Source: Cryptosporangium arvum DSM 44712
Lineage (GTDB): Bacteria; Actinomycetota; Actinomycetes; Mycobacteriales; Cryptosporangiaceae
Length of the DNA: 64,000 nucleotides
Reading direction: 5' to 3'
NCBI RefSeq assembly: GCF_000585375.1
Contig: NZ_KK073874.1
Coordinates: forward strand, 9,087,913-9,151,912
A model generated the notes under the pieces. That model was not told where the DNA came from and searched no databases. It saw only the letters and a program-made list of their open reading frames with translations. Of this stretch, positions 1 to 64,000 are shown piece after piece. Position numbers and translations under genes: made by a program. Position 1 is the first letter of the stretch. The number at the start of each line of letters is the position of its first letter.

Positions 1-416
1 TCGGCTGGATCCGGGCGAGCGAGACCCGCATCCACGGGCTGGTCGAGCTGCGAAAGGCCGTCGACCTCGCGTCGTCGGTCGCCGACCAGCTCGTCGCCGT
101 CGAGTTGATCGCGCGCACCGACCTGGCCCGGCACCAGCGTCGCACCATGCTGACCGAGGCGCTGGCGGCCACCGAGGCGGAGTTGCGGTGCGCCTATCCC
201 GACTGGCACTGGAACCCGATCGACGGCGGCTCGGGCCTCTGGGTCGACACCGGCCAGGACGCCGTCGCCCTGGCCGAGCGCGGCAAGCGGGCCGGCGTCC
301 GGGTGGCCGCGGGCCCCGGTTTTTCCACGTACGACGGACAACGCACGTTCCTGCGGCTACCGGTCTGGCACGAGCCGACCATGCTGCGGGCCGGACTGAC
401 CGCACTCTCGTCCTAG
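1..416 (+). CDS. C-terminal part of a MocR/PdxR-type GntR-aminotransferase regulator (5' partial)
   Basis: The reading frame is open from the left edge (codons in phase with base 3), so only about the last 137 residues are visible. The fragment starts with GWIRASETRIHGLVELRKA, which looks like the small C-terminal subdomain of a fold-type I aminotransferase as found in MocR-type regulators (GntR winged helix fused to a PLP-binding domain). It ends with a two-stranded part carrying GSGLWVDTG and a late F-x-R-L motif typical of these proteins. The helix-turn-helix and the PLP lysine lie outside the window, so the regulator assignment is inference. A plain class I aminotransferase is the alternative. 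The gene ends 10 bases before the next gene, which has a strong AGGAGG site, so the two are probably cotranscribed. Confidence 0.6.
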   Translation, partial: GWIRASETRIHGLVELRKAVDLASSVADQLVAVELIARTDLARHQRRTMLTEALAATEAELRCAYPDWHWNPIDGGSGLWVDTGQDAVALAERGKRAGVRVAAGPGFSTYDGQRTFLRLPVWHEPTMLRAGLTALSS

Positions 417-426
417 GAGGAGTTCC

Positions 427-858
427 ATGGCCCGGTCGTACTACAGCACCGTGTTCGAGCACGACGCCGCCGCCGTCTGGGCGGTGGCACGCGACTTCAA
501 CGGCCTGGCGACCTGGTGGTCCGAGGCCTGCAGCGAGAGCAACATCGAGGACGGCAAGGCCGCTGACCAGGTCGGGGCCGTGCGGGCCTTCCGGCTCGGC
601 GAGGCCACTATTCGGGAACGTCTGCTGGCGCTGTCCGACCTCGAGCGCACCTACAGCTACGAGTTCGTCGGCACGCCGCCGTTCCCGGTGACCGACTACA
701 TCGCGACGCTCCGCGTCACGCCGGTCTCGGACGGCCGCTCGTTCCTCGAGTACAGCGCGGTGTTCGAGTCGGACGAGGCCGCGCGCTGGACCGCGTTCTT
801 CCCGGCCGAGGTGTTCGGGCCCGCGCTCGAGGCGCTGGGGTCCTACCTCTCCCGGTAG
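427..858 (+). CDS. SRPBCC (polyketide cyclase/dehydrase-like) family protein
   Basis: A 143-residue protein with the START/Bet v1-like helix-grip layout: an N-terminal strand running into a DAAAVWAVARDFNGLATW helix, a central set of strands including ERTYSYEFVGTPPFPVTDY, and a long C-terminal helix (FGPALEALGSYL). SRPBCC proteins bind hydrophobic ligands, and many actinobacterial members have no known substrate. The start follows an AGGAGG site 5 bases upstream and sits just after the MocR-like gene, so a shared transcript is likely. The last 16 bases overlap the end of the WYL regulator on the opposite strand. Family is clear; function is not. Confidence 0.8.
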   Translation: MARSYYSTVFEHDAAAVWAVARDFNGLATWWSEACSESNIEDGKAADQVGAVRAFRLGEATIRERLLALSDLERTYSYEFVGTPPFPVTDYIATLRVTPVSDGRSFLEYSAVFESDEAARWTAFFPAEVFGPALEALGSYLSR

Positions 859-1787
859 AGGGCCGCCAGTTCCGAGCCGATCCGGGCCAGCTGGGCCCGG
901 ACCGGCTCGGGCTCGAGCACCTCGACCTGACCGCCCCAGCCGGCCAGATTGCGGGCGATGTCGAGCGGGGTGGGGGCGCCGACGCGGACGGTCGAGCGGT
1001 CGTCGGCCTCGCTCCGCACGTGGCAGTGGCGACCGAAGTGGTCGCGCAGGATCGGCACGAACCTGGTCGCGATGGTGACCGTCGCCCAGGTGCGCGACCG
1101 GCGTTCCTCCACCTCGCCGACCACCTCGGCCCAGGCCTCGGCCAGGGCGAAGTCGTCCGGACGGGTGCTCGGCTCCTCGATCGGTTCCGCGTCGAGGATC
1201 CGGTCGACGCGGAACGTCCGCCGGCCGTTCGCGGTGCCGGCGATCAGGTACCAGATGTCGTCTTTGTCGACGAGCCCCCACGGGTCCACCAGCCGCTCGG
1301 TGCGTTCGCGGCGGCCGTTGACGTAGACCAGCCGGACCTTGCGCCTCCGGACGATCGCGGTCTGCAGTTCGTCGACGCGAGCCGGTCGGCTGCGGTCCCG
1401 CTCGCCCCATCGGGTGCTGTCGATCATCGTGGCGCCTGCGGCCGCTTCGGCGTCGGCGCGGAATGTCCTGGGCAGCGCCTGGACGAGTTTGCGCAGCGCG
1501 GTCTTCGCATCGTCGGACACCGCCGCGGCCGGCCCCACCAGGAGGAACAGCGCCTGGGCTTCGGGCGCGGAGAGACCGCTCAGGTCGGTGCGCGCACCCC
1601 CGACGAGCGACCAGCCCCCGCCGCGGCCGGGCTGGGGATAGACGGGGATACCGGCGGCGGAGAGCGCCTCGAGGTCCCGGCGGGCCGTGGCGACGCTGGT
1701 CTCGAGCTCGGCGGCGAGGTCGGCCGCGGTGATCCGGCCGCGGGCCTGGAGCAGCAGCAGGGTGGCCACGAGGCGGTCGGCGCGCAT
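843..1787 (-). CDS. WYL-domain DeoR-type transcriptional regulator (YafY-like)
   Basis: A 314-residue protein beginning MRADRLVATLLLLQARGRI, the usual N-terminus of YafY-type regulators, with a DeoR-like helix-turn-helix in residues about 5-60 (AADLAAELETSVATARRDLEAL). The WYL region follows at about residues 140-220, including VRLVYVNGRRERTERLVDPWGLV and WYLIAGT, and a WCX-like tail ends the protein. WYL domains are thought to bind small ligands or nucleic acid. The ATG at 1787 is chosen because the frame continues upstream but the homology begins here. It is divergent from the VOC gene, and a perfect palindrome lies between them, which suggests the pair is regulator and target. Confidence 0.9.
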   Translation of the reverse strand: MRADRLVATLLLLQARGRITAADLAAELETSVATARRDLEALSAAGIPVYPQPGRGGGWSLVGGARTDLSGLSAPEAQALFLLVGPAAAVSDDAKTALRKLVQALPRTFRADAEAAAGATMIDSTRWGERDRSRPARVDELQTAIVRRRKVRLVYVNGRRERTERLVDPWGLVDKDDIWYLIAGTANGRRTFRVDRILDAEPIEEPSTRPDDFALAEAWAEVVGEVEERRSRTWATVTIATRFVPILRDHFGRHCHVRSEADDRSTVRVGAPTPLDIARNLAGWGGQVEVLEPEPVRAQLARIGSELAALYRER

Positions 1788-1805
1788 GCGTTGAGTGTGT
1801 CGCCG

Positions 1806-1830
1806 AAAGTGCTCAGGAGGTGAGCACTTT
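1806..1830. promoter_or_regulatory. Perfect inverted repeat, candidate WYL-regulator operator
   Basis: AAAGTGCTCA (1806-1815) and TGAGCACTTT (1821-1830) are exact reverse complements separated by GGAGG. The 10-bp arms lie 18 bases upstream of the WYL regulator start and 42 bases upstream of the VOC gene start. The size and symmetry suit a dimeric regulator controlling both divergent genes. Which protein binds is inference. Confidence 0.7.
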
Positions 1831-1872
1831 GGGGTGGATGCTGAACTCAACCCCGTTCGAAGGAGCTTGGAA

Positions 1873-2274
1873 ATGCTGCGAGGACTCACCACGATCACGT
1901 ACTTCGCCGACGACGTGCCGGCGGCGGTGGCCTGGTACTCGACGCTGCTCGGCGTCGAACCGTACTTCGCGCGGCCGGTCGAAGGCCCGCCGGCTTACGT
2001 CGAGTTCCGCCTCGGCGACTACCAGCACGAACTCGGTCTGCTCGACCGCCGTTTCGCACCGCCGACGGCCCCCGGCGCGGGCGTGGTGGCGTACTGGGCC
2101 GTGGACGACGTCGAGGCCGCCTACGCGCGGCTGCTCGAGCTCGGCGCCACCGAACACGACAAGCCCACCGAGCGCGGCCCCGGCTTCGTCACCGCGTCGG
2201 TCGTCGATCCGTTCGGCAACGTTCTCGGCGTGATGTTCAACCAGCACTACCTGGACGTGCTGGCGACCCGCTGA
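1873..2274 (+). CDS. VOC superfamily (glyoxalase/bleomycin resistance-like) protein
   Basis: A 133-residue single-domain protein with paired beta-alpha-beta modules. The first module reads LTTITYFADDVPAAVAWYSTLLG and the second begins AYWAVDDVEAAYARLLELGA, ending with VVDPFGNVLGVMFN, the classic VOC finish. The ATG at 1873 has AAGGAG 9 bases upstream; longer starts would run into the palindrome region. VOC proteins include glyoxalases, dioxygenases and drug-binding proteins, and no substrate can be read here. It faces the WYL regulator, a frequent arrangement in actinobacteria. Its end overlaps the convergent nucleotidyltransferase by 38 bases. Confidence 0.88.
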   Translation: MLRGLTTITYFADDVPAAVAWYSTLLGVEPYFARPVEGPPAYVEFRLGDYQHELGLLDRRFAPPTAPGAGVVAYWAVDDVEAAYARLLELGATEHDKPTERGPGFVTASVVDPFGNVLGVMFNQHYLDVLATR

Positions 2275-3037
2275 TCTCGTCGAGCGCCCACCGCTGGAAA
2301 GCCCGAGCCTCCGGTCCGGACGGCGGTCGTCCACCCGCGCGTGCGGCGATCGCCTTCTCGATCGACGCGACGCGCGCGGGGGCCGCCCCGGTGGCGACGC
2401 GGCGGCCGGCCGGGACCTTCGGGAGCCAGCCGCCGTGGCGGTGTTTCACCAGCGAGCGGCACGCGCCGAGGATCGCGTCCTCGGTGCCGGGGGCCGGGTC
2501 GTCACCGGACGGTGTCGGCAGGGCGATCCACCAGCTCAGGGCGTCGACCAGGAGCTGGTGCAGGTCGGTGGGCGAGACGTCGGCGAACGCCTCCACCGCG
2601 GGCGGGCCGACCAACGTCCGGCCGGACTGGTGCAGGATGCTGCGGTCCAGCGCGTACCAGAAGTGACCGTCGGCGACCGGCCGCGCGTCGGGAGCGTAGG
2701 TCTCGCGGAAGTCCATCCGCGGCCCGGTGTTCAACTCGACCTCGAATCCCGGCTCGGCCGAACCCGAACGCGCCACCGCCTCCCGGTAGACGACCAACTC
2801 GAGACCACGCGCCGGGCAGGGAAGGTTCTCGTGCCGGAGCGCGGCCACGAGGGCGCGTTTCCGCTCCCCCGCAACCGCGTCCGAGACCGTGAGCGCCACG
2901 TCGACGTCGCTGCGGCCGGGCTGGAAGGCGTCCAGTCCGATCGACCCGGCCGCGTAGACGCCCACGAGGTTGTCTCCGAGCACGCTGTGGGCGGCCGCGA
3001 TCAGATCGTCGAGGTAGCGCCGAACATCACCGTCCAT
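2237..3037 (-). CDS. AadA-like nucleotidyltransferase
   Basis: A 266-residue protein with the polymerase-beta nucleotidyltransferase signature AAGSIGLDAFQPGRSDVDVAL (residues about 29-49, split here as the GS motif and the following DVD metal pair). A third acidic residue is plausible in the LELVVYREAV strand. The helical C-terminal half contains ALDRSILHQSGRTLVGPP, as in ANT(3'')-type streptomycin/spectinomycin adenylyltransferases. Those enzymes transfer AMP from ATP to an aminoglycoside hydroxyl. The fold is well supported, but resistance activity cannot be inferred, since environmental actinobacteria carry many housekeeping homologs. It is transcribed away from the methyltransferase gene and converges on the VOC gene. 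Confidence 0.82.
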   Translation of the reverse strand: MDGDVRRYLDDLIAAAHSVLGDNLVGVYAAGSIGLDAFQPGRSDVDVALTVSDAVAGERKRALVAALRHENLPCPARGLELVVYREAVARSGSAEPGFEVELNTGPRMDFRETYAPDARPVADGHFWYALDRSILHQSGRTLVGPPAVEAFADVSPTDLHQLLVDALSWWIALPTPSGDDPAPGTEDAILGACRSLVKHRHGGWLPKVPAGRRVATGAAPARVASIEKAIAARAGGRPPSGPEARAFQRWALDEISGSPARPGSAG

Positions 3038-3080
3038 CCGATCATCGTGCGGCCGGGGCGGCGGCCGGGCCGTCCAGCGG

Positions 3081-3728
3081 TCAGCGTGTCTTGCGGGCGA
3101 GCAGGAACGCGTGCGGTGCGGTCATCGTCTCGTCGGGCTCGCGGCGCATCCGGGTGTGGACGCGCAGGCCGGCGGCCTCCAGCAGCTCCACCACGCGTTC
3201 GACCGGGTGACGCAGGTAGTCGAGGTCGACCGGGATGCCGAACAACTCGTCGAAGTGCCGCGTCTCGCCGTCGGTCTGGAAGATCAGCAGCGCGTGGCCG
3301 CCCGGTGCCAGGACCCGGGCGAACTCGCCGATCGCCGTCGACAGCAGTTCGTCGGGAACGTGGATGATCGACCACATCGCGGAGAGGCCGGGCAGCGACG
3401 CGTCGGGCCGGTTCAGCGCGAGCATCGAGCCGACCTCGAACTCGAGGTACGGGTGACGTTCGCGGGCCACCGCGACCATCCGTGCGGAGAGGTCGATGCC
3501 GGTGGGTTTCAGGCCCATCGCGTGGAGGAACGCGGTCTGGTCACCGGGGCCGCTCCCGACGTCGACGACCCGCGCCCCGGCGCCGGAATCGGCGATGACG
3601 AGCTCCGCGAACGCGGCCACGAACGCGCGGTCGATCGGGCGGGTGCCCAGGTCGTCACCGGCGAAGTGGTCGGCGTACTCGGCCGCGATCGCGTCGTACC
3701 CGGCTCGCGTTCGTTCGATCTGCGTCAT
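3081..3728 (-). CDS. Class I SAM-dependent methyltransferase
   Basis: A 215-residue protein with the seven-strand methyltransferase motifs: YDAIAAEYADHF near the N-terminus, motif I VVDVGSGPGDQTAFL (about residues 53-67), GIDLSARMVAVAR after strand 2, and LAPGGHALLIFQ. It resembles UbiE/Methyltransf_11-type enzymes acting on small molecules. The ATG at 3728 gives the expected family N-terminus; longer readings lack homology. The start is divergent from the phosphatase gene (40-base gap), and the gene runs towards the nucleotidyltransferase with a 43-base gap. The substrate is unknown. Confidence 0.88.
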   Translation of the reverse strand: MTQIERTRAGYDAIAAEYADHFAGDDLGTRPIDRAFVAAFAELVIADSGAGARVVDVGSGPGDQTAFLHAMGLKPTGIDLSARMVAVARERHPYLEFEVGSMLALNRPDASLPGLSAMWSIIHVPDELLSTAIGEFARVLAPGGHALLIFQTDGETRHFDELFGIPVDLDYLRHPVERVVELLEAAGLRVHTRMRREPDETMTAPHAFLLARKTR

Positions 3729-3768
3729 GGCCGTGCACGCTAGGGGTGGGGTACGACAAGGTGGAGCG

Positions 3769-4170
3769 ATGACTGGCGTCGTAGAACTGCCGTCGGGGGC
3801 CCGGGTGCGTGGGCGCCGGATGCGTGACGTGCCCGACACTCCGGCGGACTTCCTGATCGCGCTGGTACCCGGGCCGCTACCGGCCTGGCCGCACCGCCGG
3901 ATCGTCTGGCCCGACTTCTGGGTCCCGCGCGATCGGGCCGACGCGATCGACGCGCTGAGCGAGGCGCTGACGAAGGCGCACGACGGGGCGTTCGTCGAGG
4001 TGGCGTGCATGGGCGGGCGAGGCCGGACCGGTACCGCGCTGGCGGCGCTCGCGGTGCTGGACGGGATGCCCGCGGGCGACGCGGTGGCGTGGGTGCGAGG
4101 TGCCTACCACCGCAAGGCGGTCGAGACCCCCTGGCAGGCGCGGTGGGTGCGCTCCCTCGGGACGAACTGA
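3769..4170 (+). CDS. Protein-tyrosine phosphatase-like protein
   Basis: A 133-residue protein with the cysteine phosphatase loop ACMGGRGRTGTAL, giving nucleophile Cys80 and Arg86 in the C-x5-R signature followed by Thr. A possible general acid lies in the upstream WPDFWVPRD segment. The short length and the late QARWVRSL end match a small actinobacterial phosphatase family. The ATG at 3769 follows GGAG with 3-4 bases spacing. It is a single-gene unit, divergent from the methyltransferase and closed by a strong hairpin. Substrate (phosphotyrosine or another phosphate ester) is unknown. Confidence 0.8.
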   Translation: MTGVVELPSGARVRGRRMRDVPDTPADFLIALVPGPLPAWPHRRIVWPDFWVPRDRADAIDALSEALTKAHDGAFVEVACMGGRGRTGTALAALAVLDGMPAGDAVAWVRGAYHRKAVETPWQARWVRSLGTN

Positions 4171-4172
4171 AC

Positions 4173-4202
4173 GGGCGCGATCTCCCGAAGGAGACCGCGC
4201 CC
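4173..4202 (+). terminator. Stem-loop terminator after the phosphatase gene
   Basis: The arms 4173-4185 and 4190-4202 pair at 12 of 13 positions around a CGAA tetraloop, 2 bases after the stop codon. There is no U-tract, which is common for actinobacterial hairpin terminators. Confidence 0.65.
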
Positions 4203-4401
4203 GAGGTGGTACGTGTGCCGGCCCGGCAGCCGCCTCTCGGCGAGTGGCCGCTCGTAGCGGCTTAAGGTGAGGCCCGGGGGCATGGACCGGACCGGCACTC
4301 TGTAAAAGGTACCCGGCCCTCGGATCATTCCCACCCCTCCGAGACGTTTCTCGCACGATCGATCGCCGGGTCTCCGCGCCCGCCTGCCTAGGCTGAGATC
4401 G

Positions 4402-5490
4402 ATGGTCTGGATCCCGATCGCCGCCGCAGTCGCGCTCCTGGCGTTGGCGCTCGGCGCCGTCGGGCTCCCGTCCGCGACGCTCTTCGCCGCGCTGCTCGTC
4501 GGCGTCGTGGTCGCCGTCCGACCCTTCGCCCGTCGGCCTCGGCCGGAGGCCGTCGTCGTCGTCGGCGCCGACGACGAGGAAGCGACCACCCGGGTCGAGC
4601 TGCCCGAACTGGCGAACCGGATCGCCCAAGCGTGTGTCGGCGTGCTGACCGGTGCGCTGGTGCAGCCGAGCGCGCTGGGCTCGCTCGCGAGCGACTGGCT
4701 GGTCGTTCTCGCCGCGGTCCTCGCCACGCTGCTGGTGAGCCTCGCCGCCGGTGCGCTGCTCGGCCTGCACCGCGACGTCGACACCGTCACGGGCTCGTTC
4801 GCTCTGATCGCCGGGGGCGCGTCCGGGCTCACCGCGATCAGCCGGGACCTCGGCGCCGACCAGCGGGTCGTCGCGGTCGTCCAGTACCTGCGGGTGCTCG
4901 TCATCGTGGTCTCGATGCCGATCGTGGCCGGAACGCTCCCGGCCGGCGACGGAACCGGCTCCGAACTGACCCCTGGCCACGGAAGCCTGGTGTTCACGGC
5001 CGTCTGCGTCGTCGTCGGTGTGGTGCTGGCCCGGCTGCTGCCCCGGGTGCCCGCGCTCTCGCTACTCGGGCCGATGGTGCTGTCTGCGGTGCTGACCGTC
5101 ACCGGCTTCGCGCACGGGGCCACCGTCCCCACCGCGATCGAACAGGTCGCCTACGCGATCATCGGACTCCAGGTGGGGCTGTCGTTCACCCGCGAGAGCC
5201 TGCGCTCGGTCCGCCGCCTGCTCCCGCTCGCGATCACGTTGGTGCTGGTGCTGATCGTGGCCACGGCCGCGGTCGGTATCCCGCTGCTGAGCCTCGCCGG
5301 CGCGTCCCCGCTCGACGGCTATCTCGCGACCACCCCCGGCGGGCTCTACGCCGTGCTGGCCACCGCGACCAGCACCGGCGCCGACACGACGCTGATCCTC
5401 ACCGTGCAGATCCTGCGGTTGCTCGTCATGCTTCTGCTCGCCCCGTTGATCGCGACGCTGCTGAGCAAGAGAATGAGGCATCCCAGGTGA
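4402..5490 (+). CDS. AbrB-family (PF05145-type) integral membrane protein
   Basis: A 362-residue, almost wholly hydrophobic protein with about ten predicted membrane spans in two similar halves. Each half carries the family's small-residue motif: LIAGGASGLTAISRDLGADQ near residue 138 and ATTPGGLYAVLATATSTGAD near residue 315. This duplicated arrangement is the hallmark of the AbrB/putative ammonia monooxygenase regulator family, whose biochemical role is unproven; transport is the usual suggestion. It begins at ATG 4402 after a 230-base leader and is followed 12 bases later by the zinc-ribbon gene, so the two may share a transcript. Confidence 0.82.
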   Translation: MVWIPIAAAVALLALALGAVGLPSATLFAALLVGVVVAVRPFARRPRPEAVVVVGADDEEATTRVELPELANRIAQACVGVLTGALVQPSALGSLASDWLVVLAAVLATLLVSLAAGALLGLHRDVDTVTGSFALIAGGASGLTAISRDLGADQRVVAVVQYLRVLVIVVSMPIVAGTLPAGDGTGSELTPGHGSLVFTAVCVVVGVVLARLLPRVPALSLLGPMVLSAVLTVTGFAHGATVPTAIEQVAYAIIGLQVGLSFTRESLRSVRRLLPLAITLVLVLIVATAAVGIPLLSLAGASPLDGYLATTPGGLYAVLATATSTGADTTLILTVQILRLLVMLLLAPLIATLLSKRMRHPR

Positions 5491-5502
5491 GAGGCAGCAA
5501 CC

Positions 5503-5775
5503 GTGGACAACGACTACGGGTACGTCGACGGCAACGCCGCCGCAGGCCCGTTACAGGAACTGCTGGCGGTGGAGGCCACCACCGTGCGGGGGCAGTGCAC
5601 CACCTGCGGCCGGACGTCGATGCTCGCCGACACCCGCGTGTACTTCGGCGGTCCGGGCCTGGTGATGCGGTGCCGGGGCTGCGGCTCGGAGCTACTGAGC
5701 GTCGTCACCACACCGACGTCGACCCGGCTGGACGTCAGCGGTCTGACCTGCCTGACCTTCCCGCTCGACGCCTGA
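5503..5775 (+). CDS. DUF6510-type small zinc-ribbon protein
   Basis: A 90-residue protein with two CxxC knuckles, CTTCG and CRGCG, about 25 residues apart, which could bind one zinc ion. The layout (acidic N-terminus, LQELLAVEATTVRGQC, late LDVSGLTCL) matches the DUF6510 family of short actinobacterial proteins of unknown function. GTG at 5503 is the start, preceded by GAGAGG. It lies 12 bases after the AbrB-type membrane gene. Nothing in the sequence shows a catalytic role. Confidence 0.75.
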   Translation: MDNDYGYVDGNAAAGPLQELLAVEATTVRGQCTTCGRTSMLADTRVYFGGPGLVMRCRGCGSELLSVVTTPTSTRLDVSGLTCLTFPLDA

Positions 5776-5843
5776 CCCCCATTCGGTGTACAGAACCGGA
5801 CACCGACCGGTTCTGAGCCACGAAGCGGATATCTTCCCAAGTC

Positions 5844-8800
5844 ATGGGGCCCATCACGGTGTCGGTGCTCGGTCCGGTACGGGCCACCCGGCTCGGTGTA
5901 CCGATCGACCTCGGCGGACCACGTCAACGCTCCGTCGTCGCCCGGCTGGCCATCGCCCAGAAGCACGTCGTCTCCACCGACCGGCTCATCGACGACCTCT
6001 GGGACGGTGAGCCGCCGCCGAAGGCCCTGGCCACGCTCCAGGTGCACGTGTCGCACCTGCGCCGGGCGTTGGAGCCGGAGCGGGCCCGGCGCACCGCGGC
6101 CACGGTGCTGGTCAGCGCCGCGCCCGGCTACGCGCTGGCGCTGCCGACGGACGCCGTCGACGCCTGGCGGTTCGAGGCCCTGCTCGAGCAGGCGCAGGCC
6201 ACCGACGATCCGTCGACCCGGAGCGAGTTGCTGGCCCGCGCGCTCGACTGCTGGTCCGGCCCCGCGTACGCGGAGTCCGCGGACGCGTCCTGGGCGGTAC
6301 CCGAGATCGCCCGGCTGGACGGCCTGCGTCTGGTCGCCCTGGAAAGCCGGGCCGACGCCGAACTGGCGCTCGGCCGGGCCGCGCTGCTCGTGCCCGACCT
6401 GCAACGACACCTGCACGACCACCCCACGCGGGAAGACGCCGTCCGGCTGCTGAGCCTGGCGCTCTACCGCAGCGGCCGGCAGGCGGAGGCACTCGCCGTG
6501 CTGCGTCAGGCCCGCGCTCACCTGGCCGACGAGCTGGGCATCGATCCGAGTCCGGCCCTGCGCCGCCTCGAGTCGTCGATGCTCGCCCAGGCCCCCGAAC
6601 TGGACGTGCCTCGCGCCGCCGCACCGCTCCCCGAGATCACCACCGGAGCCGCGGAGCCGACCGAAGAGCGGCGTGCGCCCGAGACGGCACGCGTCATCGG
6701 GGCGGTCACCAGCCGGACGGGCGCCGGCGTCGTCTGGGTCGCCGGTGAAGCCGGGGCGGGCAAGACGACGCTTGCTGAATCCGTCACCGCGGAACTGCGC
6801 CACCGGGGCTGGCAGGTCGCCTGGGGGCGCTGCCCGGAGGTCGACGGCGCGCCGCCGGCCTGGGCCTGGAGCGAGGTCGTCCGGGCGCTACCCGGCGACG
6901 CCGACGACCCGGGGCTCGCGCCACTGCTGGCCGAGCGCCCGGTCGAGGGCGCGACCGGCGACGCGTTCTGGCTGGCCCGTGCCGTCGCCGCCCTGGTCAC
7001 GGAGGTGACGAAGAGCGCTCCGCTGCTGATCGTGCTCGACGACGTCCACCGCGCGGACGGCCTCACGCTGCAACTCCTGCGCCAGATCGTCGACCAGGTG
7101 GCGCTGCTGCCGGTCGTCGTCCTCGCGACCTACCGCGGCTCGGAGGACGGCGACCAGCTCGCGGCCACCCGGGCCGCCCTCGCCGTGGCCAGCACGCACC
7201 GGGAGTCCCTGACCGGCCTGGACGACGACGGCATCGAGCGGCTCGCGCGCACCGCCGGTCTCCCGCTCGTCGATCGGGAGGTCGTCACGCTGCTCCGGGA
7301 GCGCACCGGCGGCAACCCGCTCTTCGTCCGCGAGCTGGCCCGCCTGATGGCCGCCGAGGGCACGGCGGCCGCGCGCACCGTCGTCCCGACCGGCGTCGGT
7401 GACGTGCTGCGGCGGCGGATCGCCCGGCTCCCCGGCCCGTCGGTGACCGTGCTGCGGCAGGCCGCGGTACTCGGCCGGGAGGTCGACGTCGATCTGCTCG
7501 CCGACGTGGCCGGCCGCGACCCCGACGAGATGATCGACGCACTGGAGACCGCGGTGCTCGCGGGGCTGCTCGACGAACCGGCGCCCGGCCGGGTGCGGTT
7601 CGCGCACGCGTTGATCCGCGACACGCTCTACGCCGACACCCCGGTGCTGCGCCGGACCCGCCTGCACGCCGCCGCGCTCCGCACCCTGGCCGGCCGGGAG
7701 GCCGACGCGGCCACGCTCGCCCACCACGCGGTGGCCTCGGGCAACGACGAGCAGGCGATCGGCTACGTGGTCGCGGCCGCCCGCGCCGCCGAGAAGCTGG
7801 GGGCGCTCGGCGAGGCCGCACAGCAGTGGGCCACCGCGGTCCGGCTGGCCGCCGGCCGGAGCCCCGCCGAGCAGCTCGAACTGCTCCTGCCCTCGATCTC
7901 GGCGCACGCCCGCGCCGGTGACGCGATGACCGCGCGGACGCAGCAGCACACCGCGGTGCGGATCGCGACCGAACTCTCCGACGATGACCAGCTGGTCCGG
8001 GCGTTGGCGGCCTGGGACGCACCGCTGGTCTGGCGGGTCCGCGAGCAGAGCACGATCAGTGCCGACCTCCTCGACCCGCTCCGCGGGCTGCTCCGCGATC
8101 GAACGCTCCCGCAGAGCGTCCGCATCGGCTTGTTGTGTGCCTTGTTCCGGGAAATCGAAGGCGCGGACGACGACGAAGCCCTGCGGACGAGCGCGGAAGC
8201 GCTCGACCTCGCCCGGACCGAGGGGAACGCGCGGCTGCTGTGCGAGGCGCTCAACGTGCGCACGTACGCGGCACTCGGCCCGGATCTCGCCGATCAGCGC
8301 GACGCGCTGGCCGCCGAGCTGCTCGAGGTGGCCACCGAGGCCGGGCTGGTCGACTACCAGGCGGTGGCGCACTGGCTGCTGTTCCTGACCTGCGCCGGCC
8401 GCACCGATCTGACGCGGGCACGCGCACACGTCGACCAGGCGGTGGCGCTGTCGAGCAGCGGTCAGCTCGGCCACCTGCTCGGGGTCATCGGGATCTTCTC
8501 CGGTGCGCTGCTCGTGCTGGCCGGGCGTCACGACGAGGGGCTGCGGCAGTACGAGGTGGTGGCGGCGCGGCTGGCCGAGACCGGCGCGACGAACGGCGGG
8601 TTGATGGCGCTCGTCGGCCGATTCGTCGTGGGGTTCGAACGGGGCGACCTGTCCCCGGTGGTCGGCGACGCGGACTGGTTGGCCGACGCGATCCCCGGCG
8701 CGATGTCCGAGGTGGTGACGTTGTGCCGGCTGGACGCGGGGCGGGAAGCGGACGCGCGGGCGGCCTGGGCGAACCGGGTGCCGGTCGCCAGGGACTACTT

Positions 8801-9068
8801 CTGGCTGATGACGACCGCGGTGCGTGCGCACGCGGCGGCCCGGCTCGGGGACACCGCCGAGGCGGTCGTCGCGCGGAAAGCCCTGCTGCCGTACGCCGGG
8901 CGGGTGGCCGGGCTCGATTCCGGCACGATGCCGGTCGGCCCGGTCGACGACGCGCTGGCCGCGGTCGTGGAGTTCCTGGGTGACCCGGACGGCGCCGCCG
9001 CCCACCGATCCGGCGCCGCCCGGGTCCGTGAGCGCGTGGCGGCCGAGCTACGAGCGCTGGGTCTCTGA
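5844..9068 (+). CDS. SARP/AfsR-type transcriptional regulator with ATPase and TPR-like region
   Basis: A 1074-residue protein. Residues about 1-95 form an OmpR-type winged helix (VLGPVRATRLG start, LWDGEPPPKALATLQVHVSHLR). Residues about 100-245 form a bacterial transcriptional activator domain (ALDCWSGPAYAE, LYRSGRQAEALAVLRQAR). An AAA-type ATPase follows with P-loop GEAGAGKTTL near 300 and Walker B LLIVLDDVHRAD near 392, then helical repeats to the end. Such regulators control antibiotic or developmental genes in actinomycetes; the target is not evident because no biosynthetic cluster adjoins. A short AT-richer leader precedes ATG 5844. The last 21 bases overlap the convergent hemerythrin gene. 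Confidence 0.92.
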   Translation: MGPITVSVLGPVRATRLGVPIDLGGPRQRSVVARLAIAQKHVVSTDRLIDDLWDGEPPPKALATLQVHVSHLRRALEPERARRTAATVLVSAAPGYALALPTDAVDAWRFEALLEQAQATDDPSTRSELLARALDCWSGPAYAESADASWAVPEIARLDGLRLVALESRADAELALGRAALLVPDLQRHLHDHPTREDAVRLLSLALYRSGRQAEALAVLRQARAHLADELGIDPSPALRRLESSMLAQAPELDVPRAAAPLPEITTGAAEPTEERRAPETARVIGAVTSRTGAGVVWVAGEAGAGKTTLAESVTAELRHRGWQVAWGRCPEVDGAPPAWAWSEVVRALPGDADDPGLAPLLAERPVEGATGDAFWLARAVAALVTEVTKSAPLLIVLDDVHRADGLTLQLLRQIVDQVALLPVVVLATYRGSEDGDQLAATRAALAVASTHRESLTGLDDDGIERLARTAGLPLVDREVVTLLRERTGGNPLFVRELARLMAAEGTAAARTVVPTGVGDVLRRRIARLPGPSVTVLRQAAVLGREVDVDLLADVAGRDPDEMIDALETAVLAGLLDEPAPGRVRFAHALIRDTLYADTPVLRRTRLHAAALRTLAGREADAATLAHHAVASGNDEQAIGYVVAAARAAEKLGALGEAAQQWATAVRLAAGRSPAEQLELLLPSISAHARAGDAMTARTQQHTAVRIATELSDDDQLVRALAAWDAPLVWRVREQSTISADLLDPLRGLLRDRTLPQSVRIGLLCALFREIEGADDDEALRTSAEALDLARTEGNARLLCEALNVRTYAALGPDLADQRDALAAELLEVATEAGLVDYQAVAHWLLFLTCAGRTDLTRARAHVDQAVALSSSGQLGHLLGVIGIFSGALLVLAGRHDEGLRQYEVVAARLAETGATNGGLMALVGRFVVGFERGDLSPVVGDADWLADAIPGAMSEVVTLCRLDAGREADARAAWANRVPVARDYFWLMTTAVRAHAAARLGDTAEAVVARKALLPYAGRVAGLDSGTMPVGPVDDALAAVVEFLGDPDGAAAHRSGAARVRERVAAELRALGL

Positions 9069-9743
9069 ACCGAAGACGACCCGCTCGCGGCGGCGGAAGC
9101 GCGGCACCAGGAGCGCGATCATCAGCCGCACGGGCAGCGGGGCCTCGGCCCGGAGCGTCGCGTACTCGGCCGGTGTCGTGGCCGCCACCACACGCGGGAT
9201 CTCGAACGTGAGCGACGCGCGCTTCCGGATACGCGACTCGACCTCCTGCCAGTTGCCCACCGACACGTACTCCTCGATCACCGGGAACACCGACACCTCT
9301 TCGTCGGCGATGTGCTCGTTCAGCAGGTCACGCAGCTCGGCCAGGCCCACGGCCAGGACGGTCGCGGTGTCCTCGCCGGGCGCGGCCGCGAACCGGGTCG
9401 CCGCCGAACGCAGCTGATCGAGCCGCGGATCGAGCACGCTGTGGTCGTCGGTGAGCGCGGTGAGGTCGATGTGCGGCCCCGCCGACGCCGCGATCACCGG
9501 CCACAGGATCTCGTCCTCGGCGGTGTGGTGGTGGTGCACGGAGTCGGCGAAGTCCACGACGTAGGCGGCGACCGCCTGCGCCCGCTTCCGGTCGTACGCC
9601 GTGCGCCCGGCGGCCAGGTCCGCGGCGAGCGCGACGAGCCGGGCCGCGTCCTTGAGCATCACGCGGTGGGCGAGCTTCATGCCGAGGATGTCGGGGACCG
9701 GTTCGCCGGCGGAGCGGGGGCGGACGTCGATCGGGGTCGTCAT
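9048..9743 (-). CDS. Hemerythrin-domain protein
   Basis: A 231-residue protein whose first about 165 residues form a hemerythrin-like four-helix bundle. Candidate di-iron ligands are seen in KLAHRVML, the HHHHTAEDEILWPV segment, DDHSVLDPRL and LNEHIADEEVSVFPVI. The C-terminal part is extended and includes a basic hydrophobic end (RLMIALLVPRFRRRER), possibly membrane-associated. Members bind oxygen or sense redox or iron. The ATG at 9743 is divergent from a small membrane protein gene. No operon partner is visible. Confidence 0.88.
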   Translation of the reverse strand: MTTPIDVRPRSAGEPVPDILGMKLAHRVMLKDAARLVALAADLAAGRTAYDRKRAQAVAAYVVDFADSVHHHHTAEDEILWPVIAASAGPHIDLTALTDDHSVLDPRLDQLRSAATRFAAAPGEDTATVLAVGLAELRDLLNEHIADEEVSVFPVIEEYVSVGNWQEVESRIRKRASLTFEIPRVVAATTPAEYATLRAEAPLPVRLMIALLVPRFRRRERVVFGSETQRS

Positions 9744-9860
9744 GGCGGGGCCTCTCTCTGGTGGTGGGCGGCACCTCGGACTGTGGGCGGAGCCGCTTGG
9801 AAAGCTCTTGCGATCGGCCTGGCAACTCAGGGACAAGCGCGTGGGCGCACGGTGCGGGCC

Positions 9861-10463
9861 ATGACAACCACGACCGTCGTCGCCCCGCCCACCAGCACCA
9901 ACGCCAAGGCACTGGCCGTCGTCGCCGGCGGAGTGCTCTTCGCCGTCGGCAACGCGATGCACCCCTGGGAGCACAACGAGGCCGCCTTGAGCGCTCCCAC
10001 CTGGGCCGGCGCGCACGTCGTCTTCGCCACCGGGGCCGTGCTGATCGCGGCCGGCCTGGGAGCACTGAGACAGCGGCTGGCCCGGTCGAAGGCCGCCGTC
10101 GTCGGGCTCGGGTTCCTCTGGGTCGCCCTCGTGCTGATGCCGGTGAGCTCCTACGCCGAGGCCTACGTTGCCCCGGCCGTCGGCCGGGACGGCTTCACCG
10201 CAATCGAGGAGTCGACGATCCTGTTCGGGCTGGTGTCCGGCCTGCCGCTGCTGATCGGTCCGCTGCTCGTCGTCTTCGGTGCGCTGCGGCACAAGCTCCT
10301 GCCGACCTGGATCACGCTGTCCTTCCTGGGGACGACGCTCGGCCTCGTGCTCGGCCCCGCAGTGCCCAAGGAGGGCTACGCGATCATTCCGGGCACGGTG
10401 ATCTTCGGTCTCGGGGTCGCCGCCGCCGGTTGGCTTTCCCGGAAGCCCGAACGTTTCATGTGA
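9861..10463 (+). CDS. Hypothetical integral membrane protein with about six spans
   Basis: A 200-residue protein with hydrophobic segments at about 18-32, 48-68, 80-98, 115-140, 150-168 and 172-190. The loops include GNAMHPWEHNEAA, which lies in a possible exposed turn. It resembles generic actinobacterial DUF4386-like or hypothetical membrane proteins, but I do not recognise a named family. The ATG at 9861 starts a frame with no alternative close by. It is divergent from the hemerythrin gene (117-base gap) and 12 bases upstream of the phosphoesterase gene, so those two are probably cotranscribed. Confidence 0.7.
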   Translation: MTTTTVVAPPTSTNAKALAVVAGGVLFAVGNAMHPWEHNEAALSAPTWAGAHVVFATGAVLIAAGLGALRQRLARSKAAVVGLGFLWVALVLMPVSSYAEAYVAPAVGRDGFTAIEESTILFGLVSGLPLLIGPLLVVFGALRHKLLPTWITLSFLGTTLGLVLGPAVPKEGYAIIPGTVIFGLGVAAAGWLSRKPERFM

Positions 10464-10475
10464 AACGCTCCGCCC

Positions 10476-11273
10476 ATGACCGTGATCGCGCACGTGAGTG
10501 ACCTGCACCTGGACGGTGGCCCGCGCGCGGCGGGTCGGGCCGGCGCCGTCTTCGACTACCTCGATCGCTGCTCGGTCGACGCCATCCTGGTGACCGGCGA
10601 CATCGCCGACCACGGCGCCCCGGCCGAGTACGAGGAAGCCGCGAAGTTGTTCGCCGACCGGGACAACCTCTTCACCTGCCCGGGCAACCACGACCGGCGC
10701 CGGCCCTACCGAACCGTCCTCCTCGGCGACCCGACCGGCGGCGACGAGCCCGTGAACCGGCTCCACCGCCTCGGCGCCGACGGCCCGGCGTTCCTGCTCT
10801 GCGACTCCTCGATCCCCGGACGCCACGACGGTATGCTCGCCGAGGAGACGCTCGCGTGGATCCGGACGTCGCTCACCACGCTTCCGCCCGACGTCCCGGC
10901 CTTCGTCGTTTTCCACCATCCCCCCGTCGTGCTGCACCAGCCCTACATCGACGAGATCCGGCTGGCCGACGCGGACAGCCTGGCCCTCGTGCTCGGCGAC
11001 TTCCCGCAAGTCGTCGCCGTCCTCACCGGGCACGCCCACACGGCCGCCGCGTCCACGTTCGCGGGGCTGCCGTTACTCGTCGGCCCCGGCGTGGTCTCCA
11101 CCCTGCTGCTGCCGTGGGAGGGCGATCGGATCGTCGACCTGGACGCCCCGCCGGCGCTGGCGTTCCACGTCTGGGACGACGGGCGGCTCACGACCCACTA
11201 CCCGGGTAATCGGTTAGGGCGGCGGCCTAGGCTTCGGCTGTGCTGCCCCATGTCACTGCCGTCCGTTACGTGA
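10476..11273 (+). CDS. Calcineurin-like metallophosphoesterase (CpdA/GpdQ-like)
   Basis: A 265-residue protein with the full set of calcineurin-fold metal motifs: HVSDLHLD (residues 5-12), VTGDIADHG, CPGNHDRR, FVVFHHPP and GHAHTAA. These five motifs bind a two-metal centre; relatives hydrolyse cyclic nucleotides, glycerophosphodiesters or other phosphodiesters. The ATG at 10476 follows the membrane protein by 12 bases. The stop lies 34 bases inside the HipA-like gene, an unusually long same-strand overlap that suggests translational coupling. The substrate is unknown. Confidence 0.88.
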   Translation: MTVIAHVSDLHLDGGPRAAGRAGAVFDYLDRCSVDAILVTGDIADHGAPAEYEEAAKLFADRDNLFTCPGNHDRRRPYRTVLLGDPTGGDEPVNRLHRLGADGPAFLLCDSSIPGRHDGMLAEETLAWIRTSLTTLPPDVPAFVVFHHPPVVLHQPYIDEIRLADADSLALVLGDFPQVVAVLTGHAHTAAASTFAGLPLLVGPGVVSTLLLPWEGDRIVDLDAPPALAFHVWDDGRLTTHYPGNRLGRRPRLRLCCPMSLPSVT

Positions 11274-12088
11274 CGCCGCTCCGTGAGGGCGGCTCGCTCC
11301 CCGGCCTGATGGAGGCCGACGACCTCGGCACCTACGTCGTGAAGTTCGTCGGCGCCGGTCAAGGCCGCAAGACGCTGATCGCGGAGATCATCTGCGGCAC
11401 GCTCGGCCAGGCGCTGGGGCTGCCGATCCCGGACCTCGTCACGGTCGACGTCGCACCCGCTCTGGCCGGCGGAGAGCCCGACCAGGAGGTGCAGGATCTG
11501 CTCCGCGCCAGCGCCGGGTTGAACCTCGGCATGGACTACCTGCCGCGCGCGCTCGACTTCGACGCGACCGCGTTCAGCGTCGACGCCGGGCTGGCCGGCC
11601 GGGTGCTCTGGTTCGACGCGCTCGTTGGCAACGTCGACCGGTCGTGGCGGAACCCCAACATGCTGTACTGGCACGGCGATCTGCAGCTCATCGACCACGG
11701 GGCCACGCTGACCTTCCACCACAACTGGCCGGGAGCGGCGAAGTCCGCCGACCGTCCGTTCGACGCCACCCAGCACGCGCTGATCGCCTGTGCGCCGGCC
11801 GGCGGGGAGCCGCCGGCGCTCGACGCCGCCGACGCCGCGCTGGCGCCGCTCGTGACCGCCGATTCGCTGGGCGCCGCGGTGGCGGCCGTGCCGGACGTCT
11901 GGCTCGAGGACGAGCCCGGGTTCGACTCGCCGGACGACGTCCGCCGCGCTTACGTCGAGCGCCTGCTGGCTCGCCTGGCCGCCCGTCCGGCGTGGCTCCC
12001 ACCGCTCGAGGAGACGGCCCGGACCGCCCGCGGTTCGCGCCGGAGCGTCGCGTCGAACCGGCCCACCTGGCTCGAGGGCACCAAGTGA
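11240..12088 (+). CDS. HipA-like kinase family protein
   Basis: A 282-residue protein related to the HipA/phosphatidylinositol-kinase-like fold. It has an N-terminal substrate-side part (GTYVVKFVGAGQGRKTL, with a candidate ATP lysine in VVKF), a catalytic loop LVGNVDRSWRNPNML (Asp-Arg-Asn arrangement) and a metal-binding LIDHGATLTF. It is shorter than HipA toxins and has no HipB antitoxin beside it. Instead a DUF3037 gene overlaps its 3' end by four bases, the standard partner for this subfamily. GTG 11240 starts inside the phosphoesterase gene. Kinase activity and target are not established. Confidence 0.8.
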   Translation: MLPHVTAVRYVTPLREGGSLPGLMEADDLGTYVVKFVGAGQGRKTLIAEIICGTLGQALGLPIPDLVTVDVAPALAGGEPDQEVQDLLRASAGLNLGMDYLPRALDFDATAFSVDAGLAGRVLWFDALVGNVDRSWRNPNMLYWHGDLQLIDHGATLTFHHNWPGAAKSADRPFDATQHALIACAPAGGEPPALDAADAALAPLVTADSLGAAVAAVPDVWLEDEPGFDSPDDVRRAYVERLLARLAARPAWLPPLEETARTARGSRRSVASNRPTWLEGTK

Positions 12089-12474
12089 GCACGCGGCACG
12101 TGTTCGAGTACGCGGTCCTGCGGGTGGTGCCCCGGGTGGAGCGCGGCGAAGCGATCAACGCCGGGGTGCTGCTCTACTGCCGTCCGCTGAGCTACCTGGG
12201 TTCGCGCGTGCACCTGGACGCCGACCGCCTGCACGCCCTCGACCCGCGGGCGGACGCCGAGGCGATCACGCTGGCGCTGAAGGCGGCCGCCCGGACCTGC
12301 TCGGCCGACGCCGTCGGTCCGGCCGGCGAGGAGGAGATCGGTCGCCGCTTCCGGTGGCTCACCGCACCACGGAGCACGGTGATCCAGCCCGGCCCGGTGC
12401 ACACCGGTCTCACCGACGACCCGGACGGCGACGCCGACCGCCTGCTACGCGTGCTGGTGCTGCCGGTCGACTGA
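12085..12474 (+). CDS. DUF3037-family protein
   Basis: A 129-residue protein that starts FEYAVLRVVPRVERGEAINAGVLLYC, the characteristic opening of DUF3037, followed by an LDPRADAEAI segment and an RRFRWLTAPRSTVIQPGPVH motif. The GTG start overlaps the HipA-like stop as GTGA, so expression is translationally coupled. The two families co-occur widely in bacteria, which implies a joint role that is still unknown. The C-terminus overlaps the convergent membrane protein gene by 30 bases. Confidence 0.85.
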   Translation: MSTRHVFEYAVLRVVPRVERGEAINAGVLLYCRPLSYLGSRVHLDADRLHALDPRADAEAITLALKAAARTCSADAVGPAGEEEIGRRFRWLTAPRSTVIQPGPVHTGLTDDPDGDADRLLRVLVLPVD

Positions 12475-12969
12475 CCGCACGGTCGCCCCGCGCAGCCCGA
12501 CGTGGGCGAGCGAGAAGAGCAGTGCGCCGTCGAGGTAGTGGCAGTACATCGCGCCGAGGTACGACGGTCCGCCCCACGCGTTGTGGGTGAAGTTGGGATC
12601 GAGCCCGGCGAACACCTGCTCGCCGATGCGCCAGCACATGTAGAGCTGGAGGAACACGAGGAACGCGGCCGCGGCCCAGCGCAACGGGTTGCGCGAGGTC
12701 CGGAACGTGGCCCCGATCCGGCTCGTGATCGGCCGCAGCAGCGGCGAGAACACGACCTTCGCTCCGAGTGGGCTCCGGCGCGCCGCGATCACCCACCACA
12801 CCGCGACGACCGCGGTGATCACGAGGTGCGGTATCCACGCCTCCGTACCCGGGACGTGACGCTCGATCGCGTCGTCGCGGTGGGCGAGGTACCAGGCGAC
12901 GCCGCTGGCCAGACCGATGCCGGTGGAGACGGTGGCCAGGACGAGAGCGGGACGCGAGAAGGTGTTCAT
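12445..12969 (-). CDS. Hypothetical four-span membrane protein
   Basis: A 174-residue protein with four hydrophobic stretches: residues about 6-26, 44-62, 98-120 and 146-160. A conserved-looking lumenal segment contains DPNFTHNAWGGPSYLGAMYCHYLDGA. I do not recognise the family. The ATG at 12969 is preferred over an upstream in-frame ATG 42 bases earlier because the latter adds a basic tail without homology. It is divergent from the histidine kinase gene (113-base gap), so it could share that promoter region, and it converges on the DUF3037 gene. Confidence 0.65.
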   Translation of the reverse strand: MNTFSRPALVLATVSTGIGLASGVAWYLAHRDDAIERHVPGTEAWIPHLVITAVVAVWWVIAARRSPLGAKVVFSPLLRPITSRIGATFRTSRNPLRWAAAAFLVFLQLYMCWRIGEQVFAGLDPNFTHNAWGGPSYLGAMYCHYLDGALLFSLAHVGLRGATVRSVDRQHQHA

Positions 12970-13041
12970 GCCGTTCACCGTGACGCGGAGGGGCGTGGTC
13001 GCGCGTCGCACCGGGTAGTGATCCGGCTCGTCATGCTGAGG

Positions 13042-13070
13042 AGTGACGCGCCGGCCCGCCGGACGTCACT
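13042..13070. promoter_or_regulatory. Inverted repeat upstream of the two-component operon
   Basis: AGTGACG (13042-13048) and CGTCACT (13064-13070) are exact complements with a 15-base spacer that contains a second CCGG/CCGG symmetry. It ends 12 bases before the kinase GTG. GTCAC-type half sites are common for NarL/DesR-type response regulators, so autoregulation by the adjacent regulator is plausible. Confidence 0.5.
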
Positions 13071-13073
13071 AGC

Positions 13074-13094
13074 GTTCGTTCCGTGCGAACGAAC
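13074..13094. promoter_or_regulatory. Inverted repeat spanning the kinase start codon
   Basis: GTTCGTT (13074-13080) and AACGAAC (13088-13094) are exact complements; the 7-base spacer contains the GTG start of the kinase. It could be an operator or, in the mRNA, a hairpin sequestering the start codon. Confidence 0.45.
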
Positions 13095-14207
13095 CGAGCC
13101 GACCTCGTCGACGCCGCGCTCGCGATGGCTTCGTTCGGAGTGTTCACCGGGCCGATCGTGGTCGGCGTGGCCGATGGCACCGGGCCCACCTGGGCGATCG
13201 TGGCGCTCGGGCTGCTGGCAGCAGTGCCCCTGGCCGTACGGCGGCGGGCACCGGTGGCGGTGCTGGCCGTGGTGGCCGCCGCGCTCGTCGTCGCCGCGGC
13301 GACCGGCGTCCGCTTCACCGTGTTCGTGAGCAACGGCGGGCCGGCGCTGGCCATCGCGGCGTTCACCGCCGCCGAACGGCGGCCGAGGCGGGTCGCGGTG
13401 ATCGCGGCGGGGGTGGCGGTGGCGGCCGTCACCGCCACCGAAGTTACCGCGATCGGACTGCACCCGGACGTCGAGCAGGACGCGATCCAGCTGGTCACCG
13501 CCGTTCCGGCGGCGTTCCTCGGATACGCGATCGCGGTCCGGCGCCGCTACGACGAGCAGCTGCGCGAGCGCGAGGAGCAGCGGGCCCGGGAGGAGGAGCG
13601 GCGGATCCGGGCCGAGGAACGGCTCCGTGTCTCCGCCGACGTGCACGACATCGTGTCGTCGACGCTGAGCATGATCGCGGTGCGCTCGGGGGTGGCCCGG
13701 GTCGTGCTCGAGCAGCAGCCGGACGAGGCCCGGGTGGCGCTGAGCACGATCGAATCGGCGAGCCGAGCGGCGCTCGACGAGCTCCGGGCCGTGCTGCACG
13801 CGCTGCGCGAGTCGTCGGCGGCCCCGTCCGCGCCGACGCTCGCCGACCTGCCCGAGCTCGTGGCCACCGCCGACTGCGACGTGTCGCTGAGCACGCCGCC
13901 GCAGGTCAGCGCCCCGCCGCTGGTGCAGGAGTCCGCGTACCGAATCGTCCAGGAGGCGCTCACGAACGTCGCCAAGCACGCCGGTCCCGTCCCCACCCGG
14001 GTCGACGTGACGTGCGTGGACGGAGGGTTGTCGGTGTCGGTGGTGAACGCTGCGGGCCGGGCGTCCGTCCCCGGTGGTTCCGGCTTCGGCCTGGTCGGGA
14101 TGCGCGAACGCGTCGCGCTGCTCAACGGCACGTTCGACGCCGGTCCGCGCCCCGACGGCGGGTTCGCCGTCGTCGCGAACTTCCCGGTGGGAGTCGACCG
14201 TGGCTGA
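13083..14207 (+). CDS. NarL-type sensor histidine kinase
   Basis: A 374-residue kinase. Residues about 10-155 hold five or six membrane spans with no obvious extracellular sensor domain, followed by a charged linker rich in Arg and Glu (155-185). The HisKA_3 region carries DVHDIVSSTLSMIAV with phospho-acceptor His188. The ATPase domain contains the N-box segment EALTNVAKHAG and a glycine box FGLVGMRERVALLNG. GTG 13083 is the start and lies inside an inverted repeat. The 3' end overlaps the response regulator by 8 bases. The signal is unknown; intramembrane sensing of the cell envelope is common for this layout. Confidence 0.92.
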   Translation: MRTNRADLVDAALAMASFGVFTGPIVVGVADGTGPTWAIVALGLLAAVPLAVRRRAPVAVLAVVAAALVVAAATGVRFTVFVSNGGPALAIAAFTAAERRPRRVAVIAAGVAVAAVTATEVTAIGLHPDVEQDAIQLVTAVPAAFLGYAIAVRRRYDEQLREREEQRAREEERRIRAEERLRVSADVHDIVSSTLSMIAVRSGVARVVLEQQPDEARVALSTIESASRAALDELRAVLHALRESSAAPSAPTLADLPELVATADCDVSLSTPPQVSAPPLVQESAYRIVQEALTNVAKHAGPVPTRVDVTCVDGGLSVSVVNAAGRASVPGGSGFGLVGMRERVALLNGTFDAGPRPDGGFAVVANFPVGVDRG

Positions 14208-14859
14208 CATCCGGGTCCTCGTCGTCGACGACGAAGCGCTGATCCGCGCCGGGTTCCGGGTCCTCGTCGACGCGTCACCGGGCCTCACCGTCGTCGGCGA
14301 GGCGGCCGACGGAACGGCCGCGGTGCGTCAATGCCGGGCGTTGCGGCCCGACGTCCTGCTCATGGACATCCGGATGCCGGGCATGGACGGGCTGGAAGCG
14401 ACCCGGCACGTCGTCGGCGACGCGACGCTCGACGCCCGGGTGCTGATCGTCACGACGTTCGGCGAGGACGAGCACGTGTTCGCCGCGCTGCGGGCCGGGG
14501 CCAGCGGGTTCGTGCTGAAGGACACGCCGCCGGAGGACCTGGTGGCGGCGATCCGGGTCGTCGCGTCCGGTGAGTCGTTGCTGACGCCCCGGGTGACCAC
14601 CCGGCTGATCGCGGAGTTCGTCCGCCGGGAACCGGTGGTGCGCACGACCGAGCTCACCGGCCTGACCGAGCGCGAGCGCGAGGTGCTCGTGCAGGTGGCG
14701 GCCGGCATGTCGAACACCGAGATCGCCGAGTACTTCGTGGTCAGCCTCAACACGGTGAAGACGCACGTCAGCCGGCTGTTGATGAAGTTGTCGGCGCGCG
14801 ACCGGGCGCAGCTGGTGGTGCTGGCCTACGAGTCGGGGCTCGTGGTCCCGGGCAGCTGA
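14200..14859 (+). CDS. NarL/LuxR-family response regulator
   Basis: A 219-residue regulator with a receiver domain (residues 1-120: acidic pair Asp10/Asp11, phospho-acceptor Asp56 in LLMDIRMPGMDG, Thr in VTTFGED, Lys in VLKDTPPEDL) and a C-terminal LuxR helix-turn-helix (LTEREREVLVQVAAGMSNTEIAEYF, about 150-175). It uses GTG 14200, overlapping the kinase, so the two are translationally coupled. The inverted repeats upstream of the kinase are candidate targets. Its end overlaps the convergent MarR gene by 34 bases. Confidence 0.93.
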   Translation: MADIRVLVVDDEALIRAGFRVLVDASPGLTVVGEAADGTAAVRQCRALRPDVLLMDIRMPGMDGLEATRHVVGDATLDARVLIVTTFGEDEHVFAALRAGASGFVLKDTPPEDLVAAIRVVASGESLLTPRVTTRLIAEFVRREPVVRTTELTGLTEREREVLVQVAAGMSNTEIAEYFVVSLNTVKTHVSRLLMKLSARDRAQLVVLAYESGLVVPGS

Positions 14860-15272
14860 GCCACGAAGTCGGTGAGCAGGCGCGCGAACGTGGCGCGCTC
14901 GTCGTCGGACCAGGTCTTCATCGCGGTCGCGAACATCGACCGGCGGAAGCCGTGGAGGTGCTCGGAGACGTTCCTCCCGGCTTCGGTGCGGGCGAGGAAC
15001 GCCCGGCGGCCGTCGGACTGGTCGGCGACCCGGACGAGCCAGCCCGCGTCGACGGCGGCGGCCACCACACGGCTGGCGCGGGGCTGGTCGACCTGCAGCG
15101 CGGTGGCGACGCTCGACACGGTGGCCCGGTCGTCGGCGGCCTCCACCACGTCGAGGACGTCGTAGGCCGCGGTGCTCTCGCCGTGCCCGGCCGCCCGCGC
15201 GAACGTCCGCCGGGTCATGCTCCGGCGCATCGCGACGACGGCCCGCTCGACCGCGTCGACCTCGGTGCTCAT
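14826..15272 (-). CDS. MarR-family transcriptional regulator
   Basis: A 148-residue protein with the MarR winged helix: TVSSVATALQVDQPRASRVVAAAVDAGWLVR as the helix-turn-helix, and DQSDGRRAFLARTEAGR as the wing with its typical D-x-R. Long flanking helices form the dimer interface. The ATG at 15272 is part of the candidate operator, so binding there would block its own expression. It is divergent from a second winged-helix gene, 45 bases away. The ligand is unknown. Confidence 0.9.
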   Translation of the reverse strand: MSTEVDAVERAVVAMRRSMTRRTFARAAGHGESTAAYDVLDVVEAADDRATVSSVATALQVDQPRASRVVAAAVDAGWLVRVADQSDGRRAFLARTEAGRNVSEHLHGFRRSMFATAMKTWSDDERATFARLLTDFVAQLPGTTSPDS

Positions 15273-15291
15273 AGATGCTACTTTACATCTA
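15272..15291. promoter_or_regulatory. Inverted repeat, candidate MarR operator
   Basis: TAGATG (15272-15277) and CATCTA (15286-15291) are exact complements with an 8-base AT-rich spacer, the size of a MarR operator. It touches the start codon of the minus-strand MarR gene and lies 27 bases from the divergent gene start. Confidence 0.6.
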
Positions 15292-15317
15292 GTTGTTTCC
15301 TCGCATGGAGGTGAACC

Positions 15318-15710
15318 GTGGATCGACCGATCGGGTACTGGGTGAAGAACCTCGACAACGTCCTCGAGGGTTCCCTCGATCGCACGCTGGCCTCGCGTGG
15401 CGTCGGGCGGCGGCACTGGCAGACGCTGAACCTGCTGGCCGACGCGCCCCGGACGGTCGCGGAGGCCACGGCGGAGCTGGCCCCGTTCCTCGGGCCCGGC
15501 GAGATGCTCTCGGTTCTGGCCGAACTCGAGCGGTTGGGCTGGGTCGAGGGTGGCGATCGGTTCGTGCTGACCGCGGAGGGCCAGGCGGCACTGGAGTCGT
15601 TGCGTACCGAGGTGACGCAGATGCGTCAGCGGGCCACCGAAGGGCTCTCGGAGGACGACTACCGGACGACGGTGGCGACGCTCCGTCGAATGGCCGAGAA
15701 CCTGGCCTAG
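15318..15710 (+). CDS. Winged-helix (MarR-like) protein
   Basis: A 130-residue protein that starts RPIGYWVKNLDNVLEGSLDRTLASRG, the dimerisation-helix opening of MarR-type proteins, then has a degenerate helix-turn-helix (TVAEATAELAPFLGPGEMLSVLAELERLGWVE) and a wing DRFVLTAEGQAAL. GTG 15318 follows GGAGGTGA. It is divergent from the other MarR gene and likely controlled from the same operator. It may be a regulator or a partner; I see no effector motif. The stop overlaps the fructosamine kinase gene by 4 bases. Confidence 0.8.
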   Translation: MDRPIGYWVKNLDNVLEGSLDRTLASRGVGRRHWQTLNLLADAPRTVAEATAELAPFLGPGEMLSVLAELERLGWVEGGDRFVLTAEGQAALESLRTEVTQMRQRATEGLSEDDYRTTVATLRRMAENLA

Positions 15711-16576
15711 AAGCTCGTCGCCGCGGCGACGGTGCGGGACGCGTACGAACTGCCGAAGAGGACGCAGTGCACCAGCAGCGGGAACAGCTGGTGCAGGCCG
15801 ACGCGCTCACCCCAGCCCGCGGCCAGCGGCGAGGCCTCGTCGTAGGCGGCGAGCACGGTCTCCAGGAACGGAAGGCCGAACAGCGCGAGCATCGCCAGGT
15901 CGGTTTCGCGGTGCCCGCCGTAGGTCGCCGGGTCGATCAACCACCAGCCCTCGACGTCGCCGACCCGTCCGGGGAGAACGTTGCCCGACCACAGGTCACC
16001 GTGCAGCCGCGCGGGCGGTTCCGGCGGGCCCGCGACATCCGGGACACGCGCCAGTGCGGCGTCGATCGTGGACGCTTGCCCGGCGGTCAGCGCCCCGCCG
16101 TCACGCGCGCGTCGCAGCAGTGGCTCGCACCGATGTTTCACGTAGAACGTCGGCCAGTCCGGCTCGGGGGTGTTCGGCAGCGGCAGCGTGGCCAGCACGC
16201 CGTCGGTCTCGGCGCCGAACGTCGGCTCTCCGGTCGCGTGCAGCGCCGCCAGGCGGCGGCCGAACTCCCCGGCCCCGGCCGCGGTGGGCGTGGTCCGGTC
16301 GACCCAGGCCGTGACCAGCATCTCCGGCACGGCGGTGAAGACCTCGGGAATCCTCACGGCCCCGGCGTCGGTGAGCCGTCGCAGCGAGCGGCCCTCGGCC
16401 GGAAGCGCGGCGCTCGGCTCCGCGGTGACCTTGGCGAACAGGCTCGTACCGTCGTCGAGCGTCCAGCGCTCGACCCGGCCGCCCTTCGCACCGCCGAGTG
16501 GCGTGATGCGAATCCGCTGGTGCTCGACGAGCCGCGGAATCGTCTCCGGGTGCGCACGCAGGTAGTCGAGGTCCAC
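15707..16576 (-). CDS. Fructosamine kinase family protein
   Basis: A 289-residue kinase-fold protein of the fructosamine/ketosamine-3-kinase family. It shows an ATP-lysine strand SLFAKVTAE, the catalytic loop RLHGDLWSGNVLPG (HGDxxxxN) and the metal site WWLIDPATYGGHRETDLAMLALFG, which is the family's signature D-P-A-x-Y-G-G-x-R-E-x-D-L-A-M. These enzymes phosphorylate ketoamines formed by glycation and so help deglycate proteins or small amines. GTG 16576 is used, only 17 bases from the divergent peptidase start, so the two promoters must overlap coding DNA. Confidence 0.92.
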   Translation of the reverse strand: MDLDYLRAHPETIPRLVEHQRIRITPLGGAKGGRVERWTLDDGTSLFAKVTAEPSAALPAEGRSLRRLTDAGAVRIPEVFTAVPEMLVTAWVDRTTPTAAGAGEFGRRLAALHATGEPTFGAETDGVLATLPLPNTPEPDWPTFYVKHRCEPLLRRARDGGALTAGQASTIDAALARVPDVAGPPEPPARLHGDLWSGNVLPGRVGDVEGWWLIDPATYGGHRETDLAMLALFGLPFLETVLAAYDEASPLAAGWGERVGLHQLFPLLVHCVLFGSSYASRTVAAATSF

Positions 16577-16593
16577 TGGTGTTTTGTAACAGC

Positions 16594-17610
16594 ATGGAGA
16601 TGCCGACGGTCGTCCGCGCCGGAAATACCAACAGCCTGGTCGACGTGCCGGGAATCCGCGTCGGCCAGGCGCAGCGACGCGGTGACGGCTGGCTGTCCGG
16701 GGTGACCGTGGTGCTGCCGCCGCCGGACGGTGCCGTCGGCGGCGTCGACGTGCGCGGCGGCGGGCCCGGCACGCGTGAAACCGATGTGCTCGACCCCCGG
16801 AAGCTGGTGGAGAAGGTCCACGGCATCGTCCTGACCGGCGGATCCGCGTTCGGGCTGGCCTCGATCGACGGTGTCGTCAGCCGGCTCGCGGACGACGGGA
16901 TCGGCTTCCCGGTCGGGAACGGCGTGGTTCCGATCGTGCCGGGCGCGGTCATCTTCGACCTGGCCCGCGGCGGCGACTTCCGATCCACACCCGACGCCGC
17001 GCTCGGCGCCGCGGCGTACGACGCGGCGACGGCCCACGTCGAGATCGGCAGCGTCGGCGCGGGCACGGGTGCGGTGGCCGGCGGGTTGGCCGGCGGAGTC
17101 GGGACGGCCAGCGCGGTCCTCAGTGACGGGTACACCGTCGCCGCGCTCGCGGTCGTGAACGCGGCCGGCAGCGCGGTCGATCCGCGTACCGGCGTGCTCC
17201 ACGGCATCAGCGACGGTCTGCCCGGCGAGTTCGACCTACGCGCGCCGGCCCCGGAGGAGGTGGAGCGCTGGATCGGACCGTCCGAACCCGGCCGGTTCAA
17301 CTTCAACACCACGCTCGGCGTCATCGCCACCGACGCGCCGCTGAGCAAGGCCGGCTGCGGCGGGCTGGCCTCGGCGGCCCACGACGGGCTGGCCCGTGCG
17401 CTGCGCCCGGCCCACACGATCACCGACGGGGACACCGTGTTCGCGCTGTCCACCGGCGTCGGCGAGCCGCTGACCGGTATCGACCAGCGTGCCGTGCAGA
17501 TCGTGGCGGCCGACTGCCTGAGCCGCGCGATCGCCCACGGCGTCCTGGCCGCCTCCGATCGCCGGGACGCGCGCTCGTACCGGGCGTTGTTCCCGAGCGC
17601 GATTCGCTAG
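16594..17610 (+). CDS. P1 family (DmpA/S58-type) aminopeptidase
   Basis: A protein of about 338 residues of the self-processing L-aminopeptidase D-Ala-esterase family. Recognisable parts are SLVDVPGIRVGQAQ at the N-terminus, VLTGGSAFGLASIDGV, VPIVPGAVIFDL and the processing site FNTTLGVIATDAPLSK, where cleavage before a Thr would create the nucleophile of the beta chain. Alternative starts are GTG 16579 and ATG 16600; ATG 16594 gives the usual short N-terminus. It is divergent from the fructosamine kinase gene. The natural peptide substrate is unknown. Confidence 0.88.
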   Translation: MEMPTVVRAGNTNSLVDVPGIRVGQAQRRGDGWLSGVTVVLPPPDGAVGGVDVRGGGPGTRETDVLDPRKLVEKVHGIVLTGGSAFGLASIDGVVSRLADDGIGFPVGNGVVPIVPGAVIFDLARGGDFRSTPDAALGAAAYDAATAHVEIGSVGAGTGAVAGGLAGGVGTASAVLSDGYTVAALAVVNAAGSAVDPRTGVLHGISDGLPGEFDLRAPAPEEVERWIGPSEPGRFNFNTTLGVIATDAPLSKAGCGGLASAAHDGLARALRPAHTITDGDTVFALSTGVGEPLTGIDQRAVQIVAADCLSRAIAHGVLAASDRRDARSYRALFPSAIR

Positions 17611-17654
17611 ATTCCGGTCCGCCGACGAGGCTCACGGGGCTACCGTGACCGTCC

Positions 17655-18164
17655 ATGGCACGGGCTTGGGCCGTCGGCGCGGCCGCGTCGGTTTTCGCGC
17701 TCCTGTTGTACGAGAGCGCACGAGGCTGGGCTTCGACGATGGGGCCCGACCTGGTGACCCCGCTGTTCCTCCTGCTGTCCTACGTCGGCATCGGCACCGC
17801 CACCGGACACGCCGCGGTCTCGCTGACCGGCAAGCCCCGGCGGGCGTGGCCGGCCGTCCTGGTGGTCTCGGTGGTGGGGGCCGTGCTCATCGGCTGGGGG
17901 CGCGACGCCGAGCTGCTGCGCCCGGCGCTGGGTGCGATCCCGGCCGCGCTGGGCGGCGGAGCGTGCACCGCGGTGGGCGGGTGGCTCGGGTTGGTGCTGC
18001 CGAACGTCCATCGGGCGGCGGCACCGGTGTCGGTGCTGAGGTCGCTGAAGACCGTGGAGCTCCGCCCGCGGCGGACGCCGGTGACCACCGCCGGCCGCCA
18101 TCACGAACGGCCGGCTCCGCCTGCGCCGACCGACGAGCCCGACATCCTCGAGTTCGGTCGTTAG
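17655..18164 (+). CDS. Hypothetical membrane protein
   Basis: A 169-residue protein with four hydrophobic segments (about 5-22, 34-55, 65-82 and 90-115) and a hydrophilic, Pro-rich C-terminal tail from about residue 130 ending in DEPDILEFGR. I do not recognise the family. The ATG at 17655 follows the peptidase gene by 44 bases on the same strand. The last four bases overlap the end of the convergent fdhD gene. Confidence 0.6.
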   Translation: MARAWAVGAAASVFALLLYESARGWASTMGPDLVTPLFLLLSYVGIGTATGHAAVSLTGKPRRAWPAVLVVSVVGAVLIGWGRDAELLRPALGAIPAALGGGACTAVGGWLGLVLPNVHRAAAPVSVLRSLKTVELRPRRTPVTTAGRHHERPAPPAPTDEPDILEFGR

Positions 18165-18985
18165 AGCTCGATGCGCTCGGCGCCGGCGTAGATGTTCATG
18201 GTCTCGCCGCGCAGGAACCCGACGAGCGTCATACCCGCCTCGGCCGCGAGGTCGACCGCCAGCGTCGACGGTGCCGACACCGCGGCCAGTAAGGGCACAC
18301 CCGCCATCACGGCCTTCTGCACGAGCTCGAACGACGCCCGGCCGCTCACCATCAGCACCTGGCTCTTCGCCGGCACGGCGCCCGCTTTGAGGGCCGCGCC
18401 GAAGACCTTGTCCACCGCGTTGTGCCGCCCCACGTCCTCACGGACGATGCTCAGCTCGCCGTCCGGACCGGCGAGCGCGGCCGCGTGCAACCCACCCGTG
18501 CGGTCGAACACGCGCTGGGCCTCGCGCAGCCGGTCGGGCAGCTTCGCCAGCACGTCCACGCCGATCCGCAGCGGATCCTCGTCGACCCGGAACGAGCTCT
18601 GCGTCCGCACCGCGTCGATCGACGCCTTGCCGCAGATGCCGCACGAGCTCGTCGTGTAGACGTTCCGCGTGATGTCGGGCGTCGGCGGCGCCACCCCGGC
18701 CGCCAGCACGACGTCCATGACGTTGTAGGTGTTCTGCCCGTCCGGGCCGGTGCCCAGGCAGTAGCGCGCGCCCGCCACCTGCTCCGGTGCCGTCACGACG
18801 CCCTCGCTGAGCAGGAACCCGTGCACCAGGTCCACGTCGTCGCCGGGCGTCCGCATCGTCACCGCGAACGACTGCCCGTTGACGCGGATCTCCAGCGGCT
18901 CCTCGGCCACGAGGGTGTCGGGTCGGCGAGTCTGTTCGGAACCGTTCACACGAACCACCGGTCGGCGTCCGGTCACCCTGCCCAT
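18161..18985 (-). CDS. fdhD: Formate dehydrogenase accessory sulfurtransferase FdhD
   Basis: A 274-residue protein of the FdhD family, which passes sulfur from a cysteine desulfurase to the molybdenum cofactor of formate dehydrogenase. Seen directly: SSCGICGKASID with the Cys115-x2-Cys118 pair used for sulfur transfer, GGLHAAAL, REDVGRHNAVDKVFG, MVSGRASFELVQKA and the late AGMTLVGFLRGETMNIYAG. Length and start (ATG 18985, GGAG upstream) agree with the family. It is divergent from mobA with a 44-base gap, forming the first cofactor group. No formate dehydrogenase is in the window. Confidence 0.96.
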   Translation of the reverse strand: MGRVTGRRPVVRVNGSEQTRRPDTLVAEEPLEIRVNGQSFAVTMRTPGDDVDLVHGFLLSEGVVTAPEQVAGARYCLGTGPDGQNTYNVMDVVLAAGVAPPTPDITRNVYTTSSCGICGKASIDAVRTQSSFRVDEDPLRIGVDVLAKLPDRLREAQRVFDRTGGLHAAALAGPDGELSIVREDVGRHNAVDKVFGAALKAGAVPAKSQVLMVSGRASFELVQKAVMAGVPLLAAVSAPSTLAVDLAAEAGMTLVGFLRGETMNIYAGAERIEL

Positions 18986-19029
18986 GGTGTTCTCCTCGCG
19001 GTCGACAGTATTCAGCGTACTTTCGATTC

Positions 19030-19665
19030 GTGGATTCGTACGGGGCGATCGTGCTCGCCGGTGGACAGGCCCGGCGGTTGGGCGGTGTGCACAAACCCGG
19101 TCTGCTGATCGGTGGCGTCCCGTTGCTGCACCGGGTGCTGGCCGCGGTGCCCGGTGCGCGCCCCCGCGTCGTCGTCGGGCCCACTCAGCCGGTTCCCGCC
19201 GACGTGCTGGTGGTGCGCGAGAGCCCCGCGGGTGGCGGACCGGTCGCGGCGCTCGCCGCGGGATTGACGGCCGTCGGCGACGTCGAGCTGGTCGCGTTGC
19301 TCGCCGGCGACCTGCCGTTCCTCACCGTCGCGGTGCTGGCGTCGCTGCGTGAAGCCGCCCGTGACCAGCCGGGCGCGGTGCTGATCGACGCCGACGGCCG
19401 GGACCAGTTCCTGGCCGGGGTGTACCGCGTCTCCGCCCTGGCCGAGGCGCTGCGCTCCGTCGGGCCCCCGTCCGGGGTGCCGATGCGGCGGGTCGTCGCC
19501 GGGTTGCAACTGGCCCGCGTGCGGGTATCGCCCGACGGCGCACCGCCGTGGCTCGACTGCGACGATGCCGACGACGTCCGGGCCGCCGAGCGGCTCGCGT
19601 CCGGAGACGACGTCCGGGCCGCTGAGCGGCTCGCGTCCGAACACACCGAGGAGGCAAGCGGATGA
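19030..19665 (+). CDS. mobA: Molybdenum cofactor guanylyltransferase MobA-like (NTP transferase)
   Basis: A 211-residue nucleotidyltransferase with the MobA signature LAGGQARRLGGVHKP (GTP-binding loop and Lys), ESPAGGGPVAALAAGL and a metal-binding LLAGDLPFL. MobA attaches GMP to molybdopterin to form the guanine dinucleotide cofactor. GTG 19030 is the start. The C-terminal end carries an exact tandem duplication (DDVRAAERLAS twice) not expected in the fold. The gene overlaps the DUF6457 gene by 4 bases (ATGA) and is divergent from fdhD, supporting a cofactor role. Confidence 0.9.
   Translation: MDSYGAIVLAGGQARRLGGVHKPGLLIGGVPLLHRVLAAVPGARPRVVVGPTQPVPADVLVVRESPAGGGPVAALAAGLTAVGDVELVALLAGDLPFLTVAVLASLREAARDQPGAVLIDADGRDQFLAGVYRVSALAEALRSVGPPSGVPMRRVVAGLQLARVRVSPDGAPPWLDCDDADDVRAAERLASGDDVRAAERLASEHTEEASG
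19570..19638 (+). repeat. 36-base tandem duplication inside mobA
   Basis: Bases 19570-19602 recur at 19606-19638 with a single C/T difference, a period of 36 bases (12 codons) in frame. The encoded unit is DDVRAAERLASG. It looks like a recent in-frame slippage event. Confidence 0.9.
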
Positions 19666-19919
19666 GCACCTTGGACGACTGGGTGGCAGCCGTCACCGTG
19701 GACCTGGGCCTGGAACACCGGGTAGACCGCGCGCTGGTGCTCGACCTGGCGCGCGACGTCGCGCACGGCGTCGCCCGGCCGGCCGCGCCGCTGACCACGT
19801 TCCTGCTCGGCCTGGCCGTGGGGGCCGGCGCCGATCCCCGGGAGACCGCGGCGAAGATCGCCGCGCTCGCCGAGGGCTGGGACCCCGACCGGGTCTCCGA
19901 GACGACGCTGGAGGACTGA
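19662..19919 (+). CDS. DUF6457-family protein
   Basis: An 85-residue, all-helical small protein ([42 protein letters not shown], a final [12 protein letters not shown]) that matches DUF6457. Known members sit beside mobA or fdhD, or are fused to MobA, so a cofactor role is likely but untested. The ATG overlaps the mobA stop as ATGA, giving translational coupling. No enzymatic residues stand out. It is followed after 4 bases by the thiamine-binding protein gene. Confidence 0.8.
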
Positions 19920-19923
19920 AGCC

Positions 19924-20217
19924 GTGATAGTCGCTTTTTCGGTCAGCCCGATGGGAACCGGCGAGTCGGTCGGGGAGGCCGTCGCCGCGGCGGTGCGGGT
20001 GGTCCGCGAGAGCGGCCTGCCCAACCACACCGACGCGATGTTCACCTCGATCGAGGGTGAGTGGGACGAGGTGATGGACGTGGTGAAGCGGGCCGTCGAG
20101 GCCGCCGGGGTCGGCGCCGGCCGCGTCAGCCTGGTACTCAAGGCCGATATCCGACCGGGCGTCACCGACGGCCTGACCAGCAAGGTCGCCACCGTCGAGC
20201 GCTTCCTGGCGGACTAG
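19924..20217 (+). CDS. MTH1187-family thiamine-binding protein
   Basis: A 97-residue ferredoxin-like-fold protein of the MTH1187/YkoF family: [22 protein letters not shown], then [26 protein letters not shown] and [12 protein letters not shown]. Relatives bind thiamine or its pyrimidine moiety as small multimers. GTG 19924 lies 4 bases after the DUF6457 stop, so it is probably in the same transcript, although it has no known link to molybdenum cofactor. Its end overlaps the convergent lipoprotein gene by 4 bases. Confidence 0.88.
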
Positions 20218-20693
20218 ATCCCGCTCTGGACGAGCCAGTTGTCGCCGCTCTTCACGAGCGTGAAGCCACTGCCGCTGCTGACGTCGGGCGCGGCGTGGTG
20301 CGACGTCTTGGTCGTCGTCTTCTTCTTGCCGTTCTTGTCCTTCTTGGTGGTCTTCGTGGTCTCCTCGACCTCGAGATCACCATCGCGGACCGTGGCGGTT
20401 GAGCCCTTGACTTGGACGTCGTTCACGTCGATCTCGTCCAGGTCGTCACGTACGCCGCTGGACAGGTCGGCGTACCGCTTGCTGAGCGCGGAGGCGCAGT
20501 CGCCGCCCAGCTTCTGCTTGGCCTTCGAGTCGACGTAGTCGCAGGCTTGCCGGTAATCCTGCTCGCCGACCTCGTCGAGATACTCGGACAGCGCCGTCCG
20601 AACCTTGTCCTCGTTCGAGGACGAACAGCCCGTCAGCACCGTGGCCAGCGTGGCTGCGGCCGCCGTCGCTAGGAGGACAGGACCTAACCGCAT
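20214..20693 (-). CDS. Predicted lipoprotein of unknown function
   Basis: A 159-residue protein with a lipoprotein signal: [17 protein letters not shown] then the lipobox LTGC, giving the lipidated Cys22. The mature part starts with an NTF2-like helix pattern ([25 protein letters not shown]), which suggests a DUF4878-type fold, then a Lys/Thr-rich stretch [14 protein letters not shown] and a C-terminal [14 protein letters not shown]. The ATG at 20693 follows GAAGGAG; longer starts lack a signal. The outer face of the membrane is the expected location. Confidence 0.8.
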
Positions 20694-20866
20694 GACTCTC
20701 TTTTCTCCTTCATAACCGGACCTCGTGTCCGATCCCACAACGAGTGTGCGGTGGAAGCGTCGAAGGAAGGATTGTTGAGTCAGCCACCCGTCATACGGGC
20801 AAGTAGGGCAGCACTAGGGTTGCCGAAGCGCGCCTGAGGCCGCGAACGCATGACACAGGAGGCGCC

Positions 20867-22321
20867 ATGCCGGGATTCGACTGGTCCAGTGTGCCCACCA
20901 GGCTGGCCGCCGAACTGGCGCGTGAACTCGCGCTGGAAGAGGCGGCGGGAGGCCCGGCGGCCGCACTGCGGGCCACGTTCGGTCCGGTACCGCGCGTCGA
21001 TTTCGTCCGGATTGCGTGGCCGATTCTGCGTGACGGCTGGCTCGTCTCGGACGCCGACGCACGCTCCGACGTCGTCGCCGGACTACGCGCCGCCGGGCTC
21101 GGCGACCACGAGACGGCTCCGCGCGGCGCCGACGCACAACTCGCCTACCTGCGGTCTTGCCGGAACAACCGGCGGCTGCGACAACTCGTGCTCGACCGGT
21201 TCCTGGAACTGGGTGAAGATGACGTCCACGAGATCCGTGAACCGGGCGAAGACGGGGGGCCAGTGCCGAAGCCGAAGCGTGCCAACTCTCGACGGCGCCC
21301 GGTGGAGGGCTCACCTCTTCCGCTCCCCGAGGACCCGTCGACGGTGGACCTCGGCGCGAAGGTCGAGGCCGCCTGGAGCGAGCTGCGTTCGGCGCTGGCC
21401 GGCGTGCTCGCCCAGCTGGAGCTCGGCGCTCAGCTCACGATGACGCTCGACCCCACCGCGGGCGGCACCGGTGACGCCACGTACACGGTCGAGTTCGTGA
21501 TGTTCGACGAGAACCTGCTGCACGCCGAGGCGGTCGGCAACGCCGCGCTGCCACCGGGGCACCGGCTCGACCGGCACGCGATCGCCGATCTGGTGGCGCT
21601 GGGGTGGTCGCCGCCCGGCGTCGTCGACGGCACCACCGACAACTTCGGACTCCAGATGCCGACGTCGGACGCCGACCGGTTGGCCGCGATCGCGATCCGG
21701 ACGCTGCGCGAGGTCTACGGCACACCGCACCCCGCGTTCCTCACGTACTCGGCCACCGCGCTGGAGGGTGAGGTCGAGGTGCTCTCGCTCGGCGCCGCCC
21801 GGCGGGTGCCCGGCGGCGGTTCGTCCGCGGGCGCGCCCGCCGCTCACGATCCGGCGGCTCCGCTGCCCGACCGCGTCCGCGCGGTGGTCTCCGAGCTGCT
21901 GGCGCGGCCGGTCGACGAGCTCCCGCTGGACGCCGACGGCGACATCGCGATCCGCAGCGGCTCGGCGATGGTGTTCGTCCGGATCACCGACGACCCACCG
22001 CTGGTCGAGGTGTCGTCGCCGGTGTTGACCGAGGTACGGGCCACGCAGCGGCTCTACGAGCGGCTCTCGGCGCTGACCAAGACGCTGCCGGTCGGCCGGT
22101 TGTACCTGGAGGACGACACGGTCTGGGCGTCGGTCGGGGTGTTCGGCACCGACTTCCAGCCGACCCACCTGTCGACCGCGATCCGGGTCATGACCGGCCT
22201 GGCTGACGTGCTCGACGACCGCCTCCAGGGCGACTTCGGGGGCAAGGTCTTCTTCGGCGAAGCACTCCCGGAACGCCGCGAACCGGGGCCGCACGGCGAG
22301 CGGACCGGGATGTACCTGTGA
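20867..22321 (+). CDS. YbjN/TY-Chap-domain protein
   Basis: A 484-residue protein with two parts joined by a basic Pro-rich linker (about 128-150). The N-terminal about 125 residues are helical, with a pattern LRSCRNNRRLRQLVLDRFLELG. The rest contains two YbjN/type III chaperone-like alpha-beta domains: TYTVEFVMFDENLLHAEAVGNAALPPGHRL-type sequence at about 200-290 and a clearer YbjN unit near 350-470 (AMVFVRITDDPPLVEVSSPVL, YLEDDTVWASVGV). Such TY-Chap domains are predicted to bind peptides. ATG 20867 follows GGAGG. It stands alone, downstream of a divergent lipoprotein. Confidence 0.72.
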   Translation: MPGFDWSSVPTRLAAELARELALEEAAGGPAAALRATFGPVPRVDFVRIAWPILRDGWLVSDADARSDVVAGLRAAGLGDHETAPRGADAQLAYLRSCRNNRRLRQLVLDRFLELGEDDVHEIREPGEDGGPVPKPKRANSRRRPVEGSPLPLPEDPSTVDLGAKVEAAWSELRSALAGVLAQLELGAQLTMTLDPTAGGTGDATYTVEFVMFDENLLHAEAVGNAALPPGHRLDRHAIADLVALGWSPPGVVDGTTDNFGLQMPTSDADRLAAIAIRTLREVYGTPHPAFLTYSATALEGEVEVLSLGAARRVPGGGSSAGAPAAHDPAAPLPDRVRAVVSELLARPVDELPLDADGDIAIRSGSAMVFVRITDDPPLVEVSSPVLTEVRATQRLYERLSALTKTLPVGRLYLEDDTVWASVGVFGTDFQPTHLSTAIRVMTGLADVLDDRLQGDFGGKVFFGEALPERREPGPHGERTGMYL

Positions 22322-22421
22322 GTTCGGGGTATCCGTTGCACGGTTTCGTCGGTGGGCTCTGGTAGGAATCCCCCCAAGACGCGGGCTCGGAATAGGAGCC
22401 CGACGCACTGGAGGAGGCAGG

Positions 22422-23291
22422 ATGCCGACCACCCGCAGCCGAGGGCTGTCCACTGCCGACCTCGACTCGCTCCGTACGGCGGTCGAGGCCGGACGGAAGC
22501 CCAAGGTCCAGTTCACCTCGGCGGCCGGGCAGATCGCCGGCCAGATCGGCCAGGTCGTCCGCCTGGACGACCCGTCCGCCGACGAGTGGGTCGTAGTTCG
22601 GTTCGGTCGGGACGAGCTCCCGTTCGCCCCGACCGATCTGCAGATCGCGCCGAAGGCCCCGCCGCGTCAGAAGGCCGTCCCCAAGGCGGCGATCGCGCCT
22701 GCGGGTGTCGAGTCCGTGGCCACGGCGCCGAGCGCACCGCCGGCCGCGGTGGCCGCCGCCACGTCCACCGCCACCCGCCCGGTCACCGCGGCCGCCACCC
22801 CGGCCGAGGCCGCCGCTTCGGCCAAGCCGGCCACTACGGCCAAGCCGGCCGCACCGGTCACTGCGACCAAACCGGCCGCACCGGCCGCCGCGGCTCGGGT
22901 GGTCGAGGCGCCGAAGCCGGCGCCTACCGCTCCGCGGCCCGTTTCACCGACGGTCGACGACGGTGCGGCGAAGCCGGCCGCGAAGGCGCGTCCCGCGCGC
23001 AAGGCCGGCGCCAAGCGTGCTCCCGACCTCACGGTGACGCTCGCCCACCACGAGGGCCACTGGACGGTCTCCGCCGCCCGCGGGGCCCGGGTCCTGGTGA
23101 AGCCGACGTCCGTCCGCGCGGCCGACGCGCTGAAGATGGTCGGGCTCCTCGAGTCGCCCGCAGTCGCCGACGCCGTCGACGAGATCGTGTCCGCGGCTCG
23201 CGCCGAGGCCGAGGAGCAGGCCGAACGCCTCCGGCAGCAGCTGGCCGAGGTCGAGGCGGCGCTGGCCGATCTGTCGGACCCCGAGGAGTAG
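22422..23291 (+). CDS. Ala/Pro-rich conserved hypothetical (DUF6319-like)
   Basis: A 289-residue protein. Residues about 8-85 form a compact N-terminal domain (LSTADLDSLRTAVEAGRKPKVQFT, then VVVRFGRDELPFAPTDL) that resembles the DUF6319 family. Residues about 85-200 are a low-complexity Ala/Pro/Lys linker, and the C-terminal about 80 residues hold a small globular part (VTLAHHEGHWTVSAARGARVLVKP) and a coiled-coil end. Function unknown. ATG 22422 follows GGAGGCAGG. It is upstream of the dynamin-like pair and may be cotranscribed with it. Confidence 0.62.
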   Translation: MPTTRSRGLSTADLDSLRTAVEAGRKPKVQFTSAAGQIAGQIGQVVRLDDPSADEWVVVRFGRDELPFAPTDLQIAPKAPPRQKAVPKAAIAPAGVESVATAPSAPPAAVAAATSTATRPVTAAATPAEAAASAKPATTAKPAAPVTATKPAAPAAAARVVEAPKPAPTAPRPVSPTVDDGAAKPAAKARPARKAGAKRAPDLTVTLAHHEGHWTVSAARGARVLVKPTSVRAADALKMVGLLESPAVADAVDEIVSAARAEAEEQAERLRQQLAEVEAALADLSDPEE

Positions 23292-23417
23292 GCCCTAGTA
23301 GGCCGGTTGGCCGGTACTTCGTCACGTTCGCCCCGCCTGCCGACGGTAATCTCCGTGGCGGACACGCCGAGTGATGACGGCGGCAGCTCGACCGGAGAGC
23401 GAAGGGCGGGGCTCGGG

Positions 23418-25433
23418 GTGACGACCGACGAGGGTGTACATGCCACCTCGTGGCCGGCAGTACCCACCGCGGGGGGCGTCGCGGATCGGTTGATCTCGCC
23501 GTTACGAGCTCTCCGGGCCGGCCTCGACGAGGTTCGTTCCGGGCTGCCGCTGCGCGGCAGTGAGGACGCCGCCGCGGTGGCGTCCGGCCTGGCCGACCAG
23601 ATCGACGACTACCTGCTGCCCCGGCTCTCGCACCCGGGGACGCCGCCGGTGCTGGTGATCGGCGGCTCCACCGGCGGCGGCAAGTCGACGCTGCTCAACA
23701 CGCTCGTGGGCGCACCGATCAGCCCCGCCGGCGTGCTGCGTCCCACCACGCGCTCGGCCGTGCTCGTCTGCCATCCCGACGACCACGCCACGTTCGTCTC
23801 CGGCGGCCCGGTCCCGGGGCTGCCCCGCACGGCGGACGGCGCACCGGGCACGGTGCGTGTCCGGTCGACCGAAGCGGTGCCGCCCGGCCTCGCGCTCGTC
23901 GACGCGCCCGACGTCGACTCGGTCGTGGCCGAGAACCGGCAGCTGGCCGTCCGGCTGCTCGGCGCCGCCGACCTGTGGATCTTCGTCACCACCGCGGCCC
24001 GCTACGCCGACGCGGTGCCGTGGGACCTGCTCCGCGGCGCGGTGGCCAGGGGTGCCGCGGTCGCGATCGTGCTGTCCCGGGTCAACCACCTGGCGCACGC
24101 GACGGTCAGCACGCACCTGCGCGAGATGCTGCGCGCCGAGGGGCTCGGCGCCGCGCCGCTCTTCGTCATCGAGCAGGTCGCTCTAGAGGAGCACGGCCTG
24201 CTACCGGAGCAGGCCGTGCGGTCGCTGCGGATGTGGACCGGCCGCATCAGCGCGTCGGAGGAGCAGCGCACGACGATCGTCCGGCAGACGCTCACCGGGG
24301 CGATCGCGGCGGTCCGCGACCGGGTCGACACGGTGGCCGACGCCACCAAGGCCCAGCAGGGTGCCGTCACGACGTTGCGGGGGCAGATCGGCCAGGCCTA
24401 CGCGGCGGCCGAGGCCCGGTTGCGTGCGTCGGTGGAAGATGGGGTCCTGTTCCGGGGCGACGTCGTCGGCCGCTGGCAGGAGTACGCCGGCAACGGCGGT
24501 CTGGCCGCGATCCTCGACGCGCGGTCGGGCAGCAAGAGCGGTGTGCTGAGCGGCCAGGCCTCGATCCGGGCGGCCCGGATCAGGGCGGGGCTGGTCGGCG
24601 GGGTCGTCCGCCTCTTCACGTCGGTCGCCGACGAGGCGGCGGCCGAGCTGGTCGCCGCGTGGCGGACGAATCCCGGCGGGGCGGCCGCCGCCGAAGCGGT
24701 CACCGAGCGTGCGTCCGCGGAGGCCGCGAAGAAGGCCGAGGACGCCACCAGGGCGTGGCTCGACGGCGTGGACGCGTCGATCGCCCGCGCCGACGGGAGC
24801 ATGCGGGCCGGGGTGGTGCCGGTCGTCGTCTCCGCCGCTCTGCAGGACGGCACGCTGCCGGTCGGGCGGGAAGTGGACGTGGCCGGCGGCACCGTGACGC
24901 TCTCGGCCGAGCTGCTGGCCGAGGTCTTCGAGGACGAGGGCGTGCGGGCGGCCGGGCGGACCGCGCGCGCCGATCTGCTCGACCGGCTGGCCACCGCGCT
25001 GGCGTCGGAACAGCACCGGTTCGCCGCGCGCCTCGACGAGCTCGACCCGCCGATCGGGCTGGCCGACCGGCTCCGGGATGCCGCCCGGGCCATCGACCGC
25101 AACCGCTCGGTCGTCGATCAGCTCTTCGCCGATCCGTCCACGCTCGATCTGCGCCCGAATCCGAGCCCGGCCGCGCGGGATCTGTCAGAGCTCCCGTCGA
25201 CGGAGACGTTGCAGGCGGTAGCGGCCGCGCTGCGTCCCTCGACGACGTTCGACCTACGACCGGCGCCCGACGACACCGCGAGCGACTCCTCAGACGCGAC
25301 GAGTAGCGAAGCATCCGCCGAAATGACCGAAAACCCAGCCGAGCCTGTGGACAGGGCACCGGCCGTGCCGACGGCGGCTAACGTCGACCCCGACGACACA
25401 CCGGAGCCCGACGACTCGCCGAAGGGATCGTGA
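23418..25433 (+). CDS. Dynamin-like GTPase, DynA-like
   Basis: A protein of about 671 residues with a large-GTPase G domain: P-loop GGSTGGGKSTLLNTL (residues about 82-96 in this numbering), switch region RPTTRSAVL, G3 LVDAPDVDS and a G4-like VLSRVNH. Long amphipathic helices follow (stalk-like) with a possible membrane-binding hydrophobic face, then an acidic C-terminus. Two such genes in tandem match the dynAB operon that stabilises sporulation septa in Streptomyces; the function here is by analogy. GTG 23418 has GAAGG upstream; GTG 23355 and TTG 23307 are alternatives. The stop overlaps the next gene (TGATG). Confidence 0.75.
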   Translation: MTTDEGVHATSWPAVPTAGGVADRLISPLRALRAGLDEVRSGLPLRGSEDAAAVASGLADQIDDYLLPRLSHPGTPPVLVIGGSTGGGKSTLLNTLVGAPISPAGVLRPTTRSAVLVCHPDDHATFVSGGPVPGLPRTADGAPGTVRVRSTEAVPPGLALVDAPDVDSVVAENRQLAVRLLGAADLWIFVTTAARYADAVPWDLLRGAVARGAAVAIVLSRVNHLAHATVSTHLREMLRAEGLGAAPLFVIEQVALEEHGLLPEQAVRSLRMWTGRISASEEQRTTIVRQTLTGAIAAVRDRVDTVADATKAQQGAVTTLRGQIGQAYAAAEARLRASVEDGVLFRGDVVGRWQEYAGNGGLAAILDARSGSKSGVLSGQASIRAARIRAGLVGGVVRLFTSVADEAAAELVAAWRTNPGGAAAAEAVTERASAEAAKKAEDATRAWLDGVDASIARADGSMRAGVVPVVVSAALQDGTLPVGREVDVAGGTVTLSAELLAEVFEDEGVRAAGRTARADLLDRLATALASEQHRFAARLDELDPPIGLADRLRDAARAIDRNRSVVDQLFADPSTLDLRPNPSPAARDLSELPSTETLQAVAAALRPSTTFDLRPAPDDTASDSSDATSSEASAEMTENPAEPVDRAPAVPTAANVDPDDTPEPDDSPKGS

Positions 25434-28402
25434 TGAGCCGACCGTCCGCCGCGGACGAGCTGCCCTCGATCGCCGCGCGCCTGACGTCGCTCGAGCGCGT
25501 GATGGGCGTGGTCGACAGCCGCGTGGACGACAACGCGTTAAGGTCCGCCCGCGATGTCACCCGCCAGATCACCGAGCGGATGTCGCTCTCCCCGGCCCAC
25601 ACGGTCGTCGCGCTCGCCGGGGCCACCGGCAGCGGCAAGTCGTCGATCTACAACGCGCTCGCCGGCCTCGACCTGTCCGAGGTCGGCGTCCGCCGTCCGG
25701 TGACGAACGCGCCCCACGCCTGCGTCTGGGGGCCCGACGGCGCCGGCCCGCTGCTCGACTGGTTGAGCATCCCGTACGACAACCGCACCGGCCGGGAGAG
25801 CGCGCTCGACGCCGATTCCCAGGCCGAGCTCCGCGGCCTGGTCCTGCTCGACCTGCCCGACCACGACTCCACCCAGCTGGCCCACCGCCTCGAGGTCGAC
25901 CGGCTGGTGGAGCTCGTCGATCTGCTGGTCTGGGTTCTCGATCCGCAGAAGTACGCGGACGAGGCCGTGCACTCGCGGTACCTGCGCCGCCTGTCCCGGC
26001 ACGCCGGTGTCACGCTCGTGGTGCTCAACCAGGTCGACATGCTCAGCAGCGCGGAGACCGAGGCGTGCCTGGCCGACGTCCGCAGGCTGCTCGACGCCGA
26101 CGGGCTGCGCGGTGTGCCGCTGGTGCCGCTCTCGGCGCTGCGCGGCGACGGCATGCCCGAGCTGAAAGACCGCATCACCGCCACCGTGTCGTCCCGCCAG
26201 GCCGCGGTGCGTCGGCTCGCCGCCGACCTCGACACCGTGGCCGACGAACTCGCGCCGCTGGCCGGGCCGGAGGTTCGCGAAGGCGTCGACCGTGCCGCGG
26301 CCAAGCGCCTGTACACGACGCTGGCCGAGGCCGCAGGCGTCGGTGCCGTCGGCGAGGCGGTCGAGCGGGGCTTCAAGTTCACCGCGAGCCGCAGCTTCGG
26401 CTGGCCGTTGATCCACTGGTTCGGCCGGACGAAGTCCGATCCGCTGGCACCGCTGCGTGAGAACGCCACCAAGACGCGACGCCGCACGACCGCGCGGCCG
26501 GCCGTGCTGCACCCGGTGCAGCTCCCCGCGGTCGAGGAGTCGCTCCGCCTCCTCGCCGACGAGACAGCCGAGGCGCTGCCCGATCCGTGGCCGCGGCTCG
26601 TGCACCGCGCGGCCCGCTCCGAGATCGATCAGCTGCCCGACGCGCTCGATCGGGCGGTCGCCACCGCCGACCTGGGGCTCGCCCGCCGTCCGCTGTGGTG
26701 GTGGGGGTACCGGGCGGTCCAGTACCTGATGGTGTTGGCGCTGCTCGGCGGCCTGGCGTGGACGCTGGGGCTGGCCATCGCGGCCGCGGTCGGCGACGCC
26801 CTCGAGGTCGGCGACCTGGTGGTGCCGCTGACGCTGCTGTTCGGTGGGCTGGTGCTGGGCCCCGTCCTGCACGTGGTCGGCATGATCGTGGCGCGGCGAG
26901 GCGCGCGGCAGGCTCGTCTCCGGGCCGAGCAGGCCGTGCTCGACGCGGTCACCACGGTTGCCCGCGATCGGGTGCTGGGTCCGGTGCGAGCCGAACTCAG
27001 CGCCTACGCGCAGGTGCGCGACGCGCTGCTCGAGTTCGGCATCTCCACCGGCTTAGATACCGCGCCCGCTGCGGAATCCGGCCCGGACGTCGAGGCGGAG
27101 GCGCCGAGTGGGTTGGGGCCGCTCCCGCCGGCGTCGAACTATCCGGACCCGTTCGAGCGCCCGGCCGCCCACCCGGCGCCGGACACGACCACTGAGCGGC
27201 CCGGTCTGGTCGGTCCCCGGCCCGTCCGGCCGAGCACGATGTTCTCCGAGGCGGCCTCGACGAGCGCCCCGACACCTTCCGGCGCCGTCGAGCCGGAGAC
27301 GGGACAGGCGATGACCCACTCGACCCCGCCCGGCAATCCCGACCGCCCGGCTTCCCCACCGCCGCCCGAGCCCGATCGTCCGCTGTCCGAGCCTGATCGT
27401 CCGCTGTCCGGTGCTGGTCGCTCCGAGACGTCGCGGCCGGCCGCGCCGGGATGGGCGGGAAGTGTCCCTCCGCCGCCGCGCCCCGACGCCGTGCGTCGCG
27501 GCGCGATCCCCCCGGCCCCGGCGACGCCTCCGGTCGCGCCCGGGTTACGTCCGTTCCCGGGCGCGAACACTCCCCCGCCACCGGTGGGGTCCCCGCCGAT
27601 TCCGGGCCTGCCGCGCCCCGGCACTCCGATCTCGTCTCCTTCGAGGTCCGGGCAGCCGAACGCCGGCTTCCCGACCCAACGCCCGGGCGGCTCCTCACCT
27701 GAGCGTTCGGGTTCCGACTCGCTGACCGCGCGCCCGACGTCTCCGGGTCGTCCCGGCGGGGATCCGTCGGCGCTACGACCCGGCGATCCGTCCGCGCTAC
27801 GACCCGGTGTGGATCCGTCGGCGGTGCGGCCCGGTGCGGATTCCGCTGCGGCACGGCCTGGCGACGGGGCGGCCTCGGGTCGGCTGGGCGCGGACTCGGC
27901 TGCTGCGCGGTTGGGCGCCCGGGCGGCGCGGGCCGGAGCCGAGCTGGACACGGCTCGTTCCGGCGCGGCGGAGGACGGGGGGCCGTCGCGGTCGCCGCAC
28001 CTCCGTCGCAGCGGACCCAAGCTTCCCCCGGCGCCCCCGCCGCGCCCCGAGGTCGAAGCCGACCCCGAGGTGGTCTGGGCCCGCACCCGCCCGAACGCGC
28101 CCGCAGACGGGTACGCCCCCGGCGGCCCGTCGACTCGCGAGCCCGCCGACCGACCGTCTCGACGCTCCGATCCGTCCCGGCCCGACCCGGACACTGCCCC
28201 TTCTTCGGGATCCGAGGCACTGCGGGAAGACCAAGCGGAACAGTCCGGGCGCAAGGGCCTGCGCGGGTTCTTCAACCGACGCAAGGAGTCAGCCGACGTG
28301 GTCGACCGCTGGTGGGCAACCGCCGACGACGGCGACGACCCGTTCGGCCGCCCGTCCTCCGGCCCGTCCGACGACGATTCCCGAGTCCCCGGCCAGCGCT
28401 GA
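25433..28402 (+). CDS. Dynamin-like GTPase with membrane hairpin and disordered tail, DynB-like
   Basis: A 989-residue protein. The G domain (about 50-290) has P-loop GATGSGKSSIYNAL, LLDLPDHDS as G3 and LNQVDML as G4. A helical region follows, then two membrane spans at about 430-485. After about residue 540 the protein is a long disordered Pro/Ser/Arg/Gly tail with in-frame repeats (around nucleotides 27760-27900), and it ends in a conserved-looking KGLRGFFNRRKESADVVDRWW segment. The tail makes it much longer than Streptomyces DynB. ATG 25433 overlaps the upstream stop (GTG 25430 is possible). A membrane-anchored partner of the preceding GTPase is expected. Confidence 0.78.
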   Translation: MSRPSAADELPSIAARLTSLERVMGVVDSRVDDNALRSARDVTRQITERMSLSPAHTVVALAGATGSGKSSIYNALAGLDLSEVGVRRPVTNAPHACVWGPDGAGPLLDWLSIPYDNRTGRESALDADSQAELRGLVLLDLPDHDSTQLAHRLEVDRLVELVDLLVWVLDPQKYADEAVHSRYLRRLSRHAGVTLVVLNQVDMLSSAETEACLADVRRLLDADGLRGVPLVPLSALRGDGMPELKDRITATVSSRQAAVRRLAADLDTVADELAPLAGPEVREGVDRAAAKRLYTTLAEAAGVGAVGEAVERGFKFTASRSFGWPLIHWFGRTKSDPLAPLRENATKTRRRTTARPAVLHPVQLPAVEESLRLLADETAEALPDPWPRLVHRAARSEIDQLPDALDRAVATADLGLARRPLWWWGYRAVQYLMVLALLGGLAWTLGLAIAAAVGDALEVGDLVVPLTLLFGGLVLGPVLHVVGMIVARRGARQARLRAEQAVLDAVTTVARDRVLGPVRAELSAYAQVRDALLEFGISTGLDTAPAAESGPDVEAEAPSGLGPLPPASNYPDPFERPAAHPAPDTTTERPGLVGPRPVRPSTMFSEAASTSAPTPSGAVEPETGQAMTHSTPPGNPDRPASPPPPEPDRPLSEPDRPLSGAGRSETSRPAAPGWAGSVPPPPRPDAVRRGAIPPAPATPPVAPGLRPFPGANTPPPPVGSPPIPGLPRPGTPISSPSRSGQPNAGFPTQRPGGSSPERSGSDSLTARPTSPGRPGGDPSALRPGDPSALRPGVDPSAVRPGADSAAARPGDGAASGRLGADSAAARLGARAARAGAELDTARSGAAEDGGPSRSPHLRRSGPKLPPAPPPRPEVEADPEVVWARTRPNAPADGYAPGGPSTREPADRPSRRSDPSRPDPDTAPSSGSEALREDQAEQSGRKGLRGFFNRRKESADVVDRWWATADDGDDPFGRPSSGPSDDDSRVPGQR

Positions 28403-28511
28403 ATTCCCGGGGCGCGCCTCGTTTCGTGTGACGTTCGAGCCAGTTTCCGCAGCTCCAGGCCGGTCACCTCTGTTAGGGACACGAAATATTCGCCCCTAGG
28501 AGGGATTCGAT

Positions 28512-28979
28512 ATGGGTACGCGTTCCACCGCCCTGGACGAAACCATCCGCTCCGAGGTGGGTCACCTCCTCGAAGGTGTCGCGGTCGATCTGATCGCCCT
28601 GTCGCTCAACCTGAAGCAGGCGCACTGGCACGTGCAGGGCGCCACCTTCAAGCAGGTCCACGAGCAGCTCGACGAGGTCCTCGCCGACGTCAGGACCTAC
28701 TCCGACGACGCCGCCGAGCGGGCCGTCACGCTCGAGATCACCATCGACGGCCGCCCCGCCGCAGTGGCGAAGTCACCGGTCGCGGATTTCCGCACCGGTT
28801 GGCTCGACGCCCAGGAAACGATCGCGCTGGTAGCCGACGAGGTGGCCGCGGTCGCCGCCCGGGCTCGGGAGACGCTCCCCACGCTCGAGGAGAAGGACGC
28901 GGTCTCGCACGACCTGGTCGTGCAGATCGTCACGGGCTTGGAGAAGCACCTCTGGATGCTCCGCGCCCAGACGCGCTGA
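28512..28979 (+). CDS. dps: Dps family ferritin-like DNA-protection protein
   Basis: A 155-residue protein with the Dps helical bundle. The dimer-interface ferroxidase site is visible as LNLKQAHWHVQG (His38, His40), Lys-Gln-Val-His50, and DDAAER (Asp and Glu ligands about residues 65-69). Dps oxidises and stores iron using peroxide and protects DNA under stress. GGAGGGATTCGAT precedes ATG 28512. It is a single-gene unit with its own leader, closed by a hairpin at 29011-29042. Confidence 0.93.
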   Translation: MGTRSTALDETIRSEVGHLLEGVAVDLIALSLNLKQAHWHVQGATFKQVHEQLDEVLADVRTYSDDAAERAVTLEITIDGRPAAVAKSPVADFRTGWLDAQETIALVADEVAAVAARARETLPTLEEKDAVSHDLVVQIVTGLEKHLWMLRAQTR

Positions 28980-29010
28980 CCCCCGAGGTTCGTCGAGCGC
29001 CGAACCGCAC

Positions 29011-29042
29011 GAGGCGGGCCCCGAACACCGGGCGCCCGCCTC
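29011..29042 (+). terminator. Stem-loop downstream of dps
   Basis: GAGGCGGGC (29011-29019) pairs perfectly with GCCCGCCTC (29034-29042) around a 14-base loop that can pair further, 32 bases after the dps stop. No U-tract follows. Confidence 0.5.
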
Positions 29043-29164
29043 GCGGCATCTCGCCCGGCCCAACCAGGCGGTCGCAAAGGCCTCCGCCTGCCGCCACACC
29101 TCACGGCACCCCGACACAAGCGCCCTACCGCGCAGCCCCACCGCCGCGCAGCCCCACCGTGCGC

Positions 29165-29713
29165 CTACCGCCCCATCAGCCGGCGGACGATCTCCGCCAC
29201 AGCGTTGACAAAAGCCTCGTTGTCCAGCTGCTCGTCCCACGCCGTCTGGACCAGCAGGCCCTGGTAGACCGCGATGAAGACGCGGATCAACGCATCCGGA
29301 TCCATCCCGGGCGGCACCTGCCCCCGTACCGCCTCGCACGCCTGCTCGATCCCGTCTCGCGCGAGTGCTCGCAACTCCTCGGAGCGGACCGACTCGGCCC
29401 ACACCTGCAGGGCCAGGCGCGCATCCGGCGCTTCCGGCGTACCGATCTCACGCAGCAGTTCCAGATACGCCCCGGCGCCGTCCCCGGAGGTCAACGCCGA
29501 AGCGCGGTGTGCGTGCCATTCGCGGACGATCTCGGTGATCATCTCGTCCTTGCTGGAGAAGTACCGGTACACCAGCCCGGCGCTGATCCCGCACTCCCGC
29601 ACGATGTCCTGCATCGACGTGCGATGAAAGCCGTCCCGCGCGAAGCACGCGGCCGCCGCGTCGAGGATCTGCTGCCGCCGCGCCTGCAGATGCGCCTCAC
29701 TCACCTTCGGCAT
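29165..29713 (-). CDS. TetR-family transcriptional regulator
   Basis: A 182-residue TetR-type repressor. The N-terminal helix-turn-helix is clear: RRQQILDAAAACFARDGFHRTSMQDIVRECGISAGLVYRYFSSKDEMI, here within residues about 10-58. The ligand domain is helical. ATG 29713 is the family start; a longer reading runs back into the methyltransferase C-terminus. It overlaps the upstream methyltransferase gene by 17 bases, so both are on one transcript, and a TetR-like palindrome lies at the promoter of that gene. The ligand is unknown. Confidence 0.92.
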   Translation of the reverse strand: MPKVSEAHLQARRQQILDAAAACFARDGFHRTSMQDIVRECGISAGLVYRYFSSKDEMITEIVREWHAHRASALTSGDGAGAYLELLREIGTPEAPDARLALQVWAESVRSEELRALARDGIEQACEAVRGQVPPGMDPDALIRVFIAVYQGLLVQTAWDEQLDNEAFVNAVAEIVRRLMGR

Positions 29714-30767
29714 GCGCACCCGCCCGCCCGATCCGGTTCTCCGTACCCCCGTCGGCCCGCACAGCCGATTCGCCCTCCGCACGCACAGCCACTGCCTCAG
29801 CCCCGCCCTCGGCGACATCAGCCCCGCCCTCGGCGACACCCGCCCGCACAGTCCCGCCTTCGGCGACACCCGCCGGTACGACCGCGTCTCCGGCCGCGCC
29901 CGACTGCGAAACGCCGCCCCCATCGTCGGCGCTCACGCGAACCCGCGCGATCCGGTAGAACTCCGCCGCCGTGTCCGGCCGTCCGTACAACCGCGCCACG
30001 TCCCGCGTCGAAACATCCTCCGCCAGCAACAACCCCCGCTCCTCCAAGTACCGCCCCAACAAAGCCGGATCGAACCCGAACGTCCACGGCTCCCCCACCG
30101 CCGTGACCGCCCCGCGCCAGGCATCCGCCACCCCGGCGTCCAGCGCCACCCGGTCGACGTACGTGAAAATCACCTCGCTACCCGCAGGCAACGCCCCGCC
30201 GAGGTACCGGAGCATCTCGTCGACGGCCGCCTCGGTGAGGTAGTTCGTCACGCCCTCCCACACCACCACGGTTCGCGCCGAGGAGGAGAAGCCCGCCGAA
30301 ACCAGCGCCGCCGCCAACGAGTCGCGAAGGAAATCCAACGGCACGAAGCGGACGTCGTCCCGCCCGTGTCCCGTCACGACCTGCTTCTTCACCGCCTGGG
30401 TCGCCGGATGATCGACCTCGAACACGTCGACGTACTCCAGCGCCGGAAGCCGGTGCGCGCGGCTGTCGAACCCGGCCCCCAACACGAGCGCCTGCCGAGC
30501 GCCCCGGCGGACGGCATCGCCGACCCAGTCGTCGATCAACCGGGTCCGAACCACCGCGGACGCGCGCGGGCCGCCCCACCGGAAGTCGATGTAGCGCTCC
30601 AACCGCCGCCCGACGGGCCGGAACCGGGCCGCCCACACCGCCGCTCGGTAGCCGCGCGGAAGGAACAGCCGGGCGTACGAATCGTGGAACAGGCCGTCCC
30701 GGCGCGCCGACTCCAGCGCACGGAACAGCGCCACGTGAACCGCGGTCCTACTACCGGTAGCCAGCAC
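29697..30767 (-). CDS. LCMT/PPM1-like class I SAM methyltransferase with repeat tail
   Basis: A 356-residue protein. The first about 275 residues form the leucine carboxyl methyltransferase-like fold, with motifs ALVLGAGFDSRAHRL, YVDVFEVDHPATQAVKK, FVPLDFL and VVVWEGVTNYL. This family methylates small polyketides or other carboxyl groups. The last about 75 residues are low-complexity repeats of AGVAEGG type (nucleotides about 29790-29900) not seen in the fold. GTG 30767 is the start. It lies in the same transcript as the overlapping TetR gene, and a candidate operator is at 30783-30796. Substrate unknown. Confidence 0.85.
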   Translation of the reverse strand: MLATGSRTAVHVALFRALESARRDGLFHDSYARLFLPRGYRAAVWAARFRPVGRRLERYIDFRWGGPRASAVVRTRLIDDWVGDAVRRGARQALVLGAGFDSRAHRLPALEYVDVFEVDHPATQAVKKQVVTGHGRDDVRFVPLDFLRDSLAAALVSAGFSSSARTVVVWEGVTNYLTEAAVDEMLRYLGGALPAGSEVIFTYVDRVALDAGVADAWRGAVTAVGEPWTFGFDPALLGRYLEERGLLLAEDVSTRDVARLYGRPDTAAEFYRIARVRVSADDGGGVSQSGAAGDAVVPAGVAEGGTVRAGVAEGGADVAEGGAEAVAVRAEGESAVRADGGTENRIGRAGAHAEGE

Positions 30768-30782
30768 CGACCCAGAATAATG

Positions 30783-30796
30783 AATGAACGTCCATT
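30783..30796. promoter_or_regulatory. TetR-like palindromic operator candidate
   Basis: AATGAACGTCCATT is a near-perfect palindrome (12 of 14 positions symmetric) with ATGA-CGT-CAT core, the shape of many TetR operators, 16 bases upstream of the methyltransferase GTG. The downstream TetR regulator is the likely binder and would control its own operon. Confidence 0.6.
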
Positions 30797-30849
30797 TTTA
30801 TAGTCCTGCACTAGCCTCAAGGAGCAACTAGCGACGAGAGGGACGGACC

Positions 30850-31689
30850 GTGGAGCTACTTCATTCCGGCAAGGTTCGGGACGTCTACCTGGACGGAGAC
30901 GACCTGATCCTGGTGGCGTCCGACCGCGTGTCGGTCTACGACGTCGTGCTCCCCACGCCGATCCCCGACAAGGGTGCGATCCTCACCCAGCTCTCGCTCT
31001 GGTGGTTCGACCAGCTTCACGACGTGGTCCCGAACCACGTCATCAGCACTGACGTCCCCACCCGGTGGGCCGGCCGCGCGATCCGCTGCCGTCGTCTGCG
31101 CATGGCTCCGGTGGAGTGCGTCGCCCGGGGCTACCTCACCGGTGGCGGGCTCACCGAGTACCAGCAGACCAGGACGGTGTCCGGGATCGAGTTGCCGCCC
31201 GGCCTGGTCGACGGCGACAAACTGCCGGAACCGATCTTCACCCCGTCCACGAAGGCGACCGAGGGCCACGACGAGCCGATCTCGTTCGACGAGGTCCAGA
31301 ACATCGTCGGCGCGGACGAGGCGAACCGGCTGCGCGACCTCACGCTCGAGATCTACCGGCGCGGTGCCGACCTGGCCGCCGAGCGGGGCATCATCGTCGC
31401 CGACACCAAGGTCGAGTTCGGCTGGGCACCCGACGGAACGCTCGTGCTCGCCGACGAGGTCCTCACGTCGGACTCGTCACGCTTCTGGCCCCGGGACGAG
31501 TGGGAGCCCGGCCGCCCGCAGCGCTCGTACGACAAGCAGTTCGTCCGCGACTGGGCGACGAGCACCGGGTGGAACAAGCAGCCGCCCGCACCGGAGATCC
31601 CCGACGACATCGTCAAGGCCACCCAGGCCCGGTACGTCGAAGGCTACGAGCGCCTGACCGGGAATAAGTGGTTGAACGGGCAACTATAG
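30850..31689 (+). CDS. purC: Phosphoribosylaminoimidazole-succinocarboxamide synthase
   Basis: A 279-residue SAICAR synthase of the purine pathway, joining CAIR and aspartate with ATP. Motifs seen: HSGKVRDVYLDGDDLILVASDRVS at the start, APVECVARGYLTGGG, EPIFTPSTKATEGHDEPIS, DTKVEFGW and LADEVLTSDSSRFWP, all family landmarks. GTG 30850 fits this start. It is divergent from the methyltransferase/TetR pair. No other purine genes lie in the window. It is followed by the DsbA-like gene with a 5-base gap. Confidence 0.97.
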   Translation: MELLHSGKVRDVYLDGDDLILVASDRVSVYDVVLPTPIPDKGAILTQLSLWWFDQLHDVVPNHVISTDVPTRWAGRAIRCRRLRMAPVECVARGYLTGGGLTEYQQTRTVSGIELPPGLVDGDKLPEPIFTPSTKATEGHDEPISFDEVQNIVGADEANRLRDLTLEIYRRGADLAAERGIIVADTKVEFGWAPDGTLVLADEVLTSDSSRFWPRDEWEPGRPQRSYDKQFVRDWATSTGWNKQPPAPEIPDDIVKATQARYVEGYERLTGNKWLNGQL

Positions 31690-31694
31690 CTGTC

Positions 31695-32330
31695 ATGCGT
31701 GTAGACATCTGGTCGGACATCGGCTGCCCCTGGTGCTACGTCGGCAAGCGCCGGTTCGAGAACGCGCTCGCCGCGTTCGAGCACCGCGACGACGTCGAGG
31801 TGGTCTATCACTCGTTCGAGCTCGACCCGAGCCATCCGACCGACAAGACCGTGCCGGTCACCGAGATGCTCATCGGCAAGTTCGGGATGCCGAAGGCCCA
31901 GGTGGAGGCGGCGGAGAAGCGTCTCGAGGACACCGCGGCCGCCGAAGGGCTCGCCTACGACCACGGTCGGCACGCCGGCAACACGTTCGACTTCCACCGC
32001 CTCGCGCATTGGGCCGCCGAGCAAGGGAATCAGCAGGAACTGCTCGACCACGCCTACGCCGTGCACTTCGGTGAGGCGAAGTCCGTGCACACGGTCGACG
32101 CGCTGGTCGAGCTCGCCGCAGGCGCCGGGCTCGACCCGGACCGGGCTCGAGAGGTCCTCAACGACAAAACCCGGTACGCCGACGCCGTGCGCGCCGACGA
32201 GAGCCAGGCACGTGAGCTCGGGATCAGCGGCGTGCCGTTCTACGTCCTCGACATGAAGTACGGCGTCTCCGGGGCCCAGCCCACCGAGGTGTTCGCGGAG
32301 GCGCTGGCAACGGCCCACGGCCGCTCCTAA
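31695..32330 (+). CDS. FrnE-like DsbA family oxidoreductase
   Basis: A 211-residue thioredoxin-fold protein of the FrnE subgroup: VDIWSDIGCPWCYVGKRRFENAL carries the CxxC pair (CPWC, residues 10-13), with a long helical insertion and a cis-Pro motif GISGVPFYVLDMKYGVSGAQP. It has no signal peptide, so it is cytosolic. The ATG at 31695 is 5 bases after purC, so they may share a transcript. FrnE relatives act as disulfide oxidoreductases or isomerases. The physiological partner is unknown. Confidence 0.92.
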   Translation: MRVDIWSDIGCPWCYVGKRRFENALAAFEHRDDVEVVYHSFELDPSHPTDKTVPVTEMLIGKFGMPKAQVEAAEKRLEDTAAAEGLAYDHGRHAGNTFDFHRLAHWAAEQGNQQELLDHAYAVHFGEAKSVHTVDALVELAAGAGLDPDRAREVLNDKTRYADAVRADESQARELGISGVPFYVLDMKYGVSGAQPTEVFAEALATAHGRS

Positions 32331-32411
32331 CCCCTGTTACCAGGAGTGATAGTCGAACGGACGTGAGTGTCTCCTTGCCCCGGCTCACCGGTCGGGGTCA
32401 AGGTTGACCTC

Positions 32412-32828
32412 ATGGACCCGCATCTCATGGCGACGCTGCATCGCGTCGCCGCCTCCGGTGGCCCGGTGATCGTGGCCGCCGCGGGCACCGAGAGCTGGGC
32501 CGCGGTGAAGAACCAGTTCGTCAAGATCCTCGGACACGGTCACCGCGGCCGCGAGGAGGTCCAGTCGGAGCTCCTCGAGGAAACCAACCAGGCGATCGCG
32601 CACGCACCCGCAGGCCTGGTCGATCAGGTCACCCACGACCAGCAGAGCCGCGCGCAACAACTGCTGCTCCAGGCGATGCTCGTGGACCCGTCCGTCTCCG
32701 AGGACCTGGAGAAGCTGGTCGCGGAGCTGAGCCCGCCGCCGGACGACGACGAGGAGCCGGCACCCGAACCGCCGAGCAACCGCCCGCCCGTGCTGCGGCC
32801 ACGCATCCTCGGCGCGCCATGGGCCTGA
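32412..32828 (+). CDS. Hypothetical protein with N-terminal helical module
   Basis: A 138-residue protein. Residues about 10-100 are helical with the pattern TESWAAVKNQFVKILGHGHRGREEV and QQLLLQAMLVDPSVSEDLEKL, similar in style to short uncharacterised modules found alone or in front of conflict-system proteins, a resemblance I cannot confirm. The C-terminus is acidic and Pro-rich (PPPDDDEEPAPEPPSN). ATG 32412 is chosen over an upstream in-frame start. It ends exactly where the convergent Pro-rich membrane protein ends, with no spacer. Confidence 0.6.
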   Translation: MDPHLMATLHRVAASGGPVIVAAAGTESWAAVKNQFVKILGHGHRGREEVQSELLEETNQAIAHAPAGLVDQVTHDQQSRAQQLLLQAMLVDPSVSEDLEKLVAELSPPPDDDEEPAPEPPSNRPPVLRPRILGAPWA

Positions 32829-33491
32829 TCAGCGCCCGGGCGCACCGGATCCGGACGGCGTGGGCGTCGGCGTCGGTGTAGGTGTGGGCGACGCGGACGG
32901 GGTGACCGGCACCGGTCCGGGCCGAACCCGCACCCGCCCCACCGCCGGCCGCCGTCCGTCGGCGGGGTCCGCCGTACCAGCGGAGTCAGGCGCGGCGTCG
33001 GTAGGCCGTACCGACCCCTCCCCAGGGGACGCCGGCTCGGCCTCCGGCATCACCGCGCCCGACTCGCCGGGTCTCGGTGTCGTGTCGTCCATGCTCCAGA
33101 ACTCCTCGTGCTCGCTCGCCCCGCCTCCGGCCTCGACCGGGGGCGGCTCCGACGTTTCGCCGGTCGGTTCGATCCGTGGTTCGGCCGACGCCGACGTCGA
33201 CGCCGGCGCGGACGGGCCGGTCGCACGTGGCCGGCGTGGTCCGGGCTCCGACCAGCCGAACGCCGATTCACGCGACGGCCTCACCGAGCCCGCTCCGCCT
33301 TCCGGTAGCCGGTCGACACGGTCGGGCGCCGCGGCCCCGGATTCCAGCGGCGTGATGCGCACCAGGTCGACGCCGGCATTGGCGACGACGAGCAGCGCCG
33401 CGGTGGATCCGGTCGCCAGCGCACAGAGCGCGACCGCCCCGCCCCACTGGGCGCGACGACGGCGCGGAGAAGGGCGATACAGCGTCCGCAT
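32829..33491 (-). CDS. Hypothetical single-span, Pro/Ser-rich surface protein
   Basis: A 220-residue protein: a short basic cytoplasmic N-terminus (LYRPSPRRRRAQ), one membrane span (AVALCALATGSTAALLVV, about 21-40), then a long disordered region rich in Glu, Pro and Ser, ending in a TPTPTPTPTP repeat. A type II membrane or secreted stalk-like protein is plausible. ATG 33491 is preferred over longer readings, which add basic low-complexity sequence. It is divergent from the dehydrogenase operon, with a 290-base intergenic region. Confidence 0.6.
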   Translation of the reverse strand: MRTLYRPSPRRRRAQWGGAVALCALATGSTAALLVVANAGVDLVRITPLESGAAAPDRVDRLPEGGAGSVRPSRESAFGWSEPGPRRPRATGPSAPASTSASAEPRIEPTGETSEPPPVEAGGGASEHEEFWSMDDTTPRPGESGAVMPEAEPASPGEGSVRPTDAAPDSAGTADPADGRRPAVGRVRVRPGPVPVTPSASPTPTPTPTPTPSGSGAPGR

Positions 33492-33781
33492 CACCACTCC
33501 TCCCCGCCGGCGACGGCAACCGTGCTGACCGTCCCATCGTCCGCTGCTCGCCCGCCGCCGGGCGAGCCTGGCACCCCCGGCGTTCGCCCAGGCTCCGCTG
33601 CCCGATCGGGGGACGGCACTGTTCACCAACGCGAAGTTCGGTAATGCTGACGACGAGGGCTACCTACGTCCTCGACGTACCGAACGCCCGTTGCCGACCG
33701 CGCCACCCCTGCGAGCGGCATCGGTATCGATCACCTCCGTGCGGTGACCCCGCCCCGGAGGGCACGAGCGAGGAGATCGGC

Positions 33782-34963
33782 ATGTCCGAGTCCGCCCCCG
33801 AAACTTCCCGACCACTCGGCGAGGCCGCCGTGGCCGAGCGAGGCTTCGTCCAGTTGCTCACCCCAGAGGGCGAACGCGTTCACGACAGCGACTACGACGT
33901 CCACCTCACCGACGCCGAATACCGCGGCTTCTTCCGCGATCTGGTTCTCGTCCGGCGCGTCGACGCCGAAGCCACCGCACTCCAACGTCAGGGTCAACTC
34001 GGTCTCTGGGCCTCCCTGCTCGGCCAGGAGGCGGCTCAGATCGGCTCCGGTCGAGCCCTCCGCCCGCAGGACATGGCCTTCCCCACCTATCGCGAGCACG
34101 GCGTCGCCTGGTGCCGTGGCGTCGACCCGCTGCACGCGCTGCGCATGTTCCGGGGCGTCGACCTCGGCGCAGCCGACCCGCACGAGCACAACTTCGCGAT
34201 GTACGCGATCGTCATCGGCGCCCAGTGCCTGCACGCCACCGGTTACGCGATGGGCATCCAGAAGGACGGCAAGGTCGGCGGCGGCGATGGCGAGGCCGTG
34301 ATCGCCTATCTCGGCGACGGTGCGACCAGCCAGGGCGACGTCAACGAGGCGTTCGTCTGGGCCGCCGCGTTCGCCGCGCCGGTCGTCTTCTTCTGCCAGA
34401 ACAACCAGTACGCGATCTCGGCTCCGACCGACCGGCAGACGCGGGTCCCGCTCTACCGGCGAGCGGCGGGTTTCGGCTTCCCCGGCGTCCGCGTCGACGG
34501 CAACGACGTGCTGGCCACCTACGCGGTGACCCGGCGCGCGCTCGACGACGCGCGGAGCGGTCAGGGTCCGTCGTTCATCGAGGCGTTCACCTACCGGATG
34601 GGCGCGCACACCACGTCCGACGACCCGACCCGCTACCGCATCGCGGCCGAGCTCGAAGAATGGCGGCTACGGGACCCGATCGAGCGGCTCCGCTCGTTCC
34701 TGGTCCGCCAGCAGGTCGTCGACCAATCGTTTTTCGAAGAGGTCGACGCGGAGGCCGACGCGCTCGCCGCGCGGGTGCGCGCCGGCTGCCTGGAAATGCC
34801 CGATCCGGAGGCCGCGCACCTGTTCAACCACGTTTATTCGGGTGAACATTCGGTGCTGAAAGAGCAACAGGAAGCGTTCGCGGCCTATCACTCGGAATTC
34901 CTACCTTCTGACGACGAAGTCGGGCGGAGTACCGTCCCCGGCCGGGAAGGGAGCCGTCGATGA
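33782..34963 (+). CDS. pdhA: 2-oxoacid dehydrogenase E1 component, alpha subunit
   Basis: A 393-residue thiamine-diphosphate enzyme subunit. It has the family's AFPTYREHGVAWCRG substrate-entry segment, the cofactor motif YLGDGATSQGDVNEAF with FFCQNNQYAIS (GDG...N), and the phosphorylation-loop-like TYRMGAHTTSDDPTRY. It decarboxylates pyruvate or a branched-chain 2-oxoacid and loads the E2 lipoyl group. Sequence alone does not settle the substrate. ATG 33782 follows GGAG; the upstream 290 bases hold the operon promoter. It overlaps the beta subunit gene by 4 bases. Confidence 0.9.
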   Translation: MSESAPETSRPLGEAAVAERGFVQLLTPEGERVHDSDYDVHLTDAEYRGFFRDLVLVRRVDAEATALQRQGQLGLWASLLGQEAAQIGSGRALRPQDMAFPTYREHGVAWCRGVDPLHALRMFRGVDLGAADPHEHNFAMYAIVIGAQCLHATGYAMGIQKDGKVGGGDGEAVIAYLGDGATSQGDVNEAFVWAAAFAAPVVFFCQNNQYAISAPTDRQTRVPLYRRAAGFGFPGVRVDGNDVLATYAVTRRALDDARSGQGPSFIEAFTYRMGAHTTSDDPTRYRIAAELEEWRLRDPIERLRSFLVRQQVVDQSFFEEVDAEADALAARVRAGCLEMPDPEAAHLFNHVYSGEHSVLKEQQEAFAAYHSEFLPSDDEVGRSTVPGREGSRR

Positions 34964-35943
34964 CGTCGATGACGCTGGCCAGGGCATTGAACGCCGGGCT
35001 GCGCAGCGCACTGGACACCGATTCGAAAACGCTGATCATGGGAGAGGACGTCGGACGGCTCGGAGGCGTTTTCCGAGTGACCGACGGTCTTCAGAAAGAC
35101 TTCGGAGAGCATCGAGTAATCGATACACCGCTGGCGGAATCGGGCATTATCGGAACGGCGATCGGGCTCGCTATGCGGGGTTACCGACCGATCTGCGAAA
35201 TTCAGTTCGACGGGTTCGTGTACCCGGCCTACGACCAGATCGTCAGCCAGCTCGCGAAGATCCACTACCGCTCGCAGGGCCAGGTGAAGCTGCCGGTCGT
35301 CGTCCGGATCCCGTTCGGTGGCGGAATCGGCGCGGTCGAGCACCACAGCGAGTCGCCCGAGGCCTACTTCGTCCACACCGCCGGGCTGAAGGTCGTGACC
35401 TGCTCGAACCCGGCCGACGGTTACACGATGATCCAGCAGGCGGTCGCATCCGACGACCCGGTGATCTTCTTCGAGCCGAAGCGGCGCTACTGGGAGAAGG
35501 GCGAGGTTCCCGACGAGGCGCCGCGGTCCGACTGGTACCCGCTGCACTCGACCCGGGTGGTGCGACCGGGTACCGACGCCACGCTCGTGGGGTACGGGCC
35601 GATGGTGCGCACGTTGCTCGAGAGTGCGGACGCGGCGGTGGAGGACGGACGTGACCTCGAGGTCATCGATCTGCGGACGCTGTCCCCGCTCGATCTGGAG
35701 CCGGTGTACGCGTCGGTGGAGCGCACCGGACGGCTGATCGTGGTGCACGAGGCGCCGTTCACGCTCGGGCTCGGGTCGGAGATCGCGGCGCGGGTCACCG
35801 AGCGGTGCTTCTACGCGCTGGAGGCTCCGGTGTTGCGAGTGACGGGGTACGACACGCCGTACCCGCCGTCTCGCCTGGAAGACGACTACCTGCCCGACCT
35901 CGACCGGGTTCTCGACGCGGTCGACCGCTCGTTCGAGTTCTGA
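34960..35943 (+). CDS. 2-oxoacid dehydrogenase E1 component, beta subunit
   Basis: A 327-residue transketolase-like beta subunit with LARALNAGLRSAL, MGEDVGRLGGVFRVT, GTAIGLAMRGYRPICEIQF, an RIPFGGGIGAVEHHSESPE segment and a late VIDLRTLSPLD. It pairs with the alpha subunit to form the E1 heterotetramer. ATG 34960 overlaps the alpha stop (ATGA), giving coupled, equimolar synthesis. The E2 gene follows after 9 bases. Substrate class remains open (pyruvate versus branched-chain). Confidence 0.92.
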   Translation: MTSMTLARALNAGLRSALDTDSKTLIMGEDVGRLGGVFRVTDGLQKDFGEHRVIDTPLAESGIIGTAIGLAMRGYRPICEIQFDGFVYPAYDQIVSQLAKIHYRSQGQVKLPVVVRIPFGGGIGAVEHHSESPEAYFVHTAGLKVVTCSNPADGYTMIQQAVASDDPVIFFEPKRRYWEKGEVPDEAPRSDWYPLHSTRVVRPGTDATLVGYGPMVRTLLESADAAVEDGRDLEVIDLRTLSPLDLEPVYASVERTGRLIVVHEAPFTLGLGSEIAARVTERCFYALEAPVLRVTGYDTPYPPSRLEDDYLPDLDRVLDAVDRSFEF

Positions 35944-35952
35944 GGAGACGGT

Positions 35953-37914
35953 ATGGCGGACATTCGCACGTTCGACCTGCCTGACCTCGGCGAAGGGCTC
36001 ACCGAGGGGGAGATCCTGCGCTGGCTGGTGGCTGCGGGGGACACGGTCACGCTGAACCAGCCGATCGTCGAGGTGGAGACCGCGAAGGCCGCGGTGGAGA
36101 TCCCGTCGCCGTTCGCCGGGGTGGTGACCGTGCTCCACCACGAGGAGGGCACCACCGTGGAGGTCGGTTCGCCCCTCATCGCGATCGACACCGCCCCCGA
36201 TGCGGCTTCCCCGCCGTCGTCGGTTCCCGGAGCCCATGCTGACGCCGATCAAGCCGCGCCTGCGCTCACCGCGCCCGACGCCGCTCCCGGAACCGCCGGG
36301 GTGGACGCGCCACTCGGAGCCGGCAGCGGTTCCGGTGGCGCTGGGGTGAGCGCGTCAGCAGGCGGAGGCGGCTCCACCGGGAGCGAATCTGTCGCGGGCG
36401 GGACCGCCGCGGGCAGGACCGCCGGGAGCGGGACCGTCGGGAGCGGGGCCGCCGGAGGCGGGGAGCCGGAGGGGGGCGGCTCGGGTGAGTCGGGTGGTGG
36501 CGAGGCGCCGGGTGGGCGTACGCCGGTGCTCGTGGGGTACGGGCCCCGCAGCGGTGGGCCGGCACGGCGACGGGCGCGCAGGCACGCCGCACCCGAGTCG
36601 GAGAACACCTCTCTCAGCGGCTCGGGTCTCAGCGGCGACCGCGCCGAACCGACCCCGGACGACACCCTCCCGCTGCTCCCGACGATCCCCGACGCGCTCG
36701 CCGCCGGGGCGAAACCGGTGCGGCACGGTGGTCTCGAGATGGGCCGGGCCGCCGAGCGGGCGGCCACCGCGGCCGGCACCGTCACCGCGCTGCCCACCGG
36801 TGGGGTCCACCGCGCGCACCCCACGATCACGGCCCGCCCCCGGGCGAAGCCTCCGGTGCGCAAACTGGCCCGCGACCTCGGCGTCGACCTGGCCACGATC
36901 TCGGCGACCGGCCCGGACGGCACCGTCACCCGCGACGACGTCCGCGCCGCGGCCGTGAGGGCCTCCACCGGTGCTCCGGCGGCGCTGTCACCCGACGCGG
37001 CACCGATCGGCGGGGCAGCACCGTTCGGCGGGGCAGCCACCGATCCAGCCTCGCCGACCTCCGCCGGAGCGGTGCCGGACAGCGGCGCGGCGCCGGACAG
37101 CGGCGCGATGCCTGGCAGCAGCGCGATGCCTGGCAGCGGCGCGGCGTCGGGCAGCAGTGCGGGGTCGGTGGAGAGCATCGGGGCGGGCGCGTTCCCGGGC
37201 GGGGTGCGCGAGCAGCGCGTCGCGGTGCGGGGAGTGCGCAAGTTGACCGCGGCGGCGATGGTCGACAGCGTGGCCACCGCGCCGCACGTCACCGAGTGGC
37301 TCACGGTCGACGTGACCAGGACGCTGCGCGCGGTCGAACGCCTCCGGGCGAACAGGAGCTTCGCGGACGTCCGCGTGAACCCGCTCCTGCTCGTCGCCAA
37401 GGCGGTGACCCTGGCGACCCGGCGCCACCCGGAGCTGAACTCCAGCTGGGTCGACGGCCCCGACGGCGCCGAGATCGTGCTCAAGGACTACGTGAACCTC
37501 GGCATCGCCGCCGCCACCCCGCGCGGACTGATGGTGCCGAACATCAAGGACGCCGGCCGACTCGGACTGCCCGAGCTCGCGGCGGCCCTCGATTCACTGG
37601 TCAGCGTGGCCAAGGCCGGTCGCACTCCCCCGGCCGACCTGGCCGGAGGCACGATCACGATCACGAACGTCGGGGTCTTCGGCGTCGACGCCGGAACGCC
37701 GATCCTCAACCCGGGCGAGGCCGCGATCCTCTGCGTCGGGCAGATCGCCGAGCGCCCCTGGGTGCACAAGGGTGTCGTGAAGCCGCGGTCGGTCTGTCAG
37801 CTCGCGCTGTCGTTCGATCACCGCATCGTCGACGGCGAGGGTGGGTCGAAGTTCCTGGCCGACGTCGGGCGGTTCCTCGAGGACCCGGAGGGCACCGCAC
37901 TCGCCTGGTCGTAG
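35953..37914 (+). CDS. 2-oxoacid dehydrogenase E2 (dihydrolipoyl acyltransferase)
   Basis: A 653-residue E2 with one lipoyl domain (residues 1-80, lipoyl Lys45 in EVETAKAAVEIPS), a long Gly/Ser/Ala linker (about 85-290), the E1/E3-binding domain (about 294-335, RPRAKPPVRKLARDLGVD), a second repeat-rich linker (336-425) and the catalytic domain (425-653) with GTITITNVGVFG and active-site SFDHRIVDG. It carries the acyl group from E1 to CoA. The linkers are far longer than usual for a single-lipoyl E2. No E3 gene follows; E3 must be encoded elsewhere. It is closed by a very strong hairpin. Confidence 0.93.
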   Translation: MADIRTFDLPDLGEGLTEGEILRWLVAAGDTVTLNQPIVEVETAKAAVEIPSPFAGVVTVLHHEEGTTVEVGSPLIAIDTAPDAASPPSSVPGAHADADQAAPALTAPDAAPGTAGVDAPLGAGSGSGGAGVSASAGGGGSTGSESVAGGTAAGRTAGSGTVGSGAAGGGEPEGGGSGESGGGEAPGGRTPVLVGYGPRSGGPARRRARRHAAPESENTSLSGSGLSGDRAEPTPDDTLPLLPTIPDALAAGAKPVRHGGLEMGRAAERAATAAGTVTALPTGGVHRAHPTITARPRAKPPVRKLARDLGVDLATISATGPDGTVTRDDVRAAAVRASTGAPAALSPDAAPIGGAAPFGGAATDPASPTSAGAVPDSGAAPDSGAMPGSSAMPGSGAASGSSAGSVESIGAGAFPGGVREQRVAVRGVRKLTAAAMVDSVATAPHVTEWLTVDVTRTLRAVERLRANRSFADVRVNPLLLVAKAVTLATRRHPELNSSWVDGPDGAEIVLKDYVNLGIAAATPRGLMVPNIKDAGRLGLPELAAALDSLVSVAKAGRTPPADLAGGTITITNVGVFGVDAGTPILNPGEAAILCVGQIAERPWVHKGVVKPRSVCQLALSFDHRIVDGEGGSKFLADVGRFLEDPEGTALAWS

Positions 37915-37924
37915 CGACCCAGAT

Positions 37925-37989
37925 CACAGCGCGTAACCCACACGGCGCCCCGTTCTCGTCCGATGACGAGTGCGGGGCGCCGCGCTGTG
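37925..37989 (+). terminator. Long nested hairpin terminating the dehydrogenase operon
   Basis: Three nested paired segments: CACAGCGC (37925-37932) with GCGCTGTG (37982-37989), GGCGCCCCG (37944-37952) with CGGGGCGCC (37973-37981), and CTCGTC (37955-37960) with GACGAG (37965-37970) around a CGAT loop. It starts 10 bases after the E2 stop. The 65-base structure should act as a strong terminator. Confidence 0.8.
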
Positions 37990-38109
37990 TCAGCTCGACG
38001 ACCAGACCTCAGTGGGGCGTCTCACCGTAAGTTCGATGGAATATTCGCGCCCCTTGCCGCATTATTGAAGGCGTAGAGCTAATAACAGCGACGGAAAGAA
38101 GGTAGTACC

Positions 38110-38247
38110 GTGTCCACGTTTAGCCAGCGGTTCCGTGAGCGGCGCACTGCGCACCGTCGTGCCCGGGCCCTGGAGAGGGTTCTGGCACGGGTGCCGGACG
38201 GCACGATGCGCGACGAGATCCTCGAGATCGCGAGCCGGCAGAGCTAA
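38110..38247 (+). CDS. Small basic protein of 45 residues
   Basis: An isolated short frame: GTG at 38110 (start preceded by GAAAGAAGG), 45 codons, TAA at 38245. The product is strongly charged (many Arg in FRERRTAHRRARALERVL) and has an amphipathic second half MRDEILEIASRQS. It lies between the dehydrogenase terminator and its own terminator hairpin at 38319, so it forms a separate transcript. The codons use GC-rich third positions as in its neighbours, supporting coding. Family unrecognised; DNA/RNA-binding or a small regulator are guesses only. Confidence 0.6.
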   Translation: MSTFSQRFRERRTAHRRARALERVLARVPDGTMRDEILEIASRQS

Positions 38248-38318
38248 GTCGGCGCGGCGGGCCTTGACCCCGCCGACGCGAGTCTCGACCGGTCGTGGGA
38301 GTGCGCCACGACCCTGAG

Positions 38319-38343
38319 CCCGGTGCCCCTCGAGGGCACCGGG
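38319..38343 (+). terminator. Rho-independent-type terminator after the 45-residue gene
   Basis: Perfect 10-bp stem CCCGGTGCCC (38319-38328) with GGGCACCGGG (38334-38343), 5-base loop, followed by TTT and later TTTTT (38352-38356). This is the most classical terminator of the window, 71 bases after the small gene's stop. Confidence 0.85.
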
Positions 38344-38462
38344 TTTCGGCGTTTTTGACGCCAACGTGTAATAGGAGTTGCCGTGTTCGTACCCTGTCAC
38401 CGGTTGACCCGATAGCGTCCCAAATCTCGGACCCGTATCCGCACCGGTGGAGGAGTCGCGCG

Positions 38463-40343
38463 ATGACCGAGGGCACTCGCCCGCCTGAGCCGCAGTCCCC
38501 GGATCCGGAGGTGCCGCCCTCGTCCGGGCCTGGGGCTTCGGACACGCCCGCGGCGCCGTCGTCGGCTAAGAGGCCTCCTGCGCCCGAGCCGGACGATCCG
38601 GAGGCGACCCAGGTCATCCCGCCGAGGCCGGCCCAGACCCCCGCGCCCCCAGACCCTGCCGCTCCCGGTTCTACGGCCCCCGGCTCGGCAGCCCCCGGCT
38701 CCGCAGCTCCGAGCTCCGGGGTGCCCAGCTCCGGGGTGCCCAGCTCCGGGGCTCCGAGCTCTGGGGCTCCGGGCCCTGCCGCTTCGGGCTCTTCGGCCTC
38801 GGGCAGTGCGACCTCAGGCGCTGGGACTTCAGGCGCTGGGACTTCAGGCGCTGGGACTTCAGGCGCTGGAGCCCCGGGCACTGGAGCCCCGGGCACTGGA
38901 GCCCCGGGCACTGTGGGCGCGGCTTCTTCGGATTCGGGCCGCGCAGGTTCGGGGGCGGGGCCTACGGGCTCGACCTCGGCCGGCCAGGCTCAGACCGGCT
39001 CGACTCCGGCTGATTCCGAGGCGACTCAGGTGATCCCGCCTCCCGCCCAGGACTCGCGGGAAACCGTGCAGATCTCCACTCCGACATCGGCGCCTCCGGC
39101 CGCACCGCCATCGCCCGGACCGTCGACCGCCGGCTCCACCGCCGCGCAGTCGGAGCCCGCCGCAGCTCGGCCGACCTCCGGCGCTCCGAGCTCGGGCGCA
39201 CCGAGCGGAACGACCCCCGCGACCCCATCCGTGTCCGGTCCACCCGGAACCTCCCGGCCGACCTCAGCCCCGCCCGTGTCCAGCCGACCCGTGTCCGGAC
39301 CACCCGTGTCCAGCCCGTCTGGGACCTCGCGACCGACCTCAGCGCCGCCTTTGTCCAACCCGCCCGGGACCTCGCGGCCGACCTCGGCCCCACCCGTGTC
39401 CAGCCCGCCTGGGACCTCGCGACCGACCTCAGCGCCGCCTTTGTCCAGCCCGGCCGGGACCTCGCGGCCGACCTCGGCTCCGCCTGTGTCCGGTCCGCCC
39501 GGGGCAGGCGCACCGACTTCGGGTGGGCCTCGGCCGCCGGTGATCCCACCGGTGACGCCTCCGACCGCGCCTCCCCCGCCGACCCCCGGCACGCACCAAC
39601 AACCTGCCGGCTCGGTCTACGGCGGCCCCCAACCCGGCACCATGCCACCCAGCTCGTTCCCACAACCTGGCCAGACGACGCAGCCCGGGCAAGCAACCCC
39701 CCAACCCGGCCAGCCCGAACCACACCTCGGCCAAGCCGGAACCCACCCCGGCCAAGCCGGAACCCACCCCGGCCAAGCCGGAACTCAGCCCGGCCAGCCC
39801 GGAACGCAGCCGGGCCACCCGGGACAGCCCGGTCACCCGGGACAACCCGGGCAGCCAGGTCAGCCCGGCCAACCCAACGCACAAGGCGGCTGGGCCGCCA
39901 CCGGCACACCCCCACCCAGCACCGCGTACGGTCCGCCCCCGCAGGGCTACGCCGCTCCCGGCGCACGCCCCCCGGGCGCACCGCCCGTCCCCACCCCCGC
40001 CGCACCAGCCGGCCCCAAGAAGCCCTGGTACAAGCGCGGCCCGATCCTGGCCGGCGTCGTCGCCGCGATCGTCGTGCTGTTCCTCTGCGTCGGCGGCGCG
40101 CTCTGGGGCGCCAGCGCCGTGGTCGGCAGCGACTACTCGACCGGCAAATGCATCAAGCGCGAGGCCTCCGGCGACAAGGACCGCGCGATCCCGGTCGACT
40201 GCGGCACCGACGACTCCTACAAGATCATCGACCGCGCCAACGGCACGACGACCGTCGAGGACGGCTCCTGCCCGCCCGACACCACCGACGCGTTCGTCAA
40301 CTTCAAGGACGAATACGTGCTCTGCCTGCGTAAAGAAGACTAG
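38463..40343 (+). CDS. Disordered Pro/Ser-rich protein with single membrane span, LppU-like C-terminus
   Basis: A 626-residue protein. Residues about 1-520 are low-complexity Pro, Ser, Gly and Thr, with many in-frame repeats ([10 protein letters not shown] near 38820-38890, RPTSAPPVS near 39240-39480, QPGQ repeats to 39860). A single span ([21 protein letters not shown], about 530-550) follows, then an about 75-residue external domain with four Cys (GKCIK, VDCGTDD, GSCPPD, LCLRKED), similar to the LppU/SCO3897 family. The cytoplasmic tail may serve as a scaffold. ATG 38463 follows GGAGG. Function unknown. Confidence 0.72.
38820..39480 (+). repeat. In-frame low-complexity repeats in the LppU-like gene
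   Basis: Short tandem units recur: an 18-base unit ending in GCTGGGACTTCAG around 38820-38870, a GCACTGGAGCCCCGG unit around 38877-38911, and a roughly 60-base unit encoding [10 protein letters not shown]-type sequence around 39248-39480. All keep the reading frame, so they are protein repeats and not a DNA array. Confidence 0.8.
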
Positions 40344-40348
40344 GACCC

Positions 40349-42196
40349 GTGACCAATCAAGCGTTCCGCGTCCGGGCCCCACAGCTCCAGGGTCGCGGCT
40401 GGCTGAACACCGCCGGCCGCGACCTGTCCCTGGCCGATCTGCGCGGCCGCATCGTCCTGCTCGACTTCTGGACGTTCTGCTGCATCAACTGCCTGCACGT
40501 GATCGACGAGCTCCGCCCGCTGGAGGAGGAGTTCGGCGACAAACTGGTCGTGGTCGGCGTCCATTCCCCGAAGTTCGAGCACGAGCGTGACCCGGAAGCA
40601 CTCAAAGCCGCGATCGAGCGCTACGACGTCCCGCACGCGGTGCTCGACGACCCGGAGCTGCTCACCTGGCAGCAGTACGCGGCTCGCGCCTGGCCGACGC
40701 TTGCCGTCGTCGACCCCGAGGGTTATCTGGTCGCGAGCATGTCCGGTGAGGGCCACGCGGAGGGGCTCCGCCGCCTGATCGGCGAGCTGATCGAGCGGCA
40801 CACCGCGAAGGGCACGCTGAGCACCGACGGCGTGCTGCCCGAGCGGACGAAGCGGGAAGACACCGAGCTTCGATTCCCCGGCAAGATCGCGCTCCTGCCC
40901 ACCGGCAACTTCCTGGTCAGCGATTCCGCGCACCACTCGATCGTCGAGCTGGCCCAGGACGGCGAGACCGTCCTGCGACGCATCGGTGACGGCACCCGTG
41001 GCGCGGACGACGGTACGAACCCGCGGTTCTCCGAGCCCCAGGGCCTCTGCGTGCTGCCGGAGGACGTCGCGAAGGCCGTCGGCTACGACGTCGTCATCGC
41101 CGACACGGTGAACCACAAACTGCGCGCGCTCACCCTCGAAACGGGAAGCATCACGACTCTCGCCGGTACCGGCGAGATCTGGCGCGGAGCCCCCGGCGAC
41201 CCGGTGGACATCCCCGAGGATCCCCGGGAAGCCCGCCTGAGCTCCCCGTGGGACGTGGCCTGGTACGAGCAGAGCGTCATCGTCGCGATGGCCGGCACCC
41301 ATCAGCTCTGGTCCTTCGACCCCGTGACGAACCACCTCGCCGTCTACGCCGGCACGACCGTGGAGTCGCTCAAGGACGGCCCGAAGGACGAGGCCTGGTT
41401 CGCCCAGCCGTCCGGCCTGGCCACCGACGCGTCGAAGCTCTGGGTGGCCGACTCCGAGAGCTCGGCTCTGCGGTGGATCGAGAACGGCGAGGTCCACACC
41501 GCCGTCGGCAAGGGCCTGTTCGATTTCGGCGCGATGGACGGCAAGGCCGACGAGGCACTGTTCCAGCACCCGCTCGGCGTCGCGGTGCTGCCGGACGGCT
41601 CGATCGCGGTGTGCGACACCTACAACAACGCGATCCGACGCTACGACCCGACCACCGACGAGGTGTCCACGCTGGCCACCAACGTGCCCGAGCCGTCCGG
41701 GGCGGTCGTCGCCGACGGCACGCTCGTCGTCGTGGAATCCGCGGCCCACCGGGTGACCCGGCCGGTGCCACCGGGCGCCGCCCAGGAGATCGCACAGCAG
41801 CGGCACCGCACGAAGCGCCCACCGGTGGAGCTGAGCCCCGGGCCGATCCGGGTCGAGATCGTGTTCGAGCCGCCGGCCGGGCAGAAGCTGGACGACCGCT
41901 ACGGCCCGTCCACCCGCCTGGAGATCTCGGCGAACCCGCCCACGCTGCTCGACGCGGGCGGGGGCGTCACGACCGAGCTCGAACGACGGATCACGCTGGC
42001 CGGTGACGAGAACGAGGCCGAGCCCTCCGAAGAGGGCGATGGCGTGTTGCAGGTGATCGCGCACGCGGCCAGCTGCGATGTGGAGGGTCCGAACCCGGCG
42101 TGCCACCTGAGCCGGCAGGACTGGGGTATCCCGATCCGCCTGGTGCCGGGCGCGCCGAGCGAACTCGTCCTCATGCTCCGGGGTGTGAACGCCTGA
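40349..42196 (+). CDS. NHLRC2-like thioredoxin/NHL-repeat protein
   Basis: A 615-residue protein with a thioredoxin domain (residues about 1-150; IVLLDFWTFCCINCLHVIDEL holds the CxxC as CINC) fused to a six-bladed NHL propeller (about 175-510: PTGNFLVSDSAHHSIVEL, DVVIADTVNHKLRALTL, KLWVADSESSALRWIE, GSIAVCDTYNNAIRRY) and a C-terminal beta domain. This is the same layout as human NHLRC2. Its substrate is not known. GTG 40349 lies 5 bases after the LppU-like gene, so both may share a transcript; it ends at a perfect hairpin. No signal peptide is seen. Confidence 0.9.
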   Translation: MTNQAFRVRAPQLQGRGWLNTAGRDLSLADLRGRIVLLDFWTFCCINCLHVIDELRPLEEEFGDKLVVVGVHSPKFEHERDPEALKAAIERYDVPHAVLDDPELLTWQQYAARAWPTLAVVDPEGYLVASMSGEGHAEGLRRLIGELIERHTAKGTLSTDGVLPERTKREDTELRFPGKIALLPTGNFLVSDSAHHSIVELAQDGETVLRRIGDGTRGADDGTNPRFSEPQGLCVLPEDVAKAVGYDVVIADTVNHKLRALTLETGSITTLAGTGEIWRGAPGDPVDIPEDPREARLSSPWDVAWYEQSVIVAMAGTHQLWSFDPVTNHLAVYAGTTVESLKDGPKDEAWFAQPSGLATDASKLWVADSESSALRWIENGEVHTAVGKGLFDFGAMDGKADEALFQHPLGVAVLPDGSIAVCDTYNNAIRRYDPTTDEVSTLATNVPEPSGAVVADGTLVVVESAAHRVTRPVPPGAAQEIAQQRHRTKRPPVELSPGPIRVEIVFEPPAGQKLDDRYGPSTRLEISANPPTLLDAGGGVTTELERRITLAGDENEAEPSEEGDGVLQVIAHAASCDVEGPNPACHLSRQDWGIPIRLVPGAPSELVLMLRGVNA

Positions 42197-42201
42197 AAAC
42201 G

Positions 42202-42235
42202 AGGAAGCCCCGACCGCGAACGGTCGGGGCTTCCT
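42202..42235. terminator. Perfect hairpin between convergent genes
   Basis: Arms 42202-42216 and 42221-42235 are exact complements (15 bp) around a CGAA loop, 5 bases after the NHL gene stop and 9 bases from the convergent DUF6458 gene end. It can terminate transcription from both sides. Confidence 0.8.
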
Positions 42236-42244
42236 GGTGACGCC

Positions 42245-42478
42245 TTACAGCGGAGGCGGCGGCTGAGTCGGATCGTCGGTGTAGATCCGCTCCCGGTTCG
42301 TCGTGCTCGCGCGCTTACGCGGACCCCAGTAGAAGACGCTGATCAAGATCCCGACGACGCCGACGAACATCAGGATCCAGCCGACCGCCTGAAGGTTGAT
42401 CCCCTGCAGGTCGACCGTGACGGCAAAGGCGAATATTGCGCCAAGGGCGATGAGGAAGAGCCCCGCGCCGATACCCAT
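42245..42478 (-). CDS. DUF6458-family small membrane protein
   Basis: A 77-residue protein with two membrane spans (IGAGLFLIALGAIFAFAV and VGWILMFVGVVGILISVF) joined by a short DLQGINLQ turn and ending in a charged tail that includes RIYTDDPTQPPPPL. This matches the DUF6458 family of actinobacterial membrane proteins of unknown role. ATG 42478 follows GGAGG on the minus strand. It is a single gene, convergent with the NHL gene. Confidence 0.8.
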   Translation of the reverse strand: MGIGAGLFLIALGAIFAFAVTVDLQGINLQAVGWILMFVGVVGILISVFYWGPRKRASTTNRERIYTDDPTQPPPPL

Positions 42479-42654
42479 GTCGACCTCCCGGTCGTGTACG
42501 CCGGATGCCACGCGGCACCCCGGTTGCGTCGCCACGGGCCTCGTACCCGGCAGAGGCCCACCCGACACACGAATCACACACCCGTGTGAACGGGCCCGAC
42601 GCTACTCCAACCAGGGTACGACGGTATGCCGAAACGGTGACGGCCAGGCACGTG

Positions 42655-44493
42655 TCAAAACGCGCTTTCGGGAACCTCCATCACGTCCAGGGTGGTCGCT
42701 TCGAGCACAGCGCGCCGGGCCGACAGCTCCGGGAGCACCTGCGCGGCGAAGAACCGGGCCGAGGCGATCTTGCCCACATAGAAGTCGTCGGACGATCCGG
42801 CGTCGAGCGCCCGGATGGCCACCTCGGCCTGCCGGAGCAGCAGCCACCCGACGACCAGGTCGGTCGTCGACAGCAGCAGGCGGGTCGTGTTGAGACCGAC
42901 CTTGTAGACCGAAGACGGGTCCTCGCCCAGCGACATCAGCTGGGTGACGCTCCACCCGACCATCGCCTGCACGTCGTCGAGCGCGGTCTTGAGCAGCGTG
43001 CGCTCGTTCTTCAGGCGCCCGTTGCCGCTCTCCGACTCGATGAACGCGGCGATCTCGCCGGCCAGCACGCCGAGCGCCTTGCCGCCGTCCTTGACGATCT
43101 TCCGGAAGAAGAAGTCCTGGCCCTGGATCGCGGTCGTGCCCTCGTAGAGGGTGTCGATCTTGGAGTCGCGGATGTACTGCTCGATCGGGTAGTCCTGCAG
43201 GAAGCCCGATCCGCCGAACGTCTGCAGCGACTCGGCGCCGAGCAACTCGTACGACCGCTCCGAGCCACCGCCCTTCACCATCGGCAGCAGCAGGTCGTTC
43301 AGCCGCGCGGCCGCCTCGGCGGCGGCGGCGTCACCCGAGGACTGAGCCAGGATCACCTCGTCCTGCACCGACGCCGTGTAATGCACGAGCGCGCGCAGGC
43401 CCTCCGCGTAGGACTTCTGACGCAGCAGGCTCCGGCGGACGTCGGGGTGGTGGATGATCGTGACCCGCGGCGCGGTCTTGTCGCCCTGCCGGGTCAGGTC
43501 GGCGCCCTGCACGCGGCTCTTGGCGTAGTCCAACGCGTTGAGGTAGCCGGTGGAGAGCGTCGCGATCGCCTTGGTGCCGACCATCATCCGGGCGGCCTCG
43601 ATGATGTTGAACATCTGCCGGATGCCGTCGTGCACGTCGCCGACCAGGTAGCCCACGGCCGGGTGCTTGTCGCCGAACGTCAGCTCGCAGGTCGTGGAGA
43701 CCTTCAGGCCCATTTTCTTCTCGACGTTCGTGACGTAGGCGCCGTTGCGCTCGCCCAGCTCACCGGAGTCGTCGAAGAGGAACTTCGGCACCATGAACAG
43801 GCTCAGGCCCTTGGTGCCAGGGCCACCGGCACCTTCGACGCCGACCGGCCGGGCCAGCACGTAGTGGATGATGTTGTCGGCCATGTCGTGCTCGGCCGAC
43901 GTGATGAAGCGCTTGACGCCCTCGAGGTGCCAGGTGCCGTCGGGCTGCGGGATCGCGCGGGTGCGGCCGGCACCGACGTCCGAACCGGCGTCCGGCTCGG
44001 TGAGCACCATCGTGGAGCCCCAGTGCTTCTCGACGAACAGCTTGGCCCAGGTCTTCTGCTGCTCGGTGCCGAGCTTGTAGAACACGCCGGCGAACGCGTA
44101 ACCGCTGGCGTACATGTGCAGGGCCGGGTTCGAGCCGAGTACCAGCTCGGAGATCGCCCACACCAGCTGGCGCGGGCTGCGGATGCCGCCGATCTCCGGG
44201 AGCACGTCGAGCTGCCAGGCCTCGGAGTCCTGCAGCGCCCGGTACGACTTCCGGAACGACTCGGGCAGCGTCACCGAGTTCGTGGCCGGGTCGAACACCG
44301 GCGGGTTGCGGTCGGCGTCGACGAAGGACTCGGCCAGCGGTCCTTCGGCCAGCTCGACCATCTGGGTGAGGAACGCGCGCGCGGTCTCCTCGTCGATCGC
44401 GTCGAACGGGCCGTTGCCCAGGCGATCACCGGCGCCGAAGACCTCGAAGAGGTTGAACTCGAGATCGCGCAGGTTGGCTTTGTAGTGGCTCAT
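42655..44493 (-). CDS. Acyl-CoA dehydrogenase, FadE5-like
   Basis: A 612-residue flavoprotein, longer than typical 380-residue acyl-CoA dehydrogenases by an N-terminal segment and a C-terminal extension; the length equals that of mycobacterial FadE5. Seen: [82 protein letters not shown] and [14 protein letters not shown] with the catalytic Glu. It oxidises acyl-CoA in beta-oxidation; chain specificity cannot be read. ATG 44493 ([10 protein letters not shown]) is the family start. Three palindromes lie upstream. Confidence 0.92.
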
Positions 44494-44549
44494 CGCGGGT
44501 CCTCCCCGTGCAGACTGGCCCGCCACCATGACGAGCCCGCTGTACCCAT

Positions 44550-44592
44550 CGGTATACCGCCCAGTAACATTCGCCATGTTACCGGTCGGTAA
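44550..44592. promoter_or_regulatory. Cluster of three palindromes upstream of the acyl-CoA dehydrogenase gene
   Basis: CGGTATACCG (44550-44559) is a perfect palindrome; TAACAT (44565-44570) pairs with ATGTTA (44576-44581); TTACCG (44579-44584) pairs with CGGTAA (44587-44592) and overlaps the second. All lie 57-99 bases upstream of the start codon, where a TetR-type fatty-acid regulator could bind. No TetR gene adjoins, so the binder is unknown. Confidence 0.55.
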
Positions 44593-44726
44593 TGCTCGCG
44601 CGCATGAGTATGAGCGGGCTCACATGCGTGAGCCGTCAACAAATTGGCGAGAGGTGACGGTCCCCGCCCCATCGACGTCCGACAAATGCGACTTAGTGGC
44701 CGACGTCGAGCGCTCCGCGCCAGCAA

Positions 44727-45848
44727 CTAATCGCCGGAGATCGGGTCCCACTCCCAGGCCGGTCGAGCCGCGGCGTTCGAGGTCTCGGGCTTGCGCTCGG
44801 AGCCGGTGTACTCGAGCAGGATCAGCGCGATGTCGTCGTCGAGCACCCCGTGCACCCAGCCGCGCAACGCGTTGACGAGCGAGGTGAGCCCGTCCTCGAC
44901 GGTGCCGTGCCCGGCGATGCGCCAGGCGCGCTCCCGGATCGGGAAGAACTCACCGTTCCTCCGCGCCTCGGCCAGCCCATCGGTGAACAGCAACAACCGG
45001 TCCCCCGGCTCCAGCCGCTCGACCCGCGGCCGCACCACCGGCAGGAACCCGAGCGGCGGAGCCGGCGACGGCGGCTCCAGCGCGATCACGTCGCCCCGGC
45101 GCAGCAGCAGCGGCGCCGGATGCCCGCAGTTGAGCACGGTCAGGGTTCCGCCGCGCTCCTCGATCAGGCACGCGGTGACGAAGTCCTCGTAGCCGACCGA
45201 GCGCGCCACCGCACGGTCCAGGTCGGCCACGATCGCCCGCAGGTCGACCCGCTCGTGCGCGACGTGCCGGTAGGACCCGAGCACGCTGCTGGCGAGCCGG
45301 ACCGCTTCCAGCCCCTTCCCACGCACGTCCCCGATCAGCACCCGGGTGCCGTACGGCGTGCTCATCGCCTCGTAGAGGTCACCACCGATGTCCGCCTCCG
45401 CGTTCGCCGACACGTACCGCACCGCGACCGACATCGTTCCGATCCGCGGCCCGATCGGACGCAGCACGGCCTGCTGGGCCACCGCGGCCAACTTGCTGAG
45501 CGTCGCCACTCGCTTGGACGTGCGGTCGCCGAGCATCGACAGCCAGGCCGCGAGCGCGGTGAAGACGAGGATCGCGGCCAGCCGCAGTACCTGCTGGGGT
45601 GCGAACGCCTCGCCGTCCACCATGCCCAGTGCCGCCCCCAGTACGAAGCAGAGGGCTCCGACCGCGAACGTGGCCCGGTACGACGCCAGCGCGGCTGCGA
45701 GGAACGGCGGCGCGACGAGCAGCCCGACGAACTGCAGACCCGGCATCGCGACGTCGAACGCCGCGATCGCGAGCGCCAACAGGCATGCGCCGACTATTCC
45801 GGTGCGTGGTGACACCACCGGATCCCCGAGGTGCGGGTTCGTTGGCAT
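44727..45848 (-). CDS. Membrane-anchored SpoIIE-family (PP2C) phosphatase
   Basis: A 373-residue protein. Residues about 15-115 hold four membrane spans, then a linker, then a SpoIIE phosphatase domain: ADIGGDLYEAMSTPYGTRVLIGDVRGKGLEAVRLA (metal Asp residues, about 155-190), TLTVLNCGHPAPLLL, LLLFTDGLAEARR and a final DDDIALILLEY. These enzymes dephosphorylate anti-sigma antagonist proteins. No such partner is nearby. ATG 45848 is preferred, although the frame extends upstream with basic sequence. It is upstream of the acyl-CoA dehydrogenase on the same strand with 233 bases between. Confidence 0.85.
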   Translation of the reverse strand: MPTNPHLGDPVVSPRTGIVGACLLALAIAAFDVAMPGLQFVGLLVAPPFLAAALASYRATFAVGALCFVLGAALGMVDGEAFAPQQVLRLAAILVFTALAAWLSMLGDRTSKRVATLSKLAAVAQQAVLRPIGPRIGTMSVAVRYVSANAEADIGGDLYEAMSTPYGTRVLIGDVRGKGLEAVRLASSVLGSYRHVAHERVDLRAIVADLDRAVARSVGYEDFVTACLIEERGGTLTVLNCGHPAPLLLRRGDVIALEPPSPAPPLGFLPVVRPRVERLEPGDRLLLFTDGLAEARRNGEFFPIRERAWRIAGHGTVEDGLTSLVNALRGWVHGVLDDDIALILLEYTGSERKPETSNAAARPAWEWDPISGD

Positions 45849-46011
45849 CGACGGGCCCACCCCTGACAGCACAGCGTGGCGCGTCTGCGCACGGACCTTC
45901 CATAGGATGCCCGTTCGGTTGCCACTCGACGCGTCGCCACGACGAGAACCGGCCGTGTGCTCGCTGGTCTCGCCCGTTCGACCGAGGGAGGTATGACCGT
46001 TTGATGACGCT

Positions 46012-46623
46012 TTACGACCCACGGTGATGGTCTAGCTCGACCTCTCGTACCAGTCCGCGGACGTGCAGCCGCTCACGGACGGCCGGCTGCGCACCGTCCA
46101 CGATGACCGCCGCACCGAGATACCGCGCACCGGCCGCGGTCACGATCTCGGCCAGCGCCGAGAGCTGGGCACCGGTCTCCACCCAGTCGTCGACGACGAG
46201 CACGGCATCGTCCGGACCGAGGTGGCGGGCCCGCACACCGAGCATCACCGGCCGGCCGTCGTGCCCCGGGCCACCGGCGCGGGTGATCAGCTCGTCGGCG
46301 AGCTCGGCACCGCTCAGGTCGCGGTAGGCCTCGACGAACCCGACGCCGATCGAGCGAGCGACGAGCGGCCCCAGCAGGAAACCGCTGGTGGCCGGAGCGG
46401 CGACCACGGTCGGCAGCGCGGGTGAGAGCGCGGCGAGCGCGGGGCCGATCCGGTCGAGGATGACCGGATCGCGCCACCACCCGGACCGGTCGGTGAGCAG
46501 GTGGTCGCACCAGTCGCCGGGGTCGATCCAGCGGAAGGTCTCGAGGAGGCGTACGCGCAGGTCAGGATCGGCGGGCGTAACAGGGCTCTCCGACGGGTCG
46601 ACCGAGAGCGGGGCACTCGACAC
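46012..46623 (-). CDS. Phosphoribosyltransferase-like protein (adenine/xanthine type)
   Basis: A 203-residue protein with the type I phosphoribosyltransferase fold. The PRPP-binding loop DDAVLVVDDWVETGAQLSAL carries two Asp residues followed by Thr-Gly, preceded by VVAAPATSGFLLGPLVA and AYRDLSGAELA-type flanking strands. Such enzymes salvage purine bases, but regulatory or non-catalytic homologs exist. GTG 46623 is the best start because translated sequence before it lacks homology. It is divergent from the winged-helix gene (68-base gap). Confidence 0.75.
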   Translation of the reverse strand: MSSAPLSVDPSESPVTPADPDLRVRLLETFRWIDPGDWCDHLLTDRSGWWRDPVILDRIGPALAALSPALPTVVAAPATSGFLLGPLVARSIGVGFVEAYRDLSGAELADELITRAGGPGHDGRPVMLGVRARHLGPDDAVLVVDDWVETGAQLSALAEIVTAAGARYLGAAVIVDGAQPAVRERLHVRGLVREVELDHHRGS

Positions 46624-46691
46624 GGGGACACCGTAGGTACAGGCTCCAAACACGTCAACGTCACTCGCACGGATGGGGAAACCTGGGCGCC

Positions 46692-47777
46692 ATGGGAGCA
46701 GCAATCGAGGTCGACCGGCACCAGGTGCTCGCCTACCGGGTGGGGGCACAGCAGCTCGACCGGTCCGAACCGGAGATCACGCGGCTGGCCGTGCTCGACC
46801 TCGGAGTGGCCGACACGCCGCCGGGTTCGGCCCGGGTGGCGTTCGCGGCGCGGCTGCCCTCGCTCGAGGACGACGACTCACTGGTGACCGTGTGGGGCGC
46901 GCGCGGTGCGCCGTTCGTGCACCGCGCGGCCGACCTGCCCCCGCTCGCCGCCGCCCTGTTCCCCCGCGACGAGGCGGACGCGAAAGCGCGGGTCGGCGCG
47001 TCCACGGCGAGGATCCCCGGCGACGATCTCGACGCCGTGCGCGCCACCGCCTCGGCGCTGCGTGAGGTCGTCACCGCGCCGATCAGCAAGGGCGCGATGA
47101 GCACGGCGCTGACCGCGCGCCGGCCGGAGCTGGCCTCCTACTGTCCCGGGTGCCAGGTCGATCACCTGAGCGACCAACTGATCCGCGTCGCCGGTCTGGC
47201 CGGCGGCATCCGGATCGAGCCCGGCACCACACCGCTGATCGTGTCGCCGATCGCCGGCCGGGTGCCGGACCCCGGAGACGCCGATGCGCCGCTGCCCGCG
47301 TCGGCGTATCTACGGCTGCACGGGCCCGGCACGCAGGCCGAAGTGGCGGCCTACTTCTCGGCGAGCAAGGCCAGGGTCGCCGAGGACTGGCCCGGGGATC
47401 TGCTCGAGGTGCGGGTGGACGGGAAGGCCGGGTTCTGGATTCCCGCCGACGCCGAGTCCGCGCTGCGCGATCCCGCCGCACCCGACCCGGTGCGGCTGCT
47501 GCCGCCGAGCGATCCGTACCTGCAGACCCGTAACCGGAACCTGCTCGTGCCGGAGAAGGCCGAGCAGAAGGCGCTCTGGCGGCCGATCGGGAACCCGGGC
47601 GCGATCCTGGTCGACGGGGAGATCGCCGGCACCTGGCGTCCGAAGCTCGCGGGCAAGCGCCTCACGATCACGCTCGAGGCGTTCCGCCCGCTCCCGCCGG
47701 CCGCGCGGTCCGCGATCGACGAGGAGGCCGGGAACGTCGCCACCGCTCGCGGCGCCACGGACGTTCGCATCACCTGA
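46692..47777 (+). CDS. Winged-helix DNA-binding domain protein (HTH_42/PF06224 type)
   Basis: A 361-residue protein. Its C-terminal third has the family landmarks LLPPSDPYLQTRNRNLLVP, ALWRPIGNPGAILVDGEIAGTWRPK and a final LTITLEAF, and the middle shows winged-helix segments (LRLHGPGTQAEVAAYFSASKARVAE). The N-terminal half has TPPGSARVAFAAR and TAPISKGAMSTALTARRP. Relatives include AlkX-like proteins of the DNA-repair context, but the function is unsettled. ATG 46692 follows GGGGAAACC without a strong ribosome site. It is divergent from the phosphoribosyltransferase. Confidence 0.82.
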   Translation: MGAAIEVDRHQVLAYRVGAQQLDRSEPEITRLAVLDLGVADTPPGSARVAFAARLPSLEDDDSLVTVWGARGAPFVHRAADLPPLAAALFPRDEADAKARVGASTARIPGDDLDAVRATASALREVVTAPISKGAMSTALTARRPELASYCPGCQVDHLSDQLIRVAGLAGGIRIEPGTTPLIVSPIAGRVPDPGDADAPLPASAYLRLHGPGTQAEVAAYFSASKARVAEDWPGDLLEVRVDGKAGFWIPADAESALRDPAAPDPVRLLPPSDPYLQTRNRNLLVPEKAEQKALWRPIGNPGAILVDGEIAGTWRPKLAGKRLTITLEAFRPLPPAARSAIDEEAGNVATARGATDVRIT

Positions 47778-47834
47778 CGGCCGGACCGCACATTCCGTGC
47801 CCACGGACCCGCAGATGTGACCAGAATTCACAGA

Positions 47835-48674
47835 ATGACGGGGAGTGCACTGGTACTCGGCGGGGGCGGAGTCACCGGCATAGCCTGGGAAATCGGGCTA
47901 CTGGCCGGGCTGCTCGACGCCGGAGTCGACCTGACCACGGCAGATCTGATCGTCGGCACCTCGGCCGGCTCGGTGGTGGGGACGGTCGTCGCGACCGGCG
48001 CCGACATCGAGGAGCTCTACCAGAACCAGCTGGAGCCCAGCGGTAGCGAGATCCCCGCCCGGATGGGTACGACGACGCTCCTGCGCTGGGGATTCGCCGC
48101 GGTGACCAGCCGGAGCCCGGAACGGTTCCGGGCCCGGGTCGGCGCGCTGGCCCGGCGCACCCGCACCGTGCCGGAGGACGAGCGCCGCCAGGTGATCGCC
48201 TCCCGGCTCCCGGTGCACGACTGGCCCGATCGTCGGCTCGTGCTGACGGCGGTGGACGCCGTCACCGGTGAGCTCGCCCCGTTCGACCGGAACAGCGGCG
48301 TGTCGCTGGTGGACGCCGTGTCGGCGAGCTGCGCGGTGCCCGGCGTCTGGCCTCCGGTGACCGTGAACGGCCGGCAGTACATCGACGGCGGGGTCCGGTC
48401 GACCGCGAACGTCGATCTCGCGTCCGGGTGCGATCGGATCGTCGTGCTCGCGCCGCTGCCCCGCGGCGGCGGGCCGATGCCGGGCGTCTCGACGCAGGTC
48501 GCGCACCTCGGCGACTCGGCCCGCGTCGCCGTGGTCACGCCGAATCAGGCGGCGCGGGCCGCGTTCGGCCGCAACGTGCTCGATCCGGCTCGCCGACCGC
48601 CGTCGGCGCGCGCCGGCCGCGCCCAGGCCGCCGACGTGGCGATGGCCGTCCACTCGGTCTGGTCGGATCACTGA
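47835..48674 (+). CDS. Patatin-like phospholipase
   Basis: A 279-residue protein with all patatin landmarks: oxyanion loop LVLGGGGVTGIAWEIGLL, nucleophile elbow IVGTSAGSVVGT (catalytic Ser in GTSAGS) and catalytic Asp in YIDGGVRSTANVDLA. It is a serine acyl hydrolase, with a lipid substrate not specified. ATG 47835 is chosen although GTG 47817 is possible. No signal peptide is seen, so it is probably cytosolic or membrane-peripheral. It ends 4 bases before the convergent GT39 gene. Confidence 0.92.
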   Translation: MTGSALVLGGGGVTGIAWEIGLLAGLLDAGVDLTTADLIVGTSAGSVVGTVVATGADIEELYQNQLEPSGSEIPARMGTTTLLRWGFAAVTSRSPERFRARVGALARRTRTVPEDERRQVIASRLPVHDWPDRRLVLTAVDAVTGELAPFDRNSGVSLVDAVSASCAVPGVWPPVTVNGRQYIDGGVRSTANVDLASGCDRIVVLAPLPRGGGPMPGVSTQVAHLGDSARVAVVTPNQAARAAFGRNVLDPARRPPSARAGRAQAADVAMAVHSVWSDH

Positions 48675-48678
48675 GCCG

Positions 48679-50148
48679 TCAGACGCGGCGGAACTTCGGC
48701 CAGAGGCCGGACCAGGGCTCGCGAGGGTTGCGGCAGAGCCAGATCGGGACGCCGTTCTCCTCGTTGTCGACGTCGACACCCACGGCGACCGAGCCGGCGC
48801 GCTCCACCGAGCCGAAGTAGCGCCGCAGGTGGGCCGGATCGTCGAACCCGACGGCGACGACGACGTCGGCCGATTCGGGTGGTCGGCCGAAGTCGGCGAC
48901 GCTCATGTGCCCCGAGTAGACCGGCACCGTGCCGTACCGGCTGACCGCGCCGGCCTCGCCGTAGTTGCTGGTGACGACCACCGCGCCGGGCGGCGTGACC
49001 CGCTCGATCGACGCCACGGCGGCCGGCCAGCCGATCGTCTCCCCGGCGTCGTAGTTCACCGCGACGACGGCGTCGGGCACCGAGGAGGCCGACGTGATCG
49101 GCAGCATCAGCAGGGCGGCGAGGACCGCGCAGAACACCATTGCGGCGGCGAGCCCGACCCGGCGGAGCGCCAGCCGGCCGCGGCTGAGCCACCCGACCAG
49201 CGGAATCGCGCCGACGCCGGTCAGGGCCATCAGCATCGCGACGTCGTAGTAGCCCTTGCCGCCACCGATGAGCACGACCGCGGCGATCACCACCCACGCC
49301 CAGGCCACCGCCCGGTACGGACGCCACTCGGGGCGCCGGAAGAGCGCGACGAGGCCGGCGATCCAGACGACCGAGGCGATCGGGCTGACGATCACGAACT
49401 GCAGGGCGACCGCGACGGGACGGCCGGCGTACGAGCTGTCCCCCGACGCGATCTGGGCGGCGACGTCGAGCTGCGGAAACCCGTTCGCGATCTGCCAGAC
49501 CACGTTCGGCGTCACGATCAGGACCGCGAGCGCGGCTCCGGCGAGCACCCAGCGGTCGCGCAGCAACCGGCGCGGGCCGGCGACCAGGAGACCGCCGACC
49601 AACCCGACCGCCAGCAGACCGACCAGGTACTTGTTCAGCAACCCCAGGCCGGCGACCGCGCCGATCAGCACCGCTAAGCGGGTGTCGCCGGTACGCAGCA
49701 CCCGCAGCGTCAGCCAGAGCACGACCAGCCAGACCACGACGTCGACCGTCGTGGTCGACAGCAGGTGCCCGAACGCGAACGCCGCCGACGACGTGGCGAT
49801 CAGCACCGCGGCGAGCAACTGGGCCGCTCGTCCACCGCCGAGCTCACGGGCGATCAGGGCGACCAGCAGCACGCAGGCGCCGGCGATCAGCGCCGAGGGC
49901 GTCCGGAAGACCGTCAGGTTGCCGGGAGCGATCGTGTCGGCGAGCCAGGCGATCGCCGGGGTGAGCGGCGGCTGGTCGACGAAGCCCCAGTCGAGGTGGC
50001 GCGCACAGAGCAAGAAGTACAGTTCGTCGCGGTGGTAGCCGTACCGCCCGGCGAACCCGAGCAGGACGGCGGTGACCGCAGCGGCGATCACCCAGACCCA
50101 GTGTTCGAGCGGCGGAAGGGTGCGCTGCTCGGCTTCGACCTGCGCCAT
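48679..50148 (-). CDS. GT39/ArnT-like integral membrane glycosyltransferase
   Basis: A 489-residue protein with about eleven membrane spans and a final soluble domain of about 120 residues. The first external loop has YHRDELYFLLCARHLDWGFVDQPPLTPAIAWL, the acidic motif (Asp-Glu) typical of GT39/dolichyl-phosphate mannose-type enzymes and of ArnT-like transferases. These transfer a sugar from a polyprenyl-phosphate donor to a protein or envelope acceptor. ATG 50148 gives the standard N-terminus. It converges on the patatin gene and is divergent from moaA (93-base gap). Confidence 0.88.
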   Translation of the reverse strand: MAQVEAEQRTLPPLEHWVWVIAAAVTAVLLGFAGRYGYHRDELYFLLCARHLDWGFVDQPPLTPAIAWLADTIAPGNLTVFRTPSALIAGACVLLVALIARELGGGRAAQLLAAVLIATSSAAFAFGHLLSTTTVDVVVWLVVLWLTLRVLRTGDTRLAVLIGAVAGLGLLNKYLVGLLAVGLVGGLLVAGPRRLLRDRWVLAGAALAVLIVTPNVVWQIANGFPQLDVAAQIASGDSSYAGRPVAVALQFVIVSPIASVVWIAGLVALFRRPEWRPYRAVAWAWVVIAAVVLIGGGKGYYDVAMLMALTGVGAIPLVGWLSRGRLALRRVGLAAAMVFCAVLAALLMLPITSASSVPDAVVAVNYDAGETIGWPAAVASIERVTPPGAVVVTSNYGEAGAVSRYGTVPVYSGHMSVADFGRPPESADVVVAVGFDDPAHLRRYFGSVERAGSVAVGVDVDNEENGVPIWLCRNPREPWSGLWPKFRRV

Positions 50149-50241
50149 GACCACAGCATGAGGGGTGCGCGCCAAGTCGGGCATCGGATTCGTAGTCAAT
50201 TGACTCAGGCGGTAACTCGTTGCTCCGGTTACGCTCGGATC

Positions 50242-51309
50242 ATGGCTGTGGTTCCGCTCGGGCTGCCGGCCGTGCCGGCCCAGCGCCAGGGCACGGCGGC
50301 CGACCGACCCGTCGGTGAACGCGGGCTGGTCGACCGATTCGGCCGTACCGCGACCGATCTCCGCGTCTCGCTCACCGACAAATGCAACCTCCGGTGCAGC
50401 TACTGCATGCCACCGGAGGGCCTGCCCTGGCTGCCGTCCGACCGGCTGCTCAGCGACGACGAAGTGATCCGGCTGGTCACCATCGCGGTGGAGCGGCTCG
50501 GGGTGACCGAGGTGCGCTTCACCGGTGGCGAGCCGCTGCTGCGGCGCGGGCTCGTCGACATCCTGCAGGCCATCACCGCGCTGCGGCCACGGCCGGAGAC
50601 GATGCTGACGACGAACGCGATCGGGCTCGCCCGCCAGGCCACGGCGCTGGTGGACGCCGGGCTCGACCGGGTGAACGTCTCGCTCGACACGCTCGACCGC
50701 GAGACGTTCCGGCAGCTGGCGCACCGGGACCGCCTGGCCGACACGCTGGCCGGTCTGCAGGCCGCGACCGAGGCCGGCCTGACCCCGGTGAAGATCAACA
50801 GCGTGCTGCTGCGTGGCGTCAACGAGCACGAAGCGACCGCACTCGCCGAGTTCGCGCTGGAGAACGGCCACGAGCTGCGGTTCATCGAGCAGATGCCGCT
50901 CGACGCCCAGCACTCGTGGGAGCGGACGTCGATGGTGACCGCCGCGGAGATCCTGGCCGCGCTGCGAACCCGATGGGCGCTGACGCCGGACCCGGCGCAC
51001 CGCGGTGCCGCTCCGGCCGAGACCTGGCTCGTCGACGGCGGCCCCGCGCGTATCGGCGTCATCGCGTCGGTCACCAGGCCGTTCTGCGGCGCCTGCGACC
51101 GCACGCGGCTGACCGCCGACGGGCAGGTGCGCAACTGCCTGTTCGCCACCGGCGAGACCGATCTGCGCGGCGCGCTGCGCTCCGGCGGCACCGATGCGGA
51201 GATCGCGGACCTGTGGCGGACCGCGATGTGGGGCAAGCTGGCGGGGCACGGTATCGACGACCCGTCGTTCCTGCAGCCCGACCGACCCATGTCAGCCATT
51301 GGAGGCTGA
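50242..51309 (+). CDS. moaA: GTP 3',8-cyclase MoaA
   Basis: A 355-residue radical-SAM enzyme that starts molybdenum cofactor synthesis. The N-terminal cluster site is DKCNLRCSYC (Cys48, Cys52, Cys55), with FTGGEPLLRRG and NVSLDTLD following; the C-terminal cluster site is PFCGACDRTRLTADGQ with NCLF, and the protein ends in the conserved Gly-Gly. It makes 3',8-cyclo-dihydro-GTP from GTP. ATG 50242 has GGAT upstream. moaD begins at the base after its stop, forming a coupled pair. Confidence 0.97.
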   Translation: MAVVPLGLPAVPAQRQGTAADRPVGERGLVDRFGRTATDLRVSLTDKCNLRCSYCMPPEGLPWLPSDRLLSDDEVIRLVTIAVERLGVTEVRFTGGEPLLRRGLVDILQAITALRPRPETMLTTNAIGLARQATALVDAGLDRVNVSLDTLDRETFRQLAHRDRLADTLAGLQAATEAGLTPVKINSVLLRGVNEHEATALAEFALENGHELRFIEQMPLDAQHSWERTSMVTAAEILAALRTRWALTPDPAHRGAAPAETWLVDGGPARIGVIASVTRPFCGACDRTRLTADGQVRNCLFATGETDLRGALRSGGTDAEIADLWRTAMWGKLAGHGIDDPSFLQPDRPMSAIGG

Positions 51310-51552
51310 GTGAACGTCACGGTGCGGTACTTCGCCGGAGCCCGAGCCGCGGCCGGCATCGAGGAAGAACCCGCGGACGCGGGAACGCTCGGCGAGCTGC
51401 GGACGCAACTGGTGGCCGCCCACGGGGAACGGCTGGAGCGCGTACTCACCGCCTGCTCGTTCCTGGTGAACGGGGTGGCGGCGAAGGAGGAATCGGTGCG
51501 GCTGCCGGCCGGCGGCACCGTCGACGTGCTGCCGCCGTTCGCCGGTGGGTAG
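51310..51552 (+). CDS. moaD: Molybdopterin synthase small subunit MoaD (ThiS-like)
   Basis: An 80-residue beta-grasp protein: VTVRYFAGARAAAG, LGELRTQLVAAHGE, ending in VDVLPPFAGG with the di-glycine that is thiocarboxylated. As MoaD it donates sulfur with MoaE to form molybdopterin from the cyclic pyranopterin. GTG 51310 directly follows the moaA stop. MoaE is encoded 5 kb away at 56462. The assignment as MoaD, rather than ThiS, rests on the moaA linkage. Confidence 0.92.
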   Translation: MNVTVRYFAGARAAAGIEEEPADAGTLGELRTQLVAAHGERLERVLTACSFLVNGVAAKEESVRLPAGGTVDVLPPFAGG

Positions 51553-51657
51553 CCCCTCAGGATCCTTTCAGGCGCCGACCCCTACGCTCCGCTAGGGCTC
51601 GCTAGCACTGTCTAGCGTTTGAACTATAAAGCCCTAGAATCATCTACAGGGAGCGCT

Positions 51658-52908
51658 GTGGGCGTCGTCGTCATCGTCGTGGTGGCTGTTGCCGTCGTCG
51701 GAGGCATCCACGGTTATCTGTGGTGGCGGCTGGTCGCGAGTCCCTTCTCGTCGAAACGGATCCGGTGGATCGGGTTCGGCGCGGCCGTGCTGATCGTCGC
51801 CACCGCGATGTTCGGTCTACGCGGTGCCCCGGACGTGCTGCCGGGGCCGCTCGGCACCGTGGTGAGCTGGGCCGGGCCGCTCTGGATCGCGGTGATGTTC
51901 TACCTGGTGCTGATCCTGCTGGTGCTGGAGCCGGTGCGCCTGATCGGCCGCGTCCTGATCACTCGCCGGGCACGCGCCCGGAAGGCGTCGACGCCGACGC
52001 CGGCCACGGTCGGCGCGCCTCCGGTCGACAGCGGGCCCAGCGAGGACCAGGCCGCCCAGGCCGAGAACTGGGGCCACAACCGGCGAGTGTTCCTCGCCAG
52101 GGCGCTCGCGGTCACGGCGGGCGTCGGTGCGCTCGGCACCGTCGGGTACGGCACCACCGAGGCACGCAACGTCCGGGTGAAACGGGTCCCGATCACGCTC
52201 CCGCGTCTCGATCCGGCGCTGAGCGGGTTCCGGGTCGCGTTGCTCACCGACATCCACATCTCCGCGACGCTGCACCGGCCCTTCGTCGAACGGGTCGTCA
52301 ACCGCGTGAACTCGCTCGACGTCGACGCGGTGGCGATCGTCGGCGACCTGGTCGACGGCAGCGTGGACGAGCTCGGCGAGGACGCCAAAGCGCTGAGCGC
52401 GCTCCACTCGACGCACGGCACCTACTTCGTCACCGGCAACCACGAGTACTACTCGGGCGCCGAGGAGTGGGTCGAGTACCTGCCGACGATCGGCGTGCAG
52501 GTGCTCCGTAACCGGCGGATCGAGATCCCCGGCGGCGCCGGGCTCGACCTGGCCGGCGTCGACGACGTCACCGCGGCCGACTCCGGCGTGCCCGGCCACG
52601 GCGCGAACCTCTCCGCCGCCCTCGACGGCCGTGATCGGGACCGGCCGGTCGTCCTGCTCGCACACCAGCCGGTGCAGTGGCCGGAGGCGGTCGACCGCGG
52701 CGTGGACCTGCAGCTCTCCGGGCACACGCACGGCGGGCAGATGTGGCCGTTCACGTACGGCGTCCGGCTCGAACAGCCGGTGGTGTCGGGGCGGGCCACC
52801 GACGGCGACAGCCAGATCTACGTCAGCCGGGGCGTCGGCTACTGGGGTCCCCCGGTGCGGGTCGGCGCGCCGCCGGAGATCAGCCTGATCGAGTTGCGTT
52901 CTCTCTGA
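51658..52908 (+). CDS. Membrane-anchored metallophosphoesterase (YkuE/YaeI-like)
   Basis: A 416-residue protein with three N-terminal membrane spans (about 3-20, 37-55, 68-95) and a possible fourth at NRRVFLARALAVTAGVGAL, then a calcineurin-type domain with LLTDIHIS, VGDLVDGSV, GNHEYYSG, VLLAHQP and GHTHGGQ. Relatives hydrolyse lipid-linked phosphates such as UDP-diacylglucosamine, but the substrate here is not determined. GTG 51658 is chosen because GGGAG lies 5 bases upstream; TTG 51619 is also in frame. Upstream DNA carries TGTCTAGCG and a TATAAAG-like element. Confidence 0.88.
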   Translation: MGVVVIVVVAVAVVGGIHGYLWWRLVASPFSSKRIRWIGFGAAVLIVATAMFGLRGAPDVLPGPLGTVVSWAGPLWIAVMFYLVLILLVLEPVRLIGRVLITRRARARKASTPTPATVGAPPVDSGPSEDQAAQAENWGHNRRVFLARALAVTAGVGALGTVGYGTTEARNVRVKRVPITLPRLDPALSGFRVALLTDIHISATLHRPFVERVVNRVNSLDVDAVAIVGDLVDGSVDELGEDAKALSALHSTHGTYFVTGNHEYYSGAEEWVEYLPTIGVQVLRNRRIEIPGGAGLDLAGVDDVTAADSGVPGHGANLSAALDGRDRDRPVVLLAHQPVQWPEAVDRGVDLQLSGHTHGGQMWPFTYGVRLEQPVVSGRATDGDSQIYVSRGVGYWGPPVRVGAPPEISLIELRSL

Positions 52909-52973
52909 GCCTCTCTACGTAATTCTAGGAATCGACGAAGAAAGCTCTAGACACGCATCGATGCGGTCGCGAT

Positions 52974-52991
52974 GACCCCTGCCCGGGGGTC
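52974..52991 (+). terminator. Short stem-loop after the membrane phosphoesterase gene
   Basis: GACCCC (52974-52979) pairs with GGGGTC (52986-52991) around a TGCCCG loop, 66 bases after the stop. A perfect CGCATCGATGCG palindrome (52954-52965) precedes it. A terminator role is plausible only. Confidence 0.4.
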
Positions 52992-53184
52992 TACCATTCT
53001 CCGCAAACAAGGTCCGAGCGGGCAGTTGACTCGATCCGGCATCATCGGGGTCCTCGTGTGTGTCTGCAGCTCAGCGGCCCCACGTAAACAACACAATTGA
53101 TCACTGAACCACCGAGTGTTTCCTCGCGTGACCGGGGCATCCCTCTGTGGCCGGTGTGGCCCCAACGCGGAAGGGCGCTGCGTT

Positions 53185-53478
53185 ATGACCCATGCTGTTC
53201 CTCGGCCCCGTAAGACTTCGTCGCGCACCAGCGTCACGCGGCACCCGGTCACGCCGGTCCGCGTCGCCGGCGCCGCTGACCGCCGCTCGCTCGCCGCACC
53301 CGACCGCGTCCCGCTCGATCGCCAGCCCCCGCTCCCCAAGCGGCAGCCCGGCGCGGCCCTGGACGCCGTCCACCGCAACAGCATCATCCAGGTCAACCGC
53401 GATGCGAACGGTGCCGTCCCGGCCTCCGACCGCTGGTTCCGCGCCAACGTCGAGCCCGACACGTCGACAAACCTCTAG
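53185..53478 (+). CDS. Small basic hypothetical protein
   Basis: A 97-residue, Pro/Arg-rich protein of low hydrophobicity (PRPRKTSSRTSVTRHPVTPVRVAG, later PPLPKRQPGAALDAVHRNSIIQVNRDANGAVPASDRWF). ATG 53185 has GGAAGGG upstream with 9 bases spacing. The end lies inside an inverted repeat, 45 bases from the AAA ATPase start, so they may share a transcript. No family is recognised. A coding origin is plausible from third-position GC but is not proven. Confidence 0.45.
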   Translation: MTHAVPRPRKTSSRTSVTRHPVTPVRVAGAADRRSLAAPDRVPLDRQPPLPKRQPGAALDAVHRNSIIQVNRDANGAVPASDRWFRANVEPDTSTNL

Positions 53479-53501
53479 CGAGATCTACCACTTTCGCTAG
53501 A
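53474..53501. promoter_or_regulatory. Inverted repeat upstream of the AAA ATPase gene
   Basis: TCTAGCGA (53474-53481) and TCGCTAGA (53494-53501) are exact complements with a 12-base spacer, starting in the stop codon of the small protein gene. It is either an operator or a weak terminator for the upstream gene. The CTAG core also recurs at 51611 and 62209. Confidence 0.5.
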
Positions 53502-53523
53502 AAGCCCGATACGGTCCGATCGT

Positions 53524-54717
53524 ATGGACCCGGTCCGTAATCCGTATGCGCCCGGAGCCGGTCAGCGCCCGCCGGAACTGGCCGGCCGCGACCGCGAGCT
53601 CGACCAGTTCGACGTCGTCCTCGAACGGGTGGCACGCAGACGTCCCGAACGGTCGATGATCCTCACCGGGCTGCGTGGGGTCGGCAAGACCGTGCTGCTC
53701 AACGCACTCCGTTCGCAGGCCATCGGGCGCCAGTGGGGCACCGGCAAGATCGAGGCCCGTCCCGACCAGACCCTGCGCCGCCCGCTCTCCGGGGCTCTGC
53801 ACATGGCGGTGCGCGAACTGTCGTCCCAGCACCGCGCGCTCGATCAGATCGACGACTTCCTCGGCACGCTGAAGGCTTTCGCCCTGCGCTCCAACCCCAC
53901 CAGCGGCAAGATCCGCGACCGCTGGCAGCCCGGCATCGACGGGCCCGCGATCAGCGGCCGCGCGGACTCCGGTGACATCGAGATCGACCTGGTCGAGCTG
54001 CTCTCGGACGCGGCCGACCTGGCCGGCGCGGTCGGTACGGGCGTCGCTCTGTTCATCGACGAGATGCAGGACCTGGGCGCCGAGGACATCTCCGCGCTCT
54101 GTGCGGCCTGCCACGAGCTCTCCCAGACCGGTGCTCCGCTGATCGTCGTCGGGGCCGGGCTCCCGCACCTGCCGGCGTTGTTGTCGGCCAGCAAGTCGTA
54201 CTCCGAGCGGCTGTTCCGCTACGTCCGGATCGATCGGCTCGACCGGGCCGCCGCCGACGTCGCGCTGCTCGCGCCGGCCGAGCGTGAAGAAGCCACGTTC
54301 GATGCCGACGCGCTGACCGCGCTGTACGAGGCCGCTGATGGTTACCCCTACTTCGTTCAGGCCTACGGCAAGGTCACCTGGGACGTCGCGCCCCGCTCAC
54401 CGATCACCGCGGCCGACGTGAAGGTGGCGGCGCCGGAGGCGGAGGCCGAGCTCGCGGTCGGATTCTTCGGCTCCCGGTACGAGCGGGCGACCCCGGCCGA
54501 ACGTGAGTACATGCGCGCGATGGCGTCCCTCGAGGGTGATGCGAGCGAGGCGGTGTCGACGTCGGAGATCGCGGTCTCGCTGGGGCGCAAACCGTCCAGC
54601 CTCTCCCCGGCACGGGACAGTCTGATCAAGAAGGGGCTGATCTACTCCGCCGAGCGGGGAACAGTTGCCTTCACAGTGCCGCATTTCGCCCGGTACCTTC
54701 GCACCCAACCGGCGTGA
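53524..54717 (+). CDS. AAA ATPase with C-terminal winged helix (ORC/CDC6-like)
   Basis: A 397-residue ATPase: Walker A ILTGLRGVGKTVLLNAL (residues about 46-62), Walker B ALFIDEMQDLGAEDI (about 174-188) and an ADGYPYFVQAYG sensor-like segment. The last about 100 residues form a winged helix (SEIAVSLGRKPSSLSPARDSLIKKGLIYS). This matches the orc1/CDC6-like ATPases encoded in many actinobacterial genomes without known partners. ATG 53524 is the start; an inverted repeat is just upstream. Function is unknown, and it is not next to a replication origin or a defence gene. Confidence 0.85.
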   Translation: MDPVRNPYAPGAGQRPPELAGRDRELDQFDVVLERVARRRPERSMILTGLRGVGKTVLLNALRSQAIGRQWGTGKIEARPDQTLRRPLSGALHMAVRELSSQHRALDQIDDFLGTLKAFALRSNPTSGKIRDRWQPGIDGPAISGRADSGDIEIDLVELLSDAADLAGAVGTGVALFIDEMQDLGAEDISALCAACHELSQTGAPLIVVGAGLPHLPALLSASKSYSERLFRYVRIDRLDRAAADVALLAPAEREEATFDADALTALYEAADGYPYFVQAYGKVTWDVAPRSPITAADVKVAAPEAEAELAVGFFGSRYERATPAEREYMRAMASLEGDASEAVSTSEIAVSLGRKPSSLSPARDSLIKKGLIYSAERGTVAFTVPHFARYLRTQPA

Positions 54718-54782
54718 CTTAGTAAAAGTGGCGGGGACCGGGCAGAGTGGGCGGGGATGACCGACCGCTTGGGAGCACCTCG

Positions 54783-55322
54783 ATGACCGGTGAGCTCACG
54801 GATGACCTCGAAGAGGCTCCTCAGCCCGTCACCGACCGGCCGCGGCGTACGTGGAGCCGCCGTCTGACCACGTTCGGGATGGCGTGTGCGCTGGTGGTCG
54901 GCGCCGCCGCGCTGACGCTCGAGGTCGAGGAACAGCGCGACCGCGACCAGCGGAGCCTGATCGTCGCCGAGCAGGAGCGGCTTCAGCGCATCGAGACCGT
55001 GCTCACCGCGGACGACGCGATCAGCCGCACCACCACCACCGAGGACGGCGCCCGGGTGTCGACGGTGTTCTCGGCCGAGCACCACGCGGCGATGGTGACG
55101 TACTCGGATCTGCCGGACATCGACCCGAAGCAGACCTATCAGATCTGGCGGGTACGCAACGAACAACCCCGGTCGATGCGCGTACTGGCCGCGGACGCTC
55201 GGGAGGGCACCGCGCTGGTGCTCGATCTGACCGACGGGGACGCGATCTCGTTCACCGTCGAGCCGGAAGGCGGCTCCGGTCAGCCCACCGGCGACATCGT
55301 CGTCGCCCTGCGGCTCAACTAG
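54783..55322 (+). CDS. RskA-like anti-sigma factor domain protein lacking the ZAS domain
   Basis: A 179-residue protein with a short cytoplasmic N-terminus, one span (LTTFGMACALVVGAAALTLEVE, about 30-50), a coiled helix and an extracytoplasmic beta domain resembling anti-sigma-K/RskA C-termini: GARVSTVFSAEHHAAMVTYSDLPDIDPKQTYQIWRVRN and SFTVEPEGGSGQPTG. A normal RskA has a zinc-binding ZAS domain inside, which is missing here, so it probably does not bind a sigma factor directly. ATG 54783 follows GGGAG. It is downstream of the ATPase gene with a 65-base gap. Confidence 0.75.
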   Translation: MTGELTDDLEEAPQPVTDRPRRTWSRRLTTFGMACALVVGAAALTLEVEEQRDRDQRSLIVAEQERLQRIETVLTADDAISRTTTTEDGARVSTVFSAEHHAAMVTYSDLPDIDPKQTYQIWRVRNEQPRSMRVLAADAREGTALVLDLTDGDAISFTVEPEGGSGQPTGDIVVALRLN

Positions 55323-55338
55323 CTCGCCGCCCCGCGGC

Positions 55339-56331
55339 TCACGGAGCTTCGTGCAGCCGCTGCGGCCTGATCGCGGCCCATTCGAGTGAGTGGCGGATGC
55401 CCTCCTCGACCCCGTACTTCGGCTCCCAGCCCAGCAGTTCGCGAGCCAGGCCGTTGCGGGCGTAGGCGCCGACGACGTCGCCCGGACGGGCCGGCGCGTC
55501 CTCGTGCGGCAGCGGTTCGCCGATCACCGCTTCGAACGCGGTGACCAGTTCGCGCACCGTGGTGCCGGTGCCGCTGCCCAGGCACACGACCCGATAGTCG
55601 GGCACGATGTCGTCGAAGCGGCGGAGGCCTTCGACGTGTGCCCGCGCCAGGTCCCAGACGTGCACGTAGTCACGGATGCCCGTGCCGTCCCGGGTCGGCC
55701 AGTCGGTGCCGGTGATGTGGAACGGCGCCCGGTCTTCGTAGGACTGCACCAGCTTGCCCAGGGCGTGCGACGGCCGGGCCACCTGGAGACCGGTACGCAA
55801 CTGGGGATCGGCGCCGATCGGGTTGAAGTAACGCAGCGACAACGTCCGCAACGACGATGCTTTCGCGACGTCACGCAGCACGTTCTCGACCATGACCTTG
55901 GTGGTCGCGTACGGGCTCTGCGGGTCGATCACCGAGTTCTCGTCGACCGAGAAGTCGGCCTCCGTGCCGTACATCGACGCCGAGGAGCTGAACACGATCC
56001 GCTGCACGCCGTTGCGACGCAGGTGGTCGACCAGTTCGATCGACTTCGCGACGTTCTCGCGGTAGTACCGCAGCGGATCGGCCATCGAGTCCGGTACGAC
56101 GATCAGCGCGGCGCAGTGGATGACCGCGTCGATATCGGGGTGATCGGTGAAGATCCGGTCGATCAGCGCACCGTCGGCGATGTCACCCTGGTAGAACGGT
56201 CGTCCTTCGGTGAACTCTCGCCTCCCGGTAGCCAGGCTGTCGAGAACGACCGGCTGAATCCCGCCGTCGAGGCAGGCCGAACCGATCGTGCTCCCGATGA
56301 AGCCGGCACCGCCGGTGATCAAGACCTTCAC
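55339..56331 (-). CDS. galE: UDP-glucose 4-epimerase
   Basis: A 330-residue extended short-chain dehydrogenase. Seen: MKVLITGGAGFIGSTIG (NAD site), HCAALIVVPDSM, VFSSSASMYG, the catalytic YATTK (Tyr-x3-Lys), LRYFNPIGADP and GTGIRDYVHVWDLARAHVEGL. It interconverts UDP-glucose and UDP-galactose; GalE-like enzymes for UDP-GlcNAc or UDP-glucuronate cannot be excluded. ATG 56331 is the start. It is followed by no other sugar gene. It converges on the anti-sigma-like gene (16 bases). Confidence 0.93.
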   Translation of the reverse strand: MKVLITGGAGFIGSTIGSACLDGGIQPVVLDSLATGRREFTEGRPFYQGDIADGALIDRIFTDHPDIDAVIHCAALIVVPDSMADPLRYYRENVAKSIELVDHLRRNGVQRIVFSSSASMYGTEADFSVDENSVIDPQSPYATTKVMVENVLRDVAKASSLRTLSLRYFNPIGADPQLRTGLQVARPSHALGKLVQSYEDRAPFHITGTDWPTRDGTGIRDYVHVWDLARAHVEGLRRFDDIVPDYRVVCLGSGTGTTVRELVTAFEAVIGEPLPHEDAPARPGDVVGAYARNGLARELLGWEPKYGVEEGIRHSLEWAAIRPQRLHEAP

Positions 56332-56461
56332 ACTCGAGTTCCTTCCGGTGGCCTAAATCGTCGCCGATGGTATCGGCTGCTGACGACGTCTCACGGCGCT
56401 GCGGAGAGCAACCACCCGGAATGATGACCTACCGTGACGACTCCGGATACTAAGCGAGACT

Positions 56462-56935
56462 TCAGGGGCAGGCGACCCACTCGTCGGTGCCGTCCTCGAA
56501 CACCTGACGCTTCCAGATCGGAATCCGCGCCTTCACCGCGTCGACCAACTCGGCGCAGAGCGCGAAGGCCTCGGCCCGGTGCGCGGTGCTGACCGCGCAG
56601 GCCAGCGCGGTGTCACCCAACCGGAGGGGGCCGATGCGGTGACTGACCGCGATCGCCTCGACGCCGTCACGCTCGGCGAACTCGGCCGCGATCTTCTCGA
56701 GCACCTCACCGGCCGACGGATGTCCGGTGTATTCCAGTTCGGTCACGGTCCGCCCGTGGTCGTGATCGCGCACCACCCCGGCGAAACCCACCACCGCACC
56801 GGCAGCCAGATCCGCGACGGCCTGCTCGTGCTCGGCCACGGAAATCGGAGATTCAGTGACCTGGGCCACCACGACCCGGTGGCCGGCCACGCGGATGGTC
56901 TCCGGCATCGTCTCGCTGCTCATGTGGTCATCCAA
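56462..56935 (-). CDS. moaE: Molybdopterin synthase catalytic subunit MoaE
   Basis: A 157-residue (or 153 with the start at 56923) protein with family motifs GAVVGFAGVVRDHDHGR, LEYTGHPSAGEVLEKIAAEFAE, SHRIGPLRLGDTALACAVSTAHRAEAF and a late IPIWKRQVFEDG. It combines with thiocarboxylated MoaD to make molybdopterin. It lies 11 bases downstream of moeA and is the last gene of the minus-strand operon moaC-mog-moeA-moaE. The two possible starts cannot be separated from sequence. Confidence 0.95.
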   Translation of the reverse strand: MDDHMSSETMPETIRVAGHRVVVAQVTESPISVAEHEQAVADLAAGAVVGFAGVVRDHDHGRTVTELEYTGHPSAGEVLEKIAAEFAERDGVEAIAVSHRIGPLRLGDTALACAVSTAHRAEAFALCAELVDAVKARIPIWKRQVFEDGTDEWVACP

Positions 56936-56946
56936 CCACCGGAACT

Positions 56947-58119
56947 TCAGTTGGGCATCGGAACGAAGTCCGCGCGGGTGCCACTCGGCGCAGTGGTGTC
57001 CGGACGGACGATGACGAACCCATCCGCTCCGGCGACCCCGCGGAGCATCGCCGACCCGGCGTGCGGCAGCGTCACCGCGCCGTCGGGCGTCAGGCGAGCC
57101 AGCGCCAGGTGGGTGAAACTACCCCGCCCCGGCACGTCGTTGGCGACCGACACCGACGCCAGCGGTGGCAGAGGCGCACCGGACAGCCCCGCGATCAGCG
57201 GCGCCGCCAGCGTGACCAGCCCGATCACCGCCGACTGCGGGTTGCCCGGCAGCCCCACCAGCCAGCCGGCGCCGGGCCCGGTCAGCCGGGCGGTGAGCAT
57301 CGGGAAGCCGGGGCGCACCGCCACCGTGTCGACGACGTAGGACGCGCCCAGCGTGGCCAGCGTGGGGTGCAGGTGGTCGACGGGTCCGTGCATGGTGCCG
57401 CCGGTGGTGACGACCACGTCGGACCGGGCGGCCGCGGCACGCACCGCGGTCTCGTGCGCCTCCAGCGTGTCGGCGGCCCGTGTCACCGACACGACCTCGG
57501 CTCCGAGGCGGCGCATCCAGGCGGGCAGCGAAGGCCCGAGAGCGTCACGCACCCGGCCCGCTCCGGGCGGCCCGCTGTCCAGCAGTTCGTCCCCGAACAC
57601 GACGACCGCGACCCGGGGCCGCCGGCGCACCGCGAGCACGTCGTGGCCGCAGGCCGCCGCGAGCGCCAGCACACCGGGCGTCACCCGGACGCCCGGCGGC
57701 AGCAGCACCTCACCGGACGCCGCTTCCTCGCCGGTCGGACGCCACTCCTGTTTGTCGGGGAGCGGCGCGGTGACCCAGGAGCCGTTCTCGACCTCGGAGC
57801 TCTCCAGCCGGATCACGTGCTCGGTGCCGACCGGAACCATCGCGCCGGTGGCGATCTCCACCGCGGTGCCGGGCACCACCGTGATCTCGCTGGCGTCGCC
57901 GGCCAGAACCTGGCCGACCAGACGCCAGGGCGCCGGGCCGGCGACCGCGTAACCATCCACGCTGGACGTGTCGAACGCCGGTAGCGCGGTGAGCGTGACG
58001 AGGGGCGTCGCCAGCACGGCGCCGTCGGCCTCGGCCAGCGGCACCGGGCGCCCGGGAAGCGGGGTCGCCGCCGAGTGGACGGCCGCTCTGGCGTCGTCCC
58101 AACTGATCGGATCGGTCAC
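56947..58119 (-). CDS. moeA: Molybdopterin molybdotransferase MoeA
   Basis: A 390-residue protein with the MoeA domain order: TDPISWDDARAAVHSA, the FDTSSVDGYAV loop, GAMVPVGTEHVI, a MoCF domain with VVTTGGTMHGPVDHLHPTL, GLPGNPQSAVIG and a C-terminal beta domain ending ADFVPMPN. It inserts molybdate into adenylated molybdopterin. GTG 58119 overlaps the mog stop by 4 bases, so it is coupled to it. moaE follows after 11 bases. Confidence 0.95.
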   Translation of the reverse strand: MTDPISWDDARAAVHSAATPLPGRPVPLAEADGAVLATPLVTLTALPAFDTSSVDGYAVAGPAPWRLVGQVLAGDASEITVVPGTAVEIATGAMVPVGTEHVIRLESSEVENGSWVTAPLPDKQEWRPTGEEAASGEVLLPPGVRVTPGVLALAAACGHDVLAVRRRPRVAVVVFGDELLDSGPPGAGRVRDALGPSLPAWMRRLGAEVVSVTRAADTLEAHETAVRAAAARSDVVVTTGGTMHGPVDHLHPTLATLGASYVVDTVAVRPGFPMLTARLTGPGAGWLVGLPGNPQSAVIGLVTLAAPLIAGLSGAPLPPLASVSVANDVPGRGSFTHLALARLTPDGAVTLPHAGSAMLRGVAGADGFVIVRPDTTAPSGTRADFVPMPN

Positions 58120-58604
58120 GCGTGCCCTCCGGGGTGGTCTCCGCCGTGCAGCTGATCGATCGCGTGTGCCAGCACGGGGCCGAGCACGGCCAGCCCGTCC
58201 TTGGCGCCACCGCGGGAGCCGGGAAGGTTGACGATCAGCGTGCGACCGGCGACCCCCGCGATGCCGCGCGACAGCATGGCCGTCGGGATCCGCGGTACCG
58301 CGTACGCGCGGAGCGCTTCGGCGATGCCGGGGATCTGGTAGTCGAGCACGGCCGCGGTGACGTCAGGCGTGCGGTCGGTCGGGTTGATGCCGGTTCCGCC
58401 GCTGGTCAGTACGGTGTCGACGCCGTCGGCCACCGCCGCGCGCAACGCGTCGCCGACCGGGTCGCCGTCCGGGACGACGACGGGGTCGCCGACCTCGAAC
58501 CCGAGCGCGCGCAGGCCCTCGACGAGCAGCGGCCCGCTCGTGTCCTCGTAGACGCCGGCCGCGGCCCGGTTGGACGCGACGACGATGCGCGCGGTGCGGC
58601 TCAT
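58116..58604 (-). CDS. mog: MogA/MoaB-type molybdopterin adenylyltransferase
   Basis: A 162-residue MoCF-domain protein with VLTSGGTGINPTDRTPDVT as the molybdopterin-binding signature and IVNLPGSRGGAKDGLAVL near the end. It adenylates molybdopterin before metal insertion. ATG 58604 overlaps the moaC stop (ATGA), and its own stop overlaps the moeA start, so the order moaC-mog-moeA-moaE is a tightly coupled operon. MogA and MoaB cannot be told apart from sequence alone. Confidence 0.92.
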   Translation of the reverse strand: MSRTARIVVASNRAAAGVYEDTSGPLLVEGLRALGFEVGDPVVVPDGDPVGDALRAAVADGVDTVLTSGGTGINPTDRTPDVTAAVLDYQIPGIAEALRAYAVPRIPTAMLSRGIAGVAGRTLIVNLPGSRGGAKDGLAVLGPVLAHAIDQLHGGDHPGGHA

Positions 58605-59080
58605 CGGTCCGCCGGCCGTCGCCAGGAACCGGTCTTGCCGCCGTCCTTGGCCTCGCAGCGCACGGCGTCCAGCGAGGCCGCCGGATCGACCGCCTTCACC
58701 ATGTCGATGAGCGTCAGGCCGGCCGCGGCCACCGCGGTCAACGCTTCCATCTCCACGCCGGTGCGGTCGGCGGTACGCGTCGTCACGGTGATCGCGATTT
58801 CCGCGTCGCCGATTTCGAAGTCGACGGTCACGCCGTGCAGTGCGATCGGATGGCACAGCGGAACCAGGTCGGGGGTGCGCTTGGCGCCCATGATCCCGGC
58901 GACGCGGGCGACCGCGAGCGCGTCGCCTTTCGGCAGGCCGTCGCGCCGGAGCAGGCCGATGACCTCGGTCGTCGTGCGCAGGAGGCCGGTGGCCACGGCG
59001 GTTCGGACGGATTCGGACTTCGCGGAGACGTCGACCATCCGAGCCGACCCCGCCGCATCGACGTGACTGAGCTCCGGCAT
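58601..59080 (-). CDS. moaC: Cyclic pyranopterin monophosphate synthase MoaC
   Basis: A 159-residue protein with LSHVDAAGSARMVDVSAK at the start, KRTPDLVPLCHPIALHG, TGVEMEALTAVAAAGLTLIDMVKAVD and a C-terminal GGKTGSW, all MoaC landmarks. It converts the MoaA product to cyclic pyranopterin monophosphate. ATG 59080 is the first gene of the minus-strand cofactor operon. The 66-base gap to the divergent PtsI-like gene holds its promoter. Confidence 0.96.
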   Translation of the reverse strand: MPELSHVDAAGSARMVDVSAKSESVRTAVATGLLRTTTEVIGLLRRDGLPKGDALAVARVAGIMGAKRTPDLVPLCHPIALHGVTVDFEIGDAEIAITVTTRTADRTGVEMEALTAVAAAGLTLIDMVKAVDPAASLDAVRCEAKDGGKTGSWRRPADR

Positions 59081-59146
59081 GGCTCCAGAGCTTACTGTCC
59101 GTCCCTGGCCGCATCCGGCAGCGGCCTGGTTCGATAATGTCCAGTC

Positions 59147-60040
59147 GTGAGTGCACCGCTACGCGGCCGGCTGGCCGACGGCCAACCGGTCACCCTGCTC
59201 GCCGAACTTGTCGACCCCGCCGAGGCCGATTCCGCGGTCGCGGCCGGGGCGGAGGGCGTCGGTCTGCTTCGGAGCTGGTTCGCCGTCCGTCCCGACGGTT
59301 CCCCCGTGCCGACCGGAGATCAACTGAGCGGCTACCGACGTGTGCTGCGCGCCTTCCCCGGTGCCCGGGTGACCATCGAGGCCCTCGATCCCGGGGAACG
59401 CCAGGGCGCGTTCGGGATTCGCGGCGTGCGCGCGCTGCAAGCCCGTCCGGACGTGCTCTCCGCTCAGCTCGACGCGATCGCCGGCGCGATGCGGGAGACC
59501 GGCGCGCACTCGGTGGACGTCGGGGTCGTCACGTCGATGGTGAGCGAGCCGGACGAGGCCGCCTGGTTCCTCGAGGAAGCGCGGTACGGCGGGGTGGCCA
59601 CGGCCGGCGTGCTCGTCGACCTGCCTGCGGCCGCGTTGCTCGCCGGCACGATCTTGCGCACGGCGTCGTTCGCGACGATCGACCTCGACAGCCTGACCCG
59701 GTACGCGGTGGCGGCGGACCCGTCGGCCGGAAGCGGCCACTGGTACGACCCGTGGCAGCCGGCCGGCTTGCGCCTCGCCGAGCTCGTCGGGGCGTCCGGT
59801 TCGTTGGCGGGCAAGGAGATCAGCGCGCGCGGTGCCGCTGCGGCCGATCCGCTGCTCGCCTGCGTCCTGATCGGTCTGGGCATCACCAGCCTGGTGCTGC
59901 CGGTCGACCGGCTCGAGACGGTGCGTACCGCGCTGGCCGAGCACAAGTTCAGCGACTGCCTGCGCTACGCCGAGCTGGCCACCCGGGCGGCGTCGGCGGC
60001 CGACGCCAAGCGCCGCGTGGTCGCGGCCGTCGACCGCTAG
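59147..60040 (+). CDS. PtsI-like PEP-binding barrel protein with replaced catalytic residues
   Basis: A 297-residue protein that aligns along its length with the PEP-binding domain of PTS enzyme I: GAEGVGLLRSWFAV (EI: GVGLLRTEF), YRRVLRAFPGARVTIEALDPG, FGIRGVRALQARPDV, VTSMVSEPDEA, LVDLPAAALLA, SLTRYAVAADPS and ARGAAAADP. The key residues differ: the Arg of the IRTLD motif is Glu, the metal Glu of VEIPAA is Asp, Asn-Asp of TNDLTQY becomes Asp-Ser, and the CGE cysteine is Arg. The HPr-binding domain and active His are absent. It should be non-catalytic; a PEP/pyruvate-sensing role is possible. GTG 59147 is the start. Confidence 0.75.
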   Translation: MSAPLRGRLADGQPVTLLAELVDPAEADSAVAAGAEGVGLLRSWFAVRPDGSPVPTGDQLSGYRRVLRAFPGARVTIEALDPGERQGAFGIRGVRALQARPDVLSAQLDAIAGAMRETGAHSVDVGVVTSMVSEPDEAAWFLEEARYGGVATAGVLVDLPAAALLAGTILRTASFATIDLDSLTRYAVAADPSAGSGHWYDPWQPAGLRLAELVGASGSLAGKEISARGAAAADPLLACVLIGLGITSLVLPVDRLETVRTALAEHKFSDCLRYAELATRAASAADAKRRVVAAVDR

Positions 60041-60110
60041 GCCGTGTCCTGTGAATCTCGCTCGCAGCGAGGCACCGCTCAGGCGCGCACGGATTCGCAG
60101 AACACGGCCT
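60039..60110. terminator. Bidirectional hairpin between convergent genes
   Basis: AGGCCGTGT (60039-60047) pairs with ACACGGCCT (60102-60110), and pairing continues with GTGAATC against GATTCGC across one mismatch and a G-U pair. The arms include the stop codons of both convergent genes. It is a likely shared terminator. Confidence 0.65.
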
Positions 60111-62158
60111 TACGCGCCGGTGGTACGGGTGGACGTGACCAGTTCGCGCAGCGAGACGCCGGAGCCGATCCGCTGCCAGCGACGCTGGGTCCAGGCGTGC
60201 AGCGTCCAGCCGTCCCTGGTGACCGCGGCCAGCACCCGTCCGTAGCGCTGCGCGACCTCCTGTAGCAGCGTCTGGATCCCGGTCTCGACCTGCACGGCCC
60301 GCCCCTGCTGGGCCGGGCTGAGCGGCTCGGTGCGGGCGACGTCGTGCTCGATGCCGCCGAGGCGCTGCGGTAACGCCGTGAGGACGCGGCCGACCGCGTC
60401 GCCGAGGGTCAGGTCGATCTCGGGCGGGGCGTACCGGCTCTGAGCGCCCCGGTGGGTCACCGCGAGGCCCCAGCGCAGCCGCCCGCGCGGGTCGACGGCG
60501 ATCGCGAACTCCGCCCGCGCGTCCACCCCCAGCACCGGGCGCAGCAGCGACTCGACCGGCACGTCACCGGGCGGCCGGACGAAGTAGACCAGGCGCCCAC
60601 CGGGCCGGCCCGCCGTGAGCCGCGCCAGGTACTCGGCCACGACCTCGCGGGGATCGCTCAGGTCGGTGGCCAGGACGCCGTCGCGGGCCAGCGCGCCGAT
60701 CGAGCGGATGCCGTGGCTGCACAGCCAGTCGACGTCGACGCCGAACGCCTCGGCCCAGGCGACCGCGGTGAGTTCCCGGGGCACCCGCGCGCAGCGCACG
60801 CCCTGGTCGTTGACGAAGAACTCCACGTCGGGCGTCTTACCGATCCGCAGGTTTGTGGTCTGTCCACGCCCGCCGGGGCCGATCAGCGTCACGACCGCAC
60901 CGAGGTGGACCAGACGGGTGTCGTCGCAGCCGGAGCAGTACGGGTCCGGTGCCCGCCCGACGCCGGCGCAGCGCGGACAGTCCGGCGTCGCGACGTCGTC
61001 CAGATAGGTGCACGAGCATTCGCGCCACGCCACCCCGGACACGCAACGCGCGCAGCGCTGCGTCGGAATCGACGGGCCCAGCCAGGGCGGGGTCTTCAGG
61101 TCGTCGACGCGACCGACCACCCGCTCGACGGTCGACCGCACCTGGCCGGTCTGCTGCGCCGCGAGCAGTTCCCGCTCCTCGACGACCTGCAGGGCGGAGA
61201 GTTGCCAGCGGCCGTCCCGCCAGGTGGCGCTGCCACCGGCCGCACCACCGGCCGTGATCGAGACGGCGGCGACGAGGTCCTCCACCGTCCACGCCGACGT
61301 GCCGTCACCGGCCGGCGGCGGTGCGGCGACCACCCAGTGGCCGGCCGCGGTGGTCGCGCCCTTGGCCTGCTCGACCAGATCGGACGGGGTGTGCGCGAGT
61401 AACGACTCGACGAGCGTCGACGTACCCGGGTACCAGGCCTGACCCTGCCGGGGGTGGGCGCCGGGAACCTCGAACGCGACCGACCAGAACCCGTCCAGGA
61501 ACCGGACGACCAGATCGAGCCGTCCGGCGTCGGCGGCGCGGCGCAACTCCACGAGCCGCTGCTCGGGGTCGGTCTCGGCCCGGACGCCGTCCGGGTAGCC
61601 GACGTACAGGTGCCACCGGCGGCGCCCGGCCCACTCGGCGATCGCGGCCTGTTCGGCGGCGGCCTTCTCGGCCTCCGGCGACGCGGGCGACCAGGTGTCG
61701 GGCAGGTAGATCGGGGTGGCCAGGTCGTGGCTGGAGAGCGGCCGGTCGAGCATGTCGTAGAGCGTGTCGACACCGACGCGGGTGGCCAGCTCGCCGACGA
61801 TCGCCGAAAGGTCGATGATCCAGCGGCCGGGCCGGGCCTCCCACGGCACCGGCTCGAACGCGCCGGGGACGACCTGCACGGAACCGGTCTGGCCGGTGAC
61901 GGCGTTGACGACCGTGACCACGCCCTGGGCGAGCAGCGACCCACCCTGGCGACACGGGAAGCACATCACCGTGGTCTCGCCGGTGCCCCGGCAGATCTCG
62001 CAGTCCGGGTACGGGTCGGAGTCGGAGAGCAGGAGACGGCCGCTCACCAGGAACTCGGTTCCGTTGTGCCGACAGGCGCACGGAGCGATCCTGAATCCGA
62101 GACCGTCGCACGCCGGACAGGCGATGAGCGCGGGCTCGACCGGAGCGGTGTCTGTCAT
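60110..62158 (-). CDS. Large protein with DnaJ-type zinc fingers but no J domain
   Basis: A 682-residue protein. The N-terminal 75 residues hold two CxxCxGxG knuckles (CPACDGLG at Cys14/Cys17 and CEICRGTG at Cys53/Cys56) with further Cys at 27, 29, 66 and 69. A second cysteine cluster sits at about 367-415 (CARCVSG, CSCTYL, CPRCAGVG, CSGCDD). Between and after them are alpha-beta regions without recognisable motifs, ending with a helical tail. The zinc pattern matches DnaJ, but no HPD J domain is present. ATG 62158 is used. Its function is unknown. Confidence 0.75.
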   Translation of the reverse strand: MTDTAPVEPALIACPACDGLGFRIAPCACRHNGTEFLVSGRLLLSDSDPYPDCEICRGTGETTVMCFPCRQGGSLLAQGVVTVVNAVTGQTGSVQVVPGAFEPVPWEARPGRWIIDLSAIVGELATRVGVDTLYDMLDRPLSSHDLATPIYLPDTWSPASPEAEKAAAEQAAIAEWAGRRRWHLYVGYPDGVRAETDPEQRLVELRRAADAGRLDLVVRFLDGFWSVAFEVPGAHPRQGQAWYPGTSTLVESLLAHTPSDLVEQAKGATTAAGHWVVAAPPPAGDGTSAWTVEDLVAAVSITAGGAAGGSATWRDGRWQLSALQVVEERELLAAQQTGQVRSTVERVVGRVDDLKTPPWLGPSIPTQRCARCVSGVAWRECSCTYLDDVATPDCPRCAGVGRAPDPYCSGCDDTRLVHLGAVVTLIGPGGRGQTTNLRIGKTPDVEFFVNDQGVRCARVPRELTAVAWAEAFGVDVDWLCSHGIRSIGALARDGVLATDLSDPREVVAEYLARLTAGRPGGRLVYFVRPPGDVPVESLLRPVLGVDARAEFAIAVDPRGRLRWGLAVTHRGAQSRYAPPEIDLTLGDAVGRVLTALPQRLGGIEHDVARTEPLSPAQQGRAVQVETGIQTLLQEVAQRYGRVLAAVTRDGWTLHAWTQRRWQRIGSGVSLRELVTSTRTTGA

Positions 62159-62500
62159 GGAACCTCTTCGGGTTGCCTCGACCCTGTACTTCACACTCGC
62201 AGAGCGTGTCTAGCGAGCGCTTCACGGTAGCGTTTGTACCGCCGTTGCGGGAGAGGTATCTGTTAAACATTGCCGTACGTTTGGCAACCGTCGACATAAT
62301 CTCCGGTTAAGTCCCGCTTTGAACTTTTCTTAGTTTTAGACGCCATTAAGGTTTATCGGCCTGTCAGAGCCAGGTTCCGTGCCGCGCGCTCTCGGACCTC
62401 TGCACGACACTGTGACAAGGTTGTGTCAACTGACGGGAAGCCACGTTTGACCAGGCCGGGCCGGGCAAAACTGTCTTTATCGGGCCGAAAGGAGCCATGA
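62159..62500. other. 342-base divergent intergenic region
   Basis: No gene is visible. It holds an AT-rich stretch (about 62255-62355), TCTAGCGA at 62209-62216 and the inverted repeat TGACA/TGTCA (62413-62417 and 62424-62428) upstream of the DUF4383 gene. GAAAGGAG precedes that gene's start. It presumably contains both divergent promoters. Confidence 0.6.
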
Positions 62501-63133
62501 ATGTCCGGCCTACCGAAGGACCACAAGCTGGGGAAGGTGTACCGCTACGGCGGTGGCCTCACCGGAACGGCGCTGCTGACGTTCGGCGCCCTCGGCTTCG
62601 TCAACAAGCTGGATTTCTTCTCCACCTCGGGCAAGGAGATCGCCGGCCTGTCCTCGAACGGCGCGCTGTCGTTGATCTCCGTTGTCGTCGGCGTGTGCCT
62701 GCTCGGGTGCGCCGTGATCGGCGGCAACACCGCCTCGTGGGCCAACTCCGTGTTCGGCTGGGCGTTCATCCTGAGCGGCCTGGTGAACCTGACGATCATG
62801 CGTACCGACCTGAACTTCCTGGCGTTCCGGATGACGAACGTCATCTTCTCGTTCGTGGTCGGCACGGCGCTCATCACGTTCGGGATGTACGGCCGGGTGA
62901 GCGGGGCGCTCCCGCCGGACAACCCGTACTGGCGTGAGCGTCACGGCCTCCCGCCGGAGGTGCAGGAAGGCGAGGACCTGGAGATGGAAGCGCTGCTCGG
63001 TGGAGCCACCGACGGCGACCGGGGCGCTGATCCGCACAACATGGCCGGGATCGCCACACGCATTGAACCGGGGTCGCCGGCGCCGCTGCTGTCCGGTGGC
63101 CCGATCCTCGGCGGAGCGCCGAAGCAGCAGTAA
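62501..63133 (+). CDS. DUF4383-like membrane protein with hydrophilic tail
   Basis: A 210-residue protein with four membrane spans in residues about 15-135 (GTALLTFGALGFV, LISVVVGVCLLGCAVI, WAFILSGLVNLTI, FVVGTALITFGMY) and a conserved-looking NPYWRERHGLPP after the last span, as in DUF4383 proteins. The C-terminal about 60 residues are hydrophilic and probably cytoplasmic. ATG 62501 follows AAAGGAG. It is a single gene closed by a perfect 14-bp hairpin. Function unknown. Confidence 0.8.
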   Translation: MSGLPKDHKLGKVYRYGGGLTGTALLTFGALGFVNKLDFFSTSGKEIAGLSSNGALSLISVVVGVCLLGCAVIGGNTASWANSVFGWAFILSGLVNLTIMRTDLNFLAFRMTNVIFSFVVGTALITFGMYGRVSGALPPDNPYWRERHGLPPEVQEGEDLEMEALLGGATDGDRGADPHNMAGIATRIEPGSPAPLLSGGPILGGAPKQQ

Positions 63134-63142
63134 GGGCTCGTC

Positions 63143-63177
63143 CGAGGCCCCGCTCCCACGACGGGAGCGGGGCCTCG
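63143..63177. terminator. Perfect hairpin between convergent genes
   Basis: GAGGCCCCGCTCCC (63144-63157) and GGGAGCGGGGCCTC (63163-63176) are exact complements around a 5-base loop, 10 bases after the DUF4383 stop. The regulator stop lies one base beyond, so it serves both convergent genes. Confidence 0.75.
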
Positions 63178-63777
63178 TCACGTCCGGGCCCGCTCGGCCA
63201 GCAGCAGCCGTGGTGTCAGGCCGGTCAGCGCGCCGATCTCCCGGGTGGCATGTGGTTGGTCGGCGTACCCGGCCGCGGCCGCCGCCGGACCGAGGCCCTC
63301 CCCGGCCCGCTGCAGGAACTCGTGCAGGCGGGCGACGCGCTGGAGCGTCTTCGGGCTCAGGCCGGTCTCGGCCCGTACCAGGCGGCGGAGGTGCCGGGGC
63401 GAGTAACCGGCCCGCTCGGCCACCGCGTCGACCGACGGGGCACCGGCCGAGGTCAGGGCCTCCACGATGCCGACCGTGGCCGGGTCCGGCCGGACGTCAC
63501 GCCACTGCCGGGGGACGCCGTCCCAGATCTCCTCGGCGACCCGGCGGGCGGCGCGGTCACCGAGGAGCGCGTCCAGGCCGACCGTGCGGTCGGTCAACTC
63601 GTCGGCGTCCACGCCGAAGATCGCCCGGACGGCGTAGGGCTCGATCCGGAGGCCGGCGATCCGCGTACCGGCGACGAGTCGGGGCAGTTCGACCCTCGTC
63701 GGTGGTCCGACCAGCACCGCGCGGCCGTCCGCGGTCACGAGCACGTCCGCGCAGTTGTCGGGGAGTACCCGCTGCAC
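63178..63777 (-). CDS. AraC-family regulator with DUF6597-like N-terminal domain (start uncertain)
   Basis: From GTG 63777 the frame codes 199 residues: an N-terminal sensing part (VLPDNCADVLV, PPTRVELPRLVAGTRIAGLRIEP) and a C-terminal AraC helix-turn-helix pair (VDAVAERAGYSPRHLRRLVRAETGLSPKTLQRV, then GLGPAAAAAGYADQPHATREIGALTG). Reading the frame upstream gives SYREFPVPGLAHLARCGWS and HVQRVLPDN, which fits the start of a DUF6597-type domain, but no ATG, GTG or TTG lies there. The true start is therefore unclear, possibly CTG or affected by a frameshift. It converges on the DUF4383 gene. Confidence 0.6.
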   Translation of the reverse strand: MQRVLPDNCADVLVTADGRAVLVGPPTRVELPRLVAGTRIAGLRIEPYAVRAIFGVDADELTDRTVGLDALLGDRAARRVAEEIWDGVPRQWRDVRPDPATVGIVEALTSAGAPSVDAVAERAGYSPRHLRRLVRAETGLSPKTLQRVARLHEFLQRAGEGLGPAAAAAGYADQPHATREIGALTGLTPRLLLAERART

Positions 63778-63912
63778 GTGGTCGGCGCTGGTGACCTCCT
63801 GGCTCCACCCGCAGCGGGCCAGGTGCGCCAGGCCGGGTACCGGGAACTCCCGGTACGAACTCTGGCCGGTTCGTTCAAGACCGGGCGTCGTCGCGGCGGC
63901 AGAGTGGTCGTC

Positions 63913-64000
63913 ATGGAACAGAAGCTGAACGTCCTCACGCTCGGCGTCCGCGACCTGGACGCCAGCCGCCGGTTCTTCGTCGACGGACTGGGCTGGAAGC
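63913..64000 (+). CDS. VOC superfamily protein (3' partial)
   Basis: Only 29 residues are in the window: MEQKLNVLTLGVRDLDASRR then FFVDGLGWK. This is a typical VOC opening (beta strand, then V-x-D-L-x-x-S-x-x-F-F). The start is divergent from the AraC-type gene, a common regulator/VOC arrangement as also seen at 1 kb. Function cannot be read. Confidence 0.6.
   Translation, partial: MEQKLNVLTLGVRDLDASRRFFVDGLGWK

Follow-up and report, generated by a model that had tools for sequence, protein, structure and literature searches.

A standalone enzyme I barrel with replaced catalytic residues, conserved within the genus Cryptosporangium

Introduction

The closest described relatives of the gene reported here are the PTS enzymes I (EI; Pfam family PF02896, PDB entries 2xz7 and 2bg5), in which we take the metal-binding Glu to be Glu431 and the active-site Cys to be Cys502 (E. 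coli numbers). The handling of PEP by EI is described in those parts of PMC9856155 that were available to us: Arg 296, 332, 358 and 465 encircle the PEP phosphate, the PEP carboxylate is held by the backbone of residues 454–455, and dimerisation is the job of the C-terminal domain (EI-C). The accessible part of PMC5537066 counts the b3a3 loop as part of the dimer interface. An earlier description of a standalone inactive EI-C was not found in the open-licence PMC literature, which is not proof of its absence. Here we analyse a gene for a standalone, probably non-catalytic EI-C barrel in the window, the whole stretch of DNA under study (64,000 nucleotides from Cryptosporangium arvum DSM 44712), together with its relatives in sister species and wider genome samples.

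Results

An EI-type barrel standing alone

The gene is located as follows.

59147–60040, plus strand: barrel gene, standalone EI-C and putative PEP-utilizers_C pseudoenzyme; 297 aa, GTG start, Pfam match, open reading frame intact in 4/4 genus genomes

An earlier note on this DNA had treated 58601–60040 as one PtsI-like gene; its EI-type barrel stands, its span does not, since 58601–59080 is moaC on the minus strand. The product matches PF02896 (PEP-utilizers_C) over residues 8–266 with 92 bits (E = 4.8e-26; cut-off 22.8) and the EI domains of PDB entries 2bg5/2xz7 at E = 1.7e-27, bearing out the PEP-binding barrel fold proposed there, and it covers only the C-terminal half of the NCBIfam EI model TIGR01417 (94.9 bits versus a cut-off of 341.7). 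A Pfam scan of the 297-aa reading frame returned PF02896 as sole match, with no second domain and no N-terminal EI domain with its phosphorylatable His (PF05524, PF00391). An AlphaFold2 model built with two sequences reached a pLDDT of 58; Foldseek with this low-confidence model ranked EI domains first and HpaI/CitE types at weaker scores.

Compared with PTS enzyme I, the protein has the same barrel and keeps the motifs GVGLLR, ALD, G.RGVR, P.AA and DPW.P, but it lacks the EIN/His domain, is replaced at the Arg332, Glu431, Asn454, Asp455 and Cys502 sites, carries a loop deletion, and belongs to a genome without a separate HPr gene. The DhaM-HPr-EI fusion of the same genome (L001) also contains an EI-C domain; unlike the barrel protein it has the full domain set with intact residues, and it falls into a separate clade of the tree. 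The C-terminal domain of PEP synthase/PPDK shares the Pfam domain at a weaker sequence match, with similarity lower than to EI, and the barrel protein has none of the phosphate-carrier or ATP domains of those enzymes. HpaI/CitE-type pyruvate aldolases resemble it in the weak Foldseek match of the low-confidence model, far weaker than that to EI, and gave no sequence match in profile or PDB searches.

Catalytic sites replaced and fixed in the genus

Active-site residues were compared in an alignment of 41 EI-type rows from related genomes with the four genus copies (the window copy, G000, and those of the sister species G001, G002 and G003).

59378–59380, plus strand: codon 78, Glu replacing the PEP-phosphate Arg (EI Arg332); Glu in 4/4 genus copies, Arg in 41/41 EI rows
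59387–59395, plus strand: codons 81–83, site of a 12-residue deletion in the b3a3 loop, conserved DKPL gone; gap after codon 81 or 83 depending on the alignment
59618–59620, plus strand: codon 158, Asp replacing the metal Glu (EI Glu431); Asp in 4/4 genus copies
59687–59692, plus strand: codons 181–182, Asp-Ser replacing Asn-Asp (EI 454–455); Asp-Gly in the three sister species
59720–59722, plus strand: codon 192, Pro replacing Arg (EI Arg465); Arg, Arg and Gly in the sister species
59828–59830, plus strand: codon 228, Arg replacing the active-site Cys (EI Cys502); Arg in 4/4 genus copies

Glu78, Asp158, Asp181 and Arg228 are identical in all four genus copies, and all 41 EI-type rows have the catalytic residue at those sites; position 182 reads Ser/Gly/Gly/Gly and position 192 Pro/Arg/Arg/Gly (order G000, G002, G003, G001). 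The arginine cluster 296/332/358/465 is incomplete in the window copy, two of its four members being gone (332 = Glu, 465 = Pro), and where EI has the metal ligands Glu431 and Asp455 and the active-site Cys502, the barrel protein has Asp, Ser (Gly in the sister species) and Arg. Two residues past the Cys-Gly of the Cys502 position, Ala takes the place of the Glu of the EI rows. The residues of phosphotransfer have thus been lost along with the N-terminal His domain, and the protein is probably non-catalytic. In the alignment all four genus copies retain two of the arginines, EI 296 (in GLLR) and EI 358 (in GIRG), and the protein may therefore still bind an anionic ligand weakly. At least 95% of the 41 rows agree at 95 aligned positions; of these the barrel protein keeps 62 and has changed 33, and five conserved columns are deleted besides; the four genus copies are identical at 214 of 297 positions (72%).

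The four replacements listed in the earlier note (Glu for the IRTLD Arg, Asp for the metal Glu, Asp-Ser for Asn-Asp, Arg for Cys) are all seen in the window copy, and within the limits of sequence evidence its term pseudoenzyme finds support in the fixed replacements at Glu78, Asp158, Asp181 and Arg228 together with purifying selection (see below). Its phrase that all catalytic residues are replaced goes too far in view of the arginines at EI 296 and EI 358, and the invariance that it wanted checked was found for Glu78, Asp158, Asp181 and Arg228 within the genus and not at the Asp455 site, which is Ser or Gly. Intact catalytic residues in homologs, which it had held against its own reading, occur in relatives outside the genus and in none within it. 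Three losses are missing from the note: Arg465, the Glu that follows Cys-Gly, and the 12 deleted residues with DKPL among them.

Descent from enzyme I

In a maximum-likelihood tree of 54 C-domains (4 from the genus, 41 EI-type and 9 fusion-type rows, the last sorted by frame length and clade, with Pfam scans among the EI and fusion rows for L001 and L035 only), the genus copies form one clade (100/100) among the EI-type rows, apart from the nine longer fusion-type rows. By descent the barrel protein therefore branches within the EI clade. The stem of the genus clade measures 1.54 substitutions per site and its tips 0.055–0.15. The nearest row is L035, with weak support (82/58), and because of the long stem the clade's precise position among the EIs may be distorted. 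An origin from PPDK/PEP synthase or from DhaM was rejected because the genus copies group with the EI rows; two PPDK-like proteins of the window genome (L002, L003) had no tblastn match in the row collection and are both outside the tree.

Distribution

All four genus genomes examined contain the barrel gene, which makes a chance match untenable; with the sister-genus genome G004 included, the count is four of five genomes of the family. The sister-species copies share 84, 83 and 80% identity with the window copy. Matches at E ≤ 1e-5 were found in 29 of 61 related genomes, as a standalone gene in the four of the genus. In larger samples, at least 204 of 397 genomes of the order (E ≤ 1e-20), 69 of 394 of the class (E ≤ 1e-46) and 4 of 396 of the phylum (E ≤ 1e-50) gave matches, the samples of 61, 397, 394, 396 and 5 genomes overlapping one another. 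The matches listed for the order, class and phylum include no clear standalone copy beyond the genus; as the class and phylum searches report only E ≤ 1e-46 and E ≤ 1e-50, a further-diverged standalone copy would escape them. Among the matches listed, the closest beyond the genus are actinobacterial proteins of EI length with at most 49% identity and intact residues.

Apart from the standalone set, the matches listed are long frames with five exceptions. G035 (226 aa) was rejected as a standalone copy, being part of a fusion-type protein with matches in three frames, as was the match on contig C76 of G003 (246 aa), which is the end piece of the G003 fusion, lying at a contig edge. The match on contig C470 of G004 (309 aa) is not a fragment of a standalone gene; it is the beginning of an ordinary EI, cut off by the contig end. 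The frames in G646 (333 aa) and G283 (429 aa) begin 77 and 383 bases from the contig start. A wider family of standalone copies was accordingly rejected, none being clear outside the genus among the matches listed from these overlapping samples. Contig scans found no relative on viral contigs, and a search of genome contigs returned one EI locus. The EI-C descendant has so far been seen in this genus only.

Loss of extra constraint in the active-site loops

Active-site loops were defined as positions 42–55, 78–94 and 181–204 (limits from the accessible part of PMC9856155), to which we added positions 158 and 228. Quartets of canonical EI rows with similar total variation served as controls; they overlap and share rows (23 of the 41 EI rows), so that their counts are not probabilities. 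In canonical EIs the loops vary less than the rest, at a variability ratio of 0.22–0.62 (median 0.42; 456 quartets), and the genus has a ratio of 1.10, which no control reaches in either quartet set. Leaving out gapped columns gave control ratios of 0.25–0.63 (1408 quartets), and for the loops alone (gapped columns and positions 158 and 228 out) the genus stands at 1.15 versus 0.27–0.66 in controls. Variable positions in the genus number 16 of 57 in the loops versus 62 of 235 in the rest. The extra constraint on the loops has been lost. This loss is the main argument against any function based on the pocket (PEP sensing and a new enzyme activity alike) and in favour of one carried by another surface. 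From these four genomes we infer that the protein would act through a surface other than the pocket.

Three segments have become constrained instead.

59162–59221, plus strand: codons 6–25, newly constrained segment; 4/20 positions variable, lowest control 5/20 (fraction 0.25 without gapped columns)
59762–59821, plus strand: codons 206–225, newly constrained segment; 2/20 variable, lowest control 3/20 (fraction 0.25 without gapped columns)
59942–60001, plus strand: codons 266–285, newly constrained C-terminal segment; 3/20 variable, lowest control 4/20 (fraction 0.20 without gapped columns)

All three lie below every control quartet in variability in both quartet sets (for codons 6–25 the gap-free run is based on just the 473 quartets with sufficient ungapped columns), and segments 126–145 and 186–205 are more variable in the genus than in any control. 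The newly constrained segments may form one surface, which the AlphaFold model (pLDDT 58) is too poor to show. Changes on the stem amount to 22/39 in the loops versus 16/61 elsewhere when positions 158 and 228 are included (p = 0.003), and to 20/37 versus 18/63 without them (p = 0.018); with the five deleted columns also left out, p is 0.11. We are less sure, therefore, that stem changes concentrate in the active-site loops.

These tests bear on the idea that the pocket was rebuilt for a different substrate, making the protein a new enzyme or binding protein, which we consider unlikely. Arg42, Trp44, Glu78, Asp81, Arg92, Asp158, Asp179, Asp181 and Arg228 are identical in all four copies, and the fold superfamily includes other enzymes (the HpaI/CitE types, at weaker Foldseek scores and with a low-confidence model). 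With 72% of all positions identical, however, fixation in the pocket is not special, and the argument from pocket conservation failed when tested, as the loops vary as much as the rest.

PTS components in the genus and its sister genus

Each genus genome has one HPr match, which lies inside a DhaM-HPr-EI fusion, and a separate HPr gene is found in none of the four. The domains of the fusion were scanned in the window genome; by tblastn, G001 and G002 each have a homologous fusion, and so does G003, where it is divided between two contig ends. In the window genome the fusion (L001:1408-3795, minus strand, 795 aa) is the only full-domain EI found. The PF02896 proteins of this genome are the barrel gene product, the fusion and the two PPDK-like proteins, with no other non-fused EI among them. 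A fusion-type EI elsewhere (L116; G035:C23:38500-45500) matches the window genome's fusion in three reading frames and is thus broken by frameshifts or sequencing errors.

G004, representing the only other genus of the family examined, carries on contig C470 (L107) a GntR regulator, EIIB, EIIA and HPr, together with an ordinary EI of which the first 295 codons are present. This EI runs to an intact RTEF, at which the contig ends, and the catalytic residues beyond RTEF lie outside the contig. EIIC was found in none of the five genomes by its family PF02378, other EIIC families being outside the search; since G004, with EIIA and EIIB, is also without PF02378, a loss of the permease in the genus is not shown.

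Could the barrel protein modulate the remaining EI, the fusion, by forming mixed dimers with it? Apart from the barrel protein, the window genome yielded no EI but the fusion, which has homologs in the other three genomes, and EI-C is responsible for EI dimerisation according to the accessible part of PMC9856155. Against this, the b3a3 loop, part of the dimer interface in the accessible part of PMC5537066, is 12 residues short here, and the barrel copy is not close to the fusion-type clade of the tree. We regard such a role as decidedly unlikely.

The moaC neighbourhood

The barrel gene is divergent from a run of genes on the minus strand in which moaC comes first, followed by mogA, moeA and moaE.

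58601–59080, minus strand: moaC (cyclic pyranopterin monophosphate synthase); TIGR00581 and PRK09364 over cut-off
58116–58601, minus strand: mogA/moaB-type MoCF_biosynth gene; PF00994
56947–58119, minus strand: moeA; PF03453, PF00994, PF03454
56462–56935, minus strand: moaE; PF02391
59081–59146, between the genes: divergent intergenic region of 66 bp; TAnnnT box 6–7 nt before the barrel start codon in 4/4 genomes, by eye
60039–60112, between the genes: hairpin where the barrel gene and a 694-aa gene converge at their 3' ends; fold of 60036–60116 at −45.4 kcal/mol, z −5.3

The position of the TAnnnT box, whose function we infer, suggests that the barrel mRNA is leaderless. The stretch before moaC is also alike across the four genomes (comparison by eye), so that the barrel and moaC units each seem to own a promoter. 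The hairpin is a probable shared two-way terminator. The 694-aa protein (60110–62194, minus strand) has several CxxC pairs and no Pfam family above cut-off; among the 61 related genomes it was found in five, which all belong to the same family.

The genes flanking the barrel gene (the 694-aa gene on one side, moaC, mogA and moeA on the other) are kept in 4/4 genus genomes, and for this reason its adjacency to moaC says little; no association beyond general synteny within the genus was found. In G004, the 2,255 bases upstream of moaC contain no barrel gene and instead hold ABC-transporter genes: moaC follows genes for a solute-binding protein and an ABC permease there (L108:1-2729), and in one genome from another family it follows the gene of an ABC ATPase that has a TOBE domain (L077:385-1968). 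Given these ABC genes, moaC is probably behind a molybdate transporter in both. In the window's genus the position before moaC is taken by the divergent barrel gene.

The earlier note had raised a PEP or pyruvate sensor that would bind its ligand without catalysis and report to the divergent moaC unit. Although the PEP-contacting arginines at EI 296 and 358 are kept, and the 66-bp divergent region in the window goes with an adjacency to moaC in all four genomes, Arg332 is Glu in 4/4 copies, Arg465 varies and the metal Asp455 is Ser or Gly. The active-site loops are no more conserved than the rest of the protein, no second domain is present for an output, and the sister genus has another moaC neighbour, with the whole neighbourhood kept within the genus anyway. 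We judge a sensor very improbable and that proposal unsupported. Conservation beside moaC, which the note had made a test, is found within the genus and not within the 2,255 bases upstream of moaC in the sister genus. A functional tie of the barrel protein to molybdenum cofactor synthesis is not implied.

Continued selection

Pairwise dN/dS of the barrel gene is 0.10–0.22 across the four genus genomes (six pairs), compared with 0.05–0.15 for moaC, 0.07–0.11 for mogA and 0.06–0.09 for the sequenced part of the 694-aa gene. The gene is not decaying at such values, and selection on it has continued; much of its change lies on one branch, with conservation since. A pseudogene on the way out, for which the lost catalytic residues and a dN/dS above that of moaC in five of six pairs and above mogA and the 694-aa gene in all six might speak, is already contradicted by the intact frame of 297–303 codons in 4/4 genomes, by the dN/dS values themselves and by pN below pS (approximate Z 8.6–11.0 in the three pairs, out of six, that were tested, the fraction of synonymous sites being an assumption), which leaves it next to no probability.

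Discussion

We favour, with moderate confidence, the reading that the barrel protein is a domesticated remnant of an actinobacterial ptsI, a dead EI barrel retained as a scaffold for binding or regulation. More tentatively, and at slightly less than even confidence, we propose a non-catalytic regulatory or scaffold role acquired after loss of the general PTS phosphocarriers, in which the working surface moved from the active-site face to the helices at the side of the barrel and the C-terminus. It is the tests of loop constraint and of selection that carry the scaffold reading, whose scope is four genomes of one genus.

The order of events would be as follows. In the ancestor of the genus, the general PTS phosphocarriers (a separate HPr and a full EI) may have been lost, leaving the C-terminal barrel of an EI alone beside moaC. 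A burst of change would then have dismantled PEP phosphotransfer in the barrel, presumably making it incapable of phosphorylation and probably ending PEP sensing, before purifying selection came to keep the altered form. Binding of something else, a protein partner or a new ligand, might have arisen through the newly constrained b1/a1, a6 and C-terminal helix, and the protein, expressed from its own promoter, could serve as scaffold or regulator.

For the family, the two genera come near to a before-and-after case of the retirement of an enzyme, with an ordinary EI and its phosphocarriers in G004 and an altered barrel under selection in the genus of the window. Their comparison could reveal which parts of EI-C have functions that need no phosphotransfer.
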